This document shows positions 1 through 64,000 of a stretch of 64,000 nt of DNA, one piece after another. The notes beneath the pieces were generated by a model. The model did not search any database. It had not been told where the DNA came from and saw nothing but the letters and a program-made list of their open reading frames with translations. Both the position numbers and the translations under genes were made by a program. Origin of the DNA: Halalkaliarchaeum desulfuricum (GTDB lineage Archaea > Halobacteriota > Halobacteria > Halobacteriales > Haloferacaceae); contig NZ_CP025066.1 in the NCBI RefSeq assembly GCF_002952775.1, forward strand, positions 186,001 through 250,000, read 5' to 3'. Every line of letters begins with the position of its first letter. Position 1 is the stretch's first letter.

Positions 1-1608
1 GACCGCGTCGACGTCGCGGACCTTCTCGAGTACGTCGCCGCCTTTGAACAGGACGCCGTTGGTGGCCGAGATCGTCGACCCGACCATCGTCGCCGCCGGC
101 GTCGCGAGCCCGAGCGCACAGGGACACGCGATCAAAATCGCGGAGGCGAGCACGACCATCGAGAACTCGATGATCGGAATTCCGCCGAGTTCGACGCCGA
201 TCGGACCCCCGCCAACCGGACCCCACAGCGGAAGCGACGTGACGAACGCGTACAGCGGTTCGGGAAACAGGAACCACAGCGTCGACCAGAGCACCGCGTT
301 GAAGATGACGGCGGGCACGAAGTAGGCGCTGACTTTGTCGACGAGCCGCTGGATCTCCGGCTGACGCGACTGCGCCTCCTTTACCCGCTCGACGATCTGC
401 TGGAGCGCGGTGTCGCGGCCGACCTTCGTCGCCTCGACGACGAGCACGCCGTTTTCGTTCACGGTCGCCCCGACGACCTCGTCGCCGGGCGACTTCTCTA
501 CCGGGACGGACTCCCCGGTCAACATCGACTCGTCGACCGCGGAGTCTCCGTCCACCACGACCCCGTCGACGGGAATCTTCTCACCCGGTCTGACCTTGAC
601 CCGGTCGCCGACCTCGATCTCTTCTACGGGTACCTGGTGCTCTTCCCCGTCCCGGATCACCGTCGCCTCGTCAGCCTGCATCTCCAGGAGTTTGCGCAGG
701 GCGTCGCTTGCCTGCGCCTTCGAGCGCGCCTCGAGCCAGTTGCCCAGCGTGATGAACCACAGGATGAACGCGACCGCCTCGAAGTAGAGGCCCCCGGCGA
801 CCTGGTAGCCGATCAAGGCAGGGGCGGCAAGGACCGCCGTCGAGTAGACGTAGCCGACGCTCGTCCCCATTGCCACAAGCGTGTCCATGTTCGCTTGACG
901 GCTCTTCGAGAACGCGCGCCAGGCGCCCCGGATGAACTCCCGACCGAGCGTGGCCATCAGGAGCGTCGCCAGCACGAACTCCAGCCAACCGACGCCGACG
1001 GAGAGACCGAAGACCGGGATCGCGTCGGGCAGAAAGCCCGGATAGAACATGTCGATCATCACCAGGACGAACGGCGCGGTCAACACGCCCCCGCCGACGG
1101 TGAGCTTCCACTGCTTGCGCATTTCCCGCCGGGCGGCGGACTCCCGTGCCCCAGACTCTCCCTCCCCGGTGCCGTCGTCTCCCTCCGCGTCCCGGATCGG
1201 CTCGTAGCCGGCGTCCTCTACGGCGGCGTAAATCTCCGACAGTGAGACGTCGACGGGGTTGTACCGCACCCGAGCCTCGTCGGACGCGAAATTGACGTCC
1301 GCCGAAAGCACGCCCGGCAGTGCCTCGATCGCCGTCTCGTTCGCCTGCGAACAGTTCGCACACGACATGCCCGCGATGCCGACCGTTCGCGACTCCGTGA
1401 GCGGCTCGTACCCTGCCTCGGTGATCGACTCGAAGATCTCCTCCAGCTGGACGACCTCGGGGTCGTACTCGACGGTCGCCTCGTCGGTCGCGAAGTTGGC
1501 GTCGGCCGCCGAAACGCCCTCGAGCTCGAGGGTCGCGTCCTCGACGGAGGCGGAACACGTCGCACACGACATGCCCGTGATCTCGATGTGCGCTCTGCGA
1601 ATACCCAT
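1..1608 (-). CDS. copA: Copper-translocating P-type ATPase, C-terminal part outside the window
   Basis: Heavy-metal (Cu+) exporting P1B-type ATPase of the cytoplasmic membrane. The reading frame starts at 1608 and is still open at base 1, giving 536 residues. Two heavy-metal-binding domains are visible, with GMSCATC at residues 12-18 and GMSCANC around residue 80. They are followed by membrane segments, the actuator motif TGES, and the transmembrane metal site Cys495-Pro-Cys497 followed by ALGLATP. The window ends before the DKTGT phosphorylation site. CPC plus two CxxC domains supports copper or silver as substrate. It is divergent from thioredoxin reductase. The family is certain; the exact metal is inferred. 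Confidence 0.95.
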
Positions 1609-1814
1609 TACGAATACTACTATGGGGTGCCTCGTTAAACCGGGTTGTGGTTTCGTCCGTAAATATTTTCGACGATAAAACGTTGGGGATGGCGGATCTT
1701 CCGATCCGAATCTTTCGCATCCAAACCGGCCGCCGCGGACCGCCCCTTGCGATGGTTGTGTATAGTTGGAGCAATATCAAAACGTACATACGCGGGACGT
1801 GCGAACGGAAGGGT

Positions 1815-2876
1815 ATGTCGGAAGACGTGGTCGAACACCGCAAGCTGATCATCGCGGGGACCGGGATCGCCGGTCTCAGCGCTGGCATCTATGCGGCTCG
1901 CGCGAACAACGAGCCGCTGTTGATCGAGGGCGACGAACCGGGTGGACAGCTGACGCTCACCACAGACGTGGAGAACTACCCCGGATTCCCCGACGGTATC
2001 TCCGGACCGGACCTGATAAACCGGATGAAACAGCAGGCCCGGAAGTTCGGTGCCGACGTGAAAAACGGCATCATCGAATCGGTCGACGCCGACGACCGGC
2101 CGTTCGAAGTCGAACTCACGAACGGCGACGTGTACACCGCAGACGCGGTCATCGCCGCCTCGGGCGCCTCCGCCCGGACCCTGGGAATCCCCGGCGAGGA
2201 CGAACTCATGGGGTATGGCCTGTCGACGTGTGCCACCTGTGACGGGGCGTTCTTCCGGGACGAGGACATGCTCGTAATCGGCGGCGGCGACGCCGCGATG
2301 GAGGAGGCGAACTTCCTCACCAAGTTCGCCGACACGGTGTATGTGGCCCACCGACGCGAGGAGTTCCGCGCGGAGGACATCTGGGTCGACCGGACGATGG
2401 AGAAGGTCGACGAGGGGGAGATCGAACTCCTGTTGAACACCGAAGTGACCGAACTCCACGGCAGCCCCGAGGAGGGGATCACGAGTGTGACGCTCGTGCA
2501 ACACCCGGACGGCCACCCGACCGAGAAACTCGACGACCCGACGACAGCTGACGAGGTCGACGAGTTCGAGTTCGAGGTCGGCGCCGTCTTCTACGCGATC
2601 GGCCACACGCCGAACACCGGCTATCTCGAGGGGACCGGCGCCGAGTTCGACGACGAGGGGTATCTGTTGACCGAGGGCGGCCGCGGCGGCGGCCAGACGA
2701 AAACCGGCGTTCCGGGGCTGTTCGGCGCCGGCGACGTCGTCGACTTCCACTACCAGCAGGCGGTCACCGCCGCAGGGATGGGAGTCGAGGCAGCCCTCGA
2801 CGCCGACGAGTACCTCACCGAACTCGAGCGCGTGCGGAAAGCCGACGCGACCCCGACGGCCAGTTCCGACGACTGA
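1815..2876 (+). CDS. trxB: Thioredoxin-disulfide reductase (FAD/NAD(P)H flavoprotein)
   Basis: Reduces thioredoxin-type proteins using NAD(P)H. The 353-residue protein has an FAD Rossmann motif GTGIAG (residues 15-20), the redox pair Cys139-Ala-Thr-Cys142 and a second nucleotide-binding glycine motif GGGDA near 157; the length is normal for the family. I chose the ATG at 1815 because the FAD motif follows it directly. A frame open further upstream adds 56 residues with no family similarity and runs through the promoter region. It stands alone between copA and a convergent membrane-protein gene. Cofactor preference (NADH or NADPH) cannot be read from the sequence. Confidence 0.92.
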   Translation: MSEDVVEHRKLIIAGTGIAGLSAGIYAARANNEPLLIEGDEPGGQLTLTTDVENYPGFPDGISGPDLINRMKQQARKFGADVKNGIIESVDADDRPFEVELTNGDVYTADAVIAASGASARTLGIPGEDELMGYGLSTCATCDGAFFRDEDMLVIGGGDAAMEEANFLTKFADTVYVAHRREEFRAEDIWVDRTMEKVDEGEIELLLNTEVTELHGSPEEGITSVTLVQHPDGHPTEKLDDPTTADEVDEFEFEVGAVFYAIGHTPNTGYLEGTGAEFDDEGYLLTEGGRGGGQTKTGVPGLFGAGDVVDFHYQQAVTAAGMGVEAALDADEYLTELERVRKADATPTASSDD

Positions 2877-2908
2877 GCGTCGCCCGAACTCTCCCCTTCC
2901 CGCCACTC

Positions 2909-4285
2909 TCACCGGTCGTCCGGTTCCTCGCGTGCAGATTCGACCCAAGCGGGGGGGCTCACGGTCGTCCGATCCAGTTTCGAGACCCGCTGTGTGTACC
3001 GGACCGATCGATCGACGTCGCTTCGCTCGTAGGTGACCTCGAGCCGGAGGACGACGCCGTCGGGGCGAACGATCGCCCGGGCGCGATACGACTCGACGGT
3101 GTCCGGTAGCGACGCTGGCGGCTCGGTCGCGAAGACGACGTACCGGGTTTCGGTTCGCTCGGTCGCGACCTCGACCCGCGTAGCGTTCGAGTCGAGATAA
3201 CGGGGGATTCGGGTCGCCGACGGCGTGTCGGTCGGGGAGAGGAAGGTACCGACCTGGAAATCGCGATACGTGTACTCGCCGGGACCGGTCGTTTCGTTTC
3301 CGGAATCGTCCACTCCGTTCTCGATCTCCTTTTCGTGGATTCTGATATATTCCCGGTCCCCATCGGCGAACACGTCGGTTCCGCGTTCGTGCAGTTCGTC
3401 CTCGTTCGCGAGCGTGGCGGACGTTGCTCCGCGGTATCGGATCGAGGTTTCCGCTTCCCACGTCGTGCTCGTGACGACGAGCCCCTGATACCCGACCACG
3501 TCCGGCGGCCCTTCGAACGCCATCTCGAAGGTGCGGCTGGTCGGCAGCGATCGACGGTGGGCGTGGGCCAGACGCGTCGCGTCCTCGACCCCGGAAAGAG
3601 ACAGGCCTGGAGGGAGCGACGAGTTCCGGTCAGCCAGTCGATCGTCCTCCGTCACCTCCGACCGGGCAGAAGCGTCGGCCGAGGCAGAATCTTCCCAGGT
3701 CGTGGTCGACGCTCCCCCGGACGTGGCCGGCCCCTCACGCGCGTCGAATGGATCCCCCGGGAGCCCGACACCGGAAAGCGAGACGACGACCACTGCAATG
3801 GCGAGTACCACAAGGGCGACGACAGCCGGGGACGCCACGGCACTTCCTACCGGTGACTGCGTGGATTCTTCGACGACGAGCGGCGTTTCGAGGTACTCCC
3901 GGGCGAGCCGGTCCCCGGTTTCCCGGTCGACACCGTACGCGAGAAGTTGCCTGAGCTCCGTCGGGGCGAGTCGCCGAACGGAGTCGTTTCGAGGGGACGA
4001 GAAACCGCTCCGATCGCCGAAGGCGTCGACGAGGACGTCAACTTGCGTTCCTCTCTCGCTCCCCGAAATCCGGGCGACAATGTCGGCGTAGAGGCGATGG
4101 ATACGGGAGCCGGCGGTCGCCCCGATCCGCACCTCATCCCCGTCGCGGGACGCTACGATCACCTCACCCTGAATAGTCGTCTCGAACCCACGTGCCGCCC
4201 ACAGCGCAGCCAGGAATTCGAGCCGCTCGTCGGCGTCGAGCGCCCGGAACCGGCGTCCGATCTTGCGTGTGTCAACGAGCGTCAC
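2909..4285 (-). CDS. Uncharacterised single-pass membrane protein with an N-terminal restriction-endonuclease-like segment
   Basis: 458 residues from a GTG start at 4285. The same frame stays open much further upstream, but that part lies antisense to the MinD-like gene, so I excluded it. The first ~120 residues (ALWAARGFE... with charged beta-strands) resemble the small Mrr-like fold found in many haloarchaeal proteins. One hydrophobic segment of about 25 residues lies near residue 185. It is followed by an acidic Ser/Thr-rich linker and a soluble C-terminal region rich in beta-strands, probably outside the membrane. The function is unknown and the nuclease-like assignment is tentative, as no catalytic set was identified. 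Confidence 0.75.
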   Translation of the reverse strand: MTLVDTRKIGRRFRALDADERLEFLAALWAARGFETTIQGEVIVASRDGDEVRIGATAGSRIHRLYADIVARISGSERGTQVDVLVDAFGDRSGFSSPRNDSVRRLAPTELRQLLAYGVDRETGDRLAREYLETPLVVEESTQSPVGSAVASPAVVALVVLAIAVVVVSLSGVGLPGDPFDAREGPATSGGASTTTWEDSASADASARSEVTEDDRLADRNSSLPPGLSLSGVEDATRLAHAHRRSLPTSRTFEMAFEGPPDVVGYQGLVVTSTTWEAETSIRYRGATSATLANEDELHERGTDVFADGDREYIRIHEKEIENGVDDSGNETTGPGEYTYRDFQVGTFLSPTDTPSATRIPRYLDSNATRVEVATERTETRYVVFATEPPASLPDTVESYRARAIVRPDGVVLRLEVTYERSDVDRSVRYTQRVSKLDRTTVSPPAWVESAREEPDDR

Positions 4286-4364
4286 ACATCGGCTAGCCAC
4301 CACACCGACACAAGCGTTTTGACGACCCCTCGAATTCATATACGGAACCGAGCCAGCAGCCCAC

Positions 4365-5030
4365 ATGCTCGCTGTCGCCGGCGGAAAGGGAGGATCGGGG
4401 AAGACGACCACGACGCTCGGGCTGGCACGGGCCCATCCGGAGGAGGTTCTGGCCGCCGATCTCGACTGGGACATGCCGAACCTCCACGCGATTGCCGGCG
4501 TGGACCGGAGGGCCGTCGGAGGTGAGGGTGATCTCTGGGGACCAGACTGGCCGGGGCGCAGTCGCGTCGGGGAGTTCGACTGCGAGGTGCTTCCGGCCCC
4601 TTCCCCTGCCGACGGCGAACGGGTCGACGTGTTGTCCGGACTGACCAGAGTGCAGGGAGCCGAGCCGCCAGTGCTTTTGGACTGTCCCTGCGGTGTCGCC
4701 CCCGACGCGGTGAAGCCGCTGTCGCTCGCCGATCGAACGGTGATCGTCACGACGCTGTGTCGCGCAAGCGTCAGGGGGGCGGTGAAGACTGCAGCGGCCT
4801 CCAGGGCGGTGGGTACGCCGGTGGCCGGCGTGATCGCGACGCGGACGACGGCCGCCGGCTCCCGGCTCGAATCGCTGCTGGACGCCCCCGTCCTGGCGAC
4901 GGTCCCGGAAACCGACGACCGGCCGCTTTCGTCACCGGTCGTTCGGGAGTCGTATGCCCGGGCCATCGACAATCTGGAACCCGAAAAACCGCCCGATTAT
5001 CAGACGTGCAAAACCAGGAACAACAGTTAA
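4365..5030 (+). CDS. MinD/ParA-like P-loop ATPase
   Basis: 221 residues beginning with a deviant Walker A motif, GGKGGSGKTTTT (residues 6-17). This is typical of the MinD/ParA/SIMIBI class that works as nucleotide-switched dimers. An Asp in the following strand (AADLDWDMP) fits the switch I region. The protein is shorter than typical MinD (about 260) and has no obvious C-terminal membrane-targeting helix. A RecA-like protein gene begins 26 bases downstream in the same direction, suggesting co-transcription. Its cargo (cell-division, flagellar or chromosome positioning) cannot be assigned. Confidence 0.8.
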   Translation: MLAVAGGKGGSGKTTTTLGLARAHPEEVLAADLDWDMPNLHAIAGVDRRAVGGEGDLWGPDWPGRSRVGEFDCEVLPAPSPADGERVDVLSGLTRVQGAEPPVLLDCPCGVAPDAVKPLSLADRTVIVTTLCRASVRGAVKTAAASRAVGTPVAGVIATRTTAAGSRLESLLDAPVLATVPETDDRPLSSPVVRESYARAIDNLEPEKPPDYQTCKTRNNS

Positions 5031-5055
5031 CTCATTCCCCGGTGAAGCCACACGT

Positions 5056-5682
5056 ATGCCGAACCGACTGCCGACCGGAATCACCGTCCTCGACAGACAG
5101 CTCGACGGCGGCGTCCCGGCCGGCAGCATCGTCCTTTTGAACGCCGACCCCGCGAGCCAGTCGGAGCTGTTTCTGTACGAACTGTCGGCGGCCCGGGGAA
5201 CGCTGTATCTCACAACGGTTCGATCCGAACACGCTGTCAGGGACGCACTGGACCGGACGACCGCCCGCACCGGAAAACCGACGATCCGCGATATCGGTGC
5301 CGACGCACCGCTCGATCATGCCAACCGCCTCGTGGGCGCGCTTCCAGAGGAGTCGAACCTCATCATCGATACGCTGGACCCCCTGGAGTCGTCGGACTCG
5401 GCGCGGTATCGGAACTTCCTCAACAGCGTCCAGACGCACATGGCAAACACCGGCGGTCTCGCGGTCCTCCACGGTTTGACAGGCCGCAGCGTGTCCGAGA
5501 ACCGCGACATGACCGAACACATGGCCGACGTCGTCTTCGATCTGGAGACGGAGGTCCGCGGAAGCGAGATCGTAAACCGGCTGGCCGTGCCGAAGTTCCG
5601 CGGCGGCCGCGCCCCCGGCGAGACGATCAAACTGAAACTCGAGGAGACGGTCGCGGTGGACACGAGCCGCGACATCGCCTGA
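5056..5682 (+). CDS. RecA/KaiC-superfamily protein with degenerate nucleotide-binding loop (haloarchaeal HTR-like type)
   Basis: 208 residues. The opening LPTGITVLDRQLDGGVPAGS is the hallmark start of KaiC/RadA-like ATPases. The Walker A loop that should follow is replaced by NADPASQSE, without the GKT lysine. The Walker B-like strand NLIIDTLD is kept. It therefore probably folds like a RecA ATPase but may not hydrolyse ATP in the normal way. The ATG at 5056 follows GGTGAAG, and the frame upstream overlaps the preceding gene. It lies 26 bases downstream of the MinD-like gene, which could be its functional partner (inference). Confidence 0.8.
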   Translation: MPNRLPTGITVLDRQLDGGVPAGSIVLLNADPASQSELFLYELSAARGTLYLTTVRSEHAVRDALDRTTARTGKPTIRDIGADAPLDHANRLVGALPEESNLIIDTLDPLESSDSARYRNFLNSVQTHMANTGGLAVLHGLTGRSVSENRDMTEHMADVVFDLETEVRGSEIVNRLAVPKFRGGRAPGETIKLKLEETVAVDTSRDIA

Positions 5683-5790
5683 TCGACGCGGCCACTCCCC
5701 CACCCCTCCCTCCAGCCGCTTCGGCCCGTCCGCCGGGGCCGGCGCGTCCGAATCCAGTCAAGTCTTAACTCCCGAGCGTAAACTCCGGAT

Positions 5791-6207
5791 ATGGACATCG
5801 CGTCGCTCCTCGAAGAGCGGATCGATCCCGGAACGTTACCGATCGCCGTGGGCGACATCGTGTTCCTGCTCGCCTTTCTCACCATCGGCGCTCTGCAACA
5901 CAATCCCGGCGACTACCTCGTGGAGAACCCGCTGGTGTGGGCGGGCATCGTCGCGCCCTTCCTGATCGGGTGGATCGCCGTCTCCCCGCTGGTGGGAGCC
6001 TACTCGCCCGGCGCGGGCGAGTCAGCGAAGTCGTCGATTCCGCTGGCTGTCAGGTCGTGGATACTCGCTGCAGTCGTCGGGATGGCGCTGCGAGCATCGC
6101 CGCTTTTCGCCGGCGGGTTCGCCGTCGTGTTCGCGGCCATCATGCTCGTTGGCGGCGCCCTGTTCCTCGGCGGGTGGCGATATCTGTACTTCAAACTGTT
6201 CGGATAG
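5791..6207 (+). CDS. DUF3054 family membrane protein
   Basis: 138 residues with four predicted membrane helices. The DUF3054 pattern is visible: an N-terminal GDIVFLLAFLTIGALQH segment, a central WIAVSPLVGAY, and the closing GGWRYLYFKLFG. These are small integral membrane proteins found in actinobacteria and haloarchaea with no known activity. The gene is convergent with the MFS gene and only 18 bases separate them. There are no other clues to its role. Confidence 0.85.
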   Translation: MDIASLLEERIDPGTLPIAVGDIVFLLAFLTIGALQHNPGDYLVENPLVWAGIVAPFLIGWIAVSPLVGAYSPGAGESAKSSIPLAVRSWILAAVVGMALRASPLFAGGFAVVFAAIMLVGGALFLGGWRYLYFKLFG

Positions 6208-6225
6208 GTCGATCGGACGCGAGAA

Positions 6226-7566
6226 CTATTTTGACCGCGCCAGATACAGCCCCAGTAGCGACGCCGACGCCGCAAACGCCGCGAGCACGAAGAAAAGTGC
6301 CGTCGAGTCTGCGTACGCGAGCACGGTTCCGGCCACGGCGGCGCCGAGCGATCCGACGCCGAACACGCCCAGATACGTGTAGCCGTACGAGAGCCCCCGC
6401 GTTCCCGGCGGCGTGTACTCTGCAACCGTTGCCTGGTAGAGCGGTTGCACGACGAACAGGAACACGCCCAGGAACACGCCGAAGACGGCCAGCGGACCGA
6501 TACCCATCCCCGAGACGATCGGGAACGACAGTGCGAGCACTCCGAGCATCCCGAACGCCCCGGCGATGCCGTACTCGACGGGGAACCTGTCGGTGAGTTT
6601 GCCGCCGATGTACTGTCCGACGACGCCGATCATCAACAGTCCGGCGTAGAAGTAATCGCCCGGTTCGAGCGTCTCACCGTCGACGGGATCGACTCCCAGC
6701 AGTTCCGCGACGGGACCGGGGAGCAAGTCCGCAACCGGGATCGCCTCGAAGCCGGGCAGCGCCCGGAGCAACTCCGGCAGGAACGTCAACACGCCCCGGT
6801 AGTAGAGCCCCGAGAACATCACGATCAGAAACACGAACACGAAGCTCCCCGCGAACAGCCGCTTCGACTCGGTTAGAAACTCGGCGATCGACTGGACGCC
6901 GCTTTCCGCTTTCGAACCTCCGTCGGCGGCTGCGTCGCCTGCCGTCCCGTCGGGGGCGGTCTCGTCCGGTCGCTTTACGGCAGCCTCCGGATCGAACCGG
7001 GCACGGTGAGCGAACACCGCCGCGAGCAACGCGGGGATCGAAAGCGCAAGCGCCACCGACCGCCAGTCGAACAGCAACAGCAGTATCGCGGCCACGAGCG
7101 GACCCAGCCCGATCCCCAGGTTGCCGGCGATCCCGTGGTACGCGAAGCCGGTCCCCCGCTCGTTGACCCCCTTCGAAATGAGGGACAGTCCCGCCGGGTG
7201 ATAGACGCTCGCAGCGACGCCCCACAGGACGATCGCCGCGGCGACGGCGAGCAGGCTCGGGGACAGCCCCAAAAGGAGGTACGAGCCGCCCATGCCGGCG
7301 AGACAGGCGGTGATCAACTGGCGAGAGCCGATGCGGTCGACCAGCACGCCCCCCGGAAGCGCCCCGAGCCCGAACAGCCCGTAGCCGATCGTCAACACGA
7401 CCCCCAGCGTCGCCTCGTTGACTGCAACCGACGTGAAGCCGAGCGACAGCGTCTCGAACTCCAGCAACCAGATGGTCACGAAGATGGGGAACGCCATCTC
7501 GTAGGTGTGGACCATCGCGTGGGCGATCATCACGAGCGCGGTGATCGCTCTGTCGTTGCGGTTCAC
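6226..7566 (-). CDS. Major facilitator superfamily transporter
   Basis: 446 residues starting with GTG at 7566, with about twelve hydrophobic segments and an MFS-type loop after helix 2 (DRIGSRQL). A charged cytoplasmic loop of ~45 residues (positions ~210-255) separates the two halves. The substrate is not predictable. A TATA-like TTAAAC on the minus strand sits about 28 bases before the GTG, which suggests a leaderless transcript. Its C-terminal third closely resembles the truncated MFS fragment at 49690-49992, so the genome once held two related carriers. Confidence 0.9.
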   Translation of the reverse strand: MNRNDRAITALVMIAHAMVHTYEMAFPIFVTIWLLEFETLSLGFTSVAVNEATLGVVLTIGYGLFGLGALPGGVLVDRIGSRQLITACLAGMGGSYLLLGLSPSLLAVAAAIVLWGVAASVYHPAGLSLISKGVNERGTGFAYHGIAGNLGIGLGPLVAAILLLLFDWRSVALALSIPALLAAVFAHRARFDPEAAVKRPDETAPDGTAGDAAADGGSKAESGVQSIAEFLTESKRLFAGSFVFVFLIVMFSGLYYRGVLTFLPELLRALPGFEAIPVADLLPGPVAELLGVDPVDGETLEPGDYFYAGLLMIGVVGQYIGGKLTDRFPVEYGIAGAFGMLGVLALSFPIVSGMGIGPLAVFGVFLGVFLFVVQPLYQATVAEYTPPGTRGLSYGYTYLGVFGVGSLGAAVAGTVLAYADSTALFFVLAAFAASASLLGLYLARSK

Positions 7567-7572
7567 TACTGA

Positions 7573-7874
7573 TTTCTCTCGTCGGCGAACTGTTTAACTG
7601 TTCGATGGCGGCACGCTCTGCAGCGACTTCCCCGACAAACGAGTGCGGATGCCCGGCCTCCAGCGCGTTTCGAAGCGGCCGATTATTACCCGAGAATAAA
7701 CCACGCTACACGTGAGCACACAGGTGATTTAACCAGCTATAGCAGCCTCAAATACACCGAAATCGGAATCTCCATTTCATAAGTTATACACAATTTACGA
7801 GATGGTGTTTGAATGGTCATTGGTTGGTCACGGGAAAATTTTATATACCAATTTTACATAGTATGCGATAGATT
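7573..7874. other. AT-rich intergenic region between divergent genes
   Basis: About 300 bases without a supported gene. The part from ~7690 onward is clearly more AT-rich than the surroundings. It carries the promoter of the small protein gene at 7875 and a direct repeat TGGTCATTGGTTGGTCA near 7815-7830. No RNA gene or remnant coding frame was recognised. Confidence 0.6.
7840..7848 (+). promoter_or_regulatory. TATA box of the gene at 7875
   Basis: TTTATATAC is centred about 30 bases before the ATG at 7875. This is the spacing seen at haloarchaeal promoters that give leaderless mRNAs. Confidence 0.65.
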
Positions 7875-8126
7875 ATGACTGGGTACTACGACCACGTTCT
7901 CGGGCTCATCCCCGTATCGCTGATCGGAATCACTGGGATCCTCAGCGCGTACGGGTTGCCGTTGTCGGCCGCCGTGTTCGTCGGGGCCCTTCCCTCCCTC
8001 GCCTTCATGCTCCATGCGCTCTTCGTTGCGGCCCCGACGACCGAATGGGAGAACCGCTCGCCCGCCCAGCGGTCGACACCTTCGACAGTCGGACGGAGCG
8101 AATCGGGGGCGACACAGGCGGACTGA
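7875..8126 (+). CDS. Small two-helix membrane protein
   Basis: 83 residues with a conserved-looking start (YYDHVLGLIPVSLIGITG), two hydrophobic segments and a polar C-terminal tail. The protein at 45355-45600 has the same plan (YYDKLLAAVPAALALGA) and is a likely paralogue. A strong TATA box at the right distance supports expression from this ATG. The function is unknown. Confidence 0.7.
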   Translation: MTGYYDHVLGLIPVSLIGITGILSAYGLPLSAAVFVGALPSLAFMLHALFVAAPTTEWENRSPAQRSTPSTVGRSESGATQAD

Positions 8127-8206
8127 TTTGCGTTTCTGTTGCGTTTTTCGTTCCAACGGTCGAGTCGGCCGAACACGTTTTGACGTCGGGAACCGCAATC
8201 CCGAGT

Positions 8207-9205
8207 ATGACCGAAGCACTGTTCCTTCGAAGCGACGAGGTGGCCGATCTCGCAACGCCGGCAGAGTACGTCGACGCGGTTCGGGAGGCGTATCGACAGC
8301 GCGGCGAGGGAGCCCCGGCCGAGCCGCGGACGAAGCTGATCCGCGAGGACCCAGCGGGGATGTTCACCGGCTACGCCGCCGTGTTGCCCGAAACGGGGGC
8401 GATGGGCGGATACATGTACTCGGCCGGGTTCGGCGCCGGCGACGCCTGGTTCGTCACACCGCTTTTCGACGCCGACACGGGGGAGCCCCTCGCGATCGTC
8501 GACGGGGCGTCGATGAACCCGTTCAAAACCGGCGCAGCCGGTGCAGTCGGGATCGACGCGCTCGCCCGCGGGGACGCCACCGAACTGGCGATCATCGGCT
8601 CGGGCGCACAGGCGCGGGGACAGTTGAAGGCGGCAGTGACGGTCCGGGAGTTCGATCGCGTTCGGGTGTACTCACCGACGCCGGCGAATCGGGAGGCGTT
8701 CGCCGAGGAGACGACCGACGCCGTCGATCCGGCGGTCGAGCCCGTCGAGTCGGCGGCTGCCGCCGTCGACGGCGCCGACGTCGTCGTCACGGCGACGAAC
8801 GCGTCCGAGCCAGTGCTCGCCGACGCCGACGTCGAACCCGGCACGCACGTGACCGCGATGGGACAGTACACGCCCGGAAAAAACGAACTCGAACCGGAGA
8901 CGATCGCGCGAGCGAGATACGTCCCCGACCTCCGCGAGAGGGCGACCCAGGACGCCGGCTCGTTTTTGGCCGCGCTGGAGGCGGAGCTGATCGACGAGGA
9001 TCACGTCCACGCCGAACTCGGCGAAGTCGTCGCCGGCGTCGAACCCGGACGCACGGGTCCCGAGGAGGTGACGGTGTTCGACTCCGGCGGGACGGGAATC
9101 GAAACCACGGCTGGGGCGTATCTGCTGTACCGACGTGCCCGAAAAGCGGGTCGTGGCACCGAGATCGATTTCGCACCTGCGAGTGAAGCGCTGACCGGGA
9201 AATGA
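8207..9205 (+). CDS. Ornithine cyclodeaminase / mu-crystallin family NAD(P)-dependent enzyme
   Basis: 332 residues. The dinucleotide-binding motif IIGSGAQARGQL and the preceding VDGASMNPFKTGAAGAVG (equivalent to the family TGAAS region) identify the ornithine cyclodeaminase, alanine dehydrogenase and ketimine reductase family. The segment that usually carries a substrate-binding lysine (GVK... before the P-rich turn) reads MYSAGFGAGDAW here, and the usual RTGA is KTGA. The substrate may therefore differ from ornithine. The ATG at 8207 is followed at once by a typical N-terminus; the longer open frame overlaps the preceding gene. A second, unrelated ornithine-cyclodeaminase-type gene lies at 25612-26859. 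Confidence 0.85.
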   Translation: MTEALFLRSDEVADLATPAEYVDAVREAYRQRGEGAPAEPRTKLIREDPAGMFTGYAAVLPETGAMGGYMYSAGFGAGDAWFVTPLFDADTGEPLAIVDGASMNPFKTGAAGAVGIDALARGDATELAIIGSGAQARGQLKAAVTVREFDRVRVYSPTPANREAFAEETTDAVDPAVEPVESAAAAVDGADVVVTATNASEPVLADADVEPGTHVTAMGQYTPGKNELEPETIARARYVPDLRERATQDAGSFLAALEAELIDEDHVHAELGEVVAGVEPGRTGPEEVTVFDSGGTGIETTAGAYLLYRRARKAGRGTEIDFAPASEALTGK

Positions 9206-9252
9206 CGGGGGCGTTCGTCCCTTCTGCTCCTCGAAATCCTGTTTGACACGCC

Positions 9253-9792
9253 TCAAACTCGCCGGGCCGGCTTCGTCGTCGGGGAGCCGTACAGCGCCCG
9301 GTACGCCCTCGGGAAGGCTGCAAGCCCGGCCACCTCCACGGTCCCACCGGCGACCATCGCAAAGAGGAACGCTCCGGCGGTGTCGAAGGTGGAGACGGCG
9401 ACGGACGCGATCCCGAGCGTCGCGACTGCGAAAAGTGCCGAAAAGTAGACGAGCCTGAACGGCACCGACGAGAGCTCCCCGCGACGGGGCCACTCGCCGA
9501 CGTCGATCCGCCGGCTCCGGAAGATCGCAAGCGAGAGCACCCCGAGTGCGATCGCGCTCAGCCCCGCCAACGGAACGAGGTCCGGATACCTTGCCTGGGC
9601 GAGAAACGCGGGTAGAAACGCCGGCGTCGACAGAACTGAAAACTCCACGCCAGCGAAAAACAGCATGTCGGACCAGTAGGTGAGTCGGTCGGTCGCCCGC
9701 GAGCGGAACGAGGACGGTTCCTCTTCCGCTTCGGGAGTGGATCCGTCGGCCGCCTCGGGGGACGTATCGTCAGTCGCGTCTCCGTCCGTCAT
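9253..9792 (-). CDS. Uncharacterised four-helix membrane protein
   Basis: 179 residues. An acidic, Pro/Ser-rich N-terminal tail of ~40 residues precedes about four hydrophobic segments (for example [20 protein letters not shown]). Its ATG overlaps the stop codon of pelota (ATGA), so the two genes are almost certainly co-transcribed and translationally coupled. No family was recognised and no catalytic motif is visible. Confidence 0.75.
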
Positions 9793-10856
9793 TGGAGTCG
9801 ATATCTGAGCAGGGCGGCGATCCCGCCGAGGTTCTTCAGCTGTTCGCCGGGTGCGAACTCCGAGGAGAACACCACGACCTCACCCCCCTGCTGTTCGACC
9901 CGCTCTATGACGTCGTCGGCGTCGACCTCCCAGTCGCCCTCCCCGTGTCGTTCGGTTCTGAGCCGTTCGTCGAGTACGAGCAGGGTTTCGACGGCGCCGA
10001 ACTCTGCCGCCTCGGCCACCGCTTCCGGGCCGTAGGAGGCTTTCTCTCCCTCGGCGATTCGCTTCGTGAGTTCGTCGATCAGTTCGGCCTCCCTGGCGAT
10101 CCGTGTCTCCGTCTGGACCTCCTCGACTGCACCCCGTTTGAGCACCTCGTGAACGCCGCGGTCGCCGACGCTTGCGGTGTCGACCATCGAGATCCGATCG
10201 GAAAGCTCCGACTGATTCTCCTCGATGTACTTCCGGGCGTCGGCCTTCGTGAACCCCGGCCCGGCGAGGATGATCGCGTCGGGGTCCAGATGCGAGAGCG
10301 CCTCCCCGAGCTCCGAAAACAGCTCCGCACGCGGCCTCGCGTACTCGCCTTTGCCCGTCGGTCGCGTGATCGAGGCGTACTCCTCGGTGCCGTACTGCTG
10401 GACGGTGTGGATCGAGGCGGCACCCTCCTCGACGGTCGCGATGGCGACTTCGGGGTTCTCTGCGGCTCCTTCGGCCTCTTCGAGCCGGTCGATCTGGTCG
10501 GGTTTGAACACCTTCTCGACGGTGATTTCGTCGTGCTCCTCGACGTTGAGCGTGTGGTGGTGACCGAGCTGGTCCTCCCGGGAGCAGTCCACAATGACTC
10601 CCCCGACCCGGAGCCTGTTTGCGAACCTGGCGAACTCCACGTCCTCGATTTCGATAGTGACGTGAAGGTGTTCGCGCTGGCCACCCGTGTCCCGGAGGTT
10701 CTCCTCGTCGCGCTGGATGCGGCGGGTCGTGTCACCCTCGATTCGGTCCCCGGGCTCGAGGACGTGCGAGAGATGCCACAGGTCGTCGACCGTCTCGGGC
10801 ACGACTGTGATCCGTTCGCGGCCCTCCTCCCCGCGGCCGCGCTGGACGATGCGCAT
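9789..10856 (-). CDS. pelA: mRNA surveillance protein pelota (Dom34 family)
   Basis: Archaeal pelota binds the empty A site of stalled ribosomes and, with aEF1-alpha and ABCE1, dissociates them. The 355-residue protein has the expected three domains. The Sm-like N-terminal domain contains [18 protein letters not shown]. An eRF1-like middle domain follows, and a C-terminal domain contains [16 protein letters not shown]. The length matches the family. The NFACT/RqcH rescue factor is encoded 2.4 kb away on the same strand. The downstream membrane-protein gene overlaps its stop codon. Confidence 0.95.
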
Positions 10857-10921
10857 GAAACGGGGTTCGACACCCCGGCTAACAACGCTTCCGTTTCGAT
10901 CGCCCCGTGGAACCGCCCACG

Positions 10922-11578
10922 TCAGGCCGGCCGCGGCAGCCCGGCGGCGTTCCGCCCGTCGGCGTATCCCTGAGCGAAGCAGTAGTAGACGGCGATCTGG
11001 ACGTAAAACAGCACGAAAATACCGATGAGCAGGAAGCTGAGGAGCATCCCGACGATGCCGCCCACGATCGCGACGAGGATTCCAAACAGGATCCCGCGGG
11101 CGTACTCGGCAGTTGTCACGATCTCCCGGAGCGTACCGAACTCGAATGCGGCGCCGATCGAGTCCTCGACGGCGAAGTTGGTGACCGCCGCGGGAACGAC
11201 GTACGAGACGACGATCGCGTAGCCGAGCGCGACCAGACCCACGAGCAGTCCGATGACGGCACCGGCCCCCTCGCCGACGGCGGCGCCGGCACCACCACCG
11301 ATCGCCGAGAGCACCATCACCGGGATTCCGATCAACAGCCCGTATCCGAGCCCGACGACGAAGAGTTTGAGCCCGTCCACGAAGAGATCACCCCACTCCG
11401 TGAACGACGGAGCCGTCGCATCCCGACGCGACACACCCCGAAGCACCCGGACGTAATATCCCTGCACGAGGAAGATCGGGATGAGCAGGAACTGAAGAAT
11501 CAACAGGATCCCGCCGATCGCGATCGTCGGAAGCCAGTCGTCGTTCGTCCGCGGATACGAGATCGCGTCTCCGAACAT
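10922..11578 (-). CDS. DUF4013 family membrane protein
   Basis: 218 residues with six or so hydrophobic helices. The DUF4013 signature includes an N-terminal region ending [11 protein letters not shown], then [15 protein letters not shown], and a Gly-rich helix hairpin. A minus-strand TTAAATA about 25 bases before the ATG indicates a leaderless promoter. A second DUF4013 gene lies directly upstream on the same strand, so this is a tandem pair. The role is unknown. Confidence 0.85.
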
Positions 11579-11599
11579 ACTCGTTGGTTCTGAAGCCTC

Positions 11600-11606
11600 C
11601 TATTTA
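11600..11606 (-). promoter_or_regulatory. TATA box of the downstream DUF4013 gene
   Basis: TTAAATA on the minus strand lies 22-28 bases before the ATG at 11578, the usual position for a leaderless haloarchaeal transcript. Confidence 0.55.
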
Positions 11607-11635
11607 AGTAGTGTCCCGGAAACTAACGCTGTTCT

Positions 11636-12646
11636 TCACTGATCGTCGACGTCAGCCCACTCGAACGACGCGGAATCGTCCCCCGTCTCTTCGGCTCCGT
11701 TTCCGTCGGAGGGATCGGCCTGCAGCGACTCCCCTTCCCTGGCCGCGGCCCGCGAGAGCACGTCGCTCGCGGTGAGAGGTACCCGACGCCCGACCTGGAT
11801 CTCCGGGCTCGGTTCGGGAGGGATTTCTCCGTCGATGGCTACCGGCTCGACCCCGCCGGCCGATCGTTCCGGATCCGTCGGGTCCCTCGCGTCACCCGGG
11901 ACGGTGGAATCGAGCGTCTCGCTGGCTTCCTGACCGAGCGTCTCGCTGGCCCCGCGACCGTACAGGTTGTGCGCGACGACCCTGACGACGAACAGAAGCG
12001 GGAACCCGATCAGGACGGCCACGAACGGTCCGACGAGAACCAACCCGGCCAGTGTGACGAACATCGCGACCAGCCATCCGGTGGCGAACCCGCCGGAGGC
12101 GGCCACGCGAAGGATCCGCCGAGGGGAGAGCCCGGCCGCGAGCCGACCGGTGGCCGCAAAGCAGGAAAGCGCCGCGGGACGGAGATACAGGAACGCCAAC
12201 AGGTAGCCGACCAGCAGCACCGAGAGGAACGCGATCGAAACCGCGTAGACGGGTTCGGCCATCCCGCCGAGATCGACCCGTCCGAGCTGGATGACCGCGC
12301 CCGCGGCGCCACCGAGTGCGACCAGGACGGCAGCCGGAAGGAGTAGCGCGCCCGAAAGCAGCAGGCTGGCGACGCCGGTCCGGTAGAGCCCACCCCATCC
12401 GACGAACGACGGCACGCTCGTTTCCCCCGCGAGCCCGCTCTGGATCACCCGCACGTAGTAGCCACGCAGGACCAGTGCCGGCGCGAGCGCGATCGGCGCC
12501 GCGAGCAGGGCAACGGGTGTGGCAACCAGTAACGCGACCCACAGCGGAACGACGACGACGGTCAGAAAAAGCAAAACCCCGCCGACGATCGCCGTTCCGA
12601 TCCCGTCGTCGGAGCGGGGGAGCACCGAAAGCGCGTCCCGGAGCAT
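11636..12646 (-). CDS. DUF4013 family membrane protein with long acidic C-terminal tail
   Basis: 336 residues. The first ~235 residues are the DUF4013 membrane domain: RGYYVRVIQSGL, PSFVGWGGLYRTG and Gly/Ala-rich helices. The last ~100 residues form a soluble acidic tail with a short repeated GASETLGQEASETL segment, probably cytoplasmic. I chose the ATG at 12646 because a TTTTATA box lies 22-30 bases upstream of it; a frame open to 12721 would run through that box. It is a divergent paralogue of the adjacent 218-residue gene. Confidence 0.82.
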   Translation of the reverse strand: MLRDALSVLPRSDDGIGTAIVGGVLLFLTVVVVPLWVALLVATPVALLAAPIALAPALVLRGYYVRVIQSGLAGETSVPSFVGWGGLYRTGVASLLLSGALLLPAAVLVALGGAAGAVIQLGRVDLGGMAEPVYAVSIAFLSVLLVGYLLAFLYLRPAALSCFAATGRLAAGLSPRRILRVAASGGFATGWLVAMFVTLAGLVLVGPFVAVLIGFPLLFVVRVVAHNLYGRGASETLGQEASETLDSTVPGDARDPTDPERSAGGVEPVAIDGEIPPEPSPEIQVGRRVPLTASDVLSRAAAREGESLQADPSDGNGAEETGDDSASFEWADVDDQ

Positions 12647-12667
12647 ACGGTATTGTCTTGACGTTGG

Positions 12668-12676
12668 TGTATAAAA
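12668..12676 (-). promoter_or_regulatory. TATA box of the 12646 gene
   Basis: Minus-strand TTTTATAC lies about 25 bases before the ATG at 12646 and decides that start codon. Confidence 0.6.
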
Positions 12677-12864
12677 GAGTCGACCAATCGGACCAGGTCC
12701 GAACCGGTCGGAACGAGACATTCACCGCCGTCAAAACCTGCGGCAGACAGACACTCCCGTGTGAATTGTTCGCACGGGGGAACCGAATAAAGCGGGGGAG
12801 GTGACCCGTGTGGCGACCGGAAAAAATCCGCGATCGAAACGACGTGGTTCGTCCGTGTGCGACG

Positions 12865-13071
12865 TTACTCGGAGACGGTGATCGCGTCGACTGGACAGGC
12901 CTGCTCGGCCTCCCGGGCCATCTCGACGAGCGACTCGTCGTCGAGTTCCTCATTGCCGTCGACGACGTACGCGAGCCCGTCCATGTCGTCCATCTCGAAG
13001 ATGTCCGGCACGGTCGACGCACAGATTTCATCGCCAATACACAGGTCTTGATCGACTTCGACGGTTACCAT
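12865..13071 (-). CDS. Small ferredoxin with Pyrococcus-type cluster ligands (Cys-Asp-Cys-Cys)
   Basis: 68-residue electron carrier. The ligand pattern is Cys11-x2-Asp14-x2-Cys17 with Cys59-Pro near the C-terminus. This matches the ferredoxin of Pyrococcus furiosus, in which Asp replaces one cysteine and a 3Fe-4S or Asp-ligated 4Fe-4S cluster is bound. The cysteine that forms a disulfide in that protein is Val21 here. The gene is monocistronic, with an AT-rich promoter stretch around 13110-13145. The redox partner is unknown. Confidence 0.9.
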   Translation of the reverse strand: MVTVEVDQDLCIGDEICASTVPDIFEMDDMDGLAYVVDGNEELDDESLVEMAREAEQACPVDAITVSE

Positions 13072-13254
13072 CGGAAGATCCCTCGTCCCCGAGTATGGCG
13101 GGTTTTCGGATTAACTATTAGGCTTTTTATTTAACACCTATAAGTTACCTCGGGGTTTTGAGTCCGGGGTTCCCTCAGGTGTTCGGTACGTCGCGACGGC
13201 GCTGTGGCCGGGATCGGAGGACAGGTTCCCGTCTCACGAGGTCACTCCACGAGG

Positions 13255-15432
13255 TCACTCCACGAGCTGGCTTCCGCCAGGGGGGAGGAACTCCTGTATT
13301 CGGTCGGCACTGGCGACTTTGCGGACGAACGACTGGTCGGTAAACCGGTCTTTGAGCTCCCGGTAACACAGCATCGCGGCGTCGTTCTGGGCATATTTCC
13401 CGGGCCGGAGCCGGATGCTCGTGGCCGTTCTGGGCTCGATTGCGCTCGGCGGTCCGCCCAGCACACGCGACTGCGGCTCGACCTGCACGCCGACGGCGAC
13501 TTCGGCGGGGACGTCACGATAGTACGTCCGGTCACCCCGAATCGCGAACCCGCCTTTTTCGAGGTACTCTCCGCTTTCGGGTGTTTTCGACACTTGCTCC
13601 GGCGAAACGGCGTACGCGTCTCCCGCGCCGCGTCCGTCCTTCCACACCGAGGAGTAAGAGACGGCAAACTGCGCCGCCTCCTCGAGGCTCGTCTCCGGGA
13701 ACTCGACCTCGCGGGAGCGTTCGCTCGGCCCCGTCGCCTTCAGGACCGTCACCGGTCCGCCGTGGGCCTGCGCGTGGAAAAAGCGGTCGTTCGACTCCAT
13801 GTACTTCTTGACGAGTTCCTCGTTCTGGTCGGCATTTCGCCCCCCGATCACCAGGAACCCGTCGCTCGTGTGGAACCATCGGAACCGCTCGTACCACTCG
13901 TCGGACTTCCGGATCGGTATCGACGAACGTGCGAGCCAGTCGGGCGACCGTCGTTCGCCGTCGCCGTCCTCGCCGTCGTCCCTCTCGCCGTCGCCGTCCT
14001 CGCCGTCGTCTGCCTCCAGTTCCCCGCGTTCGCGCCGCTTTTTGCGCTCTTCGAGCCGTTCGAGCTCCTCGCGCGTCTCCTGAATCGCCTCGAGGGCTCC
14101 CTCCTTTTTCCCCTCGATCCGCTTTGCCTCCTTGTACTGCAGGTCGGCGTTGCGCTCGACGCCGACGTCCGCATCGAGCTGGACGCGTTCGTCGTCGAGC
14201 TGGAGCGTCACCGTCCCGTCGCTGCCGTCGACGTCGACGACGGCCTCGGCGGCCGGGATACCGCGGTCGGCGCCCGTCACGAATTTCTCTTCGATTGTGT
14301 CCCACGGAACCCCCTCCTCGCGGGCCGACTGGACCGTCGAGAGCACCTCGTCGACGAGGTCGTAGTTCTCGTACAGCAGTTCTGCGCGCCGTCGCTTTCG
14401 GTTCGCGTCCTCCTCGAACCCCTCGATCGCGCCCTTCTGCTGATCGATTATCCGTCGCTTGCGGGCGATTTCCTCTTCGAGTTCCGGCCCGTCGTCGCCG
14501 GCGTCGCCGTCGCTTTCCTCTGTGAGCTCCAGTCGGTGGAAGTAGCTGTCGAGGGCAGCGTTAAAGGAGTCGTACGGCTCGCTTTTCAGGGACTGTGACT
14601 CCCGCTCCTCGAGGGGAAACGGCGTGACGTCGACGACGCGTCCGTTTTCCTCGGCGGTTTCCTCGTCCCCGTCGTCGCTTGCCGGCTCGAGGTACACTCG
14701 CGGATCGAACTCGCCGGACGACAGCCGTTCTCGAAGCTGTGACAACGCGTCGTACACCGCCCGGTACAGCTCGTCGTCGGCCTCCTCGATGGGCGTTGTC
14801 TTCTCGATCCCGGCCCTGGCACACACTTCCTCGGCGTACAGACCGCCGAGGTTGAGCTGTGTCGCAAGCGTGCGGACCACGTCGCTGTCGGACTCGTCCA
14901 TCCGTCGGGAGAAGCGATCGAAGCCCACCGTCAGCGGGTTGAGCCGGGAGGACGGGTACTCGTACTGGACGCCGGGGGCGACAGTTCGAGACTTGAGTCG
15001 TAGCGTCTCCAGCGAGCCGATCACCTCGCCGTTCTCGTCGAGGGCGGCGATATTGCCCTCCCCGAACAGCTCCACGACGAGCGTGGTATCCTGATCCTCC
15101 CGCTCGAACTCGAAGACGAGAATGCGGTCGAACTCGTACTGCTCGACTGCAGCCAGGTCCGCCCCCGCGATTCGGTTTCGAAGCATCTTCGCGAAGTTGG
15201 GTGGCCGCCCCGGCGCGTCCGCCACCCGTTCGGGATCGGAGACGTGCACGCGCTTTATTTCCCCGACCTCGGCGAGCAGTTCGACGCGACCACGATCGAA
15301 GTCCCGAAGCTTCAGTCGGAGCAGATCATCGCCGTACAGATACGCCTTGTCGACCTTCGCGCCCTCGTAGCGGTGCAGTTCGGTGACGAGGGCCGCAAGG
15401 TCGATGCTCGACAGCTCCTGCTTCGGTTCCAT
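13255..15432 (-). CDS. rqcH: NFACT / RqcH-type ribosome-rescue factor
   Basis: 725 residues. Family members bind 60S/50S subunits carrying stalled peptidyl-tRNA and, in bacteria (RqcH) and eukaryotes (Rqc2/NEMF), add C-terminal tails. In order: an N-terminal NFACT-N domain (IDLAALVTELHRYEGAKVDKAYLYG), a central helical and coiled-coil region, an acidic Asp-Gly-Glu-Arg repeat near 470-490, and the C-terminal NFACT-R domain (KSDEWYERFRWFHTSDGFLVIGGRNADQNE). The ATG at 15432 starts the conserved N-terminus. Pelota is nearby on the same strand. Tailing activity in archaea is inferred from homology. Confidence 0.92.
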   Translation of the reverse strand: MEPKQELSSIDLAALVTELHRYEGAKVDKAYLYGDDLLRLKLRDFDRGRVELLAEVGEIKRVHVSDPERVADAPGRPPNFAKMLRNRIAGADLAAVEQYEFDRILVFEFEREDQDTTLVVELFGEGNIAALDENGEVIGSLETLRLKSRTVAPGVQYEYPSSRLNPLTVGFDRFSRRMDESDSDVVRTLATQLNLGGLYAEEVCARAGIEKTTPIEEADDELYRAVYDALSQLRERLSSGEFDPRVYLEPASDDGDEETAEENGRVVDVTPFPLEERESQSLKSEPYDSFNAALDSYFHRLELTEESDGDAGDDGPELEEEIARKRRIIDQQKGAIEGFEEDANRKRRRAELLYENYDLVDEVLSTVQSAREEGVPWDTIEEKFVTGADRGIPAAEAVVDVDGSDGTVTLQLDDERVQLDADVGVERNADLQYKEAKRIEGKKEGALEAIQETREELERLEERKKRRERGELEADDGEDGDGERDDGEDGDGERRSPDWLARSSIPIRKSDEWYERFRWFHTSDGFLVIGGRNADQNEELVKKYMESNDRFFHAQAHGGPVTVLKATGPSERSREVEFPETSLEEAAQFAVSYSSVWKDGRGAGDAYAVSPEQVSKTPESGEYLEKGGFAIRGDRTYYRDVPAEVAVGVQVEPQSRVLGGPPSAIEPRTATSIRLRPGKYAQNDAAMLCYRELKDRFTDQSFVRKVASADRIQEFLPPGGSQLVE

Positions 15433-15803
15433 ACCGGTCGGTCGTGCGGCGACGAAAAAGGCGTGTCGTCTCGGGACTCCACCTTTTTTAACGGGGGCCT
15501 CGAGCGCTCGGCGAGCGCTCTCGACCCCCGCCAAAAAATCTGGACCAAAAAAGCCGCTGGCTCGTCCCTCCGGTCCTCGCCAGCGGTAAACCGATTTGCT
15601 TCGCTCACGGGTCGCTCACGGGTCGCTCACGGGTCGCTCACGGGTCGCTCACGGGTCGCTTCGCTCCCCGTTCACATTTCCGAGGCGCTCGTTTCACTCG
15701 CGCCTCGCTTCGCTCCCCGTTCGCAGTTCCGATGCGCTCGTTTTACTCGCGCCTCGCTTCGCTCGGCGTATGCTACTGCTTGAGATAACGAACGAACGTA
15801 CTT
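15433..15803. repeat. Repeat- and hairpin-rich spacer upstream of rqcH
   Basis: This 370-base gap holds several structures. An imperfect inverted repeat (arms 15492-15509 and 15513-15530) is bordered by T and A runs. A perfect 8-bp hairpin CCGCTGGC/GCCAGCGG lies at 15554-15561 and 15579-15586. Five tandem copies of the 11-bp unit GCTCACGGGTC start at 15603. Two tandem 49-bp near-repeats follow from 15658. The rqcH promoter (GTTAAAAAAA on the minus strand, near 15485) is also here. No gene is supported; the array has no CRISPR geometry. Confidence 0.75.
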
Positions 15804-16373
15804 TTAAACCGGCGCGCGTTCGGGGTCGATCTGTCGGCTTATCAACAGCAGCGTCGCCAGCAACAGGATCACCGCAATCGGGATCAGGAGTTCGAAAGCG
15901 AGCAGGAGTCCGCCGGTCAGTTGCACCCCCAGCAGAATGACGATAACCGGGGCACAGCATGCCGAGCCCGACAGTAGCGCCGGAATCCCGGCGAGCGCGC
16001 CAGCCGACCGGGAGCCGAGCCCGCAGGCGGCGGGCTGGCGCCAGGCGAGATACGACACGCCCAGATTGACCCCGGCGAGCGCGGCGAGCGCCAGCCCGAG
16101 AACCGTGTTGAAGGAGAACAGGTAGGTGACGACGCCGAGTCGGAAGAGGGCAACTGGCTCGTAGGTGAACGTCCCGAACGTGCGCCGGAACAGCATTGCG
16201 GCTGGATCGCTGGCGATCACGACACCAAACCGACCGTCCCCGACCTGGAGCTGGTCGATCGCATACAGGTAGACGAAAAGATACACAGCAGTCGTGAGAC
16301 CGATCACTCGGCTCGCCCCACGGTGCCGAAACGTCAATCGAAGCGCAGTAACTGTCCGGCGTAACGTTTTCAT
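15804..16373 (-). CDS. Membrane protein with a SACCAP double-cysteine motif, partner of the DUF3179 lipoprotein
   Basis: 189 residues with about five hydrophobic segments. A paired-cysteine motif, GSACCAPVIVILLG, lies near residue 145 inside the membrane. Similar CC-in-membrane motifs occur in metal and thiol transport proteins, so a redox or metal role is possible but unproven. The ATG at 16373 begins eight bases after the stop of the DUF3179 gene, indicating one operon. The frame is open slightly further upstream but that part overlaps the preceding gene. Confidence 0.75.
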   Translation of the reverse strand: MKTLRRTVTALRLTFRHRGASRVIGLTTAVYLFVYLYAIDQLQVGDGRFGVVIASDPAAMLFRRTFGTFTYEPVALFRLGVVTYLFSFNTVLGLALAALAGVNLGVSYLAWRQPAACGLGSRSAGALAGIPALLSGSACCAPVIVILLGVQLTGGLLLAFELLIPIAVILLLATLLLISRQIDPERAPV

Positions 16374-16381
16374 CGAGTAAC

Positions 16382-17542
16382 TCACTCGTATACAGCAGTT
16401 TGTGGATAGTATGCGAACCACCCGAACCAGAACGCATCGAACGAAAGCGCCCGCTCGAGTGGGAGATCCTCCGGCGGGTGTTCGTTCCCATTTTGATCGT
16501 GTACCAGACCCTCTGCAAACTCGAAGGTCTCATCGTCCGGGTTCCGGTAGACGATTGCGGTGTCAAGTCCCGGATCGTAGACTGCGACGTGTGGGACGTC
16601 TCCGACCGCGCCGTGGACCACGCCGGACTCGAGGACCGAATCGGCAAGATACGCAGCCGCACCGGATTCGTTTCGAACGCCATACACCCATCGTTTCGAA
16701 TGGTATCGGTCGCTCTCGTGGATGTTTCCGAATATCGTGTTGTCGTTCTGGTAGTATCCCCGAGCACCGTACGGGTCGCGGTCGTAATTCCGGGCGTAGC
16801 CCGTCGCCTCCGAGAGGACGACCGTGTCCGGATGTCGGTTCCGCCAGGCTCGCCACGTCGTCCGGACGACGTCGAGTTCGCGAAGCGTCGCACCGCCGGG
16901 CGTATCGTGCCAGGGTCCGGGGATCGAAACCGCCGGGATCTGGGGCCACCAGCGATCGAGGTTGCGATCGTACATGATCAGATTGTTGTTGAGCAACATC
17001 CCCGAGACGCCGAACTCGGTGTCGCCACGCTCGAATCCTAACGCGGTGCCGGTGAGCGGACAGTACGTTACCGCGACAGGGACACCGTCGAGGTGGTCGT
17101 TGACGATCTCGTGTTGAACGAGCACCCGACGTGGGTACGCCTTCGCCTCGTCGTCGCCGACGATTCCGAGGACGATCACGTCGTCATCGGGGGCCTCGGC
17201 GTCCCCCACGTCGAGGAATTCGGGGTCGTCGATCGACGGGATCCCGTCCTTCGGCGGCCCGCCGTCGGTCGCACGGTCACGCAACTCGGCTGGCGAGAGG
17301 GGCAACGGGAGCACGCGGTCGCCGAATGGGGGCGCGTCCGACGGTTCCCCGTCGGGGGGATCCTCACCCACGAGAACGGGGTCGAAGTCTTCAGGAACGT
17401 CGGACACGGTGTCCCCCGCGGAATCGATCCCCGAGTCCGCTCCACCGGTCACCGGACGGGCCGTACTGGTACAGCCGGCGAGGAGACCCGCGCCGGCGAC
17501 TGCCGCGAGTACCGATCGCCGGGAGCTGTAACGTGTCATCAT
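16382..17542 (-). CDS. DUF3179 domain lipoprotein
   Basis: 386 residues. The N-terminus MMTRYSSRRSVLAAVAG ends in a lipobox (LLAGC), with twin arginines before the hydrophobic stretch. It is thus a Tat-exported lipoprotein on the outer face of the membrane. The mature part is a DUF3179 domain with VTYCPLTGTALGFER, SGMLLNNNLIMYDR and SGAAAY. The Cys-x-Leu-Thr-Gly-Thr motif is typical of the family, whose activity is unknown. It is followed closely by the SACCAP membrane protein, a probable functional partner. Start could be either of the two adjacent ATG codons. Confidence 0.88.
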   Translation of the reverse strand: MMTRYSSRRSVLAAVAGAGLLAGCTSTARPVTGGADSGIDSAGDTVSDVPEDFDPVLVGEDPPDGEPSDAPPFGDRVLPLPLSPAELRDRATDGGPPKDGIPSIDDPEFLDVGDAEAPDDDVIVLGIVGDDEAKAYPRRVLVQHEIVNDHLDGVPVAVTYCPLTGTALGFERGDTEFGVSGMLLNNNLIMYDRNLDRWWPQIPAVSIPGPWHDTPGGATLRELDVVRTTWRAWRNRHPDTVVLSEATGYARNYDRDPYGARGYYQNDNTIFGNIHESDRYHSKRWVYGVRNESGAAAYLADSVLESGVVHGAVGDVPHVAVYDPGLDTAIVYRNPDDETFEFAEGLVHDQNGNEHPPEDLPLERALSFDAFWFGWFAYYPQTAVYE

Positions 17543-17683
17543 ATACCAATGAGGTCGCTAGGGGGGATTACGGTGGCGCGGTTGTGCAGTTCGGTTACAC
17601 GGGGCGCTCGCGCTCCGGCTCGCTCGTGCCACCGAGTCGCCAATCCGGCGACCACTTAACTGGATCTCCGGAGTATACCCGAC

Positions 17684-18469
17684 GTGTCGATTGCGTTCAC
17701 GCCGGAACTCGTCGTCGCCGTCGCAGCGGTGGCCGCCGTCGCCGGTGCGGTAAACGGCGTCGCAGGGTTCGGATTCGCCGTCGTCGGGACGATGGCGCTG
17801 GCGACGGTGCTCGATCCGGCGGCGGCCGTCGTGTTCATGATCCTCCCGATCTTCGCCGTAAACCTCTCGTTGGTGGGGGAGCTCTCTGGAGCACAGCTTC
17901 GGACGTGCGGCCGGCGGTTCGGGCCGCTGTTGGGTGCAGCACTGCTGGGTACGATCGTCGGGATGGTACTGCTCGAACGGCTCCCGGAGGCGCCGTTGCG
18001 GGTGGGCCTGGGCCTCGTCTCGCTCGGGTTCGTCGCGACCGCACAGCAATCGGTTTCGATTCCGGGAATCGGTCGGATTCGGGAGGGCTGTTTCGTGGAA
18101 TCTCCGGGGGCGATGGCCGGCGTCGGTGGTGTCTCGGGGGTGCTGTTCGGCGCCACCAACGTCGGCGTCCAGCTCGTGGCGTACGTTCGCAGCTGTGACC
18201 TCTCCCACGGGCTGTTCGTGGGCGTCGTCGCGATGGTGTTTCTCGGACTCAACGGCGTCAGGGTCGCGGCCGCGGGGGTCCTCGGGCTGTACCCCGATCT
18301 CGCTTTCGTGGCGGGATCCCTCGGGGCCGTCGTTCCCGCCGTTCTTGGCGTCCGGGTCGGAGCGCGGTTCCGCGACCGGGTGAGCGAAACGCGGCGGCGC
18401 GCAGTCGTTCTGGGCCTGCTCGCGGTGATCGGAATCCGGCTTCTGCTCGGCGGGTTCGGGGTGGTGTAG
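17684..18469 (+). CDS. TauE/SafE-type sulfite/anion exporter family protein
   Basis: 261 residues with seven to eight hydrophobic helices. The two-repeat plan of TauE/SafE carriers is visible, with GAVNGVAGFGFAVVG in the first half and GVGGVSGVLFGATNVG in the second. The family moves sulfur-containing anions or organic acids across the membrane; the substrate is not predictable. The start is GTG at 17684, with TTAAC about 30 bases before it. It is divergent from the DUF3179 operon, with a 141-base shared promoter region. Confidence 0.85.
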   Translation: MSIAFTPELVVAVAAVAAVAGAVNGVAGFGFAVVGTMALATVLDPAAAVVFMILPIFAVNLSLVGELSGAQLRTCGRRFGPLLGAALLGTIVGMVLLERLPEAPLRVGLGLVSLGFVATAQQSVSIPGIGRIREGCFVESPGAMAGVGGVSGVLFGATNVGVQLVAYVRSCDLSHGLFVGVVAMVFLGLNGVRVAAAGVLGLYPDLAFVAGSLGAVVPAVLGVRVGARFRDRVSETRRRAVVLGLLAVIGIRLLLGGFGVV

Positions 18470-18581
18470 GGGAATGGACCGGCGGATCGACGCCTTCGAG
18501 CGGTTAGCGGCCTGACGCCCGGCAGCGCCGGGGACGCTCCCGGCCGATTACTCCATTTTCGATTTTTTCGTCGACACCGTA

Positions 18582-18619
18582 TTCGACCGTGCCGACGATA
18601 ATCGACCGTGCCGATGATA
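18582..18619 (+). repeat. 19-bp direct repeat upstream of the peroxiredoxin
   Basis: Two tandem 19-bp units, TCGACCGTGCCGACGATA and ATCGACCGTGCCGATGATA, lie 50-85 bases before the peroxiredoxin ATG. They could be a regulator site or a chance duplication. Confidence 0.5.
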
Positions 18620-18667
18620 GCTGGTAGTTTGCCCAAAAGGCTTGTAGTCGCGCGCTTAGATTGCAAT

Positions 18668-19159
18668 ATGGTTTCAGTCGGAGACACCGCCCCCGACATC
18701 GTGGGATCGCTCGCCGACGGTGACCTCTCGAAGTTCACCCTCGAAGAACACCTCGGGGATGGTCCCGTCGTGCTCGCGTTCTTCCCGGCAGCGTTTTCGT
18801 CCACCTGCACCGACGAATTCTGTCGGTTTCGGGACGAATTCTCGACGTTCGCCGAGGTAGATGCGACCGTTTTCGGCGTGTCGACCGACCTCCCGTTCGC
18901 ACTGAACGCCTTCCGGGAGGAGCACGACCTCCCGTTCGGCCTCGTGAGCGACACGGATGCATCCGCGGTCGACGCCTACGGGGTTCGGGATTCCTTCGAC
19001 GGGATCGGCGTGCCGACCGTCGCCGGGCGCGCGGTGTTCGTGCTCGACGAGGCGGGAACGATTACCTACAGCTGGATCGCCGACGATTCGAGTCTGGAAC
19101 CCCCCTACGAAGAGGTCGAAGACGCGGTCGCGTCGGCAGCCGACCGAACGGACGGCTGA
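18668..19159 (+). CDS. Peroxiredoxin (AhpC/TSA, AhpE/BCP-like)
   Basis: 163 residues. It removes peroxides through a cysteine in the first conserved loop. The active-site segment reads PAAFSSTCTDEFCRFRD, where Thr-Cys is the peroxidatic position and the second Cys five residues later could resolve the disulfide. The C-terminal GIGVPTVAGRAVFVLDEAG matches the thioredoxin fold. The ATG at 18668 is chosen because the conserved VGDTAPDIVG follows it. The gene is monocistronic and convergent with AMP phosphorylase. Confidence 0.9.
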   Translation: MVSVGDTAPDIVGSLADGDLSKFTLEEHLGDGPVVLAFFPAAFSSTCTDEFCRFRDEFSTFAEVDATVFGVSTDLPFALNAFREEHDLPFGLVSDTDASAVDAYGVRDSFDGIGVPTVAGRAVFVLDEAGTITYSWIADDSSLEPPYEEVEDAVASAADRTDG

Positions 19160-19177
19160 GGGTCCGCCCAACCCCCC

Positions 19178-20656
19178 TCAAAGCTGCTCGATCAGCGTCT
19201 CGTCCGGGTGAAGTATCCTGATCACCTCCGCCCGTTCGGAGAGCGCAATCGCGTCCTCGAGTTTCGGCTCCGAATCCGCGTAGACCGTCACCACTGGGTC
19301 GCCCGAGGTGATTTCTTTTCCAACTCCTGTATGCATCTGCAGTCCCGCCGCCATGTCCTTCGGCGCACCCGCACGCCGTGCCAGTTCGCTCACCACCGAG
19401 TTGTCGACGTGTGCGACCACGCCGTCGCGGCCGGCAGTGAGTGTCCGGGTGTGTTCTCCGACCCGAATGTCGTCGACCGAGACGTCCGGATCGCCGTCCT
19501 GTGCGGCCACGATCGATCGGAACGTCTCGAGGGCTCGCCCCGACCCGAGGATCTCCTCGGCGTCGGCGTCGACGTCACACTCCGAGAGCAGAATGGACGC
19601 GAGCCGAACGCCTTTCGATCGCAAGTCCGGCGGTCCGTCCCCCTGCAGCACTTCGAGCACGTCCTGGGCCTCGTGTGCGGGACCGATCCCCACTCCGATC
19701 GGGCCGTCCCCTCTGGTGATCGCACACCGAATCCGCATGTCGAGTCGCTCGCCGACGCGCTTGAAGTCCCTCGCGAGCTTCCGTGCCTCGGTGTGGCTCG
19801 TAACTTTGGCGCTTTCCCCGTACGGGATATCGATCACGACGTGGGTCGAACCCGCGCTGCGCTTTTTCGAGAGCACCGACGCGATCACCTGGCCCTCGGG
19901 ATCGAGCGATAGCGGCGTCTCGACGCGGATGATGCGGTCGTCGACGGGCGACAGCTCGATTGCCCCACCCCAGACGAGACAACCGTTGGTTTCCCCGACG
20001 ACTCGACGGATCTCGTCTGCGTCCAGTTCGACGTCACAAAACACCTCCATCGTGTCGGCCGTCCCCGCCGGAGACGTGATTCCTCGCGAAGAAGTTTTCG
20101 GGATCTTCACGCCCGCGGCCGCGACGATCGCCACGACGATCGGTGTCGTCCGGTTTCCAGGCACGCCACCGATGCTGTGTTTGTCCGCCACGACCGGCTC
20201 TCCCCACTCGATCCGATCCCCCACGTCTGCCATCGACTCGGTCATGTGGATTGTCTCCCCCAGTGACATCCCGTTGGCGTACACGCCGGCGATGTACGCG
20301 GACAGTTCGACGTCCGTGAGCCGATCGTGGTAGAGGTCCTGCACGATCGTCCGGATCTCCGAGCGGTCGAGCTCGATGTCCTGGAGCTTGCGACGGATGT
20401 ACCGCAACGACTGTGGCTGCGGGGCCGGCTGGACGCCGACGCTTCCCTGGAGGTGTGTAAGCGGATGAGTGACGCCGATCTGTCCGACCGCGACGAGTCC
20501 GGTCGTGACTTTCACGACGCCGATGGCGGTCCCGTCGTCGTAGCGGAGCTGGACGCGATCCATCGGATGAATGCCCAGTTCCCGGGCGTCCTCCTCGTGG
20601 AGCACGACCGTCGGGGTTTCAGTGTCGAGATCGATCTGTACGGTTTCCAGTTCCAT
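19178..20656 (-). CDS. deoA: AMP phosphorylase (archaeal DeoA-type)
   Basis: 492 residues. It converts AMP (and CMP/UMP) plus phosphate to ribose-1,5-bisphosphate and base. This is the first step of the archaeal nucleotide-degradation route, which continues through R15P isomerase and type III RubisCO. An N-terminal archaea-specific barrel domain of ~85 residues precedes the phosphorylase core. Core motifs include KHSIGGVPGNRTTPIVVAIV and KTSSRGITSPAGTADTMEV. The ATG at 20656 fits the family length of ~500; the longer frame upstream has no similarity. The other pathway genes are not in the window. Confidence 0.93.
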   Translation of the reverse strand: MELETVQIDLDTETPTVVLHEEDARELGIHPMDRVQLRYDDGTAIGVVKVTTGLVAVGQIGVTHPLTHLQGSVGVQPAPQPQSLRYIRRKLQDIELDRSEIRTIVQDLYHDRLTDVELSAYIAGVYANGMSLGETIHMTESMADVGDRIEWGEPVVADKHSIGGVPGNRTTPIVVAIVAAAGVKIPKTSSRGITSPAGTADTMEVFCDVELDADEIRRVVGETNGCLVWGGAIELSPVDDRIIRVETPLSLDPEGQVIASVLSKKRSAGSTHVVIDIPYGESAKVTSHTEARKLARDFKRVGERLDMRIRCAITRGDGPIGVGIGPAHEAQDVLEVLQGDGPPDLRSKGVRLASILLSECDVDADAEEILGSGRALETFRSIVAAQDGDPDVSVDDIRVGEHTRTLTAGRDGVVAHVDNSVVSELARRAGAPKDMAAGLQMHTGVGKEITSGDPVVTVYADSEPKLEDAIALSERAEVIRILHPDETLIEQL

Positions 20657-20715
20657 GTCCTCCGGTCGTCCGGAGCCGACAAGACAGTTTCCCGATCTGT
20701 GCCGATTCAAAACCC

Positions 20716-20865
20716 GTGAGCGTTCCGGATGGTTGGGTTCGCGAAGTGGCGCTATTCGGCGGTATCGGCGGACAGGCAGTGCTCGCAATCGGCGTGTTCT
20801 GGTGGGTGCTCTCCAAGAGCGCGACGCTCGGCTACGCCCAGACCACCGCGCTCACGACGATGGTG
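20716..20865 (+). pseudogene. Remnant of the C-terminal membrane domain of a cation-transporting P-type ATPase
   Basis: The frame from the GTG at 20716 reads VREVALFGGIGGQ, then AIGVFWWVLSKSATLGYA, then QTTALTTMV. This resembles the last helices of haloarchaeal P2-type ATPases, where a conserved TALTT(M/L)V is normally followed by FQLFxxFN. Here similarity stops abruptly after TTMV at 20865 and arginine-rich low-complexity sequence follows. Neither the rest of the ATPase nor its C-terminal tail is present. I read it as a gene scar; a short expressed membrane peptide cannot be excluded. Confidence 0.45.
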
Positions 20866-20903
20866 GAACGACGGCGATGTTCGTCGGCGAATGTCGCTGT
20901 GAG

Positions 20904-20960
20904 ACACGATCGGTCGGGGCGCAGTGATCGGTCGGGGCGCAGCGTTCGGTCAGGGCGCTT
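20904..20960. repeat. 18-bp tandem repeat at the 3' end of the ferredoxin gene
   Basis: Three imperfect copies of GATCGGTCGGGGCGCAGT lie between the ATPase remnant and the stop of the ferredoxin gene, overlapping its last codons. They may mark the junction left by the deletion of the ATPase gene. Confidence 0.55.
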
Positions 20961-21543
20961 CGCTGGTCTCCAGCGAGAATTCTTCGCGGGGGTACGCAAC
21001 GCAGGTGAGGGTGTATCCGTCCTCCAGTTCCGCCGCTTCGAGCATCTGCTGGTTGTCGTGGACGACGTAGTCCTCGGAGGGACCGTCCGCAATCCGACCG
21101 GCACACGAGACACACTGGCCCTGCCTGCAGGCGTACGGCATGTCCCACCCTTCGTCCTCGCCGGCCTCGAGCAGCGTTTCGTTGTTCGCGACCTCCACCG
21201 TCTTGCCCTCATTCACGAACTCGACGTCGAAGTATTCGACCTCGTCGTCGGGGATCTCCCCCGGGCTCGTTTCCTCGTCGGCGCCACCCTCGAGTTCGGC
21301 TTCGCCGGTCCCGCCGCCCTCGCCGCCGGCGACGGCGCCTGCTGCTGCCGCCGAAGCGCCCCCACCGATCGAGCGGTTCATCGGCTCGGGGAAGTCGGTC
21401 TCGGGAACGGTCTTCGCTCGACGTTCGAGCAGTTCGTCGGTGATGTCTTCGGCAGACTCCCACTCGGTCCCCCGCGCGAAGTGTAAGACGACCACCACGA
21501 GAACGATCGTGACAGCGAGTCCCAGTGCCAATGGGTCAACCAT
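20950..21543 (-). CDS. Membrane-anchored 2Fe-2S ferredoxin
   Basis: 197 residues from the ATG at 21543. The N-terminal helix (LALGLAVTIVLVVVVLHFA) anchors the protein. A charged and Gly/Ala-rich linker follows, then a plant-type 2Fe-2S domain. Cluster ligands are in CRQGQCVSCAG (Cys-x4-Cys-x2-Cys) with the fourth Cys near the end in LTCVAYP. It presumably passes electrons to a membrane or surface partner. The gene is monocistronic. A frame open 27 codons further upstream crosses the probable promoter and was rejected. Confidence 0.9.
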   Translation of the reverse strand: MVDPLALGLAVTIVLVVVVLHFARGTEWESAEDITDELLERRAKTVPETDFPEPMNRSIGGGASAAAAGAVAGGEGGGTGEAELEGGADEETSPGEIPDDEVEYFDVEFVNEGKTVEVANNETLLEAGEDEGWDMPYACRQGQCVSCAGRIADGPSEDYVVHDNQQMLEAAELEDGYTLTCVAYPREEFSLETSEAP

Positions 21544-21667
21544 GGACTGGGTTATGGAAGGTGTCGTTAAAAAGGATATGTTCCCAGAACAGCCTGCGAC
21601 GGCGATCACGTGTGAGATTGACAAACTCGCATGAAATACTTATGGTGACCGAGAAAATCCGGTGACA

Positions 21668-22768
21668 ATGAATCCGTTCGACACAGTCGACGAGAGCCTG
21701 ATACTCCGTGGGGAAAGCGACTGGTTCACGCCGGATCTGGCGGAGCGTCTGGCTTTTCACCCACTGGAGTGCGTCGACACGGAGTTCCCCCACTACGTTC
21801 GCTCGATCGACTCCCCGGACGGTGTCGTCCGCCCTCGGGAGCGTCATCCGGTGTTCTTCGGCTGTTACGACTGGCACTCGGCGGTCCACAGCCACTGGGC
21901 GCTGATCCGCCAGCTACGGCTGTTCGACGACCATCCCGGGGAGTCGCAGATCCTCGAGAGCATAGACGGGCGTCTCACCCCGGAGAACGTTCGGCGGGAG
22001 GTCGACCACTTCGAGGAGAACCCGTCGTTCGAGAAGCCGTACGGTTGGGCGTGGCTCCTCAGGCTCGCCGCCGAACTCCACTTGTGGGAAGAAGAGCCGG
22101 CGGACGAGTGGCGCGCTACCCTCGAACCGCTGGAGGAGACGATCCGAGACCTCGTCCGTTCTGAGTTGCTCACACGGGATCGACCCTTACGGGATCGACC
22201 CTTCAGGGTCGGAACCCACGGCAACACCGCATTCGCGCTGGCGGCCGTGCTGGATTACGCGACCGTGGTCTCCGATCGCTCGCTGGAGTCGACGACGGTG
22301 GAGACCACACGGGAGTTCTTCGGGGACGACCGCGAGTATCCCGTCGAATACGAACCGCTCGGGTGGGATTTCATCTCCCCTGCACTGACGGAAGCGGATC
22401 TGATGCGCCGGGTGTACGACCCCGAACCGTTCGCAGCGTGGCTGGAGGAGTTTTTCCCCGACGTGACCGAAGCGCCGTTCGATGCGATACTCGAACCGGT
22501 TCAGGTGAACTCCGACCCCGACGAGGAACTCGCGCTCCATCTGGTCGGGCTGAACGTTTCGAAGGCGTGGTGTCTGGCCGGGATCGCGTCGACGCTGGAC
22601 GCCAGCGGAGGACACCGGTACGTGGAACCGTTCTCCGAGAGCGCGAAGAGACACGCGAATGCTGGCCTCGAGGCCGCGTTCACGGACGACTACGCGGGCT
22701 CACACTGGCTTTCGTCGTTCGTGCTGTATCTGCTCACCAGAAACGACGGCGGAATCGCCCCGGATTGA
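21668..22768 (+). CDS. DUF2891 family protein
   Basis: 366 residues, soluble, no signal peptide. Family features include HPVFFGCYDWHSAVHSHWAL near residue 60 and EKPYGWAWLLRLAAEL near 120. The toroid-like helical repeats and a conserved Trp/His-rich centre recall alpha/alpha barrel enzymes acting on sugars, but no activity is known for DUF2891. AAATACTTA lies about 28 bases before the ATG at 21668; a GTG two codons upstream is the alternative. Confidence 0.87.
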   Translation: MNPFDTVDESLILRGESDWFTPDLAERLAFHPLECVDTEFPHYVRSIDSPDGVVRPRERHPVFFGCYDWHSAVHSHWALIRQLRLFDDHPGESQILESIDGRLTPENVRREVDHFEENPSFEKPYGWAWLLRLAAELHLWEEEPADEWRATLEPLEETIRDLVRSELLTRDRPLRDRPFRVGTHGNTAFALAAVLDYATVVSDRSLESTTVETTREFFGDDREYPVEYEPLGWDFISPALTEADLMRRVYDPEPFAAWLEEFFPDVTEAPFDAILEPVQVNSDPDEELALHLVGLNVSKAWCLAGIASTLDASGGHRYVEPFSESAKRHANAGLEAAFTDDYAGSHWLSSFVLYLLTRNDGGIAPD

Positions 22769-22857
22769 CGTCCTCCCCGCCGCGGGTTTCACAACAGGAG
22801 TTCGCAACCGGGGCCGATGCCGTCGCGTTTTTATCCGTCGGGCGATCATCCAGTTGT

Positions 22858-23073
22858 ATGACTCGCTCGGACGCCGGCCGGTCGATGGCGGGGGCTGTGG
22901 TGTTCGATCACGTCCCCGAGACCGACCAATCGTTCGAGAACGTTCTCGCGAAGACCCACGACGATCCGCCAAACGGTCCGACGCTGGGGCCGAGAGTCGT
23001 CGGGGCTCCGATACTCGAACCGGACAGTGACGACGACAAAACGGCGACATCCGGGAGGTCGATCCGACCGTGA
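22858..23073 (+). CDS. Small hypothetical protein, coupled to the DUF457 gene
   Basis: 71 residues, soluble and rich in Asp and Pro (FDHVPETDQSFENVLAKTHDDPP). A TTTTTAT box lies about 27 bases before the ATG. The stop codon overlaps the ATG of the next gene (TGATG), indicating translational coupling. No family was recognised. Promoter position and overlap are the main support that it is real. Confidence 0.6.
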   Translation: MTRSDAGRSMAGAVVFDHVPETDQSFENVLAKTHDDPPNGPTLGPRVVGAPILEPDSDDDKTATSGRSIRP

Positions 23074-23627
23074 TGGCCCCAACTCACGTCGCCGTCGGCG
23101 CGTCGCTCGCGTTGCCACTCCTCGCGGTCGCTCCGGAACTCGCGGTCGTCGGCGCGCTCGCGGGGATCGCCGGGGGGGTCTTTCCGGACCTTGATCTGTT
23201 CACGGGGAAACACCGGAAAACACTCCACTTCCCCGTCCTCTACTGGATCGTTGCCGTTCCCGCTTCGGGTATCGCCGCGTTTTTCCCCTCGCCTGCGACA
23301 GTCGCGGTTGCGGTGTTCTTCCTCTCGGCGGCCGTCCACTCCGTGCTCGACTGGTTCGGTGCCGGAGACGAGCTCAAACCGTGGGAGGGAACGTCGAGGG
23401 AGGGCGTGTACGTTCACGTCATCGGTCGGTGGCTGGAACCGAAGCGGTGGATCAGATACGACGGGTCTCCGGAGGATCTGGCGCTGTCTGCGGGGGTTGC
23501 AGCCCCCGGCCTACTGCTGTACGGGACGCCGATACGGGAACTCCTCGTGGGTGCCCTCTTCGTCGGCGTCGTGTACGCTGTGATCCGACGCCGGGTTCCC
23601 CGGTACGTCGGCCCGTATCTGGAGTGA
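23073..23627 (+). CDS. DUF457/YdjM-type membrane-bound metal-dependent hydrolase family protein
   Basis: 184 residues with about four helices. The family's dispersed His/Asp motifs are present: THVAVGASL at the N-terminus, GGVFPDLDLFTG near 30, RKTLHFPVLYW near 50, and AAVHSVLDWFG near 92. Proteins of this family sit in the membrane and are named as metal-dependent hydrolases from their motif; in vivo substrates are unknown. The ATG at 23073 overlaps the stop of the upstream 71-residue gene (a GTG one codon earlier is also possible). Confidence 0.88.
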   Translation: MAPTHVAVGASLALPLLAVAPELAVVGALAGIAGGVFPDLDLFTGKHRKTLHFPVLYWIVAVPASGIAAFFPSPATVAVAVFFLSAAVHSVLDWFGAGDELKPWEGTSREGVYVHVIGRWLEPKRWIRYDGSPEDLALSAGVAAPGLLLYGTPIRELLVGALFVGVVYAVIRRRVPRYVGPYLE

Positions 23628-23670
23628 CGTTGCCGTCGGCGCTCGTTCGTCGGCGCTCGTTCGTCGACAC

Positions 23671-24009
23671 TCACTCGCCGGCCGGGTCGGCCGGATCCGT
23701 GCCCGGCCGGATCGAGTCGACTCGCCGGAGCTGATAGGAGAGGCCGGCAGCCGCGAACAGCAACACTGCGAGGTTGAATCCGGCCTTCACGACCGGCTCG
23801 TAGGGCTCGGCGATCCACACTTCGATCGCGGCGCCGACCTGGAAGTAAAACTGGAGCGCGGCGACCGCAGCGAGCAGCAGGAACGCCACGAGCAACGCCC
23901 TGTCGAGGTAGCGGCGGAGCCGGTTCGTGGTCGTACTCGATTCGTCCGGCTGTTCGTCGAGTGGCTGTTCGCCCTTCGGTTCGTCTGCGGGGGAGTTGGG
24001 ATCGGTCAT
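23671..24009 (-). CDS. Small two-helix membrane protein
   Basis: 112 residues: an acidic N-terminal tail, a basic stretch (RLRRYLDR), two hydrophobic segments (ALLVAFLLLAAVAALQFYF and FNLAVLLFAAAGLSYQLRR) and a polar tail. It follows the PGF-CTERM protein gene on the same strand after 36 bases, so they are probably co-transcribed. The function is unknown. Confidence 0.72.
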   Translation of the reverse strand: MTDPNSPADEPKGEQPLDEQPDESSTTTNRLRRYLDRALLVAFLLLAAVAALQFYFQVGAAIEVWIAEPYEPVVKAGFNLAVLLFAAAGLSYQLRRVDSIRPGTDPADPAGE

Positions 24010-24045
24010 CGTGGGGAGTTCCGCTTGTGTCTGTATCGGGGTCAG

Positions 24046-25062
24046 TTACCGTTCCGTCCGGCGCGAGCGAGCCAACAGCAGCGCGAGCGCGATCACCGCG
24101 ACGAGGGCAGCGACAGGTCCGAACCCGGGGGTTTCCTCCTCTGCGTCCCGGGGGGCGGGCGTCGCTTCGGGGCGGGGTTCGTCCGCCTCCTCTGCGAACT
24201 CCTCGATCTCGAACTCGATCTCCTCGCGCGTTTCGTCCACGTCGAGCGTCTCCTGGGGGTCGAGGTTCGCCGCCTCGCGCGTCTCGTCGATGATGACGTC
24301 GTCGCGAACCAGCGCGGCGTCGACGTAGTAGTTGTAGCCGTCGGGGACCTCGACGGTCGCGTCGACGGAGTGTGTCCGGCCGGGTCGCAGTTCGCCGACC
24401 GGTTCGACTGTCTCGTCGGCGACGACGTTCGAGTCGGCCTGGCGGAGCACGATCCGGAGTTCGACGTCGTCGACGGGGTCGTCCCCGCCGTTGGCGACCA
24501 GCGCGGAGATCCGCAGCGTTGCCGTCCCGTCGGCCGCGTCCTCGACGCCGACCGACAGCGACGGCAGGACCGGCCGGTCGGCAAAGGAGACGGTGGTTCG
24601 TTCGTACGGCGGTTCGAGCGCTTCGACCCCGCGGATCGTCGTCGTCGAGGTGTCGAGCCGTTCGGTTCCCCGGAACACGGTCGTCTCGAGGCGGTAGCCA
24701 CCCTCACGAGGGACCGAAAGCGTCGCGTCGACCGACTGTTCGCCGTCGACGTCGACCTCGCCCACGTCGACGGTCTCCTCTGCGGCGAGGAGCCCGGAAT
24801 CGGCGTCGTAGGCGCGGTGACGGACGGTCACGTTGTCCGCGGCGTTACCGCGGTGGGCGAGCGCAGTCGATAGCTGGAGCTGGACGGTTTCGCCGGTCAC
24901 TTCTGCCGGAGAGACGGCCACCTCGGCGATTCCGACGTGGCCGGGCTCTACGGGATCCTCGACGCCCGGATCCGCGAGCACGCCCGGTCCGGCGAGGGCG
25001 GCGATCGCGACGACCACGAGCAGACCGAGCGCGGCCGCCGCGAGGAGGGCTTCGCGGTTCAT
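24046..25062 (-). CDS. PGF-CTERM surface protein with repeated beta domains (DUF7490-like)
   Basis: 338 residues. An N-terminal hydrophobic helix precedes two Ig-like beta domains (GHVGIAEVAVSPAEVTGE... and LPSLSVGVEDAADGTATLRI...). A Glu/Pro-rich stalk follows, and the C-terminus ends in TPGFGPVAALVAVIALALLL plus arginines. That tripartite end is the PGF-CTERM signal, which haloarchaea process with archaeosortase A and lipid attachment. The protein is therefore predicted to be anchored on the cell surface. The assignment of the sorting signal is strong; the ligand or role is unknown. Confidence 0.85.
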   Translation of the reverse strand: MNREALLAAAALGLLVVVAIAALAGPGVLADPGVEDPVEPGHVGIAEVAVSPAEVTGETVQLQLSTALAHRGNAADNVTVRHRAYDADSGLLAAEETVDVGEVDVDGEQSVDATLSVPREGGYRLETTVFRGTERLDTSTTTIRGVEALEPPYERTTVSFADRPVLPSLSVGVEDAADGTATLRISALVANGGDDPVDDVELRIVLRQADSNVVADETVEPVGELRPGRTHSVDATVEVPDGYNYYVDAALVRDDVIIDETREAANLDPQETLDVDETREEIEFEIEEFAEEADEPRPEATPAPRDAEEETPGFGPVAALVAVIALALLLARSRRTER

Positions 25063-25164
25063 GCGCGGAGGAATTTACGACCGAGGGGTAAGTCTTTTGT
25101 GCCGGAAAAATATCCGCTCTTCCTCTCCCCTCCCAAAAGCGACACCTGCCGACTCCCGGACCGA

Positions 25165-25170
25165 TTATAT
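25165..25170 (+). promoter_or_regulatory. TATA box of the universal stress protein gene
   Basis: TTATAT lies 24-29 bases before the ATG at 25194, fitting a leaderless transcript. Confidence 0.6.
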
Positions 25171-25193
25171 GCTCCGGCAACACACGCACTCGT

Positions 25194-25589
25194 ATGACGA
25201 CGTTCGTTCTGGCGACGAATGGGGTTCACGTGAGCTCGACGCTGTGTGATTATCTCGACGACCGCCTCGAGGCGGGCGACACCGTCCACGCGGTGAACTC
25301 ACAGCGCGGAGGCGACGACACCAGCGCCGAGGATGTCCGGGACGGCGAGGAGGCGCTGAACGTCGTCTCCTCCCGGCTGGGAACGCTCGCAACCGTCGAA
25401 ACCCACCAGTTCGTTCGCGGCAACCCTCCGGCGACGGACGTCCTCAGGTTCGCCGAGGAGATCGACGCCGACGAGCTCGTCATCGGGGTTCGTGACCGAT
25501 CCCCGGCCGGGAAGGCGCTGTTCGGCAGCGTCGCACAGAAGCTGCTTTTGAATACGGACCGGCCGGTCGTGGTCGTCCCGCGGGAATAA
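25194..25589 (+). CDS. Universal stress protein (UspA family)
   Basis: 131 residues, a single Usp domain. The C-terminal nucleotide-binding pattern GVRDRSPAGKALFGSVAQKLL followed by DRPVVVVP corresponds to G-x2-G-x9-G-(S/T) with a close variant at the first glycines, so ATP binding is plausible. It is monocistronic with a clear TATA box. The stress that induces it cannot be inferred. Confidence 0.88.
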   Translation: MTTFVLATNGVHVSSTLCDYLDDRLEAGDTVHAVNSQRGGDDTSAEDVRDGEEALNVVSSRLGTLATVETHQFVRGNPPATDVLRFAEEIDADELVIGVRDRSPAGKALFGSVAQKLLLNTDRPVVVVPRE

Positions 25590-25611
25590 GCCGGTCGCCG
25601 GCGCGTCCGAA

Positions 25612-26859
25612 CTACGGTGTCTCCTCGATGAGGAACTCAGCGAGCGTCGGCACGAACGTTCCGATGTCGGTGACCATTCCGATGGCCTGCGAGGAGCCGC
25701 GATCGAGCAACTGCGTCACCGTCGCGGGGTTGATGTCGACACAGACGGTCTTCGTCGTCGACGGGAGACAGTTCCCGACGGCAACCGAGTGGAGAAGCGT
25801 CGACAGCATCAACACGAGGTCCGCCTCGTGTGCCTGTTCCCGGATGGCGTCCTGTGCTTCGACCGCGTCGGTGATCGTGTCGGGCAAGGGTCCGTCGTCA
25901 CGGATCGATCCCGCCAGCACGTACGGCACGTCGTTTTCGACGCACTCGTACATCACCCCGTCCGTAATCACGCCCGCCTCGACCGCCTCGGCGATGCCGC
26001 CGTGCCTGATCACCTCGCTTATGGTGTAGATGTGGTGTTTGTGTCCCTTCCGTGGATGTTCGAGCGTGTCGACGTCGACCCCCAAAGACGTCCCGTACAG
26101 GTTGCGCTCGATGTCGTGTGTCGCAAAGCCGTTCCCTGCCGACAAGGCGTCGACGAACCCCGCCCGGACGAGCCGCGCGAGGTCTTCTCCCGCGCCCGCG
26201 TGGATCACTGCAGGTCCGACGACCACGAGTACGTTCCCCCCAGACTCGTGGGTGGCCTCGATCTCCTCTGCGACCTCCCGGATCGTCGACTCCGAGGGAC
26301 GTTCCGCCGAGACGCCGCCCTGCATGAACCCGAACGGGCCCGAGGCGTCTCGGGGTCGCTCCGGCGGGCGAACGCGGATCCCCGTCTCCCCGACGACGAC
26401 CAGGTCGTCCTCCTCGATCGCGTTCAGAACCTTCGTGTACGCCCGCGGTTCGGCCGTCCCTTCCTCGCCCCCAGGGTCGACGACGATCGCACAGTCCATC
26501 TCCACCCGTTCGACCTCGAGCCATTCTCCGTTGTATCGCACCGCAGTCGGATGGTTCGTGGTGGAGTAGAACCCGGGCGGGACCACCTGGTCGGCCGGCG
26601 CCGCCTCGAGTGTCGCGTCCCGCGGATTCGTGAGCATCGCCCCGTTCTGGTGGAGCTCGTGGATGATCGACTGCAGAGTCGGCTCCTCCTCGGCGGTGAC
26701 GACCATCCGGCAGTAGGAGGTTTCGTCTTTCCGCGTTCCGACATCGAACTGCTCGACCTCGAAGGTCCCTCCGAGCTCCATGATCGCAGCGAAACACTGC
26801 TGCATTGTCCCGGAGTCGATGATGTGCCCCTCCAGTTCGACTGTGCGCGAGTAGGTCAT
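25612..26859 (-). CDS. LOR/SDH-type ornithine cyclodeaminase (TIGR00300 / MMP1218 family)
   Basis: 415 residues. The first ~100 residues resemble the LOR/SDH bifunctional-enzyme domain ([25 protein letters not shown]). The rest is the Rossmann-like domain typical of the archaeal alternative ornithine cyclodeaminase, with [27 protein letters not shown], and [10 protein letters not shown] near the end. The family converts ornithine to proline and ammonia with a nucleotide cofactor. It is unrelated to the mu-crystallin-type gene at 8207. The gene is divergent from purC across a 170-base region that holds an inverted repeat. Confidence 0.85.
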
Positions 26860-26925
26860 GCACGGGCGAACGGCGTCCGTCGGTATGTGGGTTGCGACAC
26901 GACCGATGTTTGCTCAATTCTGTCG

Positions 26926-26945
26926 ATATCCACTATTGTGGATAT
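26926..26945. promoter_or_regulatory. Inverted repeat between divergent genes, possible operator
   Basis: Perfect 8-bp arms ATATCCAC and GTGGATAT flank a 4-base spacer TATT. The site lies 81 bases before the purC start and 67 bases before the divergent TIGR00300 gene, beside TATA-like GATATAAC sequences. This geometry suggests a dimeric regulator. Confidence 0.55.
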
Positions 26946-27029
26946 AACCCCCAGATAGCTACCGATATAACGGCACCAAAGTGGGATGATTGGGACACAT
27001 TGATACGGAAGGGCCCCGCGTACACCCAC

Positions 27030-28097
27030 ATGACGAGCGTGAAGGAGTTCCGGATCGAAACCGAGCCGACTGCGACTGACGCGGGCCGCGGCCGGTTTTA
27101 CTTCACCGACGCGTACTCGGTGTTCGACTGGGGGCAGATGCCGGATCCGATTCCGAACAAGGGGGCGAGCCTCTGTGTGATGGGTGCAGACAACTTCGAG
27201 CGGCTCGAAACCGAGGGGATTCCGACCCACTATCGGGGGGTCGTGCCTGCCACGGGCGACGAAGCAGCCGGAAATGCCGAGGCGACATCGCTTTCGGCCG
27301 CCGCCGAGACGGTCACGGTCGGCGGGGCCGAACCGCCACGCGAGATGGCGATCGAACTCACGCAGGTTCCCGACCTGCCGTACGACGGCGAGTCGTACGG
27401 CTACGACGCGTACCACGCCGAGGCGGGCGACAACTACCTCGTCCCGCTGGAGGTCGTGTTCCGCAACACCGTCCCCGTCGGATCGAGCCTCCGATCCCGG
27501 ACCGACCCCGGCAATCTCGGATTGGACTTCGACTCCTGGCCCGACGAGACGGTCGAACTTCCCGAGCCTGTGGTCGAGTTTTCCACCAAGTACGAGGAGC
27601 AGGACCGGTATCTCGACCGGGGCGAGGCAGACGAGATCGCAGGGAAGGCCGACGTCGACGATCTCGAGGTGCTCGCCCGCGAAGTGAACGATATCGTCAC
27701 GGAACAGGCGACTGGGGCGGGATTCGTCCACGAGGACGGGAAAATAGAGGTCATGTACCACGACGGCACGCTTCGCGTGGCGGACGTCGTCGGGACGTTC
27801 GACGAAAACAGGTTCTCCTACGGCGGACAGGAGCTCTCGAAGGAGGTCATCCGACAGTGGTACAAGCGGGAACAGCCCGAGTGGGTCGACGCCGTCGCGG
27901 CCGCAAAGCGGGAGGTCGCACAACGGGAGATCGCCGACTGGCGGCAGCTCTGTTCGGTCGAACCGACGTCGCTTCCGGCGAACGTCCTCGAGGTGGTTTC
28001 GAACCTGTATACGGCCGGTGCGAACGCGTACACCGGGCGCGAGTGGTTCGACGCACCCCCGATCGGTGACGTCGTCGAAACCGTCCGACGGCTGTAG
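27030..28097 (+). CDS. purC: Phosphoribosylaminoimidazole-succinocarboxamide synthase
   Basis: SAICAR synthetase of de novo purine synthesis, joining CAIR and aspartate with ATP. The 355-residue protein is the long haloarchaeal form. Recognisable parts are [17 protein letters not shown] at the N-terminus (the GK..D-SVFD region of the family), [17 protein letters not shown], and [22 protein letters not shown] near the C-terminus. The ATG at 27030 is chosen because the frame upstream crosses the inverted repeat and promoter. No other purine genes are adjacent. Confidence 0.92.
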
Positions 28098-28145
28098 CAC
28101 TCGACAGCGAACGCGCTCGTGACGGACGTCACCGTCTGGAGCCGC

Positions 28146-28412
28146 CTACACTGCCAGTTCGCCTTTCGCCTCGATGACCGTCAGGTCCTCGGCGTCGATC
28201 GTGTCCACGTCGAGCCAGGTGGGGACGTACTCCCGCTTCTCGAACGACTCCCGTTCGTCCTCCGTGCCGATCGTACACCACAGCTGTACCTCGTCGGGAC
28301 CGTGCCAGTCGCCCTGGCGTTTGACGGTGAAACAGACGACTTCCTCACCCTCGAACTCGATTACGGCGTCCTTGCGGATCCCCGGATCCCCGCGAACGAT
28401 GAGGTGTTGCAT
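28146..28412 (-). CDS. HAH_0734 family small protein
   Basis: 88 residues, acidic, soluble, with mixed alpha/beta character (QHLIVRGDPGIRKDAVIEFEGEEVVCF). It resembles the conserved haloarchaeal HAH_0734 family of unknown function. AGGAGGT touches the ATG directly; this spacing is too short for a standard ribosome-binding site, so a leaderless start is more likely. The frame upstream is open but has no similarity. Confidence 0.75.
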   Translation of the reverse strand: MQHLIVRGDPGIRKDAVIEFEGEEVVCFTVKRQGDWHGPDEVQLWCTIGTEDERESFEKREYVPTWLDVDTIDAEDLTVIEAKGELAV

Positions 28413-28470
28413 ACCTCCTGATTCTGTAGGCCCGGGCTTGAAGTCTTCGAAGATCTGCCCTCGATCGCAC

Positions 28471-29055
28471 TCAGCAGTCGACCGCAAACGGCGAGGCCCC
28501 CTCGCGCCACTCCCAACCGGGAAGCCGGGTCTGAAACCCCGCCGCGAGCGCCGCGTCGAGATCGTCGAGTCCCGCGGTGTCGTCCTGGGGGTCGTCGAAT
28601 CCCGCGGTGTCGTCCTGGGGGTCGTCGAATCCCGCGGTGTCGTTCCCGGAGGACGGAGCGGGTCGTCCGTCGTCGGCATCCAGTTCCGCGTAGTGGACGT
28701 GCGAGTCCGCATAGTGAAACGTCGCCTCCGCCAGCAGCGCGAGGGGCTGTCCGCCAGCGATCGTGGACGCCAGGTTTCGGCCGAGAACCTCGTCGACGAC
28801 GAACCCCGGATAGTCGCCTTCGACGTCGAGATCCCGGAGGAGACGGACGTAGCCGGCGACGTTCACCGCGCGATCGCCGTCGGCGAACACCACCTCGACC
28901 TCGCGGCGGTACTGCTCGTGATCCACCGCACCGACGTCGGTCTCGAACAGTTCCCCGAGCGCAGTGCGAGTGTCGTTTATGAGTGGGACGACGATCGGTG
29001 CGCGCTCGCGGATCCAGTCGCGTTCGCTGACGACAGTGTCGGGCGTTATTCGCAT
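28471..29055 (-). CDS. Haloarchaeal conserved protein with in-frame 10-residue repeats
   Basis: 194 residues. The globular N-terminal ~130 residues (VVPLINDTRTALGELFETDVGAVDHEQYRREVE...) look like a conserved haloarchaeal protein that I cannot assign. Then come near-identical repeats of DTAGFDDPQD, encoded by 30-bp DNA repeats at about 28561-28642, before a Trp-rich C-terminus. CTTAAGA about 28 bases before the ATG suggests a leaderless promoter. The repeats look like recent slippage expansion in a linker. Confidence 0.75.
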   Translation of the reverse strand: MRITPDTVVSERDWIRERAPIVVPLINDTRTALGELFETDVGAVDHEQYRREVEVVFADGDRAVNVAGYVRLLRDLDVEGDYPGFVVDEVLGRNLASTIAGGQPLALLAEATFHYADSHVHYAELDADDGRPAPSSGNDTAGFDDPQDDTAGFDDPQDDTAGLDDLDAALAAGFQTRLPGWEWREGASPFAVDC

Positions 29056-29130
29056 ACGCTCGGATCGATCGCTGTTCTCTTAAGTTGCAGGCCGAACGTT
29101 GGCCGCCGCGAATCGAAGCTTTGCGAAGGC

Positions 29131-29140
29131 TTTTATAATA
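29131..29140 (+). promoter_or_regulatory. TATA box of the aCPSF1 transcription unit
   Basis: TTTTATAATA lies 175-185 bases before the aCPSF1 ATG. If used, transcription would start near 29162 and give a leader of about 150 bases containing a 30-codon ORF. Confidence 0.5.
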
Positions 29141-29225
29141 ATCGGGGTGTATCATTGTACGAGCGGGTTTTCCTGCACTGTTCCCGCACTGCAGTCCCGG
29201 ATACGAACCCGGATAGACTACCACT

Positions 29226-29318
29226 ATGTACCCACGTGGCTCGACCGTCCCGGCGACAGTCCTATCGAGTAGTGACGTCCGGCGGTCGGCCGCGGCAGGG
29301 GAACTCTTCGAGCTATGA
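29226..29318 (+). CDS. Short leader ORF upstream of aCPSF1
   Basis: A 30-codon frame (start MYPRGSTVPA, end GELFEL) whose TGA overlaps the aCPSF1 ATG as ATGA. It lies in the predicted transcript leader. It has no similarity to known proteins. Overlap position and promoter placement are the only support, so it may be a regulatory leader or chance. Confidence 0.35.
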   Translation: MYPRGSTVPATVLSSSDVRRSAAAGELFEL

Positions 29319-31240
29319 GCGCAGTCGACAAACAACTCGAGCAGATACGAGACGAGATCGAACAGGAAGTACCGCCGGACATCCACGTTTCCGACGTCAA
29401 GTACGAGGGGCCGGAGGTCGTCGTATACACCCAACATCCCAAGGAGTTCGCGCAGGACGGCGACCTCGTTCGGCGGCTCGCGTCGAAACTCCGAAAGCGG
29501 ATCACCGTCCGTCCCGACCCCAACGTGTTGACGCCGCCGGAGGAGGCGGAAGCCGCCATCCAGAACGTCATTCCGGACGACGCCGGCGTGACGGATCTCG
29601 ATTTTCACGCCGACACCGGCGAGGTCGTGATCGAGGCTGAAAAGCCGGGGATGGTGATCGGTCGACACGGGTCGACGCTGCGAGAGATCACCCAGGAAGT
29701 CGGCTGGACCCCGGAGGTCGTCAGGACGCCGCCGATCGAGTCGGCGACGGTGTCGAACGTCCGAAACTTCCTGAAACAGGAGCGCGAGGAGCGCAGAGAC
29801 ATCCTCGAACGGGTGGGCAGACAGATCCACCGCGAGGAGATGGCCGACGAGCAGTGGGTCCGGATCAGCACGCTCGGCTGCTGTCGGGAGGTCGGACGCG
29901 CCGCGTTCATCCTCTCGACGGCGGAGACGCGGATCCTCATCGACTGTGGCGACAAGCCCGGCGCGGAGGGGGAAGTTCCGTACCTCCAGGTGCCCGAGGC
30001 GCTGGGAGCCGGCGCGACCAACATCGACGCAGTCGTGCTCACCCACGCTCACCTCGATCACTCGGCGCTGATCCCGCTGCTGTTTAAGTACGGTTACGAC
30101 GGTCCGATCTACTGCACGGAGCCGACGCGGGACCTGATGGGGCTGCTGCAGCTCGACTACCTCGACGTCGCCACGAAGGAGGGCCGGACGCCGCCGTATC
30201 AGTCGGAGATGGTCCGGGAGGCGATCAAACACACCATCCCGCTGGAGTACGGCGACGTCACCGACATCGCCCCCGACGTGAAGCTCACGCTCCACAACGC
30301 GGGTCACATCCTCGGTTCCGCAGTGTCGCACTTCCACATCGGCGACGGGCTGTACAACGTCGCCTTCTCCGGGGACATCCACTACGATGACACCCGCCTT
30401 TTCAACGGCGCGGTCAACGACTTCCCCCGAGTCGAGACGCTGGTCCTCGAGTCGACGTACGGCGGACGAAACGACTACCAGACCGACCAGGAGGACTCCG
30501 AGCGCAAGCTAATCGACGTAATCAACCGGACGACCGACGAGGGTGGGAAGGTTCTGATCCCGGCGTTCGCTGTCGGGCGATCACAGGAGATCATGCTCGT
30601 TTTAGAGAAGGCGATGCGCAACGGGGAAATCGAGGAGATGCCTGTCCATCTCGACGGGATGATCTGGGAGGCGACGGCGATCCACACCACCTACCCCGAA
30701 TACCTGCGTGACGATCTCCAGAACCGAATCTTCCACGACGACGAGAACCCGTTCCTCGCCGAGGAGTTCAACCACATCGACGGCGGGGAGGACGAACGAC
30801 AGGAGGTCGCCGACGGCGGTCCCTGCATCATTCTCTCGACGTCGGGGATGGTCACCGGCGGCCCGATCATGTCCTGGCTCCGCCATGTCGGAACCGACCC
30901 GGAGTCGCGACTCGTGTTCGTCGGCTACCAGGCCCAGGGGACCCTCGGCCGACGGATCCAGAACGGCTGGGACGAGATCCCGATCAACGACCGCGGCAAC
31001 CATGGCCGCGCGGAGACGCTCCAGTTGGAGATGGACGTCGAGACGGTCGACGGCTTCTCCGGTCACGCCGACAGACAGGGGCTCGAGAACTTCGTCCGAA
31101 CGATGAATCCCCGCCCCGAGAAGGTGCTTTGCGTCCACGGCGACGAGCGTTCCGTCCAGGACCTCTCCTCGGCGCTGTATCACGAGTACAACATGCGGAC
31201 GTTCGCACCGAAGAACCTCGAGACGTTCCGGTTCAAGTGA
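29315..31240 (+). CDS. Transcription termination factor aCPSF1 / FttA (KH + metallo-beta-lactamase + beta-CASP nuclease)
   Basis: 641 residues. It is the archaeal homologue of CPSF73 that cleaves nascent RNA and terminates transcription. Domain order: two KH-type domains in the first ~180 residues (EKPGMVIGRHGSTLREI is the KH loop), then the metallo-beta-lactamase core with THAHLDHSALIP near 246, and the beta-CASP domain with DFPRVETLVLESTYGG. The C-terminal GFSGHADRQGLENF and CVHGDERSVQDL carry the last metal ligands. Length and order match the family exactly. Its start overlaps the stop of a short leader ORF. Confidence 0.96.
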   Translation: MSAVDKQLEQIRDEIEQEVPPDIHVSDVKYEGPEVVVYTQHPKEFAQDGDLVRRLASKLRKRITVRPDPNVLTPPEEAEAAIQNVIPDDAGVTDLDFHADTGEVVIEAEKPGMVIGRHGSTLREITQEVGWTPEVVRTPPIESATVSNVRNFLKQEREERRDILERVGRQIHREEMADEQWVRISTLGCCREVGRAAFILSTAETRILIDCGDKPGAEGEVPYLQVPEALGAGATNIDAVVLTHAHLDHSALIPLLFKYGYDGPIYCTEPTRDLMGLLQLDYLDVATKEGRTPPYQSEMVREAIKHTIPLEYGDVTDIAPDVKLTLHNAGHILGSAVSHFHIGDGLYNVAFSGDIHYDDTRLFNGAVNDFPRVETLVLESTYGGRNDYQTDQEDSERKLIDVINRTTDEGGKVLIPAFAVGRSQEIMLVLEKAMRNGEIEEMPVHLDGMIWEATAIHTTYPEYLRDDLQNRIFHDDENPFLAEEFNHIDGGEDERQEVADGGPCIILSTSGMVTGGPIMSWLRHVGTDPESRLVFVGYQAQGTLGRRIQNGWDEIPINDRGNHGRAETLQLEMDVETVDGFSGHADRQGLENFVRTMNPRPEKVLCVHGDERSVQDLSSALYHEYNMRTFAPKNLETFRFK

Positions 31241-31354
31241 TCGAGGCGAGGGGTTCTCTTCACCGCCCTGCGCAGGTGCCTTAAAAACAGACCCATCTCG
31301 TTGGGAGCAATTCCTACCGACGAGCGACGCCTGGGTCGTGATGGGTAGCAACCA

Positions 31355-31783
31355 ATGAGTGTGTCAACCCATCCAACGGAGAACCGTGAATCGAACAGTC
31401 AATCGAAGTCGGGGCCGAACGCACGACTCGGACTCCTCCGAAACGGTCTCGTCGGGGGCGCCGTGGCCGTGCTGTTGTCGTTCCTGCCGCTTTCGACGGT
31501 CCTGGGGGGCGGCGTGGCCGGCTACCTGGACCGCGGCGCCGGTCGGCTCGGAGCCGGCGCCGGGACGGTCGCGGGGATCGTCGCCTCGCTTCCGTACGTC
31601 CTGGTCGGCGTGTATCTGGCGCTGTCGCCGGCAGTCACCCTCCCGGGGCCCGATCTGGCGCTGTCACCCGTGATCGTCGTTGCCGGAACGACCGCGTTCG
31701 CAGTCGTGTACGTCGTGGGGCTGAGCGTGTTGGGGGGTTTGATCGGCGGTTACATCCAGGAAACCGAGGTGTTCTCGCAGTAG
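31355..31783 (+). CDS. DUF5518-type membrane protein
   Basis: 142 residues. A polar N-terminal 30 residues is followed by three to four hydrophobic, Gly-rich segments (GLVGGAVAVLLSFLPLSTVLGG, VAGIVASLPYVLVGVYLAL, VVYVVGLSVLGGLIGGYI). The pattern fits the haloarchaeal DUF5518 family; the function is unknown. It is a single gene, convergent with the thiamine-binding protein. Confidence 0.78.
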   Translation: MSVSTHPTENRESNSQSKSGPNARLGLLRNGLVGGAVAVLLSFLPLSTVLGGGVAGYLDRGAGRLGAGAGTVAGIVASLPYVLVGVYLALSPAVTLPGPDLALSPVIVVAGTTAFAVVYVVGLSVLGGLIGGYIQETEVFSQ

Positions 31784-31810
31784 CCACGACCGCGAGAACA
31801 CGTCGCCAAG

Positions 31811-31838
31811 TTCTTCTGATACAGTTCTTCTGATACTA
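31811..31838. repeat. 14-bp tandem direct repeat between convergent genes
   Basis: AGTTCTTCTGATAC occurs twice in a row, followed by CCAAT/ATTGG inverted arms near 31853-31868. It lies between two convergent stop codons and could take part in termination; no gene is seen here. Confidence 0.5.
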
Positions 31839-31936
31839 CACTGAGTACTGGACCAATCACTGTATTGGACCGTAGTTGACTCCCTCACAGTCAATCTGTC
31901 ACGAGGATTAGGATCACCACCACCTTCCATTCTGCC

Positions 31937-32257
31937 TTACTCGGACGTTCGCTCGCGCTTCGCCGGGCGGCCGAGTTCCCGTTCGACTGCCTCGACCTTT
32001 TCGCTCGCGCGCTGGTCCCGCGTCCGTTTGTCGTCGATCTTGAGGACGGTGCTCACCCGGTCCCCGTCGACGGCCTTGTGAGCCGCGCCGACGGCCGCAA
32101 GGAGGGTGTCGACGTCGTCGGCCTCGATCACCGTCCCCATCGGGTTCGTCTCGTAGCTCACGTCGAACTCCTCGAGGGCGGCGACCGCCTTCGCCACCTC
32201 GCCGGACATGCTCTCCTCGGTCACCGGTGCGACACTCAAAAGGGCGATGACTGTCAT
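31937..32257 (-). CDS. MTH1187-type thiamine-binding protein
   Basis: 106 residues with the ferredoxin-like fold pattern of the MTH1187/YkoF family (TVIALLSVAPVTEE, YETNPMGTVIEADDVDTLLAAV, VSTVLKIDDKR). The family binds thiamine or its hydroxymethylpyrimidine part in the cytoplasm. The ATG at 32257 gives the standard ~100-residue length; the frame upstream has no similarity. It is divergent from the DUF5810 gene. Confidence 0.85.
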   Translation of the reverse strand: MTVIALLSVAPVTEESMSGEVAKAVAALEEFDVSYETNPMGTVIEADDVDTLLAAVGAAHKAVDGDRVSTVLKIDDKRTRDQRASEKVEAVERELGRPAKRERTSE

Positions 32258-32343
32258 GTATTCGGGTTCGTCCGCCCGAATCATAACCGTGCCGCCGGCA
32301 GCGCGGAAAACCGTTTTCCGCGTCGGCGACCTCCACACGGACA

Positions 32344-32757
32344 ATGGGATACGCGTGTCCAGTCTGTGTGGTCAAACAGCCCGACGGCGAACACCTCGCA
32401 CATCACCTGGCGTTTACGGCGATGCTTCACGGCGACGAACACGAGACGTGGCTGGATGAGCACGCCCCAGGCTGGGAGAACTGCGGGCCCGAAGAACTGG
32501 CCGAAACCGTCGTCGAGGACGCGCCCGAGGCCGACGTCCCGGACGTGGATCACGCACACTCCCACGGGGAGTCAATTCCGGCCCACGACCGACGGACGCC
32601 GGCGGGCAGGGGTGGCGGATTCGACGACGAGGCGGCCTCCGTCCTGCAGGAGGCGCAGGCGCTCACTCGAGCGATGATGGACGACGAAGAAGAGAAAAAG
32701 GAAGAGGAAGATGACGGCGACGCGGGCGGAAACGGCGACAGCGACACCCACGAGTGA
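32344..32757 (+). CDS. DUF5810 protein (Cys/His-containing N-terminus)
   Basis: 137 residues. The N-terminus GYACPVCVVKQPDGEHLAHHLAFT has a Cys-x2-Cys and spaced histidines that look like a zinc site. The C-terminus is a highly acidic, Lys/Glu-rich tail. It fits the haloarchaeal DUF5810 family. The stop codon is embedded in GTGA, so the adjoining DUF5809 gene is probably coupled to it. The two families commonly occur side by side; the function is unknown. Confidence 0.82.
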   Translation: MGYACPVCVVKQPDGEHLAHHLAFTAMLHGDEHETWLDEHAPGWENCGPEELAETVVEDAPEADVPDVDHAHSHGESIPAHDRRTPAGRGGGFDDEAASVLQEAQALTRAMMDDEEEKKEEEDDGDAGGNGDSDTHE

Positions 32758-32795
32758 CCGACGAGCCTTTTGAACCCCCGTCCCGAGAAGGACCC

Positions 32796-33212
32796 ATGGA
32801 GACGACGGGAGTGTACGAACCCGAGACGATCGAGGAGGCACGGGAGGCCTACAGGGAGGCCGGCCCGGCGGCGAAAGTCGTCGTCCGCGAGACCGCAAGC
32901 GCAATGGCGTTCGACAGCGCCGAGTACGAGTCCCGCGTGACGAGCGAGGTCGTCGAGACCGCCCGCGACGCGCTGTTCGCGTCGTTGCTTTCCGTCCGGG
33001 TCGGGAGCCGCGAGGAGTTCGAGGAGTGGTGTGCGGATCGACCATCCTACGACAGCCGGGTCGTCGGCGGGGAGAACGTCGATCGGGTGGTCTGGCACGC
33101 CGCGCCGTTCACAGAAGAGATCGTTGCGGCGACGTTTCAGGACGCCCGGGAGGCCGCGATCGCGACGGTTAGGCGGCAGGCGTTCGGCGAGATATACCGG
33201 GATCGGTTGTAG
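32796..33212 (+). CDS. DUF5809 family protein
   Basis: 138 residues from the ATG at 32796 (METTGVYEPETIEEAREAY), which begins the conserved part and has GAGAAGG seven bases upstream. An in-frame GTG at 32754, overlapping the DUF5810 stop, would add 14 residues and is the alternative. It is a soluble helical protein containing PAAKVVVRETASAMAFD and VVETARDALFASLL. The function is unknown; pairing with DUF5810 suggests a shared role. Confidence 0.82.
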   Translation: METTGVYEPETIEEAREAYREAGPAAKVVVRETASAMAFDSAEYESRVTSEVVETARDALFASLLSVRVGSREEFEEWCADRPSYDSRVVGGENVDRVVWHAAPFTEEIVAATFQDAREAAIATVRRQAFGEIYRDRL

Positions 33213-33306
33213 CGACACCGCGGGCAAACTGCCAGCCAACGGGATGTGTCAAACGGCCCTTTGTGCCTACAGAAGGGCTTCAAGTAGACGGACCGAACAT
33301 AAAAAC

Positions 33307-34719
33307 ATGAACCGACGACGCCTACTCGCCGTGTCGGCCGCCCTCGCCGTCGGCGGGGTCGCCGGCTGTGTCGGCGACGGCCCAGGCGACAACGGCGGGT
33401 CGATGACCCCCGCCGGACCGCTCCCCGATGTCGACGACGAGACGCTCGCGGCGACGATTCGAAACGCCAACGGGTTCACCTTCGACCTGTTCGGCCGACT
33501 CGCCAGCGCTGCCGACGAGGACGGGGATCCCAACCTGTTTGCCTCCCCGCTGTCGGTGTCGACGGCGCTCGCGATGACGTACGCAGGGGCGAGAGGAGAA
33601 ACGCGCGAACAGATGCGCGCGGCGCTGCGATACGATCTCGGCGACGTCGGGAACGACAACGGAGAAAACGACGATGGAAACGGCGCCCCGAACGAAGCGC
33701 TCCACGGCGCGATCGCCGAACTGCTCTCCCGGCTGAACGAACGGGGCGAAGCGATCGATCCGGAGGACCTCCCGTCAGCGTACGACGAGGAGGACGATCC
33801 CGTTCCCTTCGAACTGTCGATTGTCAACGCCGTCTGGGGCCAGGAAGGCTACCCGTTCCGCGATGAGTATCTGGAGTTGCTCGAGACATACTACGGCGCG
33901 GGACTTCGAGAGGTCGATTACGTGAGCGATGCGGAATCCGCCCGCGAGGACATAAACGAGTGGGTGGCCGGACGGACCGAAGACCGAATCGACGAGCTCC
34001 TCCCGGGAGGCGCGCTTGACGAACTCACCCGGCTCGTGTTGACCAACGCCATCTACTTCCAGGCCAACTGGGCCGAGCCGTTCGAGGAACAGGCGACAGA
34101 GACCGCGCAGTTTACCACACTCGACGGGGAGTCGGTCGACGTTCCGATGATGCGGCACTCGGAGATTTCTGTTCCGTACGGAGAGGCCGAACTGTCCGGA
34201 GGCGACGTCGCGGGGGTCGAACTTCCGTACGTCGGCGACGAGGTCTCAATGCTAGTCGTTCTCCCCGAAGACGGGGCGTTCGAGTCGGTCGCCGACAACT
34301 TCGACGGCGACGACCTCGCCGCAGTCATCGAGGAACTGGAGCAACGGGAGGGGCGAGTCGAACTCCCGCGGTTCGAGTTCGAATCCGGCTTCCAGTTGCG
34401 CCCCGCCCTCGAGGAGCTCGGGATGGTCGAGGCGTTCGACCGCAATGAGGCCGACCTCACCGGGATGTACGATCCCGACGACCCCGCTGCCGGAGGCGAG
34501 AACCTCTTCGTCGACGACGTGTACCACGACAGCTACGTCGCCGTCGACGAGGAGGGGACCGAGGCGGCCGCCGCCACCGCCGTCGTCGTTTCCGCTGATT
34601 CGGCGCCGGCTGATCCCTTCGAATTCGTCGCAGACAGGCCGTTCCTGTTTCTGATCCGCGATCGGCCCACAGACGCGCTGCTGTTTTTCGGTCGCGTCGG
34701 CGATCCGACCGCGGAGTGA
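33307..34719 (+). CDS. Serpin-family protease inhibitor, exported lipoprotein
   Basis: 470 residues. The N-terminus NRRRLLAVSAALAVGGVAGC has a twin-arginine stretch and a lipobox, so the protein is predicted to be a Tat-exported lipoprotein on the cell surface. The mature protein is a complete serpin with FTFDLFGRLA, NLFASPLSVSTALAM, LVLTNAIYFQANWAEPF, and the reactive-centre hinge EEGTEAAAATA beginning at Glu415. The small-residue hinge is typical of inhibitory serpins. By alignment the scissile bond falls near Asp-Ser in SADSAPAD, but the loop is about three residues longer than in alpha-1-antitrypsin, so P1 is uncertain. The target is unknown. Confidence 0.92.
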   Translation: MNRRRLLAVSAALAVGGVAGCVGDGPGDNGGSMTPAGPLPDVDDETLAATIRNANGFTFDLFGRLASAADEDGDPNLFASPLSVSTALAMTYAGARGETREQMRAALRYDLGDVGNDNGENDDGNGAPNEALHGAIAELLSRLNERGEAIDPEDLPSAYDEEDDPVPFELSIVNAVWGQEGYPFRDEYLELLETYYGAGLREVDYVSDAESAREDINEWVAGRTEDRIDELLPGGALDELTRLVLTNAIYFQANWAEPFEEQATETAQFTTLDGESVDVPMMRHSEISVPYGEAELSGGDVAGVELPYVGDEVSMLVVLPEDGAFESVADNFDGDDLAAVIEELEQREGRVELPRFEFESGFQLRPALEELGMVEAFDRNEADLTGMYDPDDPAAGGENLFVDDVYHDSYVAVDEEGTEAAAATAVVVSADSAPADPFEFVADRPFLFLIRDRPTDALLFFGRVGDPTAE

Positions 34720-34813
34720 ACTCCCGGCGGCGATCCGTTTCCGTTGCCCGCTCGGAGATCCATAACAGCAACTTTATCACTCGCAGAGAGCGAATCACGC
34801 ACAAGATTACTCC

Positions 34814-34820
34814 AGGAGGT
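34814..34820 (+). promoter_or_regulatory. Strong Shine-Dalgarno sequence of aIF2-gamma
   Basis: AGGAGGT ends five bases before the GTG start at 34826. It fixes that start codon and shows that this operon has a leader, unlike most genes here. ACTTTATCAC around 34771-34780 is the likely TATA box. Confidence 0.7.
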
Positions 34821-34825
34821 ACACG

Positions 34826-36061
34826 GTGACACGAAACCACAAACAACCGGAGGTGAACATCGGACTGGTCGGTCACGTCGACCACGGCAAGACGACGCTC
34901 GTACAGGCGCTGTCGGGGTCGTGGACCGACCAGCACTCCGAGGAGATGAAACGCGGCATCTCCATACGGCTCGGGTACGCGGACGCGACGTTCCGCGAGT
35001 GCCCGGGGATGGAAGATCCGGAACGATACACAGTCGAAGAGGAATGCCCCGACGGGGAGGAAAGCGAGCCGCTGCGGACGGTGTCGTTCGTCGACGCGCC
35101 GGGCCACGAGACGCTGATGGCGACGATGCTGGCGGGCGCCGCGATCATGGACGGCGCGGTGCTGGTGGTCAGCGCCACCGAGGACGTCCCCCAGGCGCAG
35201 ACCGAAGAGCACCTGATGGCGCTGGACATCATCGGCATCGACAACATCGTCGTCGCCCAGAACAAGATCGACCTCGTGGACCGCGACCGCGCAGTCGACC
35301 ACTACGAACAAATCCAGGAGTTCATCGAAGGAACGGTAGCGGAAGGATCGCCGATCATCCCGGTGAGCGCCCAGCAGAACGTGAACATGGACCTGCTCAT
35401 CCAGTCGATCGAGGAGGAAATTCCCACGCCTGAACGGAACTCGGACCGCGCATCGCGGATGTTCGCGGCCCGATCGTTCGACATCAACCGACCGGGCGCG
35501 ACCCACGAGGACCTGGTCGGCGGCGTCGTCGGTGGCTCCCTCGTCCACGGGACACTCTCGGTCGGTGACGAACTGGAACTCCGTCCCGGCCGCCAGGTCG
35601 AAGAGGGTGGGCAAACCGAGTGGCGATCCCTCGAGACGACGGTGCGGTCACTACAGGCCGGCGGCTCCCCCGTCGAGGAGGCGTCGCCGGGTGGACTTCT
35701 CGGCGTCGGCACCGGGCTGGATCCGAGCCTCACCAAAGGCGACGCGCTCGCCGGACAGGTCGCCGGCGAACCCGGAACGCTCCCGCCGACCCGCGAGTCG
35801 TTCGAGATGGAGGTCGAACTGCTCGATCGCGTCGTCGGAGACGGCGACGGTGACGGCAACGTCGAGGAGATCTCCACGGGCGAACCGCTCATGCTCACCG
35901 TCGGCACCGCCACGACCGTCGGCGCGGTGACGAGCGCACGCGACGGGGAGTGTGAGGTGAACCTCAAGCGTCCCGTCTGCGCCGAGGCCGGCGCCAAGAT
36001 CGCGATCAACCGGCGCGTCGGCGCGCGGTGGCGGCTCATCGGCGTCGGGACGCTCGAGTGA
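34826..36061 (+). CDS. Translation initiation factor aIF2 subunit gamma
   Basis: GTPase core of aIF2, which carries initiator tRNA to the small ribosomal subunit. The 411-residue protein has [10 protein letters not shown] (G1), [11 protein letters not shown] (switch I), DAPGHE (G3) and AQNKIDL (G4), then two beta-barrel domains. The zinc-knuckle region keeps only part of the usual cysteines (ECPGMEDP... EECPDG). The start is GTG with a strong ribosome-binding site. It leads an operon with PIN, Rpo7, Spt4-like protein and dephospho-CoA kinase genes. Confidence 0.96.
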
Positions 36062-36079
36062 ACGTGAGCGTGAGATACC

Positions 36080-36457
36080 GTGGCCACCGTCGTGATGGAC
36101 ACGAGCGCCCTGATGATGCCGGTGGAGTGTGGCGTCCGCGTGTTCGAGGAACTCGACCGGCTCCTCGGGGAGGTCGATCCGCTCGCGCCCCGTCCGGTCG
36201 TCGAGGAACTGGAGTCGCTTTCGGCGGGCGCCGGCGAGGAGGCGACCGCCGCCAGCGTCGGCCTGGACCTCTCGAGACGGTGCGAGGTTCGCGAGACCGA
36301 CGCCGGCTACGCCGACGACGCCGTCCTGGAGCTTGCAGTCGCCGAGGACGCGTACGCGGTGACAAACGATCTCCCCCTGCGGGACCGGCTGCTGGAGGCG
36401 AACGTTCCAGTAATCGGTTTAAGGGGTCGGAACACACTGGCGATAACGGAGCCGTGA
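36080..36457 (+). CDS. PIN-domain nuclease (Fcf1/Utp24-like)
   Basis: 125 residues from GTG at 36080. The PIN fold acidic residues are visible: MDTSALMMPVE at the N-terminus, ELESL in the middle and DDAVLELAVAEDAYAVTNDLPLRDRL at the C-terminus. In archaea this PIN protein, next to aIF2-gamma and rpoE, is thought to act in rRNA processing. It is 18 bases downstream of aIF2-gamma. An ATG five codons later is the alternative start, but would remove the first beta-strand. Confidence 0.87.
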   Translation: MATVVMDTSALMMPVECGVRVFEELDRLLGEVDPLAPRPVVEELESLSAGAGEEATAASVGLDLSRRCEVRETDAGYADDAVLELAVAEDAYAVTNDLPLRDRLLEANVPVIGLRGRNTLAITEP

Positions 36458-36597
36458 GCCCGCGTCCGGCGGCCGCGGTTCGGCGTCCCCGGAATCGGAA
36501 CTGCCGGGAGCGACCCGGGAAAACCAGGGAGGTTATACGGCGGCGACGAGACAGCAACCCTACAGGAAGACAGTCACAGGGAGACGAACGGTACGAG

Positions 36598-36630
36598 ATG
36601 ACGAACGTCACAGGAATGCGAGGTATCTGA
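36598..36630 (+). CDS. Ten-codon leader ORF before rpo7
   Basis: MTNVTGMRGI with TGA ending three bases before the rpo7 ATG. GGTTATACGG near 36530 could be an internal promoter giving a ~60-base leader. This is position-based evidence only; it may be chance. Confidence 0.25.
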   Translation: MTNVTGMRGI

Positions 36631-36633
36631 TCC

Positions 36634-37218
36634 ATGTACAAACGCGTACGACTCAAGGACACGGTCGAGGTTCCGCCGAAACATCTGGCGGACGTCACCC
36701 CCCAGCGGGTGAAGGCCCTGTTGCAGGAGAAGCTCGAGGGACGAATGGACGAGGACGTCGGGAGCGTCGTGAGCGTCGTCGAGGTGCACGACATCGGCGA
36801 CGGCGCCGTGCTGCCGAACCGTCCGGGAGTGTACTACGAGGCGGAGTTCGACGCCATCACCTTCGATCCGGAGATGCAGGAGGTCGTCGACGGCACCGTC
36901 GTCGAGGTCGTCGAGTTCGGCGCCTTCGTCGGCATCGGCCCGGTCGACGGGCTGTTGCACGTCTCGCAGATCTCCGACGAGTATCTCGCCTACGACGGCG
37001 CCAACCAGCAGCTCGCCTCCAGCGAGTCGGACCAGTCGCTCGGGGTCGACGACCCCGTTCGGGTCCGGATCGTCACGAAGAGCATCGACGAGCGGAACCC
37101 CCGCGACTCGAAGATCGGCCTGACGGCGAAACAGCCCGGACTGGGCAAACACGAATGGCTCGAGAAGGCTCGCCGTCGGCGCGAGCAGGAGGGCGAAGCC
37201 TCGGCGGGGGGCGAATAG
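36634..37218 (+). CDS. rpo7: DNA-directed RNA polymerase subunit Rpo7 (E')
   Basis: 194 residues. Rpo7 forms the RNA polymerase stalk with Rpo4 and contacts nascent RNA. The N-terminal tip domain (MYKRVRLKDTVEVPPKHL) is followed by an S1 RNA-binding domain (GTVVEVVEFGAFVGIGPVDGLLHVSQ). The last ~20 residues are charged. The spt4-like gene starts at the base after its stop codon, so translation is likely coupled. Confidence 0.96.
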   Translation: MYKRVRLKDTVEVPPKHLADVTPQRVKALLQEKLEGRMDEDVGSVVSVVEVHDIGDGAVLPNRPGVYYEAEFDAITFDPEMQEVVDGTVVEVVEFGAFVGIGPVDGLLHVSQISDEYLAYDGANQQLASSESDQSLGVDDPVRVRIVTKSIDERNPRDSKIGLTAKQPGLGKHEWLEKARRRREQEGEASAGGE

Positions 37219-37416
37219 ATGGCGTCCGATCGCCTCGCGTGCCGGGAGTGTCACTTCGTCAACCACGGTGACGCACAGAGCTGCAAGCTGTGTGGGTCCT
37301 CGTCGCTGACGGAAGACTGGGCCGGCTACGTCGTCGTCACCCACCCGGAACAAAGCGAGATCGCAGACGAGATGAACGTCACTGAACCCGGCAGTTACGC
37401 CCTGAAAGTCCGGTAG
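37219..37416 (+). CDS. spt4: Spt4-like zinc protein (RNA polymerase subunit E'')
   Basis: 65 residues. Zinc ligands in CRECHFVN and CKLCGSS form the treble-clef zinc ribbon of Spt4, which pairs with Spt5 as elongation factor. The gene sits directly between rpo7 and the dephospho-CoA kinase gene with no intergenic bases, the standard archaeal arrangement. Confidence 0.94.
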   Translation: MASDRLACRECHFVNHGDAQSCKLCGSSSLTEDWAGYVVVTHPEQSEIADEMNVTEPGSYALKVR

Positions 37417-38055
37417 GTGTCCGTCGTGGCCGATCTCGCGTCCGACGGTGGTGCCGACGATCCGACCTTGTTGTGTCTCCCGGACGAACTTCGAACGGAG
37501 TTGAAAGACCCGCTCGGAGCGATTTACACCGATGCGAACGAGTTGCTTTCTGCGATCGACGAGTTCGCCGCCGAGCACGGAGACAGTTCCAACAGCCGGA
37601 CCCCGAAACTGGTCGCGGTCGGCGACGTCGTCACCGCCCACCTCCTGGACACCGGTCGACGTCCCGACCTCGCGGTCGTCGACGGGCGAACCGAACGGGA
37701 AAGCGCGCCCGAATCCGTACTCGAGACGATCGAAGACGCGACAGACGACTGCGTCGGGAAAACCGTCGAAAACCCCGCCGCGGTTTTGCGCCACGAGCTG
37801 CTCGTGGCGCTCCGTGAGGGCCTCTCCTCGCAGGAACCGACAGTCGTTCGCGTCGACGGCGAGGAGGATCTCGCGGCGCTTCCCGCCGTGCTGGCGGTCC
37901 CCGTCGGATCGAGCGTCGTGTACGGACAGCCCGGGGAAGGAATGGTTCACGTCGCCGTCACCGACGCAGTGAAACGCGAGGTTCGCGAGTTGCTCACCAA
38001 GTTCGACGGCGACAGCGAGGCCGCGTTTCGAGTCCTCGAACCGAAGCGATCCTGA
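37417..38055 (+). CDS. GTP-dependent dephospho-CoA kinase (DUF359)
   Basis: 212 residues from GTG directly after the spt4 stop. It catalyses the last step of CoA synthesis in archaea using GTP. The family's pattern is visible: LVAVGDVVTAHLLDTGRRPDLAVVDGRTER, NPAAVLRHELLVAL and the C-terminal VGSSVVYGQPGEGMV. In other archaea ribosomal protein genes S24e and S27ae often follow; here RtcA follows instead. Confidence 0.92.
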   Translation: MSVVADLASDGGADDPTLLCLPDELRTELKDPLGAIYTDANELLSAIDEFAAEHGDSSNSRTPKLVAVGDVVTAHLLDTGRRPDLAVVDGRTERESAPESVLETIEDATDDCVGKTVENPAAVLRHELLVALREGLSSQEPTVVRVDGEEDLAALPAVLAVPVGSSVVYGQPGEGMVHVAVTDAVKREVRELLTKFDGDSEAAFRVLEPKRS

Positions 38056-38124
38056 AACGTTCCACCGACAGAATTCTGTTCGCCCGTCGATACGGCTTTG
38101 TCGGTGCCGGAACGCGAGTTTCGT

Positions 38125-39261
38125 ATGGACGATTCAAACCAACCGGAGCTCACGCTGGACGGAAGTGTCGGTGGCGGGCAGTACTTCCGGTCGGCGCTGT
38201 CGTTTTCGGTGCTGACCGGCCGGGACGTCGAGATACGGGACGTTCGGGGGGCACGCGAGAACCCGGGGTTGAAGCCACAGCACGTCGCCGCAGCCGAAGC
38301 ACTGTCGTCGATTGCGAACGCGGAAACCGACGGCGTCGAACGGGGGAGTCGGACCGTCTCGTTCCACCCGAGCGAGGTGCAGCCGGGGCGATACGCGGTC
38401 GACATCGAGACCGCCGGCAGCGTCCCACTCGTGGTCGACGCGGTGTTGCCGCTTTCGCTCGTGACGCCGGGACCGGTACGGTTGCAGGTAACCGGCGGAA
38501 CGGACGTGAAGTGGTCGCCGCCGCTTTCGTACCTGCGCCGGGTGAAGCTACCGCTCCTCCGGGAGGCGGGAGTGCTCGCGTCCGTCGACGTCGGTAGACG
38601 CGGATTCTATCCGGTCGGGGGCGGCGAGGTGACGCTTTTGATCGGTCCATCGAAGCTCACACCCCTTTCTCTGGACGAGTCGGGCGAACGGCGCGGGCTC
38701 AGAGCGCTTTCGACCGCGTCCGAGGACCTCACAGAGGCGGACGTCGCAGAGCGTCTCGCGGACACTGCCATCGAACGGATCGGCGACGACTGGACCGTGC
38801 TCGAACGCACCGTGACGTACGTCGACAGCGACTCCACGGGGGCGGTGGTCGTTCTCGTCACAGAACACGCACCCGAGACCGGGGAATCGTCCGGGACCGG
38901 GGAATCGTCCGGGACCGGGGAATCGTCGGCGGAGATCGAAGCCGGGTTCGAGCCCACGTGCCGGTTCGGCGCCAGCGCGCTCGGGGAACCCGGGGTTCCC
39001 GCCGAACGGGTTGCAGGCGACGCCGTCGACGCCCTCCGGGAGCCGATCGACGCCGGGGCAACTGTCGACGTGCATCTCGCCGACCAACTGCTCCCGTTCC
39101 TTGCCGTCGCAGGCGGGCGGTTCCGGGCACCGCGGCTCTCGGAACATCTCGAGACACACCTGAAACTGCTCGAACAGTTCGGGGCCGCCGTCGAATGGAC
39201 CGAACGGGACGACGGGACGGTCGACGTGTCCGCAACCGGAAACTCACCCGACCGGTGGTGA
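38125..39261 (+). CDS. rtcA: RNA 3'-terminal phosphate cyclase
   Basis: 378 residues. It converts RNA 3'-phosphates to 2',3'-cyclic phosphates with ATP. The N-terminal GSVGGGQYFRSALSFS corresponds to the conserved EGGGQ motif. His317 in VHLADQLLPFLA matches the histidine that is adenylylated. Residues ~252-270 carry a low-complexity insertion, GESSGTGESSGTGESS, encoded by 18-bp repeats and absent from most homologues. The ATG at 38125 fits the family. The RNA-repair partner RtcB is not in the window. Confidence 0.93.
   Translation: MDDSNQPELTLDGSVGGGQYFRSALSFSVLTGRDVEIRDVRGARENPGLKPQHVAAAEALSSIANAETDGVERGSRTVSFHPSEVQPGRYAVDIETAGSVPLVVDAVLPLSLVTPGPVRLQVTGGTDVKWSPPLSYLRRVKLPLLREAGVLASVDVGRRGFYPVGGGEVTLLIGPSKLTPLSLDESGERRGLRALSTASEDLTEADVAERLADTAIERIGDDWTVLERTVTYVDSDSTGAVVVLVTEHAPETGESSGTGESSGTGESSAEIEAGFEPTCRFGASALGEPGVPAERVAGDAVDALREPIDAGATVDVHLADQLLPFLAVAGGRFRAPRLSEHLETHLKLLEQFGAAVEWTERDDGTVDVSATGNSPDRW
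38874..38928. repeat. 18-bp tandem repeat within rtcA
   Basis: About three perfect copies of GGGACCGGGGAATCGTCC encode Gly-Glu-Ser-Ser-Gly-Thr repeats. The period is a multiple of three, so the frame is kept. Confidence 0.8.
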
Positions 39262-39332
39262 GCGCGCCCTCGGTAGCTACTGTGCCTACCGGGACCGATA
39301 CACAATAGTCACCACGGAACGTACGATCGGAC

Positions 39333-39608
39333 GTGTCGGATCTGTCTTCGCTCGCGCTCGGGTTCAGACTACTGACCGCGGCAGTAGCCGTGTTCGGACC
39401 GACGGTGCTGTTTCTCTGTTTGCTTCGGTTCCTCGAGTGGCTCCGGGACGACGCGCTCGTGACTCGACTCACAGCCCGCGGGATGGATCCCGAACCGGAG
39501 CCTGCGCCCGTCGATTTCCTCTCCCCGCTGGGTGCGGAGAGCTCGTCGGCGCCGGGATCTGGAGAGAAAACGAGGGAAACAAACGAGACGGACGATTTCC
39601 CGGGCTGA
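39333..39608 (+). CDS. Small single-helix membrane protein
   Basis: 91 residues from GTG at 39333. One strong hydrophobic segment (LLTAAVAVFGPTVLFLCLL) is followed by a basic/acidic amphipathic part and a disordered Pro/Ser/Glu-rich tail. No family was recognised. The positive-inside pattern suggests the tail is cytoplasmic. Confidence 0.62.
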   Translation: MSDLSSLALGFRLLTAAVAVFGPTVLFLCLLRFLEWLRDDALVTRLTARGMDPEPEPAPVDFLSPLGAESSSAPGSGEKTRETNETDDFPG

Positions 39609-39695
39609 CAGGTCGGACAGGCAACGTGAACCCATAGTCCAGGCCGACAGGAACCAACTTTCAAGACCACCCGCATCTAACCGCCGAATACCGCT

Positions 39696-40832
39696 ATGAA
39701 TATCACTGATATTGCTGTCGAGGAGTACGTCGAGGTCGACACCTCCACTCGACTCGGGAAAGTTCGGTCTATCTTCGAAGAAAAGAACCCGAAAGGAATC
39801 GTCGTCACCGAGGACGGCGAGTACGCGGGCGTCATCGGCGAACGGGACCTCATAAAGTCGCGCATCGAGGACGACACGAAGGCGTCCGTCGTGATGAAAA
39901 ACGCCCCACGGGTGAAGCGAACCGAGCACATTCGGGAGGTCGCGCGGATCCTCGTCGAGGGGAACGTCAAGATTGCGCCCGTGTACGAGGGCGAGAAGCT
40001 CTACGGGATCGTCACGGAGGACGGAATCCTCGAGGCCGTGCTCGACAACCTGGACGCGATCACCGTGGAGCAGATCTACACGAAAGATGTCGTCACCATC
40101 ACCGAGGAGGGCCACGTCGGGCAGGCGATCAATCGGCTGCGGGAGAACGGCATCTCTAGGCTCCCCGTGCTCAACGAGAACGGTCGGCTGACCGGCGTGA
40201 TCACGACCCACGACATCGTCGAGTTCGTGATCCGGGGGGAGAACCGTCTGGGCCGTCACGACCGGTCGGGCGACACCGACCGGATGCTCGACATCCCCGT
40301 CTTCGATCTGATGTCGAACCCCGTGTTGACGGCCACGCCAGAGGAGACGGTGAAGGCGGCCGTCGAGCGAATGTTCGAAAACGACATCGCGGGCCTGGTC
40401 GTCAGCGACGACGGTGAGGCCGTCGACGGCGTCGTGACGAAGACGGACGTCCTCCGGGCGCTCACGTTCACCGAGGAGGAGTCGATGGACGTCCAGATCA
40501 CCAACATCGCGCTTCTGGACACGATCTCCCGGGAACACATCGTCGAGTCTATCGAATCCGTCTCCGACAAGTACCAGGACATGGCCGTCCACCACGCCCA
40601 CGTTCGGTTCCACGAACACAAAGAGAAGCTCCGTGGCACTCCGTTGCTCCAGTGTCAGATTCGACTCCGGACGAGCGAGGGGCAGGTCGCCGGCTCCGGC
40701 GAAGGGTACGGTTCCGAACACGCCTTCCACGTCGCACTCGACAAACTCGAGCGCAACGTCCTCGAGATGAAGGGATTCAAGGCAGACGAGGAGTACCGCG
40801 GACAACTCCTGCGGAAGCTCGGTGATCTGTAG
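39696..40832 (+). CDS. Four-CBS-domain protein with C-terminal ribosome-hibernation-like domain
   Basis: 378 residues. Four CBS motifs form two Bateman modules in residues 1-265 (for example PKGIVVTEDGEYAGVIGERDL and ENGISRLPVLNENGRLTGVI); these bind adenine nucleotides. The last ~110 residues (YQDMAVHHAHVRFHEHKEKL... FHVALDKLERNVLEMKGF) resemble the N-terminal fold of HPF/RaiA factors. The combination suggests an energy-sensing factor that acts on ribosomes or RNA; this role is inferred. It is a single gene. Confidence 0.88.
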   Translation: MNITDIAVEEYVEVDTSTRLGKVRSIFEEKNPKGIVVTEDGEYAGVIGERDLIKSRIEDDTKASVVMKNAPRVKRTEHIREVARILVEGNVKIAPVYEGEKLYGIVTEDGILEAVLDNLDAITVEQIYTKDVVTITEEGHVGQAINRLRENGISRLPVLNENGRLTGVITTHDIVEFVIRGENRLGRHDRSGDTDRMLDIPVFDLMSNPVLTATPEETVKAAVERMFENDIAGLVVSDDGEAVDGVVTKTDVLRALTFTEEESMDVQITNIALLDTISREHIVESIESVSDKYQDMAVHHAHVRFHEHKEKLRGTPLLQCQIRLRTSEGQVAGSGEGYGSEHAFHVALDKLERNVLEMKGFKADEEYRGQLLRKLGDL

Positions 40833-40909
40833 GTTTCTTCCCCGGCACTTTCACTCGGATAGAATCGGCGCAACGGTTTTTACGACTGACCGAATGGTAC
40901 AAAACGACC

Positions 40910-41107
40910 ATGAATCAGCGTTCGCGCCGGTTACGGCTCGCCGAATGGGCCGATCTCGTCGACGAGGAACTGCCGGAACGAGCGCTCGAACGTCCCACAC
41001 TATCGGCGTTCCCGGAGGGCCACGCGGGCGGCGAGGACGGCGACGGCGGAGAGGGAAGCCGGCAACCGCGGGGTGACGGTCGCGGACTGCACAGACGTTC
41101 GAGGTAG
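40910..41107 (+). CDS. Possible small protein upstream of Hef
   Basis: 65 residues: a helical N-terminal 30 residues (RLRLAEWADLVDEELPERAL) and a Gly/Arg-rich tail. TTTTTACG about 28 bases before the ATG would fit a leaderless promoter. No similarity was recognised and composition of the tail is low complexity, so support is moderate at best. Confidence 0.4.
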   Translation: MNQRSRRLRLAEWADLVDEELPERALERPTLSAFPEGHAGGEDGDGGEGSRQPRGDGRGLHRRSR

Positions 41108-41169
41108 CCGCCGTTCACTTCCGCCGCGCTTGGGGAACCCTTTTCGAGGATGCCGCCATAGACCCGACG

Positions 41170-43683
41170 ATGGCGGCCACCGAAGACGTCGCGTACGTGG
41201 ATCATCCGCTTTTGGCCCCCGGGCTCGTCGAGCGCCGCGGCTACCAGCTCGAACTGGCCGCGCAGGCACGGACCGAACACACGCTGGTCTGTCTACCGAC
41301 CGGGCTCGGCAAGACGACGGTGAGCCTGCTCGTGACGGCCGAGCGACTCCACGACTGCGGCGGGACGGCGCTGTTTCTCGCGCCGACGAAGCCGCTGGTG
41401 ACACAGCACGCCGAGTTCTACCGGCAGGCGCTTTCGATCCCCGACGACGAGATCGTGGTGTTCACCGGCGAGGTCAGCCCCGACGACCGCGGCGAGCTGT
41501 TCGAGCGCGCTCGGATCGTGATCGCAACGCCGCAGGTCATCGAAAACGACCTCGTCGGCAACCGGATCGACCTCGCGGACGTCACCCACCTCACCTTCGA
41601 CGAGTGCCACCGGGGAACCGGCGACTACTCGTACGTGTACATCGCCGACCGCTACCACGCCGACGCCGACGATCCCCTGGTCACCGCGATGTCGGCCTCC
41701 CCCGGCGGCGACGGCGAGGAGATCCGGACCGTCTGTGAGAACCTCGGCGTGGGCAACGTCGCGGTGATGACCGAAGAGGACGCCGACGTCGACGAGTACA
41801 CCCACGACACGGACGTCGAGTGGATCGAAGTGGAACTGCCGGAAACAGTGATCGAGATCCGGGACGCGCTCAACGAGGTGATCGAAGACCGACTGGAGAA
41901 ATTGAAGTCACTCGGCGTGACGAACACGACCTCGCCGGACCTCTCACAGAAGCAGCTCAACCGGATGCGGGGCAAGCTCCAGAAGATGATGGACGAAGAC
42001 CAGTCGGCCGGCTACAAGGGAATCTCCACGCACGCGGAGGTGATGAAACTCCGGCGGGCGGTCGAACTCGTCGAGACGCAAAGCGTCGACGCCCTGTGTC
42101 GGTACTTCGAGCGCCAGCGTCAGGCCGCCCGCTCGTCGGGCGCCTCGAAGGCGAGCCAGCGACTGGTCTCGGAGCCGAAAGTCAGAGAGGCGATGCGGAA
42201 GGCGGAGTCGTTCGACGGCACCCACCCGAAGTTCTCCCGGACGCGCATTCTGTTGGCCGAGACCCTGGGCATCGGCGGCGGCGAGCGTGTTATCGTGTTC
42301 ACCGAGTCACGCGACACCGCGGAGGCGCTTTCGGCGTTCCTCGGGGAACATTTCGACGTCCACCGGTTCGTCGGCCAGGGGGACAAGGAGGGCTCCGACG
42401 GAATGACGCAGAAACAACAGGCTGAGACGCTTTCGGCGTTCCGGAACGGGGAGTTCGAGGTTCTCGTCTCGACGTCGGTCGCCGAGGAGGGGCTGGACGT
42501 GCCGGAGGTGGACCTGGTGTTGTTCTTCGAGCCGGTTCCGACCGCGATCCGGTCGATCCAGCGGAAGGGGCGAACCGGACGGCAGGCGGCCGGGCGCGTC
42601 GTCGTGCTCATGGCGAAGGACACCCGCGACGAGGCGTTCTTCTGGATCGCCCGGCGGCGAGAACAGCGGATGGAGTCGGAACTCCGGGAGCTCAAGCAGT
42701 CGGCAGACGAGATACAGCAGGAACTCCCCGGAGAAAGCATCGACGACAGCGGCATGGGCGGAGACGACGGCAGCGAGGGCGGAGACGACGGCAGCGAGGG
42801 CGCCGACGACGGCAGCGAGGGCGCCGACGACGGCCGGAGGGACGGACAGCCGGGACTCTCCGATTTCGCGACCGGATCGGAGACGACGGGGGACGGTAGC
42901 GACGACGACAGCGACGAAAATGAACCCGGCGAAGGCGACAGCGACGGTGAAGGCGGTAGTCCCAGCGAGGACAACAGTGACGACCAGAGTGACGAGGAAG
43001 GGATCGTCGCGACTGCCGAGAGCGAGGAGGGGGCCGAAATCGTCATCGACCAGCGCGAACTCGACTCCCACATCGCCCGGGAGCTCTCCACCCGCGAGGG
43101 GATCTACACCCGGCTGGAGACGCTGTCGGTCGGCGACTACGTGCTGTCGGACCGGGTCGCAGTCGAGCGGAAGTCCGTCGACGACTTCCTCGACACGCTG
43201 ACGGGCGGCGACCGATCGCTGTTCGAACAGGCCGGCGACCTGGCCCGCAACTACTCGCGACCGGTGTTGATCCTCGAGGGCGAGACCGACCTGTACGGCG
43301 CACGGAACGTCCATCCGAACGCGATCCGGGGGGCGCTCGCGAGCCTGGCGATCGACTTCGACGTGAGCGTGCTCCGGACCGACGGGACCGAAGGGACGGC
43401 GAACATGCTGGAGACGATCGCCAGGCGAGAACAGGAAGAACGCGACCGCGCTGTGAGCGTCCACGGCGAGAAGGGGAGCAAAACGCTCCCCGAACAGCAG
43501 GAGTACGTCGTCTCCGCGATCGCCGACATCGGGCCGATCACTGCCAGAGGTCTGCTGGAGGCGTTCGGCAGCGTCGAGGCCGTGATGACCGCAGAGAAAG
43601 AGGACCTCCTCGAAATCGACGGCATCGGCGAGGTCACCGCAGACCGGATTCGGGAGGTCGTCGCGAGCGAGTACGTCCGGTGA
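41170..43683 (+). CDS. hef: Hef: fused SF2 helicase and XPF/ERCC4 nuclease
   Basis: 837 residues. Hef remodels and cuts branched DNA at stalled forks. The N-terminal helicase has PTGLGKTT (motif I), FDECHRG (motif II) and QRKGRTGRQ (motif VI). A 200-residue acidic linker contains four GDDGSEG-type repeats and a likely PCNA-interacting sequence QPGLSDF. The C-terminal nuclease has ERKSVDDFLDTL (the ERK-x3-D site), and the last ~65 residues form a helix-hairpin-helix pair (IGPITARGLLEAFG, IDGIGEVTADRI). The length exceeds typical Hef (~750) because of the linker. Confidence 0.95.
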   Translation: MAATEDVAYVDHPLLAPGLVERRGYQLELAAQARTEHTLVCLPTGLGKTTVSLLVTAERLHDCGGTALFLAPTKPLVTQHAEFYRQALSIPDDEIVVFTGEVSPDDRGELFERARIVIATPQVIENDLVGNRIDLADVTHLTFDECHRGTGDYSYVYIADRYHADADDPLVTAMSASPGGDGEEIRTVCENLGVGNVAVMTEEDADVDEYTHDTDVEWIEVELPETVIEIRDALNEVIEDRLEKLKSLGVTNTTSPDLSQKQLNRMRGKLQKMMDEDQSAGYKGISTHAEVMKLRRAVELVETQSVDALCRYFERQRQAARSSGASKASQRLVSEPKVREAMRKAESFDGTHPKFSRTRILLAETLGIGGGERVIVFTESRDTAEALSAFLGEHFDVHRFVGQGDKEGSDGMTQKQQAETLSAFRNGEFEVLVSTSVAEEGLDVPEVDLVLFFEPVPTAIRSIQRKGRTGRQAAGRVVVLMAKDTRDEAFFWIARRREQRMESELRELKQSADEIQQELPGESIDDSGMGGDDGSEGGDDGSEGADDGSEGADDGRRDGQPGLSDFATGSETTGDGSDDDSDENEPGEGDSDGEGGSPSEDNSDDQSDEEGIVATAESEEGAEIVIDQRELDSHIARELSTREGIYTRLETLSVGDYVLSDRVAVERKSVDDFLDTLTGGDRSLFEQAGDLARNYSRPVLILEGETDLYGARNVHPNAIRGALASLAIDFDVSVLRTDGTEGTANMLETIARREQEERDRAVSVHGEKGSKTLPEQQEYVVSAIADIGPITARGLLEAFGSVEAVMTAEKEDLLEIDGIGEVTADRIREVVASEYVR
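42755..42838. repeat. 21-bp tandem repeat in the Hef linker
   Basis: Four copies of a 21-base unit encode Gly/Ala-Asp-Asp-Gly-Ser-Glu-Gly. The period keeps the frame. The segment lies between helicase and nuclease, just before the candidate PCNA-binding motif. Confidence 0.75.
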
Positions 43684-43707
43684 TCCGCCCGGGACCGTCG
43701 AACCTGA

Positions 43708-43989
43708 CTACTCGATCGGTTCGTTGTTATCGTCGAGCCTGACGACCGTCGGCTCGAGGATCTCGTCGTCGAACCCGCCGTATGCCATAATGATGAGCCG
43801 ATCGCCGACCGCAGCCAGCCGGGCGGCCGCGCCGTTGAGACAGATATCGACGTAGTCGCCGGGAATCGCATACGTCTCGAACCGCTCGCCGTTGTCGACG
43901 TTCACCACCTGAACCTTCTCGTGTACTGCGATGTCGGCCGCCTCGAGTTTCGAACCGGTTCCCCACCAGAAAGCAGTTCGCGGATCCAT
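43708..43989 (-). CDS. Aspartate 1-decarboxylase-like protein lacking the N-terminal pyruvoyl-forming segment
   Basis: 93 residues. From residue 14 on it matches bacterial-type PanD: LEAADIAVHEKVQVVNVDNG, ERFETYAIPG and DICLNGAAARLAAVGDRLIIM. Normal PanD (115-125 residues) begins with ~24 residues holding Lys9 and a Gly-Ser pair that self-cleaves to form the pyruvoyl cofactor. Here only MDPRTAFWWGTGSK precedes the match, and a TAG closes the frame 16 codons upstream of the ATG. A Gly-Ser exists but the spacing is about seven residues short. Activity is doubtful; it may be a decaying gene or have a changed role. Confidence 0.75.
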   Translation of the reverse strand: MDPRTAFWWGTGSKLEAADIAVHEKVQVVNVDNGERFETYAIPGDYVDICLNGAAARLAAVGDRLIIMAYGGFDDEILEPTVVRLDDNNEPIE

Positions 43990-44047
43990 CCGAGCTGTCG
44001 GAGCAAATCGGCTTAATCCCGGCTAATTCGCTTTGAGCGTCTCGATC

Positions 44048-44055
44048 ATATTTAT
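44048..44055 (+). promoter_or_regulatory. TATA box of the 44085 gene
   Basis: ATATTTAT lies 30-37 bases before the ATG at 44085, close to the usual promoter position. Confidence 0.5.
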
Positions 44056-44084
44056 CCCGCTGGCCCTCAGCACCGACTGCGATC

Positions 44085-44627
44085 ATGAACCTAGATTCGA
44101 CGACCCTCCGAAAGGCCATCGGGCGAAACGAGGTCCGTTCGGCGAGCAAGCTACTGCTTTCGGCAGTCGCGCTCGTGTTCGTATTGTACCTCGCAACGCT
44201 TTTGCCCGGTATCGATCGGCTCGTGCCACAGACGCCGGTGACGTTCGCGGCGGTCGTGACCGCGATCGCGACCGTCGTCGTCGTGGGACTGCTCGTGTAC
44301 ACCGCACCGAAATTTGCGTCAGTCGTTCGGCTGGTGCTCGACGGCCCGAAGGACGTCGTTGAGAACCTCGCGTCGGTCGTCCACTGGCTCGTGGTTCTTG
44401 TCGCCGTGATCGTCGCCCACAGCGGCCTTACGGGCATCTCAGCCCCAGTTTTCGACGGGTTCGAGTGGCTATACGACGGGATCTTCCTTTTGCTCGCGCT
44501 CCCGGTGTTGGCCGTGATCGCGGCGCGGCTGTACGCCGGCCTCGATCCCAGCGCCGACCTGATCGCCGACGCGATTGTCGGAGACGGGGAAAAGGATCCC
44601 AACACCGAAGGCGACGGAACGAGGTAG
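44085..44627 (+). CDS. Uncharacterised four-helix membrane protein
   Basis: 180 residues with four hydrophobic segments (KLLLSAVALVFVLYLATLLP, VTFAAVVTAIATVVVVGLLVY, NLASVVHWLVVLVAVIVA, GIFLLLALPVLAVIAARLY) and an acidic tail. No family was assigned. Another membrane protein gene starts seven bases downstream, so they probably form an operon. Confidence 0.75.
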   Translation: MNLDSTTLRKAIGRNEVRSASKLLLSAVALVFVLYLATLLPGIDRLVPQTPVTFAAVVTAIATVVVVGLLVYTAPKFASVVRLVLDGPKDVVENLASVVHWLVVLVAVIVAHSGLTGISAPVFDGFEWLYDGIFLLLALPVLAVIAARLYAGLDPSADLIADAIVGDGEKDPNTEGDGTR

Positions 44628-44634
44628 ATTACTC

Positions 44635-45270
44635 GTGAGCAATAGTGAAACCACGATCCCGGGGGAACCCGAGAACGGAACCGACGACGCGGACGGTACC
44701 GGGACGGTCGACAAAAGCGAGATACCGCTCGTCGAGGGTGCCGCGGCCGGCCTGCTCGCGTGGATAGTCGGATACGTCGCCACGTATCTGGTGGTCGCAC
44801 CTGGCGTGCGCGATTCCCCGTTGAATCAGATCATCCAGGCGCTGGACGGGGAGCCGGCAACCTACGAGATGGTCGGGTGGGTGTTTTACAACGCCCACTT
44901 CGTGAACACCGTCTTCAGAGACATCCCGATCGTCGGGGGCCATACGACCTCGTACATCGGCGGCGAGGAAGGGTTCACCGTCATCCTGTATGTGATCCCG
45001 GTCGTGTTGTTGCTGCTGGCTGGGCTTGCAATCGGTCGGTATCAAGGGGCATCGGACCCGACCGACGGGGCGATCGCTGGAGTGACCGTCCTGGTCGGCT
45101 ACCTGGTGCTGTCTATCGTCGGCCTGTTCGTCTTCGAAATCTCCGTCGGCGGGGCCAGTGCCGCACCCGACCGGCTGGCGGGCGTCGCCCTCGCCGGGAT
45201 CGTCTATCCCCTGGTGTTCGCCGGCGCCGGCGGGGCCGCGTCGGCGCTTCTCGAAGGCGACCGCTCGTAG
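44635..45270 (+). CDS. Uncharacterised multi-pass membrane protein (DUF7978-like)
   Basis: 211 residues from GTG at 44635, just after the preceding stop. A polar N-terminus of ~30 residues precedes five helices (AAGLLAWIVGYVATYLVV, TVILYVIPVVLLLLAGLAIG, VTVLVGYLVLSIVGLFVF, LAGIVYPLVFAGAGGAAS). The extracellular-looking loop DSPLNQIIQALDGEPATYEMVGWVFYNAHFV is conserved in haloarchaeal proteins of this kind. The function is unknown. Confidence 0.72.
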   Translation: MSNSETTIPGEPENGTDDADGTGTVDKSEIPLVEGAAAGLLAWIVGYVATYLVVAPGVRDSPLNQIIQALDGEPATYEMVGWVFYNAHFVNTVFRDIPIVGGHTTSYIGGEEGFTVILYVIPVVLLLLAGLAIGRYQGASDPTDGAIAGVTVLVGYLVLSIVGLFVFEISVGGASAAPDRLAGVALAGIVYPLVFAGAGGAASALLEGDRS

Positions 45271-45354
45271 GCCGCAAAACAACGGATGCAGTTCCGGGCG
45301 AATGAGAATTGACAGCAGTTCCTTACGGTTGGGCATCGTTTCTCCAGACGAGGG

Positions 45355-45600
45355 ATGGTCGACTACTACGACAAACTCCTCGCGGCCGTTCCGGCCGCGC
45401 TGGCGCTGGGTGCCCTCGCGAGTCTCCTCGACCCCCTGGGGTTCCATCAGGGACTCGCGCTCGGCAGCCTCGCAGCCACGATTATCCTGTACGAGGCAAT
45501 CGTTCGCAACCCCCCGATCGAGCCGACGGCGGCCAACGTCACGGCGTCGACGATAACCGGAATCGGGTGGTTGCTTGCGATTCTGCTGTATCTCTTTTGA
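45355..45600 (+). CDS. Small membrane protein, paralogue of the 7875 gene
   Basis: 81 residues. The N-terminus VDYYDKLLAAVPAALALGALA, the middle hydrophobic segment and the length match the protein at 7875-8126. A last hydrophobic segment, TASTITGIGWLLAILLYLF, closes the protein. It is a probable three-helix membrane protein of a haloarchaeal DUF family with no known role. Confidence 0.72.
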   Translation: MVDYYDKLLAAVPAALALGALASLLDPLGFHQGLALGSLAATIILYEAIVRNPPIEPTAANVTASTITGIGWLLAILLYLF

Positions 45601-45630
45601 GTGGATTCGGAGGCTGGTCCGGCACCGGTC

Positions 45631-45640
45631 TTATAAGTAC
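45631..45640 (+). promoter_or_regulatory. TATA box of the ABC1 kinase transcription unit
   Basis: TTATAAGTAC lies 22-31 bases before the ATG at 45662. It predicts a transcript that starts at the leader ORF, not at the kinase start. Confidence 0.65.
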
Positions 45641-45661
45641 CGAACGGGCGAACGTCGGTCT

Positions 45662-45706
45662 ATGAGCCGCAAGTGGACCGCCCCCCGTCCGGTTCGACGG
45701 CGATGA
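45662..45706 (+). CDS. 14-codon leader ORF overlapping the ABC1 kinase start
   Basis: MSRKWTAPRPVRRR, whose TGA overlaps the kinase ATG as ATGA. The TATA box is at the leaderless distance from this ATG. The peptide is very basic. It could couple translation of the kinase or act as a leader peptide; no homologue is known to me. Confidence 0.45.
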   Translation: MSRKWTAPRPVRRR

Positions 45707-47271
45707 GGGGGCTATACTACAGGTACCTCGTCGTTCTGGTGCGGTTTCTGCCGTTCGCACTCGCGTTCCTTCGGGACCGGCGCCGGTTCCTTTTGTTCGG
45801 CCCGCCGCGTCGCCCGGACGAGAAGATTCACCACCAGCGGGCCGAACGGATACGAGATACGCTGCTGGAACTTGGCCCGGCATTCATAAAGGTCGGACAG
45901 GTTCTCTCGACGCGCCCCGACATCGTCCCGCCGACGTACGCGACAGTGTTCGGTACGCTCCAGGACGAGGTGCCGGAGGGGGTCGGTGGCGACCCGCTGA
46001 CGGTCCTGGAGGAGGAACTCGGCGACGAAATCGACACGATGTCGGCCGACTCCGTCGCCGGCGGGTCGCTGGCGTTCGTCTATGCTGCCTCCTACGACGG
46101 GGGCCGCATCGCTTTGAAAGTTCGACGCCCGGGGGTGAAAGCCGTCGTCGAGCGCGACCTCCGCGTTATGGCCGGGTTCGTTCCGCTGATAGCGGCGCTG
46201 GCGCCCGAGCGACAACAGTACTCGATCCGCAACGTCGCCGACGACTTCGAGGAGATCATCCTGGACGAACTGGATTTCGAGCGGGAGCGAACGATGATGG
46301 CCGAGATCCGGAACAACTTCGCCGACGACGACCGCGTCGTGATCCCGGCTACCCTCGAGGAACTCTCCTCCGACCGAGTGCTCGCGATGGAGTACCGTGC
46401 GGGACGAAAAATAACCGACGACGACGCCTTCGATGGAGTCGACGTCGACGCCCCGGAGATGGCCCAGCGGATCGTCGACGTCTATCTCGAGATGGGAGTC
46501 GTCGACGGCATCTTCCACGCGGATCCCCATCCGGGAAACCTCGCAGTAACCGACGACGGACGCCTGCTAATCTACGATTTCGGAATGAGCGAGCACTTGC
46601 CGCCAACCGTCCAGGAGCACATCGTCGGACTCTACCGGGCGCTGGTCCGGCGCGACGTCGACGGCCTCGTCGACGCGCTCGTCGCCCTGGACGTGCTCGA
46701 TCCGGGCGTCGACCGCACGGAGGTCGGTCGAATACTTCAGCTCGTCATCGAGAACCTCCAGGGACGCCCCGAGATAACCTGGCGGGCGATACTCACTGAA
46801 ATGACGTCGATGCTCCGGGATTTCCCGTTTCGCATCCCGCCCGACGTAATGCTACTCATCCGGGTCGGCACCGTAGGCGAGGGGGTCTGTCGCGAGCTCG
46901 ATCCGGAGTTCGATTTCCTGGAGGCCGTCCGGTCGTTCCTCGTCGAACAGGGGCTCATCGAAACAGAATTTCAGGCGCTGCTCGATGAGACCACGAGGGA
47001 CCTGCAGACGGCTCTCCCGGCGCTGTTGCGAACACCGGCGCGACTCGAACGAACAGTCGAACAACTCGAGCGCGGGGATATCCTCGTGCGCACCGAGGCC
47101 GTCGACGACCGCCGTACCGATCCGTACCTGGGGTATGCGGTACTCGCCGGGGCCTTGCTCGTCGCGGGCTCGGTGTTGAGCCTCCAGGAGGGACGGTATG
47201 CACTGCTCGCGTTCGCGCTCGCGACGGGGTTCGTCCTCGCGTATCTTCTGGGACGCCATTTTTCGGCGTGA
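45703..47271 (+). CDS. ABC1/AarF/UbiB-family atypical kinase
   Basis: 522 residues from the ATG at 45703 (an in-frame GTG at 45673 would add ten). Signature elements are the KxGQ motif in AFIKVGQVLSTRPDIVP, the Gly/Ala loop AGGSLAFVYAA, the lysine in IALKVRRPGV, HADPHPGN and DFGMSE. Two hydrophobic segments lie at the C-terminus. Family members are ATPases linked to quinone and lipid metabolism; in haloarchaea menaquinone metabolism is a possible setting (inference). The gene is preceded by a leader ORF. Confidence 0.92.
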   Translation: MRGLYYRYLVVLVRFLPFALAFLRDRRRFLLFGPPRRPDEKIHHQRAERIRDTLLELGPAFIKVGQVLSTRPDIVPPTYATVFGTLQDEVPEGVGGDPLTVLEEELGDEIDTMSADSVAGGSLAFVYAASYDGGRIALKVRRPGVKAVVERDLRVMAGFVPLIAALAPERQQYSIRNVADDFEEIILDELDFERERTMMAEIRNNFADDDRVVIPATLEELSSDRVLAMEYRAGRKITDDDAFDGVDVDAPEMAQRIVDVYLEMGVVDGIFHADPHPGNLAVTDDGRLLIYDFGMSEHLPPTVQEHIVGLYRALVRRDVDGLVDALVALDVLDPGVDRTEVGRILQLVIENLQGRPEITWRAILTEMTSMLRDFPFRIPPDVMLLIRVGTVGEGVCRELDPEFDFLEAVRSFLVEQGLIETEFQALLDETTRDLQTALPALLRTPARLERTVEQLERGDILVRTEAVDDRRTDPYLGYAVLAGALLVAGSVLSLQEGRYALLAFALATGFVLAYLLGRHFSA

Positions 47272-47482
47272 TCGCCTCGACTCGATAGCAAGGGGGCAGC
47301 CGCGGAACGCGTCGCGATCGAGATCAACGCCCAACCAGAACGTCAACGCCCAGCCCGAACGCCCCGCGTTGGTGGTCTCGACGAACGCCAACACCGCCGA
47401 CGAACTCGCGTACATGCATCTCGGCGTCGCACAGGCTCGTCGCGGCTGGTGTGAGGCGAGCGATGTCCTGAGGTCCGTCGGG

Positions 47483-48124
47483 CTACTCGAGGTACGCTAT
47501 CGCCTCCTCGTCGGACACCTGATCGAACCGTCGGTAGAACCCGCCGACTCCAGTGAAATACCCCGGTCTCTCCAGACAGACCACCTCGTCGGTAATCTTC
47601 GCTAGTTCCTCGATCGTCTCGGGAGGACCGACCGGAACGGCGAGAACGATCCGTTCGGCCCCCGCGTTGTGCAGTTGTTCGATACACGCACGGGCGGTCG
47701 AGCCCGTTGCTACCCCGTCGTCTACCAGGACGACCCGCTTTCCGGCAACCTCGGGTTCGGGCCCGCCCTCGCGGTATCGCTCGGCTTTTCGCCGCGCGTT
47801 CTCCGCTTCCTCGTCCCGCTTTCGCCGGAAGTACTCCTCGTCGACCGGGCGCCTCCGGAACGCCTCCTCGTTGCGCCAGACGCTTCCGTCGCTCGCGACC
47901 GCCCCGATGGCGTACTCGGGGTTCCCGGGTGCGCCGATCTTCTTGGCGACGACGACGTCGAGCGGCACTCCCAGTTCGTCGGCGACTGGCCGCCCCAGCG
48001 GCAAGCCTCCCCGCGGGATTGCGAGCACCAGGTCGGCCTCGACGTCCCGCTCGCGAAGTTCCGCCGCGAGACGCTCGCCCGCATCCGTTCGATCGTGGAA
48101 TGGAGTCTGCCCGGACATATCCAT
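47483..48124 (-). CDS. Phosphoribosyltransferase-domain protein
   Basis: 213 residues (ATG at 48124; a second ATG two codons on is possible). The PRPP-binding motif is RVVLVDDGVATGSTA, and ADLVLAIPRGGLPLGRPVADEL matches the N-terminal PRT strand-loop. The type resembles the Rv0571c-like PRTases often annotated only as phosphoribosyltransferase. The substrate base is unknown. Start codons lie about 250 bases from SerB, with a MITE copy in that gap. Confidence 0.85.
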   Translation of the reverse strand: MDMSGQTPFHDRTDAGERLAAELRERDVEADLVLAIPRGGLPLGRPVADELGVPLDVVVAKKIGAPGNPEYAIGAVASDGSVWRNEEAFRRRPVDEEYFRRKRDEEAENARRKAERYREGGPEPEVAGKRVVLVDDGVATGSTARACIEQLHNAGAERIVLAVPVGPPETIEELAKITDEVVCLERPGYFTGVGGFYRRFDQVSDEEAIAYLE

Positions 48125-48290
48125 TAGTTTGTTCCGTGACACCGTGTATTGATCGAAGGTTCCCGACGAGCGGGAAAACGTTCTGTTTTCTGCGAGCTTG
48201 CGGCCGCGAGGTCCCTCAGGCCAGCGGGAGCCGGGCGTCCCGAGCACCGCCGGAAACCCGTCGGCCTGACCCGCCGTTCCCGACGTCGAT

Positions 48291-48370
48291 TAATGATTAT
48301 TGTAGCGATTTACCGGTCGATCGGCCATCCGGCCCGCCGATCGTCCGGTTACGGCCTAGAATAATCATTA
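48291..48370. mobile_element. 80-bp palindromic MITE, copy 1
   Basis: Terminal inverted repeats TAATGATTATT and AATAATCATTA (11 bp, perfect) enclose a nearly complete palindrome with inner arms CCGGTCGATCGGC/GCCGATCGTCCGG. A 3-bp direct repeat GAT flanks it on both sides. It lies eight bases past the serB stop. The second copy (51727-51806) differs at two positions. It has no coding capacity. Confidence 0.82.
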
Positions 48371-48378
48371 GATGACGT

Positions 48379-49032
48379 TCACTCCTCGTTGCCGACGTCG
48401 ATGACGCCGTGTTGCTCGAAGTAGAGTCGAAGTTTCCGAATCGACGTGACGACCTCGTCGGCGTACTCTTCCACGAGCGGTTCCGGCTGGAACCCGATCG
48501 CTGTTCCGGCGGCCCGTAGCATCGGCAGGTCCATCGCGCCGTTGCCGACCGCGATGACCTCCCCCGCGTCGACGCCCTCGGCGGCGGCCAGCTCCTGGAG
48601 GGCCCGATCCTTGCCCGCGTCGACGAGCAGTCCCTCGATTTCGCCAGTGAGCGCGCCGTTTTCCATCGGCAACTCGTTCGCGACGAGGTGATCGACCGCG
48701 ACACCGGCCCGTTCGAGCGCGGCCTCGACGCCGTCCTCGGGTGCACCGGTGACGATAGCGACAGTCACCCCCGACCGTCTGAGGGCGGTTATCAGTTCGG
48801 CGGCACCCTCCCGTAGTTTGCACCGCTCGAAGGCCGCCTCCACCTCGCGTTCGGGCATCCCCTCGAGGAGGGCGGCCCGCTGTCGAAGGGACCGTTCGAA
48901 CTCCACCTCGCCGCGGAGTCCCTGCTCCGTCAAGCCCCGGATCTCGGAACCGACGCCGTATTCGCGTCCGAGCAGTACGGTGGCGTCCGTTTCAGAGAGC
49001 GTCCCGTCGAAGTCGAAAACCACGAAGCTCAT
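48379..49032 (-). CDS. serB: Phosphoserine phosphatase (HAD superfamily)
   Basis: 217 residues. It removes phosphate from phosphoserine in the last step of serine synthesis. The HAD nucleophile motif is DFDGTLSETD near residue 7. Motif II is in VTVAIVTGAPEDG, and VIAVGNGAMDLPML carries the motif IV acidic residues (GNG in place of the usual GDG). The substrate is inferred from overall similarity and length. A MITE copy follows the stop codon. Confidence 0.87.
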   Translation of the reverse strand: MSFVVFDFDGTLSETDATVLLGREYGVGSEIRGLTEQGLRGEVEFERSLRQRAALLEGMPEREVEAAFERCKLREGAAELITALRRSGVTVAIVTGAPEDGVEAALERAGVAVDHLVANELPMENGALTGEIEGLLVDAGKDRALQELAAAEGVDAGEVIAVGNGAMDLPMLRAAGTAIGFQPEPLVEEYADEVVTSIRKLRLYFEQHGVIDVGNEE

Positions 49033-49185
49033 ATTCCATTCTACGACCCCGGATGACATAACTTGAGGGTGATGACACGGCGGTGTGCGCGTGACCGGCT
49101 CGAAACCCGCCGACACCGATCCCGTTCTCAGCCTGCAAGAACCCACACCTAAATTAATGATAGTCCCGGTGAATCTATCAATTGT

Positions 49186-49653
49186 ATGAACTTCGATGAA
49201 TTCACCGGGACCGTACAGCACAGACTCGAACTTCCGGACAGCGGACGGGCGGTGCGCGCGATCCGGGCGACCCTGATGACGCTGGGTTCCCGGATCCCCG
49301 AAGAGAACGCCGAGGATCTGGCGGCCTCGCTGCCGATGGAGATCAAGTGGTACCTGACCGGCGCGGTCGAAGAGCACGGCCAGCGGTTCGACTGGCGCGA
49401 GTTCATCGACCGGGTAAGCGAAATAGAAAACGCCGATCCGCCAGACGCCGCCCACCACGCCAGGATCGTTATCGACCTCGTCCACTCGGAGGTGCCGGAA
49501 TCCGACTTCCGACAGCTCCGGGATATGCTGCCGGAAAGCGAAGACGACGAGAACTGGCGCAAACTGTTCGAGATCGTCGATGCCGGCGGCTGGAGCGAGG
49601 CCCACGAGGCCCAGACCGGGGGGGGCCCGCAGCCCGAGTCAGGTTCCGAGTGA
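49186..49653 (+). CDS. DUF2267 family protein
   Basis: 155 residues. The family pattern MNFDEFTGTVQHRLELPDSGRAVRAIRATLMTLGSRI is clear, with a second helical half (AHHARIVIDLVHSEVP). The protein is soluble and helical, with an acidic Gly-rich tail. TAAATTAATG lies 30-40 bases before the ATG. The family function is unknown. Confidence 0.86.
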   Translation: MNFDEFTGTVQHRLELPDSGRAVRAIRATLMTLGSRIPEENAEDLAASLPMEIKWYLTGAVEEHGQRFDWREFIDRVSEIENADPPDAAHHARIVIDLVHSEVPESDFRQLRDMLPESEDDENWRKLFEIVDAGGWSEAHEAQTGGGPQPESGSE

Positions 49654-49689
49654 TTCGGCGTCCGCCCGGTTCGGCTACTGGATGAGAGT

Positions 49690-49992
49690 TTATCGACCGA
49701 TTTGTCGGACGCCGAACGCGAGGACAGATCCGAGTATCGCAATCACTGCGAGCACCACGAACAGCACATTGACGTCGGCGTACGTCAGGACGGTTCCGGC
49801 CAGCCCGGCGCCGAGAGCGCCGATCCCGAAGATGGCGAGGTACGTGTAGCCGAACGAGAGTCCCCGCGTCTCTGGTGAGGAGTAACTCGCGACCGTGGCC
49901 TGCTGGAGCGGCTGGATCGTAAACAGCGCGACGCCGAGACACAGGGCGATCGCCAGGAACGGGACCACACCGACGGCGACTGCGGGAACTGC
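49690..49992 (-). pseudogene. 3' fragment of an MFS transporter gene
   Basis: About 100 codons corresponding to the last third of an MFS carrier: VGVVPFLAIALCLGVALFTI, QPLQQATVASYSSPETRG and LSFGYTYLAIFGIGALGAGL. The same segment in the intact carrier at 6226-7566 reads QPLYQATVAEYTPPGTRG then LSYGYTYLGVFGVGSLGA. The frame is undamaged but begins in mid-protein, where MaoC coding sequence in another frame takes over. A deletion between two neighbouring genes best explains it. Confidence 0.85.
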
Positions 49993-50389
49993 TCTCGCGT
50001 TTCGACAGCACCTCACTCTCGGCAAAGATGGTGTCGCCGTGATACACCGGCGCATGGTGGCGAACGTCGTCGTATCCCAGGTTCGCGGTCGCATTGATGG
50101 AGACGTCGATAACGCTCATCCCGACCGCCAGGGCGATGACGAACGTCCCGTCGACGAGGCGCTCGCCGAACTCGGTTTCGGCGGCGTACGCCTCGTTGAA
50201 GTGCATCGGGTTCAAGTTCATCGTCAGGTTCGTCAGCCAGACGTTGTCGGTCTCGGTGACCGTGCGACCGAACGGGTGTTTGTAGACCTCGCCAGCGGTG
50301 AAGTCCTCGAAGTAGCGCCCGTGCCAGCCCTCGACGAGCCGTTTCGGCGTCGATTCGGTGTCTGTCGTGTCGTCGGGTTCGTCAGTCAC
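49992..50389 (-). pseudogene. 5' fragment of a MaoC-type hydratase gene
   Basis: About 132 codons from GTG: GWHGRYFEDFTAGEVYKHPF, TETDNVWLTNLTMNLNPMHF, ATANLGYDDVRHHAPVYHGD and TIFAESEVLSKRES. This is the N-terminal two thirds of the hot-dog-fold MaoC dehydratase family. The C-terminal strands are missing. After SKRES the frame continues into sequence that encodes an MFS protein in another frame. The fused frame stays open to 49469, so a chimeric polypeptide is possible but unlikely to work. Confidence 0.85.
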
Positions 50390-50487
50390 GATCCGACACA
50401 CGCCGCAACTCGACGTAAGTGTATGGCCGGACGACTACTCTGTTTCGCTCGAACGGTCACTCGACCACCCCACTCGACGGTTCCCAA

Positions 50488-51639
50488 TCAGTCGATTACG
50501 GTCCCCTCGTGGAGCTCCGCGTCGCGTTCGAAACGGTCGGCAGAAAGCGGGGAGACGTCGACCGTTTCCGGCGTGTCATCGAGGATCAGTTCTGCGACCA
50601 CCTGTCCGGTCGCCGGGGCGTGCATGAACCCGTGTCCCGAGAACCCCACGGCGTTTACGAATCCGGGGATCGGTTCCTCGACGATCGGGTGGTGATCCGG
50701 CGTCACCGTGTACAGCCCCGCCCAGCCTCGGACGACCGCCGTCTCCGGACCGAAGTAGGTGGCGACGTCGGCGGCGCGCTCCAGCGTGTCGACGGTCCAG
50801 TCGGGGTCGTTCGAGGTCCGATACCGATCGGGGTCGTGCTCCGGGTCCCCGTCGGCGTTCCGACCGCCGACGATCGCTGCGCCGTCGGACTCCGGGCGGA
50901 AGTGAACGCTTTCGTCCACGTCGACCGTCATCGGGGCGTCCGGTGGGAGTGGCGGCTCCGGCTCCGCAAGGAGCAACTGTCGACGGCGGGGTGACACCGG
51001 GAGATCGAGGCCGACCATCTCGGCGATCTCGCCCGCCCACGGCCCCGCGGCGTTGACCACGAAGTCGACCTCGGAGACGCCGTCCTCGGTCTCGATCCGT
51101 TCGACCCGGCCGTCGCGGACCTGGAGGTCCGTCACTTCGACGCCGGTGTGGATCTCGGCGCCCGCTTCCCCGGCGCCGCGCAGGAACCCCTGGAGGGCGA
51201 GGTGAGGATCCGCGAACCCGTCCGTGGGGCTGTAGGCGGCACCGACGTACCGATCGGCGTAGAGGCCGGGACAGTGCTCGATCGCCTCCGACGGGGAGAG
51301 ATAGTCGCTGGGGACGCCGAGATCGTTCTGTCTGGCGACGTTCTCCCGGAGGTGCTCGGCGGTCCCTTCGGTTCTCGCGAGAAACAGATACCCCGTTCGG
51401 CGGTAGCCGATCTCCACGCCGAACGTTTTCTCGAACGACCCCCAGACGGGCATGCTCTCCCGGGAGAACCGCACGTGTATCGGCGAGGTGAACTGGGCGC
51501 GAATCCCCCCGTTCGCCCGACCGGTGCTCCCGCCCCCGATGGAGTCCTTCTCGTAGACGGCGACGGAGACGTCCCGATCGGCCAGGTAGTACGCGCTCGC
51601 CAGACCGACGATCCCGCCGCCGACGATCGCAACGCGCAT
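50488..51639 (-). CDS. FAD-dependent amino-acid oxidase (DAO/glycine oxidase-like)
   Basis: 383 residues. The Rossmann FAD motif GGGIVGLASAYYLA is at residues 7-20, and the substrate domain contains GRANGGIRAQFTSP and VVNAAGPWAGEIAEMVG. The C-terminal GFSGHGFMHAPATGQVVAELI closes the FAD site. It is a DadA/sarcosine-oxidase-like family member; the substrate is a D-amino acid or N-methyl amine, not determinable here. The gene is next to a branched-chain-type amino-acid dehydrogenase. Confidence 0.87.
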   Translation of the reverse strand: MRVAIVGGGIVGLASAYYLADRDVSVAVYEKDSIGGGSTGRANGGIRAQFTSPIHVRFSRESMPVWGSFEKTFGVEIGYRRTGYLFLARTEGTAEHLRENVARQNDLGVPSDYLSPSEAIEHCPGLYADRYVGAAYSPTDGFADPHLALQGFLRGAGEAGAEIHTGVEVTDLQVRDGRVERIETEDGVSEVDFVVNAAGPWAGEIAEMVGLDLPVSPRRRQLLLAEPEPPLPPDAPMTVDVDESVHFRPESDGAAIVGGRNADGDPEHDPDRYRTSNDPDWTVDTLERAADVATYFGPETAVVRGWAGLYTVTPDHHPIVEEPIPGFVNAVGFSGHGFMHAPATGQVVAELILDDTPETVDVSPLSADRFERDAELHEGTVID

Positions 51640-51726
51640 GTCACTGGCAACGTGGTCACATCAGTTAACAGTTGACAGCACAATGGACGAACTGCCGGAC
51701 GCGTCAGAGCGGGAGAAGACGACTCA

Positions 51727-51806
51727 TACTGATTATTGTAGCGATTTACCGGTCGATCGGCCACCCGGCCCGCCGATCGTCCGGTTACGGCCTAGAATAA
51801 TCATTA
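51727..51806. mobile_element. 80-bp palindromic MITE, copy 2
   Basis: Identical to the copy at 48291-48370 except for two bases (left end TACTGATTATT, and one base in the central loop). It is flanked on both sides by TCA. The right TCA is the complement of the stop codon TGA of the dehydrogenase gene, so the element sits exactly against that stop. Confidence 0.82.
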
Positions 51807-52853
51807 TCAGGCCGGCGTCGCGAGCGGGTCGCGCCCACGTTCGAGCCGTTCTTCGGCGTACTCCCGGGCGGCCTGCAGGGGGGTCACGCCACGATCGTCG
51901 GCGCGCTCGTACAGCTCGATTAGCCGGTCGCCGATCGCGTCTGCCTTCTCGAAGGCGTCCTCGATCGTGCCATCCACGTGCTCGGTGTGGACGGTGATGA
52001 GTCCGCCGGCGTTGATGACGTAATCCGGGGCGTACCGGATCCCGCGGTCCTGGAGCATCTCCGCGTGGTCGCGACGCTTCAGTACGTTGTTCGCTCCGCC
52101 GGCCACGATCTCGCAGTTCAGTTGCGGGATCGTGTCGTCGTTCAACACGCCGCCGATCGCACACGGCGCGAACACGTCACACGGCTCCGCGTAGACGTCC
52201 TCGGGTGCGACGGTGGCGACGCCGTATTCGTCCGCGAACGACTCCAGCTGGTCGGTGTCGACGTCCGACACCGTCACGTCGGCCCCCCGCTCGAGTAGCC
52301 GTTCGGCCAGCCCCGTCCCGACCTTGCCGATGCCCTGGATCGTCACCGAGAGCTCCGACACTGGTCGATCGAGTTCGTATCTCGCGGTCTCCTCGACCCC
52401 GCGAAAGACGCCGTAGGCGGTCACCGGCGACGGATCGCCCAGCCCGTCGCTTACACCCACCACGTGGTCGGTATGGTCGGCGATGACGTCCAGGTCTTCG
52501 ACGCCGGTGTTGATGTCGACCGAGGTGATGTAGCGACCACCGAGCGCGTCGACCGCCTGTCCGTAGGCGGCCATCATCTCCGCAGTCTTCTGTTCCGGGT
52601 CGCCAACGATGACGGCCTTGCCTCCCCCGAGGTCCAGGTCGGCGGCCGCCGCCTTGTACGTCATCGCCTTCGAGAGACGCAACACGTCCTGGAGCGCGTC
52701 AGCCTCGGTGTCGTACGGAAGCATCCGCGTTCCGCCCAGCGCCGGCCCGAGCGTGGTGTCGTGTACGGCGACGATCGCCTGGAGACCCGTCTCCGGGTCC
52801 GAAACGTACGTTACCGCCTCGTGGCCGTAGTCGGTCATCCGGTCGAGAACCAT
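51807..52853 (-). CDS. Leucine-dehydrogenase-type Glu/Leu/Phe/Val dehydrogenase
   Basis: 348 residues. It oxidatively deaminates a branched-chain or aromatic amino acid with NAD. Family motifs are VAVHDTTLGPALGGTRM, LSKAMTYKAAAADLDLGGGKAVIVGD (with catalytic Lys) and GIGKVGTGLAERLLERGADV (NAD site). The short length and GGGKAVIVGD favour leucine/valine-type over glutamate-type enzymes. A near-palindromic site lies 17-32 bases upstream of the ATG. A MITE adjoins the stop codon. Confidence 0.9.
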   Translation of the reverse strand: MVLDRMTDYGHEAVTYVSDPETGLQAIVAVHDTTLGPALGGTRMLPYDTEADALQDVLRLSKAMTYKAAAADLDLGGGKAVIVGDPEQKTAEMMAAYGQAVDALGGRYITSVDINTGVEDLDVIADHTDHVVGVSDGLGDPSPVTAYGVFRGVEETARYELDRPVSELSVTIQGIGKVGTGLAERLLERGADVTVSDVDTDQLESFADEYGVATVAPEDVYAEPCDVFAPCAIGGVLNDDTIPQLNCEIVAGGANNVLKRRDHAEMLQDRGIRYAPDYVINAGGLITVHTEHVDGTIEDAFEKADAIGDRLIELYERADDRGVTPLQAAREYAEERLERGRDPLATPA

Positions 52854-52869
52854 GCCCTTATATTATGAA

Positions 52870-52885
52870 TATTCCTTAAAGAATA
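52870..52885. promoter_or_regulatory. Near-palindrome at the dehydrogenase promoter
   Basis: TATTCCTTAAAGAATA is symmetric at 14 of 16 positions and covers the TATA position for the gene starting at 52853. A repressor bound here would block TBP. An Lrp/AsnC-type regulator would fit an amino-acid gene, but this is inference. Confidence 0.5.
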
Positions 52886-52985
52886 CTGCGGTTTGGCTGG
52901 AGGGACGGTGTTGTCCATCCCGACGTGAACGAGGAACCGGGCGAGGCGGCGAAAGCGAGAAAACAACGGCGCTACAGGCGAGCCC

Positions 52986-53117
52986 CTACAGAAAGCCGCC
53001 GACGTGGACGGCCGCGAGCGCCTCCAGAAATGCGGGAAACCAGAGGCTGAGGAACCAGAGCAGAACGACGACGGTGAACGCCTTCATCAGGAACGTCCGT
53101 GGGTCGGATGGAATCAT
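52986..53117 (-). CDS. 43-residue membrane protein
   Basis: Starts MIPSDPRTFLMKAFTVVVLL and continues WFLSLWFPAFLEALAAVHV to a TAG at 52986. There is one clear hydrophobic segment after a basic residue, with Pro breaks. The codon use resembles neighbouring genes. No homologue is recognised; the hydrophobic pattern and the clean frame are the evidence. Confidence 0.45.
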   Translation of the reverse strand: MIPSDPRTFLMKAFTVVVLLWFLSLWFPAFLEALAAVHVGGFL

Positions 53118-53315
53118 CGTGAACTCGTGTTTCGACTTCTCGAGTGGACCCTACACGGGTATCTCGTAAAGAACTCCCGATTGTTTCCGACCCTCTGAGC
53201 AACCAGTCACTGTACTTCGGTGTCGCGGCTCACTCGCTGATGAACTTGTTCCTGTCAGCAAGGTCAAGAAGTATTATGAGTATGTCACGACAATTAGCAG
53301 ATAGGTTAAGCACCG

Positions 53316-53672
53316 ATGAGCAACACCCATGAACGCAACCAGCAGGTCAACGTTGTCGTCACAGAAGACCAGAAGGCACGGTGGAAACAGCATCTTGATG
53401 AAAATGGTGCGGAGTTCCAAAGCCTGTCTCACCTCATCCGACAGGCAGTCGAAAAAGAGGTCAGTAGTAACGAACCTGACACACAAACCCAGTCAGGACC
53501 AACCCGAGACAACAGCGAGGTTCTCGAAGCGATTGGGCGTCTCGACGACAAACTGCAGGGCTTCGAGACGAGGCTGGCGAGTATCGAGAACGGCGTTCGT
53601 CACGACCCCAACGTAAGAGAAGTCGCAAACCAGCTCTTCGAGCACCTCCCCACGAAGGCAGTGTTCAGATAA
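53316..53672 (+). pseudogene. Ribbon-helix-helix-like protein truncated by IS insertion
   Basis: 118 residues. The N-terminus QQVNVVVTEDQKARWKQHLDE followed by SLSHLIRQAVEKEV resembles the short DNA-binding proteins that precede integrases in haloarchaeal proviruses and plasmids. The last codons (VFR) and stop lie within the left end of the IS6 element, so the native C-terminus is lost. Base composition is lower in GC than the surroundings, suggesting it came with an integrated element. The family assignment is tentative. Confidence 0.6.
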
Positions 53673-54346
53673 GCTGATTCCATGCGAAGGCGAAGGCTCG
53701 AAGCCAATCGTCGGCGGTGTCTGCTTCGGCGTTGCTGAAACAGTTTGAGAAACAGATAGTTCGTCGTTTTACCTCTCGAAAGAGACGTTCGACGCTGTTC
53801 CGATTTCCATGTTTACCGGAGCTGAAATCGAGGCCGTGCCGGCGGCAGGCGTCTTTCAGTGAGTGGGAGCCATCGACGAGAAGCACGGCGCGTTCGACGT
53901 CGTGTTTCTCGCGGAGTTCAGAAAAAATGCGTGAGCAATCGCTTGTTTGTGGTCGCATCAAGCCTTGTGTGGAGCAATTCATTTGTTTCGGGATCGACAG
54001 CAGCGTACAGCCAGTACTGCTCATCATTGAGCTGGATCACGGTCTCGTCAACCGCAACGTGACCCGGACTCTGTCCAGATTCGGGCTGTAGATCTGCCTT
54101 GTGAACCCAGTTGTGAACAGTAGACCGTGCACGTTCGACACCAAATATTTCAAGAATAGATACAGTATTTGAAAGAGACTGTCCAGCAAGATGCAGCTGA
54201 ATACTGAGCTTCATCAGAAAACGTGGTGTCGCTTCGCGTTCGACAAACTCTAAGTCGATCTGGTCGATATTACCGCTGAGGCAGTCGTTTTCGGGCATAA
54301 GTCACTTTGAAAACGCACCGCCACTTTTCACTCCTTATCTGAACAC
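53661..54346. mobile_element. IS6-family insertion sequence (686 bp)
   Basis: Terminal inverted repeats GTGTTCAGATAAG (53661-53673) and CTTATCTGAACAC (54334-54346) match exactly over 13 bp. The single transposase gene is on the minus strand and split by a frameshift. The flanking 8 bp (CGAAGGCA and CACCAGCG) do not match, so there is no target duplication. This points to rearrangement after insertion. A related remnant lies at about 55214-55334. Confidence 0.9.
53668..54298 (-). pseudogene. IS6-family transposase, frameshifted at a T6 run
   Basis: The first frame (54298-53918) has the N-terminal zinc-like/HTH part and the first catalytic Asp in HVAVDETVIQLNDEQYWLYA. It ends with LLTHFF and TGA. 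A +1-shifted frame continues with SELREKHDVERAVLLVDGS (second Asp) and GNRNSVERLFREVKRR (catalytic Glu) to about 53665. The switch falls in CATTTTTTCTGA; removing one T or adding two restores a full ~210-residue DDE transposase. It is either inactivated or expressed by slippage. Confidence 0.85.
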
Positions 54347-54374
54347 CACCAGCGTGGGGGGTGTGATGAGTCGC

Positions 54375-55148
54375 TTACCCCGAACTGCTCATTCCACCAT
54401 CCAAGACGAGTGATTCCCCGTTGACGTAATCGCTCAGGTCGCTTGCCAGATATAGCGCCGCGTCGGCGACATCGCCCGGCGTTCCTGCACGACCACTCGG
54501 AACATTCTCGAGAAACTCATCTTCCGCGTCAGTCCCAAGAATCGGCACATCTTCAGTCGTCATCTTGGTTTCGATGAGTCCCGGATGAATCGCGTTGACT
54601 CTGATTCCTTCCGGGCCGAGCGCGTCAGCGGAGGCGTAGGTCATCAGTCGGACTGCGCCCTTACTGGCACAGTAGGAGACGTATGCGCCGGTTCCTTCCA
54701 GTCCGGCAACGCTGGAGAGGTTGATAATCGATCCGCCACCGTTGTCGACCATCCGTTTGGCTGCTCGTTGTGTCCCGAAGTAGACTCCTTTCACGTTGAT
54801 ATCCATCAGCCAGTCGAACTCCTCCTCCGAGAGACTCAACATATCTTCGGACCGGAACACGCCGGCGTTGTTAACCATCGTATCGACGCCGCCAAACTCT
54901 TCGGCGGCATCCATTGCACTGTCAAGGTCATCGATACTGGTCACGTCACACTCTACGAAGGTTGCACTCGCCTCTGTCTCTTCTTCGACACTTTCGTGTG
55001 TCGGCGTTCCGCCTTCACGTGGTTCCACCTGAATATCCGCAACAACAATATCGGCACCGTGTTCCGCGAATCGGTGAGCCATCGCCCGTCCGTTCCCGCT
55101 CGCTGCCCCAGTGATTACTGCCGTTTGTCCGCTGAGCATTGCTGTCAT
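54375..55148 (-). CDS. Short-chain dehydrogenase/reductase
   Basis: 257 residues. The cofactor motif TGAASGNGRA, the NNAGV motif near 93, the catalytic Ser in INLSSVAGL and Tyr-x3-Lys in SYCASKG are all present. The C-terminal DYVNGESLVLDGG is standard. An Asp after the second strand (VVADIQ) favours NAD(H). The substrate is unknown. The gene lies between an IS6 element and an IS6 remnant and has lower GC than its surroundings, so it was probably carried in. The start could be the ATG at 55139. Confidence 0.9.
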   Translation of the reverse strand: MTAMLSGQTAVITGAASGNGRAMAHRFAEHGADIVVADIQVEPREGGTPTHESVEEETEASATFVECDVTSIDDLDSAMDAAEEFGGVDTMVNNAGVFRSEDMLSLSEEEFDWLMDINVKGVYFGTQRAAKRMVDNGGGSIINLSSVAGLEGTGAYVSYCASKGAVRLMTYASADALGPEGIRVNAIHPGLIETKMTTEDVPILGTDAEDEFLENVPSGRAGTPGDVADAALYLASDLSDYVNGESLVLDGGMSSSG

Positions 55149-55572
55149 TGGCTGAACACCGTTTTGTTATTGGACAAGTACTGGAATAAAGATATGTGTC
55201 GGTTTAAAGGTATTTTTCAGTTAAGCTAATTCCATGCGAAGGCGAGCAATCTAAGCCATTCTTCAGCAGTTTCTGCTCTGGTTTTGCTGAAACGGTTTGA
55301 GAAACTGGTAGCTCTGCATTTTATGTCACGCAAATTCTGGCTTGTAACAACCCCCACGTGGAGCGTTTGTAGCGACAAAATGGGGCTTTTCGTCTCTGTC
55401 CAACGGCTGTCCCTGATTGAGACGTATCTACGTGATTTGCTACGTCAAGAGGCAGAAACGGCCTCTGGATACGGACAAAACCGGAGAGGAGATCGCGGCT
55501 AACTCGGTGCCCATTTTACTCAAGCACAGAAGTCACTACTGACCTAGACAAATGTAGAACTCTTCTATATTG
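55149..55572. other. Intergenic stretch with IS6 remnant and unassigned sequence
   Basis: The first 65 bases hold the SDR promoter (minus strand). From about 55214 to 55334 the sequence is a diverged copy of the left end of the IS6 element. The remaining 240 bases include an open plus-strand frame (to 55502) and low-GC sequence that I could not assign; it may be a relic of the same mobile material. Confidence 0.6.
55214..55334. mobile_element. Remnant of an IS6-family element
   Basis: Sequence such as TTCCATGCGAAGGCGA and GTTTGAGAAACTGGTAG parallels the end of the complete IS at 53661 (TTCCATGCGAAGGCGA and GTTTGAGAAACAGATAG). On the minus strand it encodes the last ~35 residues of the transposase (SFSNRFSKTRAETAEEWLR). 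The rest of the element is gone. Confidence 0.8.
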
Positions 55573-56139
55573 TCACTCCGAAATGAACTTGTTGTCCCGC
55601 CAGTTCACGCCGCCCTCCCCGTCGCCGCTGCGGGGGCTTTCGACCACTTCCACGCTCGCGGGACGTTCCTCCCCCTCGACGATCCGGGTCGCCTGGAGTT
55701 CACCGTCGGACTCGGTGATCGCGGTGAGCGTCCCCTTCTCGGACAACAGCGCGATCTCACGGAGCACCAGGAACATCGGATACTGGAGGGCGGTGTTTTG
55801 CAGCACCGTCTCCCGGTCGCCTTTAAAACAGGCGAACTCGACGAGCTCGGAGGGGATCTCCTCTTCCTCCTCGCGGGCCCACTGCGGGCCGCCCGCCCGG
55901 GGGGGCTCCTCCTCGTAGACGCGCGTTTCGGTGACGCTCGCCTTCAGCTGTGCCGTCGGCGTGTACTTGCTGATGCTGTCGTCCGCCGAGACGGCCTTCA
56001 AAATCAGCGTGTTGTTCCGCCGGGTGATCTCGACGTCTTCCACCTCCGGCGGCAGTTCTGGGTCGTCGTCGAAGAACGATTCGACGTCTTCGAGGGGCAG
56101 TTCCAGCGTCGAGTGAAGTCTGAATACGCGGCCTGACAT
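55573..56139 (-). CDS. Conserved haloarchaeal protein (DUF7110-like)
   Basis: 188 residues from the ATG at 56139 (SGRVFRLHSTLELPLEDVESFF). The protein is soluble, acidic, with mixed alpha/beta segments (VEITRRNNTLILKAVSADDSISKYTPTAQLKASVT) and one cysteine. It looks like a well-conserved haloarchaeal family of unknown function. The upstream open frame was not included because it has no similarity. The conserved N-terminus supports this start. Confidence 0.78.
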   Translation of the reverse strand: MSGRVFRLHSTLELPLEDVESFFDDDPELPPEVEDVEITRRNNTLILKAVSADDSISKYTPTAQLKASVTETRVYEEEPPRAGGPQWAREEEEEIPSELVEFACFKGDRETVLQNTALQYPMFLVLREIALLSEKGTLTAITESDGELQATRIVEGEERPASVEVVESPRSGDGEGGVNWRDNKFISE

Positions 56140-56280
56140 GGATTGAAGCGGTCGTTGATCGATCGGATTCCGGCGTGTCGGGGGCAGCGGTACACCCCGC
56201 ACGGCGACGGTGTCTACTCCCTAGTACGCACCGAGGGGTTATATGAGCTATCCTTCAGGACGCCCCACAGCTTCGAGGGA

Positions 56281-56371
56281 AGCGTCACGCGTCCGAAAGC
56301 GTCACGCGTCCGAAAGCGTCACGCGTCCGAAAGCGTCACGCGTCCGAAAGCGTCACGCGTCCGAAAGCGTC
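56281..56371. repeat. 17-bp tandem repeat at the 3' end of the glutaredoxin gene
   Basis: Five copies of AGCGTCACGCGTCCGAA plus six bases. The unit contains the glutaredoxin stop codon (TGA on the minus strand). The first copy seen from the gene supplies its last residues LSDA, and four more copies extend the 3' untranslated region. Confidence 0.85.
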
Positions 56372-56697
56372 GACTCGAGTTCGCCCCGTTCGTCGAGCTC
56401 TGCGAGCACGTCGCTCCCGCCGACGAACTCGCCGTCGACGAACGTCTGCGGGATCGTCTCCCATCCACTGTGAGATTCGAGAGCCTCCCGGTACTCGGGA
56501 AGCGCCGGCAACACATCGACCACCTCGAACTCCTCTGTGTACTGACCGACGAGCTGGAGCGCCCGCTTCGAGTAGCCGCACTGTGGCATCAGTCGGTTCC
56601 CCTTGATGAACAGTACGACGTCGTTCTCCTCGATCGCTCTGTCGACTCGCTCGTCGACTTCCGCTTGAGACAGGTTTCCGCCTGGCTGGAACGTCAT
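56353..56697 (-). CDS. Glutaredoxin family protein (monothiol CGYS type)
   Basis: 114 residues. The active site is Cys-Gly-Tyr-Ser in NRLMPQCGYSKRALQL. The glutathione-fold motifs TIPQTFVDGEFVGGSDVLAEL are present, with cis-Pro and GG. Monothiol glutaredoxins handle Fe-S clusters or deglutathionylate; haloarchaea use gamma-glutamylcysteine in place of glutathione. The stop codon lies in a 17-bp tandem repeat. Confidence 0.9.
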   Translation of the reverse strand: MTFQPGGNLSQAEVDERVDRAIEENDVVLFIKGNRLMPQCGYSKRALQLVGQYTEEFEVVDVLPALPEYREALESHSGWETIPQTFVDGEFVGGSDVLAELDERGELESTLSDA

Positions 56698-56754
56698 CGA
56701 CTTCCGTTAGAAGTTGACAGGGAAATGCGTTCCGCCGCCGAGAGTCGAGATCTG

Positions 56755-57402
56755 TTATTCGCTGTCGCTCTCGCGGGCGACCTGGACGACGTTCACAAGC
56801 GAGTAGACGGGCACGTCATCGATCTCCTCGACGCCCTGTTTGTCGACGAGGACACAGCAGGCGACCGGGGTGCCTCCCTGCGCGCGGACCGCCTCGACCG
56901 TCTCTGTGAGCGTCGTCCCGGAGGTGATGGTGTCGTCGACGACGTAACACTCCCGGTCGCGGATCGTCGCGAAGTTCTGGGAGAACCCGCCGCCCTTCTC
57001 GGCGATGTCGCCCTCGTCCCACTGGTGTTTCGCCGGCGCGTACGTCCCCAGGTCGGTGTCGAGTTCGCGCGCGACGGTGGTCGCAATCGGCGCACCGGCC
57101 TTCTCGATGCCGATCGTGAGATCGACCTCCTCGCCCTGTTTCGAGAGCAGGTCCGCCATCGCCCGGCCGACGTGGGTGAGTCGGGCGGAGTCGCGGCCGA
57201 TCGCGCTCCAGTCGACGTGGATGTCGGCGGGACGGGCGGTGGCGGGCTCCGGCGTGGATTCAACCCGGTTCGCGCCGCTGCGTTCCACCAGCCAGCTTGC
57301 GGTCTCCCGGGAGACGTTCAGTTCGTCTGCGATCTCCCCTTTCGAGAGTCCGCGTTCCGCGAGTTCGGCTGCGCTTTCGATCAGGTCGTCAACGTTCTTC
57401 AT
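56755..57402 (-). CDS. gfcR: GfcR: HTH plus phosphoribosyltransferase transcriptional regulator
   Basis: 215 residues. An N-terminal helix-turn-helix (LAERGLSKGEIADELNVSRETASWL) is joined to an orotate-PRT-like domain with the PRPP loop CYVVDDTITSGTTL. GfcR of Haloferax activates the genes of the semi-phosphorylative Entner-Doudoroff pathway. The ATG at 57402 lies inside the 3' end of the glucose dehydrogenase gene (14-base overlap), so the two are coupled. The pyrE-like domain presumably senses a phosphorylated metabolite. Confidence 0.9.
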   Translation of the reverse strand: MKNVDDLIESAAELAERGLSKGEIADELNVSRETASWLVERSGANRVESTPEPATARPADIHVDWSAIGRDSARLTHVGRAMADLLSKQGEEVDLTIGIEKAGAPIATTVARELDTDLGTYAPAKHQWDEGDIAEKGGGFSQNFATIRDRECYVVDDTITSGTTLTETVEAVRAQGGTPVACCVLVDKQGVEEIDDVPVYSLVNVVQVARESDSE

Positions 57403-58465
57403 GAGATGCAAATTCGACGGCTGTTTTTATAGTCGTGTCGTCATCCGCGAACGCCGTCTCGTACTCGTCGAGCCCGTAGACGCCGGTGACAAGCCGGTCG
57501 AGGAACGCCTCATCGAGGCCGGCAAGCGTGTCGATCGCCGCCTCGAAGTGGCCGGCGTGGGAGTTCACGCTACCCACGAGCGCCTTGTTGTGGAGGACGA
57601 ACTCCCGATGGAGCTTCCCCCCGTCGATCTCGAACGACCAGTCCCCGGGGACGCCCAGTAGCGCGCCGACGCCGTTGGGCGCCAGCGCCTCGATCGTCTC
57701 GAACGCGTGCGGGGCGTAGCCGGTCGCCTCGTAGATCAGATCCATCGCCTCGTACGCCGCCGGGATCTCCGACACCGGCGTCTCCGTGGAGTTGACGTAC
57801 GTCGAACCGAGCCACTCGATGATGTCGATCGTCGGATCCGGACGCTCGCGCCGGCCCAGACAGTACGTCCGGTCGTACTCCCGTTCGAACGCCGCCAGGG
57901 TGATCAGTCCGAGACTGCCGTTGCCGAGCACGAGCGCCGATTCGGGCTGCCAGTCGAACGCCGACCGCGTGGCCTCGGCGTGTTCGACCGCCTTTTCGGT
58001 GATCGAGAGCGGTTCGACCAGAAACCCCCACTCCGCGAGTTCCGGCGGCAGCCGTACCAGATACTCCGCAGGGGAGGTGAAGTACTCCGCCATGAACCCG
58101 TGGGCACCGACGATCCCCCGCTCGAGGTACTGTCCCTCGGGCGCCATGTCGGGCTCTCCCCGTTCGAAGTAGTCGTTCGTCCCGTTCGGTGGGCGTCTCA
58201 CCGTCGGTACGACCAGTTCGCCCTCCTCGAGGGCGGTGCCGTTCGCGTCCTCGACCACGCCGACGGCTTCGTGGCCGAGCACGAGGTGGTCCTCCCCTTC
58301 GGGGAAGTCCCCGTGAACCCCCTCGATGACCTCGTGGTCGGTGCCGTCGACGCCGACGCGGAGCGTCCGGACCAGCGCCTCCCCCGTGGACGGTTCCGGA
58401 CGGGGCTTTTCGATGCGCTCAACGGTGGCGTTCCCGCCCTCGCGCCGAACCGCTATGGCTTCCAT
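57389..58465 (-). CDS. gdh: Glucose 1-dehydrogenase (zinc MDR family)
   Basis: 358 residues, the same size as the Haloferax mediterranei enzyme. It oxidises glucose to gluconolactone, the entry to the semi-phosphorylative ED pathway. Motifs are GVDGTDHEVIEGVHGDFPEG (catalytic-zinc region), LGHEAVGVVEDA, VGAHGFMAEYF and the cofactor strand SALVLGNGSLGLITL. TATAGAATAAAT lies about 30 bases before the ATG. The end overlaps gfcR. Confidence 0.93.
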   Translation of the reverse strand: MEAIAVRREGGNATVERIEKPRPEPSTGEALVRTLRVGVDGTDHEVIEGVHGDFPEGEDHLVLGHEAVGVVEDANGTALEEGELVVPTVRRPPNGTNDYFERGEPDMAPEGQYLERGIVGAHGFMAEYFTSPAEYLVRLPPELAEWGFLVEPLSITEKAVEHAEATRSAFDWQPESALVLGNGSLGLITLAAFEREYDRTYCLGRRERPDPTIDIIEWLGSTYVNSTETPVSEIPAAYEAMDLIYEATGYAPHAFETIEALAPNGVGALLGVPGDWSFEIDGGKLHREFVLHNKALVGSVNSHAGHFEAAIDTLAGLDEAFLDRLVTGVYGLDEYETAFADDDTTIKTAVEFASHEER

Positions 58466-58628
58466 GTGTCCATGCAAGTGGAGGAGGCACAAAAGATTTA
58501 TTCTATATCGAGTAAAGACTGCATCCCGGCAGGGGGCGAACGGACCAGAAGCTCCAGCACCGCACGACGAGTCCTCGAAAACGAAGCGGGGAATCCCCAA
58601 ACGGCGGGGCGACAGCGTCCGAGATCAG

Positions 58629-59219
58629 CTATCGTCGCAGCACGTCGAGCGTCTCGGCGGCCTCCCGCGCCGCCGACAGCGCCTCTCGCGCGCGTCGCGG
58701 GTCGTCAGTGGACTCGGCGGCGCGCGAGAACTTCACGACCGTCCGGACGAGCGAGTCGTGGGCCTGTGAGAGCCCTCCCTCGACCGGCGGGGAGTCGACG
58801 GCATCTGACGGATAATCGCCAACGCTTTCGGATGTGTCGCGAGCGTTCGACGAGGAGTCTCCGGCGGGTCCGCCGGCCGTCCCGGACTGTTCCGGCGACA
58901 TCTCCCGTCTATCCGAGGCGTCGACAGCACTCCGTTCGGCCCCCGTCGGACGTTCGTCGGCAGTCGTCGTCTCTCTCGTGTCTTCAGGGAGCTCTTGGGA
59001 GCCGCCGTCGTCACCCTCCGAACGCTGGCAGGTCGGACAGAACTCCTGTCCGTCGTACCGGAAGATGGGATCGCCGCAAGTGTCGCAGTGACGATTGGTC
59101 ATCGTCGCTCCTTTCAGGAGGAGGTCGCTCATCACCTGCGTCGACTGACGCTTCTCTCGGTCGCGTTCGTACTTCTCGCGGAGTTTCTCCCGCTCGGCTT
59201 CCTTGTCGAAATCACTCAT
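58629..59219 (-). CDS. Sjogren's syndrome/scleroderma autoantigen 1 (p27) family zinc protein
   Basis: 196 residues. The N-terminal helix is charged (EREKLREKYERDREKRQ), followed by STQVMSDLLLKGATMTNRHCDTCGDPIFRYDGQEFCPTCQ, which is the family's zinc ribbon (two Cys-x2-Cys). The C-terminal ~130 residues are acidic linker plus a helical end (AREALSAAREAAETLDVL). The role in archaea is unknown. The start at 59219 fits the conserved N-terminus. Confidence 0.85.
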   Translation of the reverse strand: MSDFDKEAEREKLREKYERDREKRQSTQVMSDLLLKGATMTNRHCDTCGDPIFRYDGQEFCPTCQRSEGDDGGSQELPEDTRETTTADERPTGAERSAVDASDRREMSPEQSGTAGGPAGDSSSNARDTSESVGDYPSDAVDSPPVEGGLSQAHDSLVRTVVKFSRAAESTDDPRRAREALSAAREAAETLDVLRR

Positions 59220-59304
59220 ATCCGTACACACGGCCCTAAAAAGGAAAAAGACGACGGAAACGGGGACAGAGCGATACGAGCCAACAGAACGAGAAGTTCC
59301 GCGT

Positions 59305-59727
59305 TCAGTCTTCGGTTCGGGTCGGCCCCAGATCGTCGACTTCGCCGCGGTGGAGTTTGGCGCCGTCCTGGGCGACCTGCCGCGCGAGGACGGCACACTT
59401 GATCCGCATCGGGGAGATGTCTACACCCAGCATCTCGGTGACGGTGTCCGTGTCGAGTTCGTCCAGTTCCTCCAGAGTCATTCCCTGAAGACGATCGGAG
59501 AGCATGCTCGCACTCGCCATCGAGATCGCACAGCCGTCGCCGGTGAAGGCCACGTAGTCGATCGTCTCGCCGTCGTCCTCGAGTCGCACGTCGATCCGGA
59601 TCGTATCGCCACACGAGGGGTTCTCCCCCACGTGGCTGAAGTCGGAATCCTCCAACTCCCCGTAGTTGCGGGGGTTCTTGTAGTGATCCAGGATCTGCTG
59701 GCGATACATGTCCGAGCCCAGTCCCAT
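59305..59727 (-). CDS. sufU: SufU-type iron-sulfur cluster assembly protein
   Basis: 140 residues. It is a zinc-dependent sulfur acceptor or scaffold working with the SufS desulfurase. Key residues are in NPSCGDTIRI, GDGCAISMASASM and IKCAVLARQ (the three conserved cysteines) with Asp after the first Cys. The ATG at 59727 gives the usual N-terminus MGLGSDMYRQQILDHYKNPRN. No other suf genes are next to it. Confidence 0.92.
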   Translation of the reverse strand: MGLGSDMYRQQILDHYKNPRNYGELEDSDFSHVGENPSCGDTIRIDVRLEDDGETIDYVAFTGDGCAISMASASMLSDRLQGMTLEELDELDTDTVTEMLGVDISPMRIKCAVLARQVAQDGAKLHRGEVDDLGPTRTED

Positions 59728-59796
59728 TGTGGGTCGAATTAGTCGAGTGCCGCTCAAAAGGGTTCCGGGGTGGAACTACAGTGGCGGCGGGGAACC

Positions 59797-60930
59797 TTAG
59801 ACGTCTTCGAGCCGGTCCAGCACGGCGTCGGCGTCGTACTGGAGTTCCAGCGAACGCGACCGACCCCGCCCGTCGACATCCGTGTACTCTGCCTCGATGA
59901 GGTTGAGTCGGTCGAGCTTGTTCACGATCTCCGAATACCGCGTGTAGCCGAGGTCGGTCCGTTCGTGGAACGCCTCGTACACCTCGCCCGCCTGTTCGCC
60001 GTCGTGGTCGGCGACCACGGCCAGAAGCGTCCGCTCGGAGTCGGTCAACCCGCGGAGCGACCGCGAGAGGTGCACGTACTTCGATTTGTCGTACGCCTCC
60101 TCGATGTCCTCCGTCGAGACGGTTCGGGAGGCGCGCATCTCCGCGTTGAGCCCCGCGCGTTTGAGCAGATCGATCCCCACCCGGAGATCGCCGCTTTCGG
60201 CGGTCAGCTCGGCGACCCGCTCCAGTTCCGGCCGACCGGCGACCCCGTCGTGGAACCCCCGCTTTGCCCGCTCGTGGAGGATGTCGTAGATCTCGTCGAC
60301 GTCGTACACCGGGAAGTACACCTCCTCGGGGCGGAAGACGCTCTGGACCCGGGAGTCGAGCGAGTCGACGACGTCCAGATCCAGATCCGAGGAGATCAAG
60401 ATCACGCCGATCTTCGCGCCGGAGTGGGCCTCGTGGGCGCGCAACAGCGAATAAAGCGTGTCGGACGCCTCGTTTTCATAAAAGAGGTAGTTCACGTCGT
60501 CGAGCGCGACGACGAGGACGTCGTCCTCCTCGACGAGCTGCTCTGCGACCTGGCGGAACAGCTTCTTGAAGGAGACACCCGAGGAGGGCGGCTCGTAGTC
60601 GAAGATCGCCTCGAACAGCCGGGAGAACACTGCATACCTGGTCGAGTCGACCTGGCAGTTGACGTGGACCGTTCTGACCTCCGTCTGGGCGCGAAGCTCC
60701 CCGAACAGCTTCTGGACGGCGGTCGTCTTCCCGGTTCCCGGCGGCCCACGAACCATCGTGTTGAGCGGTCGCGAGCCACGGACGGCCGGGCGAAGCGCGT
60801 ACTTCAGGCTCTCGAGCTGGCTCTCGCGGTGTTTGAACGTCTCGGGAACGTAGTCGATCTCGAAGACGTGCTCGTCGCGAAACACCGATTCGTCCCACGA
60901 GAGCATCCCATCGTCGTGGCCGTCTCCCAT
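59797..60930 (-). CDS. Orc1/Cdc6-family replication initiator
   Basis: 377 residues. The AAA+ core has Walker A GPPGTGKTT near 63-71 and Walker B VVALDDVNYLF with DD in place of the usual DE. Sensor-1 ISSDLDLDVVDSLDSRV follows. The winged-helix domain at the C-terminus (LTDSERTLLAVVADH... YTRYSEIVNKLDRLNLI) binds origin DNA. An upstream GTG and a later ATG (residue 9) are alternative starts. The ~200-base upstream region has no evident origin repeats, so this is probably a paralogue not located at its origin. Confidence 0.92.
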   Translation of the reverse strand: MGDGHDDGMLSWDESVFRDEHVFEIDYVPETFKHRESQLESLKYALRPAVRGSRPLNTMVRGPPGTGKTTAVQKLFGELRAQTEVRTVHVNCQVDSTRYAVFSRLFEAIFDYEPPSSGVSFKKLFRQVAEQLVEEDDVLVVALDDVNYLFYENEASDTLYSLLRAHEAHSGAKIGVILISSDLDLDVVDSLDSRVQSVFRPEEVYFPVYDVDEIYDILHERAKRGFHDGVAGRPELERVAELTAESGDLRVGIDLLKRAGLNAEMRASRTVSTEDIEEAYDKSKYVHLSRSLRGLTDSERTLLAVVADHDGEQAGEVYEAFHERTDLGYTRYSEIVNKLDRLNLIEAEYTDVDGRGRSRSLELQYDADAVLDRLEDV

Positions 60931-61132
60931 CGGCTGTATCACGGATCGCCGGTCACTTAACCGTTCCCCGGCCTCGGAGTGGAAGTGAAATCCTCATTTT
61001 TAGGGCCCGCTCGCACCCATTAGTTGACGTATCTCGTTCAGTTTCAGGGCGCTGTCGGAGCCGCGTCGCTGCGAGTCACCGCGCGTTGTCGGAGGGGTCG
61101 TTTTTTTACTGCGTTCCTCGCAACTGTGGGCC

Positions 61133-62464
61133 ATGGCGAAGGAGACGGCGGAAGCATCCGGTCCGATCGACGCGTTCCGGCAGTTCTTCGCCCTCCAGCG
61201 CGACGTGCTGGTGCTCTCGCTGGCGATGTTCGCGTTCAGCCTCGGGTTCCAGATGACGAACCGGTTCCTCCCGGAGTACATGGTCGCGCTCGGAGCGACC
61301 GGGTTCGTCGTGGGACTGTTCGGCACGTTCGGCAACATCATCTCCGCCCTCTATCCGTATCCCGGCGGAGCCATCTCCGATCGCATCGGCTCCCGGTACG
61401 CGCTTACCGTCTTCGGGCTCTTTTCGACGCTCGGGTTCGCCGTCTGGCTGTTCGCGCCGACCATCGGGGCGTTCACTGTCGCGGGCGTCACGATCGAGCC
61501 GTGGGTCTGGATCTTCGTCGGCCTCCTGCTCGCCCAGGCGTGGAAGTCGTTCGGGCTGGGCGCGACCTTCGCGGTCGTCAAACAGGCGACGGATCCCTCG
61601 CGGCTTGCGGCCGGCTTCGCCAGCACCGAAACGTTTCGTCGGACAGCGTTTCTCGTCGGACCGGTGCTCGCAGCGATCCTCATCGATCTCCACCCCGACT
61701 TCACGGTGAGCTTCCGGTACGTGCTCGCGGTGGCGGTGGTCTTCGGCGTCGTCGGGACGGTCGCCCAGCATTTCCTGTACGACGCCAGCGCGGACACGAT
61801 CGGCGGCTCCTTCGAGGGGATCGCGCGCATCCGTCGGGACCTGCGGGAGATGCCCGAGGAACTTCGCCCCCTGCTCGTCGGCGACACGCTCGTTCGATTC
61901 GCCAACGGGATGGTGTACGTCTTCTTCGTGCTCGTGGTCACGCAGATCCTCCAGGTCGGCCTTGAGACGACGATCGCTGTCGGCGGGTTCAGCTACGACG
62001 TCAGCCTCTCGCCGGCGGCCTTCTTCGGCTACCTGCTCGGCGTGGAGATGTTGATCGCGCTGCTGGTGATGGCCCCCGCCGCGAAATTCGCCGAGTCTGT
62101 CGGACTCAAGCCGGTCGTCGCGGTCGGGTTCGCGGTTTACGCGATCTTTCCGGTTGTACTCATAAACACCCCCGCGAGCGCGGCGGCGTTGGTCGTGGTG
62201 TTCGCGTTTTCGGGGCTGCGCTTCGCGGGACTCCCCTCGCACAAGGCGCTCATCGTCGGCCCCGCCGAGAGCGGCACAGGCGGTCGGGTCACCGGGACCT
62301 ATTACCTGCTGCGGAACACGATCGTGATCCCGAGCGCGGCGATCGGCGGCGCCCTCTGGGAGTTCGTGAGCCCGGAGGTCGCGTTCACGATCGCCGCCGC
62401 GATCGGCGTCGTCGGCACGGGCTACTTCCTGGTGTACGGAAAAGAGTTCGAGGCGTACGCGTGA
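61133..62464 (+). CDS. Major facilitator superfamily transporter
   Basis: 443 residues, about twelve hydrophobic segments, with GGAISDRIGSRYALTVFGL in the loop after helix 2 (MFS signature). The central loop (SFEGIARIRRDLREMPEEL) is charged. It is distinct in sequence from the carrier at 6226-7566. The substrate is unknown. It is convergent with the CBS/zinc-ribbon gene, with no gap between the two stop codons. Confidence 0.9.
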   Translation: MAKETAEASGPIDAFRQFFALQRDVLVLSLAMFAFSLGFQMTNRFLPEYMVALGATGFVVGLFGTFGNIISALYPYPGGAISDRIGSRYALTVFGLFSTLGFAVWLFAPTIGAFTVAGVTIEPWVWIFVGLLLAQAWKSFGLGATFAVVKQATDPSRLAAGFASTETFRRTAFLVGPVLAAILIDLHPDFTVSFRYVLAVAVVFGVVGTVAQHFLYDASADTIGGSFEGIARIRRDLREMPEELRPLLVGDTLVRFANGMVYVFFVLVVTQILQVGLETTIAVGGFSYDVSLSPAAFFGYLLGVEMLIALLVMAPAAKFAESVGLKPVVAVGFAVYAIFPVVLINTPASAAALVVVFAFSGLRFAGLPSHKALIVGPAESGTGGRVTGTYYLLRNTIVIPSAAIGGALWEFVSPEVAFTIAAAIGVVGTGYFLVYGKEFEAYA

Positions 62465-62980
62465 TCAGAACCCGTCGCCACAGTCCGGACAGACCAGTTG
62501 CCCGTTCACGGACGTGAGCTCCGGGGACAGCGAGCCACACACCTCACAGATGCTGTTTTCGACCGCCGGATCGGATCCCTCGTGGATATGTGTCGGCTCC
62601 CGAACTGTCGTCGTCGCCGCGAGCAGGTCCCGCTCGGTGATGACGCCGATCGCCTCGTTCTCCTCGGTGACGATCAGCTGTCCCGCGTCTTCCCCGAGCA
62701 GGAGTTCCTCGACATCCGCGAGGCGCTCTTCGGCCGACACGGTCGGTACGGGTGGCTCCATGACCGCGGAGACGTCGTTTTCCAGCGATTCCTCGGAGAG
62801 CACCGCAGCGAGAACGTTGCGGGCTGAAAGCGAGCCGACCGGCTCGTGACCCCGCAGGACAACGAGATAGTCGGCGTTCTCCTCGATCAGTAGCTCGGCG
62901 GCGTCCTCGAGTGCGTCCGACTCGCTCACCCCCAGGAACTCCCGGTGCATCACGTCCCTGACGGTCGGTTCGTCCCTCAT
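62465..62980 (-). CDS. CBS-domain pair with C-terminal zinc ribbon
   Basis: 171 residues. One Bateman module (MHREFLGVSESDALEDAAELLIEENADYLVVL and VSAEERLADVEELLLGEDAGQLIV... IGVITERDLL) binds adenosyl ligands. The last ~25 residues carry a zinc ribbon with ICEVCGSLS and LVCPDCGDGF. It is likely a regulatory nucleotide sensor; the partner is unknown. Confidence 0.88.
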   Translation of the reverse strand: MRDEPTVRDVMHREFLGVSESDALEDAAELLIEENADYLVVLRGHEPVGSLSARNVLAAVLSEESLENDVSAVMEPPVPTVSAEERLADVEELLLGEDAGQLIVTEENEAIGVITERDLLAATTTVREPTHIHEGSDPAVENSICEVCGSLSPELTSVNGQLVCPDCGDGF

Positions 62981-63149
62981 ATCCGTATCTTACCGTCCAT
63001 CCTGTAAAAACTGCCCCCGGTACGGTTATATCGGTGCTGCACGTAGTTTTATAATCTGCGTCGATCGGTCGGGACAGCGACAACCCGTCGGCCTTCCGGA
63101 TCGTCGACGACCCGTCGCCCTTTTGCGTCCAGATGTCGCTCGTACGAAC

Positions 63150-63851
63150 ATGACCATTCCGTCGTTCGTGATCGGAATCGCCGGGGGGACGGGGGCTGGA
63201 AAGACGACTGTCGCACAGTTGGTTACGGAAAACGTCGAGGACGCCGTCACCAGGATTCCGCTTGACAATTACTACGAGGACCTCTCGCATCTCGATCTGG
63301 AGGAACGTTCGGACGTCAACTACGATCACCCGTCAGCCTTCGAATGGGAACTGCTTCGGGAGCAACTGACTCACCTGCTCGAGGGACGAACGGTCGAGAT
63401 GCCCCAGTACGATTTCGAGATCCACAACCGGAAAGACGAGCGAATCACCGTCGAGCCGACCGACGTCATCGTGCTCGAAGGGATCCTCGCGCTGTACGAC
63501 GAGCGGATAAACGAGATGCTCGACCTTCGGCTGTACGTCGAAACCGACGCCGACGTTCGGATCCTCCGGCGGATCCAGCGGGACGTCGTCGAACGGGGAC
63601 GGGATCTCGAAGGCGTGATGCGACAGTATCTCTCGACGGTGAAGCCGATGCACGAGCAGTTCGTCGAGCCGACGAAGAAACGCGCCGACCTCGTCGTTCC
63701 CGAGGGGGCAAACAGCGTCGCCGTGAACCTGCTCGAAGAGAAGATACAGGCGGAAGTCGAGGGGGACGCGGTTCGGTCGTGGGATCGCGAGACGATCGAA
63801 AAACGGGTTTCGGAAGGGTTCGACCTGGATTCGGCACAGACGACAGAGTAG
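63150..63851 (+). CDS. udk: Uridine kinase
   Basis: 233 residues. It phosphorylates uridine and cytidine in pyrimidine salvage. Motifs are GGTGAGKTT (P-loop, residues 12-20), PLDNYYEDLSHL, NYDHPSAFEWELL (substrate) and YDFEIHNRKDERI. The family length is usual (~210-230). The ATG at 63150 begins just before the P-loop strand; an in-frame upstream start is less likely. The gene is followed by a presumed promoter for the next gene. Confidence 0.92.
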   Translation: MTIPSFVIGIAGGTGAGKTTVAQLVTENVEDAVTRIPLDNYYEDLSHLDLEERSDVNYDHPSAFEWELLREQLTHLLEGRTVEMPQYDFEIHNRKDERITVEPTDVIVLEGILALYDERINEMLDLRLYVETDADVRILRRIQRDVVERGRDLEGVMRQYLSTVKPMHEQFVEPTKKRADLVVPEGANSVAVNLLEEKIQAEVEGDAVRSWDRETIEKRVSEGFDLDSAQTTE

Positions 63852-63943
63852 TTGCTCAGCGGTCGTCGCGTATCCTCGTCGCTCAAGCGCGGAAGTAACA
63901 CTTTACTTGAGAGGCCCACTTTTCCGATGCACAACTCGACTCG

Positions 63944-64000
63944 ATGATCCCAGATATCCAGGAACGGGATGCGAAGACCTCGTTGGGTTGCTCGGCGCTA
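63944..64000 (+). CDS. Possible start of a gene cut by the window end
   Basis: The ATG at 63944 opens 19 codons (IPDIQERDAKTSLGCSAL) to the window edge. TTTACTT about 40 bases upstream could belong to its promoter. Too little is visible to identify it. Confidence 0.3.
   Translation, partial: MIPDIQERDAKTSLGCSAL

Follow-up and report, generated by a model that had tools for sequence, protein, structure and literature searches.

A predicted lipid-anchored serpin of Halalkaliarchaeum desulfuricum with an inhibitory hinge and a reactive loop of canonical length

Most prokaryotic serpins are described as carrying transport peptides, some being sorted as membrane anchored, and the 2021 superfamily study reports no systematic trend of localisation with phylogeny among them (PMC8233489). 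Chloropin of Chlorobium limicola has a canonical native inhibitory fold, the hinge ExGTEAAAA and a P1' Ser; it differs from the protein described here in its P1 Arg and its signal peptide for secretion, where ours has a P1 Asp and is a predicted Tat lipoprotein (PMC10090351). The archaeal serpins Tk-serpin and Pnserpin are inhibitory as well, reportedly acting on subtilisin- and chymotrypsin-like proteases (PMC8233489), but they belong to hyperthermophiles and are likened to our protein by description. The same kind of likeness applies to miropin of Tannerella forsythia, a bacterial serpin suggested to be cell-surface exposed (PMC4604654, citing another paper); its bearer, however, is host-associated and miropin is thought to act on host proteases. 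Within the same class, Nmag_2110 of Natrialba magadii is, from its description, the same kind of protein; it is listed as a putative serpin protease inhibitor, the one serpin gene named for this organism, and a subtilisin inhibitor was purified separately from N. magadii, its gene not known (PMC3403918). Searches of the open-access literature gave, among the matches listed, no report of a haloarchaeal lipoprotein serpin. The counts given below show a localisation trend within one phylum, unlike the picture in PMC8233489.

The serpin gene examined here lies in a stretch of 64,000 nucleotides of the H. desulfuricum genome (NZ_CP025066.1, 186,001 to 250,000, forward strand), referred to below as the window; its features are collected in Table 1. 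The frame of 470 codons is intact, stays open upstream of the ATG at 33307 and closes with a stop at 34717-34719; 33307 is the start that yields the signal sequence MNRRRLLAVSAALAVGGVAGC. The match to the Pfam serpin profile PF00079 (E = 5.8e-107, 358.5 bits against a cut-off of 27) spans profile positions 2-370 of 370, a full serpin domain, and the top PDB sequence match was 8gxv (E = 3.4e-64), both being far above chance. The 8gxv entry is labelled only as a serpin, and we take it to be chloropin. A search of NCBIfam with the protein gave no match, and an AlphaFold2 model built from only 4 sequences (mean pLDDT 35.1) adds nothing on the fold or on loop exposure. This was the single serpin found in the host genome (one contig, 3.31 Mb). 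The serpin at L096, from the same genus, keeps signal, loop and body, with 86% body identity and an identical loop. Judged by sequence, the window protein is an inhibitory serpin of conventional type for which a lipid anchor is predicted, and it adds no more than a further member to its group. The body also contains an Asn/Asp-rich acidic insertion around GNDNGENDDGNGAPN (33630-33700), missing in L001, L002 and L003 in alignment A1.

Table 1. Features of the serpin locus and its immediate neighbours, in window coordinates.
Feature	Coordinates	Strand	Basis
DUF5809, upstream neighbour (context only)	32754..33212	+	PF19125
Serpin gene, 470 aa, ATG to TGA	33307..34719	+	PF00079, ORF and sequence
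Predicted Tat signal peptide with lipobox VAGC; would-be lipidated Cys is residue 21	33307..33369	+	Sequence; pattern common to 106 of 119 haloarchaeal serpins
Linker, predicted anchor Cys to serpin domain	33370..33462	+	Pfam domain start at residue 53
Serpin domain	33463..34707	+	Pfam residues 53-467
Reactive loop, hinge to P1 (P17-P1, EEGTEAAAATAVVVSAD)	34549..34599	+	Ungapped antithrombin-III alignment; family alignment
Predicted scissile bond, P1 Asp / P1' Ser	34597..34602	+	Aligned with antithrombin Arg-Ser
eIF2 gamma, downstream neighbour (context only)	34826..36061	+	PF00009, PF09173

The N-terminus reads directly as a twin arginine, a hydrophobic stretch and then a lipobox, the Tat/lipobox signal that the first-pass annotation had claimed; the assignment is from our own pattern scan rather than from the TatLipo program. 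With copies and fragments removed, 106 of 119 distinct haloarchaeal serpins combine a lipobox with an RR signal (KR in one case) by our own patterns, and the other 13 have an RR signal but no lipobox. Read individually, the N-termini of these 13 resemble Tat signals with a hydrophobic stretch behind them; the RR of L049 and L097 was taken from the N-terminus listing instead of the script's pick. Under slightly different rules, signal and lipobox together were found in 104 of 122 serpin entries (duplicates and fragments included) and in 40 of the 597 remaining ORFs at the serpin loci, which indicates that the enrichment is real. The class with RR and no lipobox is unspecific, because 142 of the 597 control ORFs fit it too. 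Loss of the signal in close homologues had been named beforehand as grounds for giving up the claim; L096 keeps its signal, yet 13 of the 119 rows are without lipobox, and lipobox gain or loss among haloarchaeal serpins takes at least four changes on the tree (L123 omitted). In one clade without lipobox (L118, L120, L121 and L122), the RR signal is accompanied by a glycine-rich segment that ends in LWH or VWY, and the loop is much shorter; these proteins may have a different anchor or a changed function.

Beyond the class, a lipobox was present in 28 of 32 top-scoring serpins of the phylum. These 32 come from the 30 best-scoring loci, which cover 30 of the 53 serpin-positive genomes found outside it, and are not a random sample. 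An RR precedes the hydrophobic stretch in 6 of these 32, all 6 falling among the 28 with a lipobox, and 2 fit a stricter Tat pattern. Taken with the 106 of 119 haloarchaeal rows, these counts make lipid anchoring look like the rule here. They predict a lipid anchor for most of the sampled serpins of the phylum, by way of Tat-type signals in haloarchaea and mainly of others, presumably Sec signals, elsewhere. It is in this regularity across the group that the interest of the window protein lies. Most haloarchaeal lipoproteins are described as predicted Tat substrates (PMC2945643).

The hinge of the window serpin, EEGTEAAAAT, is the hinge of small residues that had been noted as expected of an inhibitory serpin, and its P17-P9 segment fits in full the inhibitory motif ExGTEAAAA (PMC8233489). 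Among the haloarchaeal rows the hinge is almost invariant, with E at P17, G at P15, T at P14 and T at P8 each in 118 of 119 rows and A at P9 in 114, one row being gapped there. The loop EEGTEAAAATAVVVSADSAPADPFEFVADRPF aligned to that of antithrombin-III without a gap, with Asp-Ser placed on its Arg-Ser bond; the loop length is therefore canonical (17 residues from P17 to P1). The two proteins, kin by superfamily only, thus share loop length and a P1' Ser and differ at P1, Arg in antithrombin-III and Asp in ours. Antithrombin-III is a secreted, soluble, heparin-regulated protein. From P15 to the RPF motif the window serpin has 30 residues, the second commonest length among haloarchaeal serpins (66 rows have 29 and 28 rows have 30, among the 117 of 119 in which the span could be read). 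An unusually long reactive loop, about three residues longer than usual according to the first-pass annotation, was rejected on both alignment and family spans. The loop of alpha-1-antitrypsin is about three residues shorter, and this protein may have been the yardstick behind that claim. The observation of Asp-Ser near the predicted scissile bond stands: the antithrombin-III and family alignments both place it at P1-P1'.

A serpin match was found in 99 of 391 genomes of the class and in 42 of 86 genera. With about a quarter of the sampled relatives positive, the gene is ordinary for its group, and the idea that serpins are rare in archaea was dropped for this class. Of the earlier observation, then, the ORF, the serpin assignment, the signal, the hinge and Asp-Ser were borne out and the long loop and rarity were not; of its interpretation, sequence and relatives uphold a serpin that is a surface lipoprotein and has an inhibitory hinge, the long loop and rarity in the class again falling away. 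Among the 99 positive genomes, G197, G065 and G082 hold fragments only and G052 has one in-frame stop, while several genomes have two or three serpin copies, some in tandem. In the phylum sample, 67 of 294 genomes had a serpin match.

A quick tree of 85 rows (52 of the 119 haloarchaeal serpins, 32 from elsewhere in the phylum and one from a bacterium) placed the haloarchaeal serpins on one side of a branch with SH-aLRT support of 100; with only one bacterial row, bacterial kin may still fall among them. The window protein pairs with L096 (support 100), inside a set of 11 rows (96). The sampled loci are L005-L123 for haloarchaea and L167-L196 for other members of the phylum. In the 119 haloarchaeal rows, a serpin that recurred in an overlapping locus, or shared its last 200 residues with another, was counted once (L019 was merged with L017). 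Rows dropped were L001 (the same serpin as L067), L003 (bacterial), the fragments L053, L124 and L125, and the second serpin ORF of L051, the same as that of L023, which is cut; L123 was kept out of the trees, L126 had no match, and G366:C167 is not in the set.

We think it reasonably probable that the window protein is a Tat-exported suicide inhibitor, tethered through Cys21, that shields the cell from secreted serine proteases. The serpin would fold in the cytoplasm and then be exported by the Tat pathway, and a lipid on Cys21 would hold it at the outer face of the membrane. A protease cutting the exposed loop near Asp-Ser would cause the hinge to insert into sheet A, and the enzyme would be trapped in a covalent complex, a one-shot inhibition. 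The likeliest targets would be secreted serine proteases at the surface, halolysin-type subtilases of the cell itself or of its neighbours, for which the serpin would act as a local shield. If the anchoring is true, a metastable protein is moved across the membrane in folded form, and the field of targets shrinks to proteases that are secreted or at the surface, a question directly testable in genetically tractable haloarchaea.

For the targets, the host genome offers 7 matches to S8 subtilases, two of them in one frame, with Tat-like signals on L128 and L129, and it also encodes L134, which is trypsin-like (HtrA-like) and has a Tat lipobox signal. Of the 99 genomes with a serpin match, 97 also had an S8 match, as did 240 of the 292 genomes without one, a comparison confounded by phylogeny and made by eye from two tables in which 34 S8-negative genomes are without names. 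The serpin-positive genomes without an S8 match are G262 and G293. Halolysin as the target is a guess.

The residue at the predicted bond might point to another kind of partner. An inhibitory surface serpin might be directed at a protease that cuts after Asp or Glu, for instance the enzyme responsible for the caspase-like (P1 Asp) activity described in Haloferax volcanii extracts, rather than at a general halolysin; we regard this as unlikely. The window serpin has Asp at the canonical P1. Immediately ahead of the conserved Ser, 52 of the 119 haloarchaeal rows have E, 21 have D, 20 have T and 16 have V, with S at P1' in 97 and P at P3' in 98. Asp-Ser matches a pattern of the family, residue-Ser-x-Pro, in which the residue ahead of Ser is often acidic, and is not peculiar to the window protein. 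Of the 32 top-scoring serpins from outside the class, 9 carry K, 7 carry G and 5 carry T at the 15th position from P15, and a single one carries an acidic residue there. Strong LEVDase activity is reported for extracts of H. volcanii (PMC3615174), a species among the control genomes with a serpin match. That activity, however, was described in cell extracts, not at the surface, and Glu exceeds Asp at the site, contrary to caspase preference. The acid excess is also modest: acid averages 28% across the variable columns of haloarchaeal serpins, 14 of 156 such columns equal or exceed the pre-Ser column, and the site takes at least 18 changes between acid and other residues on the tree. For this reason Asp-Ser was rejected as proof of a caspase-like target. 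A strict count from P15, which makes the 15th residue P1, finds acid there in only 23 of 118 haloarchaeal rows. Most rows have a loop one residue shorter before the bond (a gap at P2 in 73 of 119), which leaves the bond actually cut uncertain in those rows. An acidic P1 bias is a candidate haloarchaeal trait, but general halophile acidity may explain it. A wider version of the idea, in which haloarchaeal serpins would form a lipid-anchored clade that crosses the membrane by Tat in a folded, metastable state and whose acidic-Ser sites would meet an Asp/Glu-specific surface or exported protease, maybe one connected with haloarchaeal caspase-like activity, is in our judgement highly improbable.

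Two further readings concern whether the protein inhibits anything at the surface. As a non-inhibitory or substrate-like serpin it could be a surface binding or scaffold protein, in keeping with an unnamed target and with a search of the open-access literature that gave, among the matches listed, no report of haloarchaeal serpin activity. Non-inhibitory serpins usually lose the hinge pattern, however, and here it is almost invariant in 119 rows. Among haloarchaeal relatives the loop also changes faster than the body on average, loops (P6-P6') being 52% identical where bodies are 70-80% identical (361 related, non-independent pairs). Any flexible loop may drift, which weakens this argument, and the P1 column is moderately variable, 118 of 427 columns having higher entropy. 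In some pairs the loop is as conserved as the body or more so: the window loop matches the L096 loop exactly and resembles the L026 loop more closely than the two bodies resemble each other, and in the pairs L009/L035 and L050/L073 loop and body are conserved to nearly the same degree. Overall we find the non-inhibitory reading very unlikely. Tat cargo folds in the cytoplasm before export, so a native serpin could meet cytoplasmic proteases; on this reading it would act inside the cell and the signal would provide only a late exit. We would give this little credence. Hub-like prokaryotic serpins, with Haloferax and Natrialba among the organisms encoding them, have been proposed for intracellular housekeeping, but the same study allows Group S serpins as guards against exogenous proteases (PMC8233489). 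Against an intracellular role, too, are the RR or KR signals of all 119 rows, with a lipobox in 106, and the lipoboxes of 28 of the 32 top-scoring others.

Tandem serpin paralogues at L012, L016, L023 and L024 have loops that differ more than their bodies, with the differences in L012, L016 and L024 lying around the bond.

The neighbours of the window serpin are housekeeping genes or DUFs, and this context names no target. Upstream are FttA, DUF5518, a thiamine-binding protein (on the opposite strand), DUF5810 and DUF5809; downstream are eIF2 gamma, a PIN protein and an Rpb7/RpoE-like protein. No protease gene adjoins the serpin, and a protease-inhibitor operon was rejected, the gene sitting between DUF5809 and eIF2 gamma. 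The same interval holds a serpin in G318 and G054 (L096 and L026). Among 30 eIF2 gamma loci, L139, L148 and L165 have DUF5809 close to eIF2 gamma and no serpin between them, as does L141 across a gap of ~0.8 kb; L140 has another arrangement, and most of the remaining loci have no DUF5809 within the 1.5 kb flank. L139, L141, L148 and L165 thus point to serpin gain or loss at a conserved place. Across 89 serpin loci, where neighbour clustering was blurred by wrong-frame ORFs and was rechecked, a putative metallopeptidase cluster with an HELTH motif and a weak DUF6782 match (PF20573, below its cut-off) lies within 4 kb of the serpin in 8, including L087 (7670-9172). The shared gene order of a few related genomes is likely behind this recurrence, and a metallopeptidase is not an expected target of a serpin. 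By motif only, an S8-like pair occurs in the flanks of 1 of the 89 loci (L116) and an S1-like motif in L059 and L094. A sigma-70 promoter scan, with a model not meant for archaea, led nowhere. Elsewhere in the window, G+C falls to 0.55-0.60 at 52001-56000, and every ORF between 52853 and 54375 is shorter than 150 codons; this stretch is possibly foreign DNA.
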